Source: Deltaproteobacteria bacterium (GTDB taxonomy: Bacteria > JAUYMQ01). From it: 17,917 nucleotides of DNA. The position numbers and the translations under genes are program-made. The number at the start of each line of letters is the position of its first letter. Position 1 is the first letter of the stretch. Under the pieces are notes generated by a model. That model ran no database searches and had not been told where the DNA came from. It saw only the letters and a list, made by a program, of their open reading frames with translations. The stretch is from assembly GCA_030698575.1 (NCBI GenBank), contig JAUYMQ010000014.1:1-17917 (forward strand). Direction: 5' to 3'. Positions 1 through 17,917 of the stretch are shown piece by piece.

Positions 1-172
1 CGGCCTCGTTGTCCGGGTGCGGGCAGGGCGCCGTATAGCGACCTGGGGGGCACCTGATAGAATGCCCCGGTCCCGCGATCCCCAACGGGGGAAGATCGTA
101 AGGCGTATCGGAATAAACCGGGGTGGGCTTGAACCGATCTACAGTGCCGGGGGGAGGGCCCAAAGCCCCGGG

Positions 173-193
173 GGGTGACGGCGAGCGTCACCC
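173..193 (+). other. Perfect 8-bp hairpin upstream of the Nudix gene
   Basis: GGGTGACG (173-180) pairs perfectly with CGTCACCC (186-193) around a 5-nt loop. No T-run follows, so it is not a classical intrinsic terminator on the plus strand. It sits 35 nt before the ribosome binding site of the Nudix gene and could be a leader structure or part of an upstream RNA. Confidence 0.4.
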
Positions 194-228
194 GGAGCGG
201 GGGGGGATCCCCACGCTTGCGACATTCG

Positions 229-235
229 AAGGAGG
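229..235 (+). promoter_or_regulatory. Ribosome binding site supporting a GTG start
   Basis: AAGGAGG, a near-perfect anti-16S match, ends 9 nt before GTG at 245 and decides the start of the Nudix gene. Confidence 0.7.
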
Positions 236-244
236 GCGGGCATC

Positions 245-877
245 GTGCCTGACCGCATAGCCAAAATACTCGCCGGGCGGCCCAAGACGGCCATTTCCCT
301 GGCCGACGAGGGAGAGCCCCCGACACCGGGGGCGCCCGAGCCGCCCCCCGGCCGCCCCCTGGTGCGGGCGGCTGTCCTCGTCCCGCTGTTCGAGCGGGAG
401 GGGGCACTCCACGTTCTCCTCACCCGCCGCACCGAGCAGATGCGCTCCCATAGCGGGCAGATCAGCTTTCCAGGCGGCCGAAAGGACCCGAGCGACCTGA
501 CCCTTCTCGAGACCGCGCTGCGCGAGTGCCAGGAGGAGATCGGGCTCCCGGCCGCGAGCGTGCGCCTTCTCGGAGAGCTGGACGATCTCGTGACCGTCAC
601 CGACTTCCTGGTCTCCCCGTACGTCGGACTGATCCCTCCGTCCTTTCCTTTCAAGGTCAGCGCGCGTGAGATCGCGGAGATCATCGAACTCCGACTCGAG
701 GACTTCCTCCCGGCCGAGAGGCTCAGGGTGGCCCGCCGGCTCAACTACCGTGGAACATCACACACCACCTATTTCTTCGACATGGGACCTCACATCGTCT
801 GGGGCGTGACGGCCGAGATCCTTCTTGAGCTCCTCGAAACGGTGTACGGCTACGACGCCCATCGCGGCCCGGGTTGA
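245..877 (+). CDS. Nudix hydrolase, CoA pyrophosphatase (NudL) type
   Basis: A 210-residue Nudix protein. Residues about 60-77 read [20 protein letters not shown], the H-x-G-Q-x-x-F-P-G-G motif seen upstream of the Nudix box in CoA-pyrophosphatase (UPF0035/NudL) proteins. The Nudix box follows at about 77-101 and ends in [11 protein letters not shown], which supplies the metal-binding RExxEE core. Members of this subfamily split CoA and its derivatives into 3'-phosphoadenosine 5'-phosphate and 4'-phosphopantetheine. The first 40 residues are proline-rich and poorly defined. The GTG start at 245 is chosen because AAGGAGG (229-235) lies 9 nt upstream and no ATG fits better. The gene stands alone on this strand and converges on the nitrilase-like gene. 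Substrate assignment is by family motif only. Confidence 0.88.
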
Positions 878-926
878 CGCATACCGGCCGTCACAGATTG
901 ATTCTTGAGGAGACGAAGTGAGGACT

Positions 927-1805
927 TCAGGAAGGGAAGAGGTCCTTGCGCACGTGTCCGAGGGCAGGGAGCCCCCGGCGGACCTCCTCCAGCCGGTCGG
1001 TATCGAGATCCGCCACGATCACCGTCTGTTGGTCAGGCGCCTCTGCAATGACGGTCCCCCACGGGTCGATGATCATCGCGTGGCCGTGGGAGGCGCGTTT
1101 CGCCGAATGCCGTCCCACCTGCGCGGGGGCCACCACGTAGCAGAGGTTTTCGATGGCGCGCGCACGGAGCAGGATCTCCCAGTGATCCTTTCCCGTGTGC
1201 GCAGTGAACGCAGCGGGAACGAACAGGACCCGCGCCCCGCGGAGCGCCATCTGGCGATAGAGTTCGGGAAAGCGGAGATCGTAGCAGACCGAGAGGCCCG
1301 CCGGGCCGAAGGGGGTCTCGGCCATCACCGGTCTGTCACCAGGCGCAACGGTCTTTGATTCCCGGAACTCGGGGCCGCCCCGGATGGAGACGTCGAACAG
1401 GTGGAGCTTCCGGTAGCAGGCGGCGATCCGCCCCTCCGGATCGAGCAGAAGGCTCGTGTTGAACGTCCGTCCGTCCGGCGAGCCCGTCGCCTGACGCTCG
1501 GCAATCGTCCCGCCCAGGATCCACATATGATGGCGCCGCGCCTGCGCACGGAGCCAGGCCGTCACCGCGCCATCGGCCTGCCCGGGGGAAACATCGCCCC
1601 GAGCGCCTGCCGCATCGGCGCCGCAGCAGGGTTCCGGATCGGGCGCGGACTCTCCCTCGGCCTGCAGGAAAGCGAAATTCTCGGGGAGAGCGGCCATCTC
1701 GGCGCGGCCGGCGGCGGCTTCGGCAAGCAGGCCTTCAGCCGCGTGGAGGTTCGCCTCACGATCGCTCGTGCTCGTCATCTGGATTGCAGCCACCCGGAAC
1801 TTCAT
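927..1805 (-). CDS. Carbon-nitrogen hydrolase (nitrilase superfamily, Nit1/Nit2-like amidase)
   Basis: A protein of 292 residues from the chosen start MKFRVAAIQM. The nitrilase-superfamily triad is visible: Glu42 in LPENFAF, Lys133 in YRKLHLFD and Cys174 in SVCYDLRFPELYR. The CYDLRFPELYR block is typical of the Nit branch (deaminated-glutathione amidase and relatives), which hydrolyse omega-amide side products in the cytoplasm. The frame stays open upstream to 1880, but the ATG at 1803-1805 fits the usual family N-terminus and has a weak GGAAGAG in front of it. An ATG at 1818-1820 is a less likely alternative. A loop at about residues 53-80 is rich in Ala, Gly and Pro with a CC pair, and is probably lineage-specific. 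The gene is divergent from the sirtuin gene. Confidence 0.88.
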   Translation of the reverse strand: MKFRVAAIQMTSTSDREANLHAAEGLLAEAAAGRAEMAALPENFAFLQAEGESAPDPEPCCGADAAGARGDVSPGQADGAVTAWLRAQARRHHMWILGGTIAERQATGSPDGRTFNTSLLLDPEGRIAACYRKLHLFDVSIRGGPEFRESKTVAPGDRPVMAETPFGPAGLSVCYDLRFPELYRQMALRGARVLFVPAAFTAHTGKDHWEILLRARAIENLCYVVAPAQVGRHSAKRASHGHAMIIDPWGTVIAEAPDQQTVIVADLDTDRLEEVRRGLPALGHVRKDLFPS

Positions 1806-1890
1806 CTGGCTCTTCCCCATCCCGCGCGGGGGATCGACCCGCGCCTCCGGGAGCGTAGTGCATCTGCGGCGCCCCCTCAAGCGTCGCGCC

Positions 1891-1919
1891 TTGACGCGGC
1901 GGATCGGGGTGCCTAGGAT
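1891..1919 (+). promoter_or_regulatory. Sigma-70-type promoter for sirtuin-pgi
   Basis: TTGACG (1891-1896; 5 of 6 match to TTGACA) is separated by exactly 17 nt from TAGGAT (1914-1919; 4 of 6 match to TATAAT). A transcript would start near 1926, about 38 nt before the sirtuin ATG. It lies in the divergent gap between the nitrilase-like gene and the sirtuin gene. Confidence 0.55.
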
Positions 1920-1963
1920 GCCAACGCGCGTTCGTTCCCCATCATCATCGCGGATCCTCCCCC

Positions 1964-2728
1964 ATGGGCGACTCTATCTCCGGCCTTGATCGGGCGGCAA
2001 AGCTTCTCGCCGAGTCTGATCGCGCGATTGCCCTCACGGGTGCGGGCATCAGCGTGGATAGCAACGTTCCAGCCTTTCGCGGCGCGCAGGGGCTCTGGGA
2101 TCGATACGATCCGATGGAGTACGCCCACATCGACGCCTTCCGCTCGGACCCGGCGCGCGTCTGGGCGATGCTGCGGGAGCTTGGCGATATCATCGCCAAC
2201 AGCCAGCCCAATCCGGCTCACCGGGCCCTCGCCAGGCTGGAGGAAATCGGGAAACTTGCAGCGGTGATTACCCAGAACGTCGACGGGCTCCACCAGCGCG
2301 CGGGCTCGAAACAGGTCATCGAGTTTCACGGAAGCGGGGAGCGTCTGGTGTGTCTCAGGGGGCACGGCCCCTTTGCCCGGAACTCGGTGCGCATCGATGA
2401 TGCGCCGCCCGGCTGCCCGAACTGCGGGGCGATTCTCAAACCCGATGTCGTCTTCTTCGGCGAAGCGATCCCTCCGCGAGCGCTCCTGGCCGCGCAGGTC
2501 GAGGTGGAGCGCGCCGACCTCGTGCTCGTTCTGGGAACAAGCGCTGAAGTCTCGCCGGCTTCCGAAATTCCCGCCGCGGCGCGAGGCCGGGGCGCGCGCG
2601 TGATCGAGGTCAACCTCGAACCGACTCATCTCACCGGTGGGGTGGCGGACGTCACACTGCTCGCCTCGACGAGCCGGGCGCTCCCCGCGCTCCTGGCCGC
2701 CATCGAGGGCGCCGAACCCGCCGCCTGA
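1964..2728 (+). CDS. SIR2-family NAD-dependent protein deacylase (sirtuin)
   Basis: A 254-residue sirtuin. The NAD-binding motif GAGISVDSNVPAFRG is at about residues 26-40, and TQNVDGLHQRAGS and IEFHGS follow, the latter holding the catalytic His. Next come the zinc-ribbon region, KPDVVFFGE, GTSAEVSPASEIP and VIEVNLEPT. These define the Rossmann fold plus small zinc domain of enzymes that remove acyl groups from lysines using NAD. Two oddities are visible. The NAD loop has SN where SG is usual, and the first half of the zinc site reads C-L-R-G-H instead of a CxxC pair, while the second half (CPNC) is intact. The Tyr-x-x-Arg pair of succinyl-specific (SIRT5-type) enzymes is not evident. There is no clear Shine-Dalgarno before the ATG. 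pgi follows after 37 nt, so the two are probably co-transcribed. Confidence 0.9.
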   Translation: MGDSISGLDRAAKLLAESDRAIALTGAGISVDSNVPAFRGAQGLWDRYDPMEYAHIDAFRSDPARVWAMLRELGDIIANSQPNPAHRALARLEEIGKLAAVITQNVDGLHQRAGSKQVIEFHGSGERLVCLRGHGPFARNSVRIDDAPPGCPNCGAILKPDVVFFGEAIPPRALLAAQVEVERADLVLVLGTSAEVSPASEIPAAARGRGARVIEVNLEPTHLTGGVADVTLLASTSRALPALLAAIEGAEPAA

Positions 2729-2765
2729 CAGGGGAAATCTTTCACCCTCCGGGGCAAAGCTGCGA

Positions 2766-4115
2766 ATGGCCGACTCCATTTCACTCAACCTTTCGAAACT
2801 GTTTGCCGCCGCGGCCGGGGCGAACGGCCTGGCGGAGGATGACCTCGGCGCGGAGGCAGCGGCTGCGGCCTTCGAAGCCTTCGAGCTTCGTCGCACGACG
2901 GGCGAGGTTGGCTTCGCCGATCTCGGCGAACGTGAAGACCTCGCAGCGGGCTGCCGTGAGACGGCCGCGCTCGTGCGGGCCGAAGCCAGCGACTTTCTGC
3001 ATCTCGGCATAGGCGGCTCGGCCCTCGGTCCCCGGGCCATCCTCCGCGCCCTCAGCCATCCCCAGCGGAACCTCCTCCCCCCTGCGCAGAGGGACGGCCC
3101 GCGCATATTCTTCGTCGAGAACGTCGACCCCGAGAGCCTTGCCGCGATCCGCGACGTGATTGACCCGTCGAAAACCTGGATCAATGTGGTGAGCAAGTCT
3201 GGCGGCACTGTCGAAACCATCGGCCAGTGGCTCGTCGTCCGCCAGTGGATCGAAGAAGCGGTCGGGCGGGAAAAAGCGCGCGAGCGCACAATCCTCACGA
3301 CCGATCCCGAGAAGGGGCTTCTCAGGCGCATGGCCAGGGAGGAGGGGATGAGGACGCTGGAGGTGCCGCCCAACGTCGGCGGGCGCTTCTCGGCCCTAAC
3401 CCCGGTCGGGCTCCTTTCTGCTGCGGTGGCCGGGATCGATCCTTCCGAGATTCTCAAGGGCGCCCGGAGCATGACCGCGCGCTGCGCAAGCGGGCGGGTC
3501 GGCGACAACCCCGCGCTGCATCTCGCGGCCTCGCTCCACGCCCTGGACGTGCGCAAGGGGAGGCGCACGCATGTATTGATGGCCTACGCCGACGCCCTCG
3601 CGGACACCGCGGAGTGGTACTGCCAGCTCTGGGCCGAGAGCCTGGGGAAACGTTACGAATCGGAAGGCGAGCAGGTGTTCAGCGGGCCGACGCCCGTCAA
3701 GGCGGTGGGGGCCGTCGATCAGCACTCGCAGCTCCAGCTCTACCTCGAGGGGCCGCAGGACAAGGTGATCGTCTTTCTCGGCGTGCGGCGGCTTCGTGAG
3801 GAGCTGGAGGTGCCGTCAGGGGACGGCTTGCCCCCTGAGATCGCTTATCTCGGCGGCCATGGCATCGGGGAGATCCTGGACGTGGAACGGCGCGCAACGG
3901 AGGAGGCCCTTCTTCGCAACGGGCGGCCAAGTGCGACGATCCTGCTCGAAGAGCTGACGCCCCGGGCGATCGGCGCGCTTTATCAGTTCTGGGAATTGAC
4001 GACGGCTTACGCCGGGGAACTGTACGGCGTAAATGCTTACGACCAGCCCGCGGTCGAACTGGGTAAACGCATCGCACAGCGTGTTCTGAGCAGGAGCGGG
4101 GGGCAGGGGACCTAG
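2766..4115 (+). CDS. pgi: Glucose-6-phosphate isomerase
   Basis: A 449-residue enzyme that interconverts glucose 6-phosphate and fructose 6-phosphate in glycolysis and gluconeogenesis. The length fits the shorter bacterial (about 450-residue) form. The double SIS fold is marked by LHLGIGGSALGP, then INVVSKSGGTVET (phosphate-binding SKSGGT) and GGRFSALTPVGLL. Catalytic elements expected from the family are present: Glu in WAESLGKRYE, His in VDQHSQLQ and a C-terminal Lys in VELGKRIAQ. The start at 2766 (MADSISLNLSKL) is preferred over earlier in-frame starts, which would overlap the sirtuin gene; its Shine-Dalgarno is weak. The stop overlaps the stop of the minus-strand regulator by 4 bp. Confidence 0.95.
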   Translation: MADSISLNLSKLFAAAAGANGLAEDDLGAEAAAAAFEAFELRRTTGEVGFADLGEREDLAAGCRETAALVRAEASDFLHLGIGGSALGPRAILRALSHPQRNLLPPAQRDGPRIFFVENVDPESLAAIRDVIDPSKTWINVVSKSGGTVETIGQWLVVRQWIEEAVGREKARERTILTTDPEKGLLRRMAREEGMRTLEVPPNVGGRFSALTPVGLLSAAVAGIDPSEILKGARSMTARCASGRVGDNPALHLAASLHALDVRKGRRTHVLMAYADALADTAEWYCQLWAESLGKRYESEGEQVFSGPTPVKAVGAVDQHSQLQLYLEGPQDKVIVFLGVRRLREELEVPSGDGLPPEIAYLGGHGIGEILDVERRATEEALLRNGRPSATILLEELTPRAIGALYQFWELTTAYAGELYGVNAYDQPAVELGKRIAQRVLSRSGGQGT

Positions 4116-5149
4116 CTGTTCGGTTCTTCCTTGTTTCGAAACGAGTGAGGATCGATGCCGTTCCGGCGCATCACGTCGTAGAAGTCCTTCCGGTCCTTCT
4201 GAGCCAGCCGGGCCGCGCGGCTGATGTTTCCCCGGCTCACCCGAAGCACCTGCAGGATGTAGTGACGCTCGAACTGCCGTTTTGCATCCTTGAAGGAGGG
4301 GACCATCTCCGGCGCCAGCGGGTGCTGCAGGAAAAGGTCATCGACGTCGAGCTCTTCCTTTCTCGCAACGAGGACCGCTTGCCGGACCTTGTTTTCAAGT
4401 TCACGGACATTTCCCGGCCAACTGTATTCCAGCATGCGGGCCTTGAGGCCCTCCGAGAGGCGATTTGCCCGCGTCGGAAACTCCCGCCCCAGGGCGTGCA
4501 GAAAGTGCGCCGCGAGCAGGTTGATGTCCTCGCCGCGTTCCCTGAGAGGTGGCACTTCCACGGTGAATGATCGGAAGCTGCGAGCGAGGTCCTGATCGAA
4601 GATCGACTGGCCACCGCTCATTTCCGGCACGATTGAGGAGGCAGCGATCAGTTGCGGGGTTGGAAGGCCGGGATCGGCGTCAGGGAGAACTTCGTCGCCC
4701 GTGAGGATGCCGAGAAGGCGCGCCTGCAGCTTCCTGGGAACCGCCTCCATCTGATCCAGGAAGATGGTCCCACCCGCAGCCTCGGCTAACAGCCCGGGAC
4801 CGCGCGTGAACCGCGAGAGCGGATTGTTCTCCGGGAGTCCGAACAGCTCTCCCTCGAGAAGGACGTCAGGGATGACTCCGCAGTGGATCGAAACGAAGGC
4901 GTGCGAGGCGCGCGCGCTCGAAGCGTGGATCGTGCGCGCCACGAGTTCCTTGCCGGTGCCGCTCTCGCCAAGAAGGAACACGGGGTGCGTGGTTCCCGCG
5001 GCGATGGCGATCTGATCCAGCACTTTCCTCATCGGAGCCGAGGTTCCGATGAGGACATCGGACTTCCGCCGGCGGGGCGAGCCCTCAATCTTCATTTTGG
5101 CGGAATCCGTAATGTAGTATGGAGGTGCAGGCGGGCCGGACAGTCGCAT
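4112..5149 (-). CDS. NtrC-family AAA+ regulator with Fis-type HTH, lacking the GAFTGA motif
   Basis: A 345-residue protein from the ATG at 5147-5149, with an AAA+ domain followed by a C-terminal Fis-like helix-turn-helix (GNISRAARLAQKDRKDFYDV). There is no receiver, PAS or GAF domain, so the architecture is PspF-like. Walker A (GESGTGKE, about 61-68) and the PLRER segment are intact. The sigma-54-contacting GAFTGA loop is replaced at equal spacing by NNPLSR (about 108-113). Walker B reads FLDQ instead of FLDE (Gln133), sensor I reads AASS, and the FREDLYYRL arginine-finger segment reads FDQDLARSF. Conventional sigma-54 activation therefore looks impossible; a TyrR-like role with the sigma-70 enzyme is one possibility. 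The frame stays open to 5542, but that would overlap mutL. ATG at 5093-5095 is an alternative start, consistent with the promoter candidate at 5152-5181. Confidence 0.85.
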   Translation of the reverse strand: MRLSGPPAPPYYITDSAKMKIEGSPRRRKSDVLIGTSAPMRKVLDQIAIAAGTTHPVFLLGESGTGKELVARTIHASSARASHAFVSIHCGVIPDVLLEGELFGLPENNPLSRFTRGPGLLAEAAGGTIFLDQMEAVPRKLQARLLGILTGDEVLPDADPGLPTPQLIAASSIVPEMSGGQSIFDQDLARSFRSFTVEVPPLRERGEDINLLAAHFLHALGREFPTRANRLSEGLKARMLEYSWPGNVRELENKVRQAVLVARKEELDVDDLFLQHPLAPEMVPSFKDAKRQFERHYILQVLRVSRGNISRAARLAQKDRKDFYDVMRRNGIDPHSFRNKEEPNS

Positions 5150-5151
5150 AC

Positions 5152-5181
5152 TACCTATCCGGAAACGGCCCGGCTTGTCAA
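5152..5181 (-). promoter_or_regulatory. Candidate promoter for the AAA+ regulator
   Basis: On the minus strand a perfect TTGACA (5181-5176) is followed after 18 nt by TAGGTA (5157-5152), a weak -10. Transcription would begin near 5145, just inside the ATG at 5149. If the promoter is real, the shorter start at 5095 becomes more likely. Confidence 0.35.
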
Positions 5182-5248
5182 CCACAAAGAAATCGAATCG
5201 TGGCCCCCATTGATTCCAGGGGATTGCGGGTATGACAAAGTTAAGTGT

Positions 5249-5270
5249 GACGGGGCCGCACCGGCCCGTC
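5249..5270 (+). other. GC-rich hairpin in the mutL leader
   Basis: GACGGGGCCG (5249-5258) pairs with CGGCCCGTC (5262-5270) around a 3-nt loop with a single bulged G, giving nine base pairs. It ends 23 nt before the mutL ATG, in the divergent gap with the AAA+ regulator. It has no T-run and may be a leader hairpin or a protein-binding inverted repeat. Confidence 0.4.
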
Positions 5271-5293
5271 CGGGCCAGGGGGGTATCGAGGGC

Positions 5294-7048
5294 ATGGCGG
5301 TGAGCATCCGGATCCTTCCGGCCAATCTGGCCAACCAGATCGCGGCAGGCGAGGTCGTCGAGCGTCCCGCGTCCGTCGTCAAGGAACTGGTTGAGAATGC
5401 GCTGGACGCGGCCTGCCGCGAGGTTAGCGTCGAGACTGAGGAAGGCGGGCGGAAACTGATCCGCGTGGTCGACGACGGCGGAGGAATCAGCCCCTCCGAC
5501 GCCAGGCTCGCCTTCGAGCGGCACGCGACGAGCAAGATCCACACCCAGGCCGACCTCGATCAGGTCGCGACCTACGGCTTCCGCGGGGAGGCGCTCCCGA
5601 GCATCGCGAGCGTCGCCCGCGTCAGGCTCGTCACGAAGTGCGCGGGGGAGCCTGCGGCAATCGAGATCCGGATCGCGGCAGGCGTCCTGGAGGAGCAGTC
5701 CGAAACCGGAGCGCCCGCCGGGACCCTGGTCGAGGTGACGGACCTTTTCTTCAACACCCCCGCCCGCCGCAAATTCCTCAAGCGCGCCCCGTTCGAGGCT
5801 TCACGGGTGACGGACGTGATGGAGCGCCTCGCGCTTGCCAGGCCGGAGGTGGGGTTCAGGTTGACCCAGGGGGGACGCACCGTTCTGGACGCGCGCGCCG
5901 GCGGGCCGCTCGAAACCCGAATCGTCGATGTCCTCGGCGCGGCGGAGGGGGCGCGCATTCTTCCGGTGGATCTCCGCGCCGGGATGCTCCGCGTGCAGGG
6001 GTTCACCTCGCCGCCCGACCGGAGTCAGCCGACCGCCCGCGCAATTCACCTCGTTGTCAACGGGCGGCCCATCCGCGATCGCGCCTTGCAGCACGCGGTC
6101 ATCTCCGCAGCGCGCGAGTTCATCCCGCAGAACCGGTTCCCTCTCGCAGTTCTCCACCTGACGCTCCCCCCGGAGGCCGTGGACGAGAATGTGCATCCGG
6201 CCAAGCTCGAGATCCGCTTCCGCGACGGGCGCTGGATCTACGAGGCGGTCCGGCGAGCGATTCTCGACGCGCTTCGGGGATTCGCGCCGGTCAGCGCTGG
6301 CCCGGCGCGGGCGGCGCCTCAGGAGGAGGGGGCCGCCGTGCAGGAGGCTCTGGCCGGATACGCCGCCCGGATATCGGGGGCAACGGTGGGAGAGGGAGCA
6401 CTGGCTGCCGGAACGGCGGGGACGGCTGAATCCGCGCCGTTCGGGGCGCCTTCGATCGACGCCGGCTTCGGCGCCGCGCCGACGTTCCTCGGCCAGGCGC
6501 ATGAGACCTACCTCCTCTTCGAAACAGCTGACGGCCTGCTCGTCGTCGACCAGCATGCGGCCCACGAACGGCTCTTATTCGAGCGGATTCGCGCCCAGGC
6601 GGATGCAGGCGGCATACCGCGCCAGCCGCTTCTCGTACCGCGAACCATCGAGCTCGGCGGCGGCCGCCGTGCGCGGCTCGATGCGGCGCGCGACGCGGTC
6701 GCGAGGCTCGGTTTCGAAATCGAGCCGTTCGGCGGAAACACGATCGCCGTGAAATGTATTCCCGCCCGGCTCGAGGGCGCCGATCTGGCGACCCTGCTCG
6801 CGCAGGTGGCCGACGATTTGGCGGAGGAGGAAGGTGCGGAGGCGCTCGAGCGTACTTTCCGCCGCGCGCTCGCGACCGTCGCCTGCCATGCGGCGGTGCG
6901 GGCCGGGCAGCGCCTTTCACGCGAGCAGGCGGACGCGCTCGTCCAGTCGATCGAGGCGACCCCCGGCGCCGCCACCTGCCCCCACGGGCGACCCGTGGCC
7001 GTGCGCCTCTCGAGGGCCGATCTCGAACGGCGCTTCGGGAGGTCCTGA
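5294..7048 (+). CDS. mutL: DNA mismatch repair protein MutL (endonuclease type)
   Basis: A 584-residue MutL that couples mismatch recognition by MutS to strand removal. The N-terminal GHKL ATPase shows QIAAGEVVERPASVVKELVE with catalytic Glu31, the NALDA motif with Asn35, DDGGGIS, ATSKI and GFRGEALPSIASV. The linker at about 340-395 is Ala/Gly-rich. The C-terminal dimerisation/nuclease domain has DQHAAHERLLFE (419-430), which matches the metal-binding DQHA(x)2E(x)4E endonuclease motif of MutL proteins from bacteria lacking MutH. ACHAAV, CPHGRP and a C-terminal RRFGRS complete that site. The ATG at 5294 gives the standard family N-terminus; longer in-frame starts would run through the regulator on the other strand. 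It abuts miaA directly (TGAATG), a common pairing. No mutS is in the window. Confidence 0.96.
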   Translation: MAVSIRILPANLANQIAAGEVVERPASVVKELVENALDAACREVSVETEEGGRKLIRVVDDGGGISPSDARLAFERHATSKIHTQADLDQVATYGFRGEALPSIASVARVRLVTKCAGEPAAIEIRIAAGVLEEQSETGAPAGTLVEVTDLFFNTPARRKFLKRAPFEASRVTDVMERLALARPEVGFRLTQGGRTVLDARAGGPLETRIVDVLGAAEGARILPVDLRAGMLRVQGFTSPPDRSQPTARAIHLVVNGRPIRDRALQHAVISAAREFIPQNRFPLAVLHLTLPPEAVDENVHPAKLEIRFRDGRWIYEAVRRAILDALRGFAPVSAGPARAAPQEEGAAVQEALAGYAARISGATVGEGALAAGTAGTAESAPFGAPSIDAGFGAAPTFLGQAHETYLLFETADGLLVVDQHAAHERLLFERIRAQADAGGIPRQPLLVPRTIELGGGRRARLDAARDAVARLGFEIEPFGGNTIAVKCIPARLEGADLATLLAQVADDLAEEEGAEALERTFRRALATVACHAAVRAGQRLSREQADALVQSIEATPGAATCPHGRPVAVRLSRADLERRFGRS

Positions 7049-8002
7049 ATGACCCGCTCGCCCAGCGCCGCGCCGATTCCCCTGCTCGTGGTCGCGGGCC
7101 CGACGGGTGTGGGCAAGACGGAAATCAGCCTCGAGCTCGCCGAGAAGTTCGACGCTGAGATCGTCAGCGCCGACAGCGTCCAGGTCTACAGAGGGATGGA
7201 CATCGGGAGCGCCAAGCCCACCCGCGAGGAGCAGGCCCGCGTGCCTCATCACGTCATCGACGTGGCCGCGCCTGATGAAGCTTTCAGTGCCGGGCGCTAC
7301 GCAGAGCTGGCGGCCGTGGCCATCGAAGACATTACGGGAAGGGGCAAGCGCCCGCTGCTCGTCGGCGGCAGCGGCCTCTACCTGCGTGCGCTTCTCGAGG
7401 GGCTGGTGACCGGCGCATCCGCCGACCCCGAAGTGCGCCGGCTCATCGGGGAGCGGCTCACGAAGGAGGGCCTCGCGGCCGTCCGCGCGCGGCTCGAGGA
7501 CGTGGATCCGGCATCGGCCGCACGCATCCATGCCAACGACGCCTACCGTATAGCGCGCGCACTGGAAGTCTTCGAGCTCACAGGTGAGCCGCTATCAGAG
7601 CTCCAGGAACGCCAGCGCCGCCTGCCCCCGGCCTATGATGCCCGCTGGCTCGGGCTCACGGAGGACCGCCCGGTTCTCTATGATCGAATCGAGGCACGTT
7701 GCGATCGGATGATCGCGGCAGGCTTTCTGGAGGAAGTAGTTCGCCTCCGGGAGGAGGGCTTTGGCCTCGATCTCCGCCCGCTCCGCTCTCTGGGCTACCG
7801 CCAGATGGGGGATGTTGTCCGGGGCGAGCAGACGCTTCCGGAGGCGCTGGACGAGATGAAAAAAGAGACGCGGCGATATGCGAAGCGCCAGATCACCTGG
7901 TTCCGCGCGCGGCCCGGAATCTCCTGGCTCTCCCCCACGAGAGAGCGGCGGGCAATCCTGGACAGCGCCCGCGTCCTGCTGGAAAGGGGCCGGGCGGCCT
8001 AG
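7049..8002 (+). CDS. miaA: tRNA dimethylallyltransferase
   Basis: A 317-residue enzyme, full length for the family, that transfers a dimethylallyl group to N6 of adenosine 37 in tRNAs reading UNN codons. Motifs in order are the P-loop [85 protein letters not shown] and [13 protein letters not shown]. The start is fixed by GGGAGGT (7037-7043) and by the ATG immediately following the mutL stop, so translation is probably coupled. The stop lies in the loop of a perfect inverted repeat (7994-8009), and the damaged accA frame begins there. Confidence 0.96.
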
Positions 8003-8009
8003 AGGCCGC
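7994..8009 (+). other. Perfect inverted repeat around the miaA stop codon
   Basis: GCGGCC (7994-7999) and GGCCGC (8004-8009) flank TAGA, which contains the miaA stop codon. It sits where the accA reading frame begins without its N-terminal segment or a start codon, so it may mark a deletion junction. No T-run follows. Confidence 0.4.
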
Positions 8010-8805
8010 TCGGCGAATACAGCGGCCCTCGCGCGCCTCGAGGCTCGGGCGGAGAAGCTCCGGCAGAAGATCTATAAACAACTCTCGCCCTGGCAAAAGA
8101 CCCAGCTCTCCCGGCATCCCCAGCGGCCGACGACCCTCGATTACATCGAACGTCTCTTCACGGATTTCGAGGAGCTCCACGGCGATCGCCTCTTCAGAGA
8201 TGATCCGTCCATCGTCGGAGGGCTCGCGCGTTTCCGCGATCGTCCGATGGTCGTCCTGGGGCACCAGCGCGGGCGAACGGCGCGCGAGCGGACGATGCGG
8301 CATCGCGGAAAGCCGATGCCGGAGGGCTTCCGGAAATCCCTTCGACTCATGCGCATCGCCGAACGATTCGCCAAGCCCATCGTGACATTCGTCGACACGA
8401 CGGGAGCCCATCCGGGGGCCGACGCCGAGGCGCGAGGCCAGGCCGAGGCAATAGCACGCAACTTGCGCGAACTGAGCGCCCTCCGGACGCCCATCGTAAC
8501 CTTCATCATTGGGGAAGGGGGCAGCGGCGGGGCTCTCGCGCTCTGCGTGGCCGACCGCATCTTCATGCTCGAGTACGCCACTTTCAGCGTGATAAGCCCC
8601 GAAGGCTGCGCCGCGATCCTCTGGAGGCGGGGCGCACAGGGACCCTGACGCGGCCGCGCGCACCGTCGGGAGCGCGCTCGAGGAGGCCCTCGAAGAGTTG
8701 CGCGAAATTCCATTCGATGCGCTGCTTCAACAGCGCTACGAACGGCTGCGTGCCATCGGGGAGTTCATCGAAAATACTGCGGAAAGCCGGGCCCCGTCGA
8801 CTTGA
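8001..8805 (+). pseudogene. accA: Broken accA (acetyl-CoA carboxylase carboxyltransferase alpha): no start codon, internal deletion with frameshift
   Basis: The frame from 8001 encodes unmistakable AccA sequence: [79 protein letters not shown] and [13 protein letters not shown]. AccA is one half of the carboxyltransferase that makes malonyl-CoA. After Trp at 8622-8624 the frame runs quickly into a stop at 8646-8648. The family C-terminus resumes one base out of register at 8626 with [11 protein letters not shown] and continues through LLQQRYERLRAIG to TGA at 8803-8805. About 34 residues expected between ILW and GGAH are missing, which implies a net deletion of about 101 nt. The N-terminal helical segment and any ATG, GTG or TTG start after miaA are also missing. 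True gene decay or an assembly error are both possible; accA is normally essential. Confidence 0.85.
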
Positions 8806-8830
8806 CACCTCCGGGCTGCTCTGTTACGCA
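8802..8830 (+). promoter_or_regulatory. Candidate promoter for the MCE transporter operon
   Basis: A perfect TTGACA (8802-8807) overlaps the accA-remnant stop codon. It is followed after 17 nt by TACGCA (8825-8830), or after 16 nt by TTACGC; both are poor -10 matches. It is the only strong -35 in front of the permease genes and would leave a leader of about 360 nt. Confidence 0.45.
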
Positions 8831-9197
8831 GGGGTGTTTCCAGTAGGGGTAGAAAGGGGGCGTGGGCCCTGGTTTTCGCTCCCGCCCGCTCGGAAACCTC
8901 CCCATTGTTCTGATCAGCAAAGAGAGGACCTTCCGCGAGTGGCGTTGCGTGCCCGTGCAGGCGCGTCCGGCCCGGTGGCCGGATGGCTTTGCAGGGATAC
9001 CCCCCGCCGCAGGCGCATCGGACGCGTGAAGCGCGTTCTTCTGGCGACAATCCGGATCCCGACGCCGAGGCGGATCGCGGCCCCTCGGCGCAAATCTCTG
9101 ACTAGCCGATCCACGCGGACACACCCGCAAGCGCCAACTGGCGGCGGTAACCGCGTGGGAGGGCCAGACTGCCGCCCCCCGGGCGGCGTCTGCCGCG
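8831..9197 (+). other. Long gene-free leader before the first permease gene
   Basis: No supported protein-coding gene lies in these 367 nt. Open frames here are GC-driven and show no family motif or good ribosome binding site. If the promoter at 8802-8830 is used, this is a 5' untranslated leader. It holds one clear hairpin just before the start codon (9171-9187) and several weaker GC-rich inverted segments. I did not recognise a riboswitch. Confidence 0.45.
9171..9187 (+). other. Hairpin abutting the first permease start
   Basis: GCCGCCC (9171-9177) pairs perfectly with GGGCGGC (9181-9187) around a CCC loop, ending 10 nt before the ATG at 9198. It occupies the place where a Shine-Dalgarno would be expected, and none is visible, so it could limit initiation at 9198 or favour ATG 9210. 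Confidence 0.45.
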
Positions 9198-9983
9198 ATG
9201 GTCCTCGGGATGATCGACAAGTACGTTGTACAGCCCGTCTACAACTTCTTCGACGAAGTGGGCAGAATCGTCCTCTTCGCGATGGAAGCGATCACGCTCC
9301 TATTCCGGCCCCCGCTCTTCTGGCGTGAAATCCTCACGGAGTCACATCACGTCGCCACCACCTGCATCATTCCCGTCGTCTGCACAGTGGCTCCCATCGG
9401 GTGCATCCTCGCGATCCAGGCGCTGAACATTCTCAGGCCCCTGGGCGTTGAAAAGCTCATGAGCTCGATGGTCGTCATCATCATGGTACGCGAGCTTTCC
9501 CCGGCCATGACGTCGATCATGATCGCGGCCCAGGCCGGGACGTCGATGGCCGCCGAGCTGGGCACGATGCGGGTCAAGGAAGAGATCGAGGCGCAGGATG
9601 TGATGGCCGTGAACCCGATCCAGTACCTCGTCATCCCGCGGTTCATCGCGCTCTTCATCATGTGCCCCATTCTTACCGTGATCGCCTTCTTCGTGGGGAT
9701 GGCCGGGAGCTACGTGATATCGGTGTACGTCGAAGGGGTGAACAAGGGCGCCTTCCTGACGGGTTTGTGGACCTACCTCGAAATGTATGACGTCGGCGGC
9801 GCCATCTTCAAATCCTGCGTCTTCGGCCTCGTTGTGGCGGTCATCAGCTGTTACAAGGGATTCTACGTGACCGGCGGCGCGGCGGGGGTAGGCCGGGCTG
9901 CGAACGATGCGGTGGTCATCTGCATCACCACTTTCCTCATCCTCAACTACTTCCTCACTTCAATCCTCTGGATCACGATGTGA
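9198..9983 (+). CDS. mlaE: MlaE/YrbE-family ABC permease, first of two
   Basis: A 261-residue integral inner-membrane permease of an MCE lipid transporter. About five or six hydrophobic segments are visible. The family signature is clear: VRELSPAMTSIMIAAQAGTS, MAAELGTMRVKEEIEAQDVM, NPIQYLVIPRFIALF and, near the C-terminus, CYKGFYVTGGAAGVGRAAND. MlaE-type permeases couple ATP hydrolysis in MlaF to phospholipid movement through the MCE ring. Start choice is uncertain: ATG 9198 (MVLGMIDKY) follows a hairpin and lacks a Shine-Dalgarno; ATG 9210 (MIDKYVVQP) is an alternative. It is the first gene of a tightly spaced operon and is followed 28 nt later by a paralogous permease, which suggests a heterodimeric membrane domain. 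Confidence 0.92.
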   Translation: MVLGMIDKYVVQPVYNFFDEVGRIVLFAMEAITLLFRPPLFWREILTESHHVATTCIIPVVCTVAPIGCILAIQALNILRPLGVEKLMSSMVVIIMVRELSPAMTSIMIAAQAGTSMAAELGTMRVKEEIEAQDVMAVNPIQYLVIPRFIALFIMCPILTVIAFFVGMAGSYVISVYVEGVNKGAFLTGLWTYLEMYDVGGAIFKSCVFGLVVAVISCYKGFYVTGGAAGVGRAANDAVVICITTFLILNYFLTSILWITM

Positions 9984-10011
9984 GGCCAGTTCGCAAGGGG
10001 CGAAACGGCAA

Positions 10012-10806
10012 ATGGTGAGGTTCGTCGAGTTCATCGGAGCGCTTTTTGGAAAAGTGCTCAGCGAAGTAGGGGCCATCGGGCTCTTCGTCATCAAGACCCT
10101 GAGCGTGGGGATCTCCACCTTTCCCAACCTCAAGCGGTTCGGCGAAGAGTGCTACAACATCGGCATCCAGTCCCTCTTCGTGGTGTGCAGCGTCGGGGCC
10201 TTCATCGGCATGAGCACCGCCCTGGTCGGCTACGCCACTCTCAAGGACCTCGGCGCCCAGAACCTGGTCGGTATCTTTATCGGCATCGCGAGCATTCGCG
10301 AGCTCGGCCCCGCTGTGGCGGCCTTCATGGTGGCCGCGAAAGCGGGATCGGGCATGGCCGCCCACATCGCCACAATGCGCGTGAAGGAGCAGATCGACGC
10401 GATGGAGGTCCAGGCGGTCAATCCCTTCTGGTATCTCATCGTGCCACGCTTTCTCGCGATCATGGTGGTGCTGCCGGTCCTCGTCGTCTGGAACGATTTC
10501 TTCATGCTCGGGACCGGCTATATGATCGCCGTCTTCCAGCTCAAGATCAACAGCGGCGCCGTGATGGAGAATCTCCTCTCCACGGTGGCCATGGCGGACA
10601 TCTGGAAGGGCATGATCAAGGGCTGGGTTCTGGCTCTGTTCATCGTGAGCATCTGCACCTTCAAGGGATTCACCTGTGAACCCGGGGCCCTGGGCGTAGG
10701 AAAGGCGACGAACCAGGCGGTGGTCTACTGCATCGCCATTCTGATTATCATCAACTTCTTCCTGAGCCAGTGGCTCTACGGCGGCATCGGCCTGCGCGGC
10801 ATGTGA
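10012..10806 (+). CDS. mlaE: MlaE/YrbE-family ABC permease, second of two
   Basis: A 264-residue permease paralogous to the preceding gene. Matching motifs are IRELGPAVAAFMVAAKAGSG, MAAHIATMRVKEQIDAMEVQ, NPFWYLIVPRFLAIM and TFKGFTCEPGALGVGKATNQ. It differs at characteristic places: AAHIAT for AAELGT, and TFKGF for CYKGF. It is thus a diverged partner rather than a recent copy. ATG 10012 follows AAGGGG (9995-10000) at 11 nt and gives MVRFVEFIGALFGKVLSEVG, the usual amphipathic N-terminal helix; an earlier in-frame start at 9907 would overlap the first permease. The next gene starts after 27 nt. Two-permease arrangements are known from actinobacterial mce operons (yrbEA/yrbEB), whereas Gram-negative mla operons normally encode one. 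Confidence 0.93.
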   Translation: MVRFVEFIGALFGKVLSEVGAIGLFVIKTLSVGISTFPNLKRFGEECYNIGIQSLFVVCSVGAFIGMSTALVGYATLKDLGAQNLVGIFIGIASIRELGPAVAAFMVAAKAGSGMAAHIATMRVKEQIDAMEVQAVNPFWYLIVPRFLAIMVVLPVLVVWNDFFMLGTGYMIAVFQLKINSGAVMENLLSTVAMADIWKGMIKGWVLALFIVSICTFKGFTCEPGALGVGKATNQAVVYCIAILIIINFFLSQWLYGGIGLRGM

Positions 10807-10833
10807 GCAGCGCTCCGGAAGAAGGAGAAACAA

Positions 10834-11625
10834 TTGGCAAGCAAGGAAGAATTCCGGAAGTACGAAACGGGCGAGCCGATCGTGACGGTGAGGAATCTCT
10901 CCAAGTCCTTCGGCTCACTTCGCGTGCTGAAGGATCTGAACTGCGACATCAAGGCCGGCGAAACCACGGTATTCCTGGGGCCGAGCGGGACGGGCAAGTC
11001 GGTCTTCATCAAGCACATTGTCGGATTGCTCAAGCCGGACGAGGGTGAACTCGAGGTCATGGGGCGGAACGTGCCGACCCTGGGGGAACGGGAGCTGTAC
11101 GAACTGCGGAAGCATCTCGGCCTGGCCTTCCAGCTCGGCGCGCTCTTCGATTCGCTGAACGTCTATGACAACGTTTCGTTCCCGCTGTCGCACCACACGC
11201 GCATGCGCCAGAAGGAGATCAAGAGCCGGGTCGCCGAAGTGCTCGAGCTCGTCGGCCTGCCCGGCACGGAGAACAAGCTCACGACCGAGCTCTCGACAGG
11301 TCAGCAGAAGCGCGTGGGGCTTGCCCGGGCGCTGGCCCTGAACCCGACCATCGTTCTCTTCGACGAGCCGACGACGGGGCTCGACCCGATCCTTTGCACG
11401 ACCATCGACGAGCTGATTCTCAAGCTCAAGACGGAACTCGGCAAAACCTTCATCGTCATCAGCCATGACATCGAAGGCACCTGGAACATGGCGGATCAGG
11501 TGGGTGTGCTCTACCAGGGAACGCTTCTCAGGTACGGGCGAAACGCCGACGTCAGGCGCGACGACAACATCTTTCTGAAGCAGTTCTTCGGGCGCACGGA
11601 AGACGGCCCCATGATCGGGGTTTGA
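10834..11625 (+). CDS. mlaF: MlaF-like ABC ATPase, first of two (altered signature motif)
   Basis: A 263-residue nucleotide-binding protein energising the MCE transporter on the cytoplasmic face. Walker A is GPSGTGKS (49-56), the Q-loop is in AFQLGALFDSL, and Walker B is IVLFDEP with catalytic Glu178. The D-loop GLDP is intact and the H-loop is VISHD with His211. The signature motif reads LSTGQ (153-157) instead of LSGGQ or LSGGM. The TTG start at 10834 is supported by GAAGGAG (10821-10827) 6 nt upstream. Its partner, the next gene, has a perfect signature but lacks the H-loop His, so the defects are complementary. Overall it most resembles MlaF/Ttg2A. Confidence 0.93.
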   Translation: MASKEEFRKYETGEPIVTVRNLSKSFGSLRVLKDLNCDIKAGETTVFLGPSGTGKSVFIKHIVGLLKPDEGELEVMGRNVPTLGERELYELRKHLGLAFQLGALFDSLNVYDNVSFPLSHHTRMRQKEIKSRVAEVLELVGLPGTENKLTTELSTGQQKRVGLARALALNPTIVLFDEPTTGLDPILCTTIDELILKLKTELGKTFIVISHDIEGTWNMADQVGVLYQGTLLRYGRNADVRRDDNIFLKQFFGRTEDGPMIGV

Positions 11626-11677
11626 GCGGATTTCAGGGCGTCCCCGGCAACGCGCCGGGAGAGGGAGACGAGATCTC

Positions 11678-12613
11678 GTGGGGTTTCTGGATCAAATCGC
11701 GAAGCAGTTCCGGGGCGAATACGCCTACACGCCGGAGCTCGTGCTGAAGGAGATGCGGGAGAAGGGGATCAAGATCCGCGTCCGGGGGCTCACAAAGAGC
11801 TTTGGCGGGCTGACCGTGCTGAAGGATCTCGATCTGGATGTCTACGATGGCGAGACCCTTTGCATGCTCGGCGAGAGCGCATCGGGCAAGACCGTTTTCC
11901 TGAAGAGCTTGGCGGGGATCGAGCACCCCGATTCAGGCGAGATATACATCGATGAGCATGATGTCATGAACGCGCCGCCCCGGCAGCTATACGAGATGCG
12001 GCTCGGCCTTTCCATGCAGTTCCAGCAGGGAGCGCTCTTCGAGAGCGTCTCGGCGCTCGAAAACGTTCAGTGGCCCCTGGTGATGCACGCGACGGTCTCC
12101 CCGCAGGAGGCCGAAGATCGCGCGGCGAAGGACCTGGTTTCGGTCGGGCTCACGCCGGACATGCACTGGAAGCTTCCCTCCCTACTTTCAGGCGGGATGC
12201 AGAAGCGAGTGGCGCTCTGCCGGGCGATTGTCGAGCGAAAGGCGCTCATCTTGTTCGATGAACCGAACGCCGGACTGGACCCCATCAAGTGCGCGGCCAT
12301 CGACAACCTGCTTCTGCGTATCAAGAAGCAGTTCAAGGCGACTCTCATCATGAATACATCCGAACTCTTCACTGCTTATAACCTCTCGGATCGGATCGGC
12401 ATCATCTACCGGGGAAAGATCGTGGAGATCGGGGAACCCGGATCGATCAAGAGCAGCAAGCACCCCTATGTCGACGAGTTCACGCGCAAGTCCAAGGAAT
12501 TCCTCCCCCAGATCCTGGCCTATCAAGAGGAGCTGGCCAGCTGGGAGGGTGAAAAGGTCGATGACGGCCGGCGCGATTCGGAGCATCTGGGGAAGACGAC
12601 AGGCGGCTTCTGA
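11678..12613 (+). CDS. mlaF: MlaF-like ABC ATPase, second of two (lost H-loop histidine)
   Basis: A 311-residue ABC ATPase. An N-terminal stretch of about 32 residues precedes the domain. Walker A is GESASGKT (65-72), the Q-loop region is MQFQQGALFES, the signature is canonical LSGGM (170-174) and Walker B is LILFDEP with Glu195. The H-loop segment reads IMNTSELF where VTHDL is expected, so the switch histidine is Ser228 and the next Asp is Glu. A C-terminal tail of about 45 charged residues extends beyond the family core. GTG 11678 is used, with GAGGGAG (11661-11667) 10 nt upstream. An MCE gene follows after 13 nt. I infer that it pairs with the preceding ATPase as a heterodimer with one canonical and one degenerate ATP site. 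Confidence 0.92.
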   Translation: MGFLDQIAKQFRGEYAYTPELVLKEMREKGIKIRVRGLTKSFGGLTVLKDLDLDVYDGETLCMLGESASGKTVFLKSLAGIEHPDSGEIYIDEHDVMNAPPRQLYEMRLGLSMQFQQGALFESVSALENVQWPLVMHATVSPQEAEDRAAKDLVSVGLTPDMHWKLPSLLSGGMQKRVALCRAIVERKALILFDEPNAGLDPIKCAAIDNLLLRIKKQFKATLIMNTSELFTAYNLSDRIGIIYRGKIVEIGEPGSIKSSKHPYVDEFTRKSKEFLPQILAYQEELASWEGEKVDDGRRDSEHLGKTTGGF

Positions 12614-12626
12614 AAGGAGCTATTCG

Positions 12627-13532
12627 ATGGCGGCGACCAGCAGGGTTTACAGAACCGAGCTCGTACTCGGGATCTTCCTCATCATCTCCCTGGCCATTCT
12701 CGCTTACCTGGCCATGCAGACGGGCGCGTTCATCGTCGAGGACAGGGTGAAGCTCGACGTTGTCTTCGACGATGCCTCGGGAATCGTCACCGACTCGGCC
12801 GTCATGATCGCCGGCGTCCAGATCGGTCGAGTCGCGGGTCTCGACGTGGACCACAACCAGGCCATCGTGCACACGGAAGTGAACCGCTCGGCGAACGTCC
12901 GTGAGGACGTGGAGGCCCTCATCCGGGCGCGATCGCTCCTGGGAGAAAAGTACATCGAGCTCAAGCCGCAGTCCCGGGATGCGAAGATGGCGCCGGCCGA
13001 CTTCAAGGTCCCCTCGAGCCATACGGGGTTCTCCACGGAGATCGATCAGCTGACAACGAAAATCGAGCCGTTGATCGACAAGGCGCTGGTCATCCTGAAC
13101 AAGATCGACCCCGAGGATCCCGCAAAGGACAACCTCGTCAACAATCTGAACAGCCTCGCCGCCACCCTCTCCCAGGGACTGGACGGTAAGGGTCCGGCGC
13201 TCGGCAGCTTCATCGAGAACACCTCGAGCCTTACCGAACGGTTAGACGGGATCCTGGCGCGGAACGACACGCGCATTGACCGCGTGCTCATCAATCTCGA
13301 TTCTCTGCTCGCGGACGCAAACAACCAGAAAATCATCCTGGCGCTCAACGACCTGACCTCCACCCTGAACCCCGTGATGGAGGATATCCAGCGCCGGAAG
13401 GTGATTCCGAAGCTCAGCGGGGTCCTGACACGCCTGGACGTCATCGCAGCCCGGGCGGAGCTGATCGACGAAATGGCCATCCGCAAGTTCCTGCAGACTG
13501 AGGGAATCAAGGTGCACATTCGGGCCTACTAG
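12627..13532 (+). CDS. mlaD: MCE-domain (MlaD-like) substrate-binding protein, first of two
   Basis: A 301-residue protein anchored in the inner membrane by one N-terminal helix (about 11-30, LVLGIFLIISLAILAYLAMQ), with the rest predicted periplasmic. The MCE domain spans about 35-117 and contains VMIAGVQIGRVAGL and IRARSLLGEKYIELKP. MCE domains form hexameric rings that bind lipid. The roughly 180-residue C-terminal part, with many Leu/Ile/Asp/Asn heptad-like stretches, is probably helical and could form a tunnel or needle beyond the ring. It ends in FLQTEGIKVHIRAY, almost the same tail as the next MCE protein. ATG 12627 has AAAGGAG (12613-12619) 7 nt upstream. It is much longer than E. coli MlaD (about 180 residues). 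Confidence 0.93.
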   Translation: MAATSRVYRTELVLGIFLIISLAILAYLAMQTGAFIVEDRVKLDVVFDDASGIVTDSAVMIAGVQIGRVAGLDVDHNQAIVHTEVNRSANVREDVEALIRARSLLGEKYIELKPQSRDAKMAPADFKVPSSHTGFSTEIDQLTTKIEPLIDKALVILNKIDPEDPAKDNLVNNLNSLAATLSQGLDGKGPALGSFIENTSSLTERLDGILARNDTRIDRVLINLDSLLADANNQKIILALNDLTSTLNPVMEDIQRRKVIPKLSGVLTRLDVIAARAELIDEMAIRKFLQTEGIKVHIRAY

Positions 13533-13542
13533 CGGGAGCCCT

Positions 13543-13571
13543 ATCAAAAAAACCGCTGCGGTGGGTATAAT
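13543..13571 (+). promoter_or_regulatory. Candidate internal promoter between the two MCE genes
   Basis: A perfect TATAAT (13566-13571) lies in the 99-nt gap between the MCE genes. With 17-nt spacing the -35 position reads ATCAAA (13543-13548), a 3 of 6 match. Transcription would begin near 13578 and give the second MCE gene and the exported proteins a separate promoter. Confidence 0.4.
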
Positions 13572-13631
13572 AGCCGCGCCCTGGAGAGTGGATGGAATTC
13601 ACCTTCACGGCTGGCCGGACAGGGGGATGGG

Positions 13632-14540
13632 TTGGCAAGACCCAGGGACCAGATATGGAATCGCATGGCCGGGCTCGGGGCGATCATCGCCTTTTTGGCC
13701 TTCGCCTATATTGCCGTCACGAGCGGCTCCAAGGCCATGAAGGACGAGAAGAACGTCACCCTCTATGTGAGTGACGCGCTGGGCCTGGTCGAGAACTCGT
13801 CGGTCATGATCGCCGGTGTGGAGATCGGGAGGGTGACGACTCTCGCGGTCGCCCATGACAAGGCCAAGATCATTATCGCCCTGGATCCCACCGAGCAGAT
13901 CCCCAGACGGGTGCGCGGCGTCGTACGCGCCCGCTCGCTCCTCGGCGAGAAATTTCTCGAACTCATCCCGATGGATGCTGTGCCGGGCGGGGAGATCATG
14001 ACCGGAGGCGAGGAGATCGGCGAGGAGGACACGTCAAAGACCCTCGAACTGGATCAATTTGCCACCGACTTCGATCCCCTCATCGACCGCCTCGGGCGGT
14101 TTCTCGACAGCATCAACCCGCCCGATCCCGCCAAGCCGAACCTCATTGAGACGCTCGCTGACGCCACGGGTTCCCTGGCGGAGGGCCTCGATGGCAAGGA
14201 AGAGGCCATCGGCGATCTGGTGGTCAATCTGAACGACGCGGTAGTGCGCGCCGACGGCATCGTTGCCCGAAACAGCGAGCGGGGAGGGCGGGTCTTCGAG
14301 AACCTCGATGCCGTCCTTCTGGACGGCAAGCGAACCCAGATTGTACCTCGACTTTCAGAAGCGGCCTCCAGCCTGACCACCGTGGCCAGGGAGGTCGATA
14401 AAGACCAGACAGTGGCAAAACTCGACAAGGTGTTGGTCCGGTTGGACCCGATTCTGGCCCGGGCAGAGATGCTCGACGAAACAGCGCTCCGGAAGTTCCT
14501 CCAGGTGGAGGGCATCAAGGGGCACATAAGAGCCTGGTAA
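13632..14540 (+). CDS. mlaD: MCE-domain (MlaD-like) substrate-binding protein, second of two
   Basis: A 302-residue paralogue of the previous gene. One N-terminal transmembrane helix (about 14-30, GLGAIIAFLAFAYIAV) precedes an MCE domain at about 40-118 with VMIAGVEIGRVTTL and VRARSLLGEKFLELIP. A segment rich in Gly and Glu follows (GGEEIGEEDTSK), then a long predicted helical region. The C-terminal tail FLQVEGIKGHIRAW matches the first MCE protein. TTG 13632 is the best start, with AGGGGG (13621-13626) about 5 nt upstream; the next in-frame Met is residue 12, which would truncate the lead-in to the membrane helix. Two different MCE subunits suggest either a mixed hexamer or two stacked rings. 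Confidence 0.9.
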   Translation: MARPRDQIWNRMAGLGAIIAFLAFAYIAVTSGSKAMKDEKNVTLYVSDALGLVENSSVMIAGVEIGRVTTLAVAHDKAKIIIALDPTEQIPRRVRGVVRARSLLGEKFLELIPMDAVPGGEIMTGGEEIGEEDTSKTLELDQFATDFDPLIDRLGRFLDSINPPDPAKPNLIETLADATGSLAEGLDGKEEAIGDLVVNLNDAVVRADGIVARNSERGGRVFENLDAVLLDGKRTQIVPRLSEAASSLTTVAREVDKDQTVAKLDKVLVRLDPILARAEMLDETALRKFLQVEGIKGHIRAW

Positions 14541-14571
14541 GTTCAGCTTTCCCGGGGGATGAGCGCCCCGA

Positions 14572-14591
14572 GGCACAGCCTAGGTTGTGCC
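14572..14591. other. Inverted repeat before the exported-protein gene
   Basis: GGCACA (14572-14577) and TGTGCC (14586-14591) flank GCCTAGGT, which itself contains the palindrome CCTAGG. There is no T-run, so an operator or leader hairpin is more likely than a terminator. It sits in the 94-nt gap before the first exported paralogue. Confidence 0.35.
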
Positions 14592-14634
14592 CGCCAACGC
14601 GGCGCTCTCGACCCCGGAGAGAAGGAGGAAGAAG

Positions 14635-16182
14635 ATGAGTGGGAAGGTGAGCAAGTTCCTGTTCGCGTTCCTGGTGGCGGGGCTCGTACTCGTGCCCGTC
14701 GCGCGGAACTTCGCGCAGGACATGCCGGAAGAGTCAGCGGTGGATCCCACCGTGGAAGCACCTACGCAGATAGATTCAGAGACGACGGCTGCGGAGGTCG
14801 AGGAAGTCCAGCAGATTGAGGCAGAGTCCGTGGTGAAGGCGAAGGGCGGCATCGGACCCGAGAGCGGCCTGGGCGTCTTCAGCCGCCATGCGGACCCCGT
14901 GGTCCTCAAGGGCGAGCAGATCCCGAAATTCGCCGGTGCGACCGAGGACACCATCCGCGTCTTTGCCAACAAGGACGGAAGCGGCCTGAAGCCTATTCCT
15001 TACCAGATGGACGAGCGCAATCAGTGGGGCGAATTCGTCGTGATCAAGGGCAAGCGCGTCGTGGCGGATGAGGACGAGGGTGCCTTCGACGAGAACGACG
15101 AGGTCGTCTTCCTGACGCGAGACCTGGGCTCGAAGGCGGCCAAGGACAGCTGGCCGTCGGGTTTCAAGGAGGCCTACGAGGTCGAGGTCACCGATCCGCT
15201 GACCTCGGTCAAGGGCTACGCCTACGTGCTGAGCTACGCGAGCGCCAGCGCGGCGCCGGCCCCTTCGACGGATGACTACATCAGCTACGAGGAGAAGGGC
15301 CAGGGCGTGACCCACGCAATGAGCTACGAGCTGGGCTTCGTGAAGCCCGCCTCGGGTCTCGACTATGATCTTCTCACCGTCATGCCGGCAGCCGGGGGCA
15401 GCGGCAAGGACTGGTTCGACCGCCTCAAGGTGCGCGTGTTGCAGAACCTCAAGCGGTTCATGACGCTGGGAATCCCGACCCGTCTCGACCGGACCGAGAA
15501 GAACTTCCTGGTCAAGGTCTACGGTTACAAGGACGGCCCCGTGCGCGTGCTCCGGGTGATGAAGGTCAACCTTCAGCTCATCTGGAAGCTTCCCGCTCCG
15601 GGCGCCACGGTCAACTCGGTCTTCTATCCTGAGTGGATCGAGTGGCCGGTGCCGGTCAACCTGCCCTTCAAGCCCAGCTGGGCCTTCTACAACGTCGAGC
15701 TGGACGTCTCCCACGACTACGACTTCGGCGTGAACGATGGCGTGAAGGTGTACAACTCGAAGGACCAGAGGTGGGATGTCGTCGACGGCAAGATGACGCC
15801 CGAGGAGACGGCGGTCAACAAGGCTGACGTGCGGGGAAGCTACTACGGCTTCGACGCCACTGCGGCCGGCCACGGCGCGGGCTTCTACACGGTGAGGCCC
15901 CCGAAGAGCTTCTCGGCGTCCCTCATTGGGCTCTACAACGACTCGACAGAGGTCGGGGTCGAGCCCGAGTACTACGAGGGGGACGGCAACAAGAAGGACA
16001 GGGAGGAAAATATCGCGGGCGCGCTCCCCCTCGCCGGCGGCCGCTTCGTGAACTGGGACGACGTGGGGAAGGGCATCCACACGATCTTCTGGTACCACTT
16101 CTACCCGCCGTTCTATACCCTCGGGAAGGAGAAGGCCTTCCTGGACATCATCGATCATCCCATCTCCGTGACGGTCAACTGA
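14635..16182 (+). CDS. Exported protein of unknown function, paralogue 1
   Basis: A 515-residue protein that I cannot assign to a named function. Residues 1-27 look like a Sec signal peptide (FLFAFLVAGLVLVPVARNFA followed by QD). A low-complexity acidic linker of about 55 residues follows. The folded part begins near DPVVLKGEQIPKFAG and includes PIPYQMDERNQWGEFV, an acidic loop DEDEGAFDENDEVVF that could bind calcium, repeated aromatic and beta-rich stretches, FLVKVYGYKDGPVRVLRVMK, EPEYYEGDGNKK and a C-terminal DIIDHPISVTVN. I saw no cysteine. ATG 14635 is set by AAGGAGG (14622-14628) 6 nt upstream. It is strongly similar to the next gene. Location after the MCE operon suggests a periplasmic or outer-membrane partner, which is inference. 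Confidence 0.85.
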   Translation: MSGKVSKFLFAFLVAGLVLVPVARNFAQDMPEESAVDPTVEAPTQIDSETTAAEVEEVQQIEAESVVKAKGGIGPESGLGVFSRHADPVVLKGEQIPKFAGATEDTIRVFANKDGSGLKPIPYQMDERNQWGEFVVIKGKRVVADEDEGAFDENDEVVFLTRDLGSKAAKDSWPSGFKEAYEVEVTDPLTSVKGYAYVLSYASASAAPAPSTDDYISYEEKGQGVTHAMSYELGFVKPASGLDYDLLTVMPAAGGSGKDWFDRLKVRVLQNLKRFMTLGIPTRLDRTEKNFLVKVYGYKDGPVRVLRVMKVNLQLIWKLPAPGATVNSVFYPEWIEWPVPVNLPFKPSWAFYNVELDVSHDYDFGVNDGVKVYNSKDQRWDVVDGKMTPEETAVNKADVRGSYYGFDATAAGHGAGFYTVRPPKSFSASLIGLYNDSTEVGVEPEYYEGDGNKKDREENIAGALPLAGGRFVNWDDVGKGIHTIFWYHFYPPFYTLGKEKAFLDIIDHPISVTVN

Positions 16183-16217
16183 CCGGTTCGGTGAATATGG
16201 GTATCGTCTAGAACGCC

Positions 16218-16256
16218 ACCGGGGGCGGCGCTGAACCAGAGCCGCCCCCGGTTTCT
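16218..16256 (+). terminator. Strong hairpin terminator or attenuator between the exported paralogues
   Basis: ACCGGGGGCGGC (16218-16229) pairs perfectly over 12 bp with GCCGCCCCCGGT (16241-16252) around an 11-nt loop, followed by TTCTC. The T-run is short, so termination may be partial. It would reduce transcription reaching the second paralogue, or stabilise the 3' end of the first transcript. Confidence 0.65.
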
Positions 16257-16296
16257 CGACGGGGGCGCGGGGTTCCGCGCCCACAGGAGTTCACTC

Positions 16297-17766
16297 ATGG
16301 CACGGTTCTCACTCAGGCTCTTCCTCCCGCTACTCGTTCTCGGGCTCACGCTCATTCCCGTGGCGCGCAATCACGCCCAGGACGCCCTACCACCCGCTGA
16401 TGTGCCCGATGCGGTCGCCGTGGCTGTGGCCGACGAGGCGCCTTCCACCACGGCCGCAGCGTTTTTTTCACGACAGGCCGATCCGGTGGTCATCAAGGGC
16501 GAGCAGCTGCCCGCTTTCCTCGGCTCCACCGAGGACAAGATGCGCGTGTTCGCGAAGCGCGACGGCAAGCTCCGGCCCATTCCCTACCAGATGGACGAGC
16601 GGAACCAGTGGGGGGAGTTTGTGCTCCACCACGGCAAGCGCGTTGTTCCCGATGAGGACTCAGGCGAGTACGACGAGAACGACGAACTCGTGTTCATAAC
16701 CCGTGATCTCGGCGCCAAGGCGCCCAAGAGCGAGTGGCCGACGGGGACGAAGGAGGCTTTCGAGGTCGAGGTGACCGACCCACTGACGTCCGACAAGGCC
16801 TACGCCTACGTAATGCTGTACGAGACGGCTTCCGCGGCTCCGGCGCCGTCCACGGTGGACTACGTGACGTACGAGCAGAAGGGCGGAGGGTTGATCCGCG
16901 CGACGAACTACGAGATCGGTTGGCTCAAGTCGTCCTCGGGGCTCGATTACAACCACCTCGTCGTGACGAAGGAGGCCGGCGGCGACAATATCAATCACTT
17001 CGACAAGCTCAAGATCCGGGTGCTGCAGAACCTCCGTCGGTTCCTGACGCTGGGTCTCTCACCCCGGCTCGACCGGAGCGAGGAGAATTTCCTCGTCAAG
17101 GTCTACGGCTACCGCGACGGCCCGGTGCGCGTGCTCCGGGTCATGAAGGTCAACCTCCAGCTCGTCTGGAAACTTCCGGCGCCGGGTGCGACGGTGAACT
17201 ACGTCTTCTACCCGGAATGGATGGAGATCCCGGTTCCCATCAACCTGCCCTTCAAGCCGACCTGGGCCTTCTACGACCTCGAGCTCGACACTTCGCACGA
17301 CTACGACTTCGACCCGAAAGCCGGCGTGAAGGTCTACAGCTCGAAGACCGACCGCTGGGATGTGGTGGACGGCAAGATGAGCCCCGAGGAAACGGCGGTG
17401 AACAAGGAGGAGGTGAAGGGAACCTACGCCGGCTATGACGGCTCCGCCGCCGGCGTGGGGTCTGCGTTCTTCACCATCCGGGCGCCCAAGAGCTTCCCCG
17501 TGAAGATCCTCGGACTCTACCTGGATGACCCGGAAGACGGGCTCGAACCCGAGTATTATGAGGGCGACGGCAACAAGAAGAATCGGACAGAGTGGATCAA
17601 GGGGTCCTCTTTCCTGGGTGGATACCGCTTCATCGACTGGGAGGGTGTCAGCAAGGGGATCCACACCGTCTACTACTACCAGTTCTATCCTCCCCACTAT
17701 AAGCCGGGGGGTGAGAAAGCGTTCCTGAACATCATCGATCATCCGGTCGCGGTCAGCATCAACTAA
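16297..17766 (+). CDS. Exported protein of unknown function, paralogue 2
   Basis: A 489-residue paralogue of the preceding gene, also without a recognised function. Signal peptide: about residues 1-27 (LRLFLPLLVLGLTLIPVARN followed by HAQD). Its linker is about 20 residues shorter and is Ala/Val/Asp-rich. The mature domain repeats the same landmarks: DPVVIKGEQLPAFLG, PIPYQMDERNQWGEFV, the acidic loop DEDSGEYDENDELVF, FLVKVYGYRDGPVRVLRVMK, EPEYYEGDGNKK and NIIDHPVAVSIN. In one aligned 109-residue stretch (residues 265-373 against 291-399 of paralogue 1) 89 positions are identical by my count. ATG 16297 has AGGAG (16285-16289) 7 nt upstream. No cysteine is seen. A strong hairpin lies between the two genes, so expression may differ. 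Confidence 0.85.
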   Translation: MARFSLRLFLPLLVLGLTLIPVARNHAQDALPPADVPDAVAVAVADEAPSTTAAAFFSRQADPVVIKGEQLPAFLGSTEDKMRVFAKRDGKLRPIPYQMDERNQWGEFVLHHGKRVVPDEDSGEYDENDELVFITRDLGAKAPKSEWPTGTKEAFEVEVTDPLTSDKAYAYVMLYETASAAPAPSTVDYVTYEQKGGGLIRATNYEIGWLKSSSGLDYNHLVVTKEAGGDNINHFDKLKIRVLQNLRRFLTLGLSPRLDRSEENFLVKVYGYRDGPVRVLRVMKVNLQLVWKLPAPGATVNYVFYPEWMEIPVPINLPFKPTWAFYDLELDTSHDYDFDPKAGVKVYSSKTDRWDVVDGKMSPEETAVNKEEVKGTYAGYDGSAAGVGSAFFTIRAPKSFPVKILGLYLDDPEDGLEPEYYEGDGNKKNRTEWIKGSSFLGGYRFIDWEGVSKGIHTVYYYQFYPPHYKPGGEKAFLNIIDHPVAVSIN

Positions 17767-17843
17767 TCGGCGGCGCCCCGCGCGCCAGCCTAGGCGAGCC
17801 CCGAGCCCGGGTCGCGGGCAGGGGGCGCAGAGGGGAGACCTAC

Positions 17844-17917
17844 ATGAAGCGGCCTGGCATCGTAACACTGAACGCGATCATCAACCTTTTCTTCGGGGTC
17901 GTGTTCACCTTCATCAA
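17844..17917 (+). CDS. Small membrane protein, truncated by window end
   Basis: Only the first 24 codons are in the window: MKRPGIVTLNAIINLFFGVV followed by FTFI. From residue 6 the sequence is a hydrophobic helix consistent with a first transmembrane segment or uncleaved signal anchor. ATG 17844 has AGGGGAG (17831-17837) 6 nt upstream, a good ribosome binding site. It lies 77 nt after the second exported paralogue on the same strand and may be the next gene of the operon. The frame is open at the window edge and no function can be assigned. Confidence 0.6.
   Translation, partial: MKRPGIVTLNAIINLFFGVVFTFI

Follow-up and report, generated by a model that had tools for sequence, protein, structure and literature searches.

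Organization of the operon

The window (the whole stretch of DNA analyzed, 17,917 nucleotides) harbors genes arranged on the plus strand in the order E1 (MlaE), E2 (MlaE), F1, F2, D1 (MCE), D2 (MCE), U1 and U2, with operon-like intergenic gaps of ∼10 to 115 bases from E1 to U2. The genes and the codons relevant to this work are as follows:

9198 to 9983, plus strand: E1, MlaE-type permease 1 (PF02405, E = 1.2e-67)
10012 to 10806, plus strand: E2, MlaE-type permease 2, with the ATG at 10012 as the preferred start (PF02405, E = 4.5e-65)
10834 to 11625, plus strand: ATPase F1 (a-type)
11296 to 11298, plus strand: F1 Thr155 codon ACA, third position of the ABC signature
11464 to 11466, plus strand: F1 His211 codon CAT, H-loop
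11678 to 12613, plus strand: ATPase F2 (b-type)
12359 to 12361, plus strand: F2 Ser228 codon TCC, H-loop position
12627 to 13532, plus strand: D1, MCE (MlaD-type) substrate-binding protein 1, start estimated (PF02470, E = 1.5e-16; TIGR00996)
13632 to 14540, plus strand: D2, MCE (MlaD-type) substrate-binding protein 2 (PF02470, E = 1.6e-14; TIGR00996)
14587 to 16182, plus strand: U1, probably secreted protein, paralogue of U2
16297 to 17766, plus strand: U2, probably secreted protein with a galactose-mutarotase-like beta fold predicted in its C-terminal part

From two PF02405 permeases, two PF02470 proteins, and two ATPases closest to MceG and MlaF, we infer that the operon encodes an MCE/Mla-type ABC transporter, the substrate of which would be a lipid. 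The core parts all come in two diverged copies (permeases E1/E2, ATPases F1/F2, and MCE proteins D1/D2). Two more MlaE-ATPase-MCE loci of this genome (L068 and L069) encode canonical ATPases and served as an internal control. D1 and D2 share a C-terminal motif (EGIKVHIRAY and EGIKGHIRAW, within 12627 to 14540) that reads RGIKARVRIW in the single MCE protein of genome G360.

Motif residues of F1 and F2

F1 carries Walker A at 49-GPSGTGKS (K55), the signature L153-S-T155-G-Q157, Walker B D177-E178, a GLDP D-loop, and H211 at the H-loop. The equivalent elements of F2 are 65-GESASGKT (K71), L170-SGGM174, D194-E195, and GLDP, and Ser228, in the context LIMNTSELF, replaces the H-loop His. Residues and codons confirmed what the preliminary description had read from the DNA, namely, an LSTGQ signature with a retained His in F1 and an LSGGM signature with Ser in place of the H-loop His in F2. 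S228 aligned gap-free with the His column in both pairwise and multiple alignments to MceG and MlaF relatives, and in a model of F2 (mean pLDDT of 79) it lay where the H-loop strand (residues 222 to 227) ends, i.e., in the usual place. The closest solved fold to this model among those listed was MlaF (6xgz_C; Z of 30.6, rmsd of 2.1, 245 residues aligned). Since the T155 and S228 codons are each at least 2 base substitutions away from Gly and His codons, respectively, a single-base sequencing error is unlikely to explain either residue.

We collected 140 distinct MCE-type ATPases (5 b-subunits and 5 partners from adjacent pairs, the window included, and 130 others). MCE ATPases normally have the signature LSGGM (PMC7367683), which was present in 112 of the 140 proteins. 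LSGGQ, the form against which the preliminary description set LSTGQ of F1, is not the norm of this family. The H-loop His was kept in 133 of the 140, and also in all of 20 additional ATPases, some of them ordinary non-MCE proteins. The T155 and S228 pair itself is known from one genome, the sole member of its family, class, and phylum among the genomes searched. No F2 orthologue above 41% identity was found in 386 sampled genomes, and none was found in viral contigs. The plasmid matches listed were ABC ATPases 36 to 41% identical to F2, and the matches in genome contigs were only distant ABC ATPases; neither set was regarded as orthologous.

Both changes map to one composite ATP site under standard dimer geometry

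Around each ATP of an ABC dimer, one subunit contributes the Walker A/B motifs, Q-loop, and H-loop, and the opposite subunit contributes the signature (PMC7756269); the D-loop likewise acts in trans across the dimer interface (PMC4242082). Because the Walker set of F2 meets the signature of F1 in such a dimer, S228 and T155 fall in one composite site if F1 and F2 pair with the standard ABC geometry. This geometric argument, already made in the preliminary description, is right and is supported by the recurrence in other lineages reported below. The accompanying claim of an intact second site also holds for such a dimer, with K55, E178, and H211 of F1 facing LSGGM of F2.

We thus favor, with a probability of roughly 60%, a motor in which F1 and F2 form a heterodimer on E1/E2 with one canonical and one degenerate or weakened ATP site, the latter in a latch role. 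F1 and F2 would most likely heterodimerize on the E1/E2 pair, and the canonical site would drive turnover. The weak site (K71, E195, and S228 of F2 plus LSTGQ of F1) would bind ATP and hydrolyze it slowly or not at all, probably serving as a latch that holds the ATPases engaged, with about one ATP spent per cycle. Impaired hydrolysis at the F2-side site is likely. A comparable role is documented for TM287/288, in which the NBDs stay in contact through nucleotide bound at the weak site (PMC5216877).

Two observations count against a degenerate site. Loss of the Walker B Glu from such sites is common, not universal, and Glu195 of F2 is intact. One passage in the literature calls this loss a hallmark of the degenerate site (PMC7544095). 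Furthermore, Thr also occupies signature position 3 in a presumably homodimeric, single-ATPase MCE operon (LSTGE in G216). MCE ATPases with LSTGE or VSIGM were encoded at L198 7048-7794 (G216, LSTGE), L200 6802-7548 (G156, VSIGM), and L214 (G296), and the surroundings of the G216 and G156 genes are single-ATPase operons, so signature position 3 can vary in presumed homodimers. With the catalytic Glu kept in F2 and this position tolerant, the weight of the case for asymmetry rests on the lost His. Hence, the asymmetric-heterodimer pattern proposed in the preliminary description stood in part: defects of both partners do fall in the same composite site and the pairing recurs elsewhere, but both Walker B Glu residues are present and Thr155 is not a reliable defect alone, given LSTGE in G216 and VSIGM in two genomes.

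These same data bear on a heterodimer in which both sites hydrolyze ATP, Ser228 and Thr155 being tolerated variants. Both catalytic Glu and both Walker A Lys residues are present (E195 and K71 in F2), and single-ATPase MCE operons carry LSTGE and VSIGM, as this explanation would have it. We nonetheless consider it unlikely: the seven ATPases of the collection lacking the H-loop His were encoded only in two-ATPase loci or as unlinked copies, and in two genomes (G040 and G185) the His-less subunit has lost its catalytic Glu too (Asp).

His loss recurs in other two-ATPase MCE loci

With U2 and the permeases as queries, we searched for the same arrangement and retrieved tandem-permease MCE loci, U2 leading to G360. 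Besides the window, four loci encode adjacent ATPases, in two small phyla (G040 and G185; G149 and G288). Searching the phyla of G360, G040, and G149, which have only 8, 3, and 2 genomes, respectively, added one further two-ATPase pair (G185); in 75 further genomes, no adjacent ATPase pair was seen among the matches listed. Exactly one ATPase per locus lacks the His, always with an SGG signature (5 of 5 adjacent pairs, window included), and the His-less ATPases of the four other loci keep LSGGM. In G040 and G185, one ATPase combines His-to-Asn and catalytic Glu-to-Asp changes, and its partner reads LSYGM and LSFGM, respectively. In G149 and G288, one ATPase has His replaced by Gln and the partner has a GADP D-loop. 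All four partners retain His and Glu. Since signature and D-loop are given in trans, the changes in the partners bear on the site of the His-less subunit. Counting against this interpretation, the partner signature in G149 and G288 falls among the usual forms (ISGGM is frequent), leaving the D-loop as the sole difference.

All 5 b-subunits of the adjacent pairs lacked the His versus 2 of the 130 other ATPases (Fisher P ∼6e-8, kinship ignored), and a trans-motif change (signature or D-loop) affected 5 of 5 partners versus 8 of 130 (Fisher P ∼4e-6, kinship ignored); probably two or three independent origins lie behind these counts. No His loss was found in 49 other loci showing an MlaE gene. The 2 exceptions, from G247 and G028, have no adjoining permease gene. 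In G247, from a third lineage, the only ATPase of the tandem-permease operon reads LGDGM and SLDP; on another contig lies a gene for an MCE-type ATPase whose signature is LSGGQ and whose H-loop His is replaced by Ser (L140 6128-6958; G247:C13). As the two permeases and the LGDGM ATPase of G247 group with those of G040, G185, G149, and G288, the unlinked gene is plausibly the relocated partner of the LGDGM ATPase. The unlinked MCE-type ATPase of G028 (L218 9072-9863; G028:C43) shows Walker B Glu-to-Asp and H-loop His-to-Pro changes; no altered partner was seen for it in this genome, and it may be a relocated degenerate partner or a pseudo-ATPase.

F2 could also be a pseudo-ATPase or regulatory subunit under relaxed constraint, decaying or acting as a modulator while F1 homodimers drive transport. 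Its long branch (1.7 to 1.9), a possible sign of relaxed constraint, and its extended N and C termini fit this scenario, which we judge very unlikely on several grounds. The Walker A, Q-loop, LSGGM, Walker B, and D-loop elements are all preserved in F2, whose gene is intact and in frame within the operon; the pairing of one canonical with one His-less ATPase recurs in other lineages; and a His-less subunit with its signature preserved is what a catalytic partner needs. The presence of all parts in two copies might alternatively reflect F1-F1 and F2-F2 homodimers that power two separate transporters (E1 with F1 and E2 with F2) from one operon. Of the readings weighed here, we give this one the least credence. 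Tandem E1-E2 genes occur with a single ATPase and a single MCE gene in G360, G389, G387, G091, and G043; YrbE1A/B, the analogous permease of mycobacteria, is heterodimeric (PMC10517005); and neither site of an F2 homodimer would contain the His.

Phylogeny of the ATPases and permeases

In an ATPase tree built with the motif columns masked, F1 adjoined the single ATPases of tandem-permease operons with modest support, and the a-types of G040, G185, G149, G288, and G247 formed a clade of their own (support 97/96). Permease trees placed both E1 and E2 of the window inside the tandem-permease, single-ATPase group, with the first (100/98) and second (98/81) permeases of those operons, respectively. 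Approximately unbiased (AU) tests rejected joining the window permeases with those of the other two-ATPase systems (P = 0.004 for E1 and 0.003 for E2), which suggests a separate origin of the window pair. On the ATPase trees alone, a single origin was unrejected for a-types (P = 0.27) and b-types (P = 0.53). A single origin of the His-less ATPases is thus permitted by the ATPase sequences, but the permeases reject a shared background.

This placement suggests at least two origins of the two-ATPase arrangement. In the simplest reading, the permeases were already paired when, separately in two lineages, the ATPase was duplicated and became asymmetric; transfer of the ATPase pair between lineages is also possible. 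The broader proposal that a TAP/CFTR-like asymmetric MCE motor evolved at least twice, by ATPase duplication after the permease heterodimer, in several phyla and with the degenerate ATPase sometimes unlinked, stands in our estimate at even odds.

Comparison with known transporters

MCE transporters have been studied as symmetric ATPase homodimers, and the coupling of ATP use to the direction of lipid movement in them is debated. Like MlaFEDB of E. coli and P. aeruginosa, the window encodes MlaE-fold permeases, MlaF-type ATPases (F2 with LSGGM), and MlaD-type MCE proteins; however, MlaF forms a homodimer, in which both sites are identical (PMC7367683), whereas the window has two unlike ATPases, permeases, and MCE proteins. 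The two MlaE permeases are reminiscent of the heterodimeric permease of mycobacterial Mce1 (YrbE1A/B-MceG), and MceG is the best PDB sequence match for both F1 and F2. In contrast to the window, a single MceG ATPase is shared by all Mce systems (PMC10517005), with no second, His-less ATPase described. The closest gene order, E1-E2-ATPase-MCE, is that of the tandem-permease operons of G360, G389, G387, G091, and G043, whose permeases group with those of the window; these have a single MCE gene and, like the locus of G188, one canonical ATPase.

TAP, CFTR, TM287/288, and Pdr5 have one full and one weakened ATP site. In TAP1/TAP2, CFTR, and TM287/288, as in the window, Walker/H-loop defects of one subunit and signature defects of the other meet in the same composite site, and H-loop changes have been noted for TAP and CFTR (PMC7756269). 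Those proteins differ in having exporter or channel folds rather than MCE permeases and in usually having lost the Walker B Glu that the window keeps. Judging from its motifs, the window may thus encode an MCE transporter variant that is TAP/CFTR-like in its ATP-site pattern. The open-access literature, to which our search was confined, yielded no description of an asymmetric ATPase pair in an MCE system, in agreement with the preliminary description. A naturally asymmetric MCE motor would amount to a ready-made single-site variant, in which one-by-one substitution of the Glu residues would reveal the number of ATP events needed and the permease half that these events drive. If true, this would add a separate case of the degenerate-site design found in TAP, CFTR, and Pdr5, one that can be compared across several phyla.

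The U1/U2 family

U1 and U2 are 65% identical. They belong to no Pfam or NCBIfam family and have no PDB sequence match. Homologues of this family occur in 28 of the 386 sampled genomes (own genome included). By structure comparison, the U2 model (pLDDT of 80) is similar to the galactose-mutarotase-like beta folds found in PL26 lyases and in GH38 mannosidases (Z of 16 to 17, 7 to 8% identity). In G360, which belongs to another phylum, a U-family gene lies directly upstream of the E1-E2-ATPase-MCE operon (L064 169-5278; G360:C110), an adjacency suggesting that U-family proteins act together with MCE systems of the tandem-permease type.
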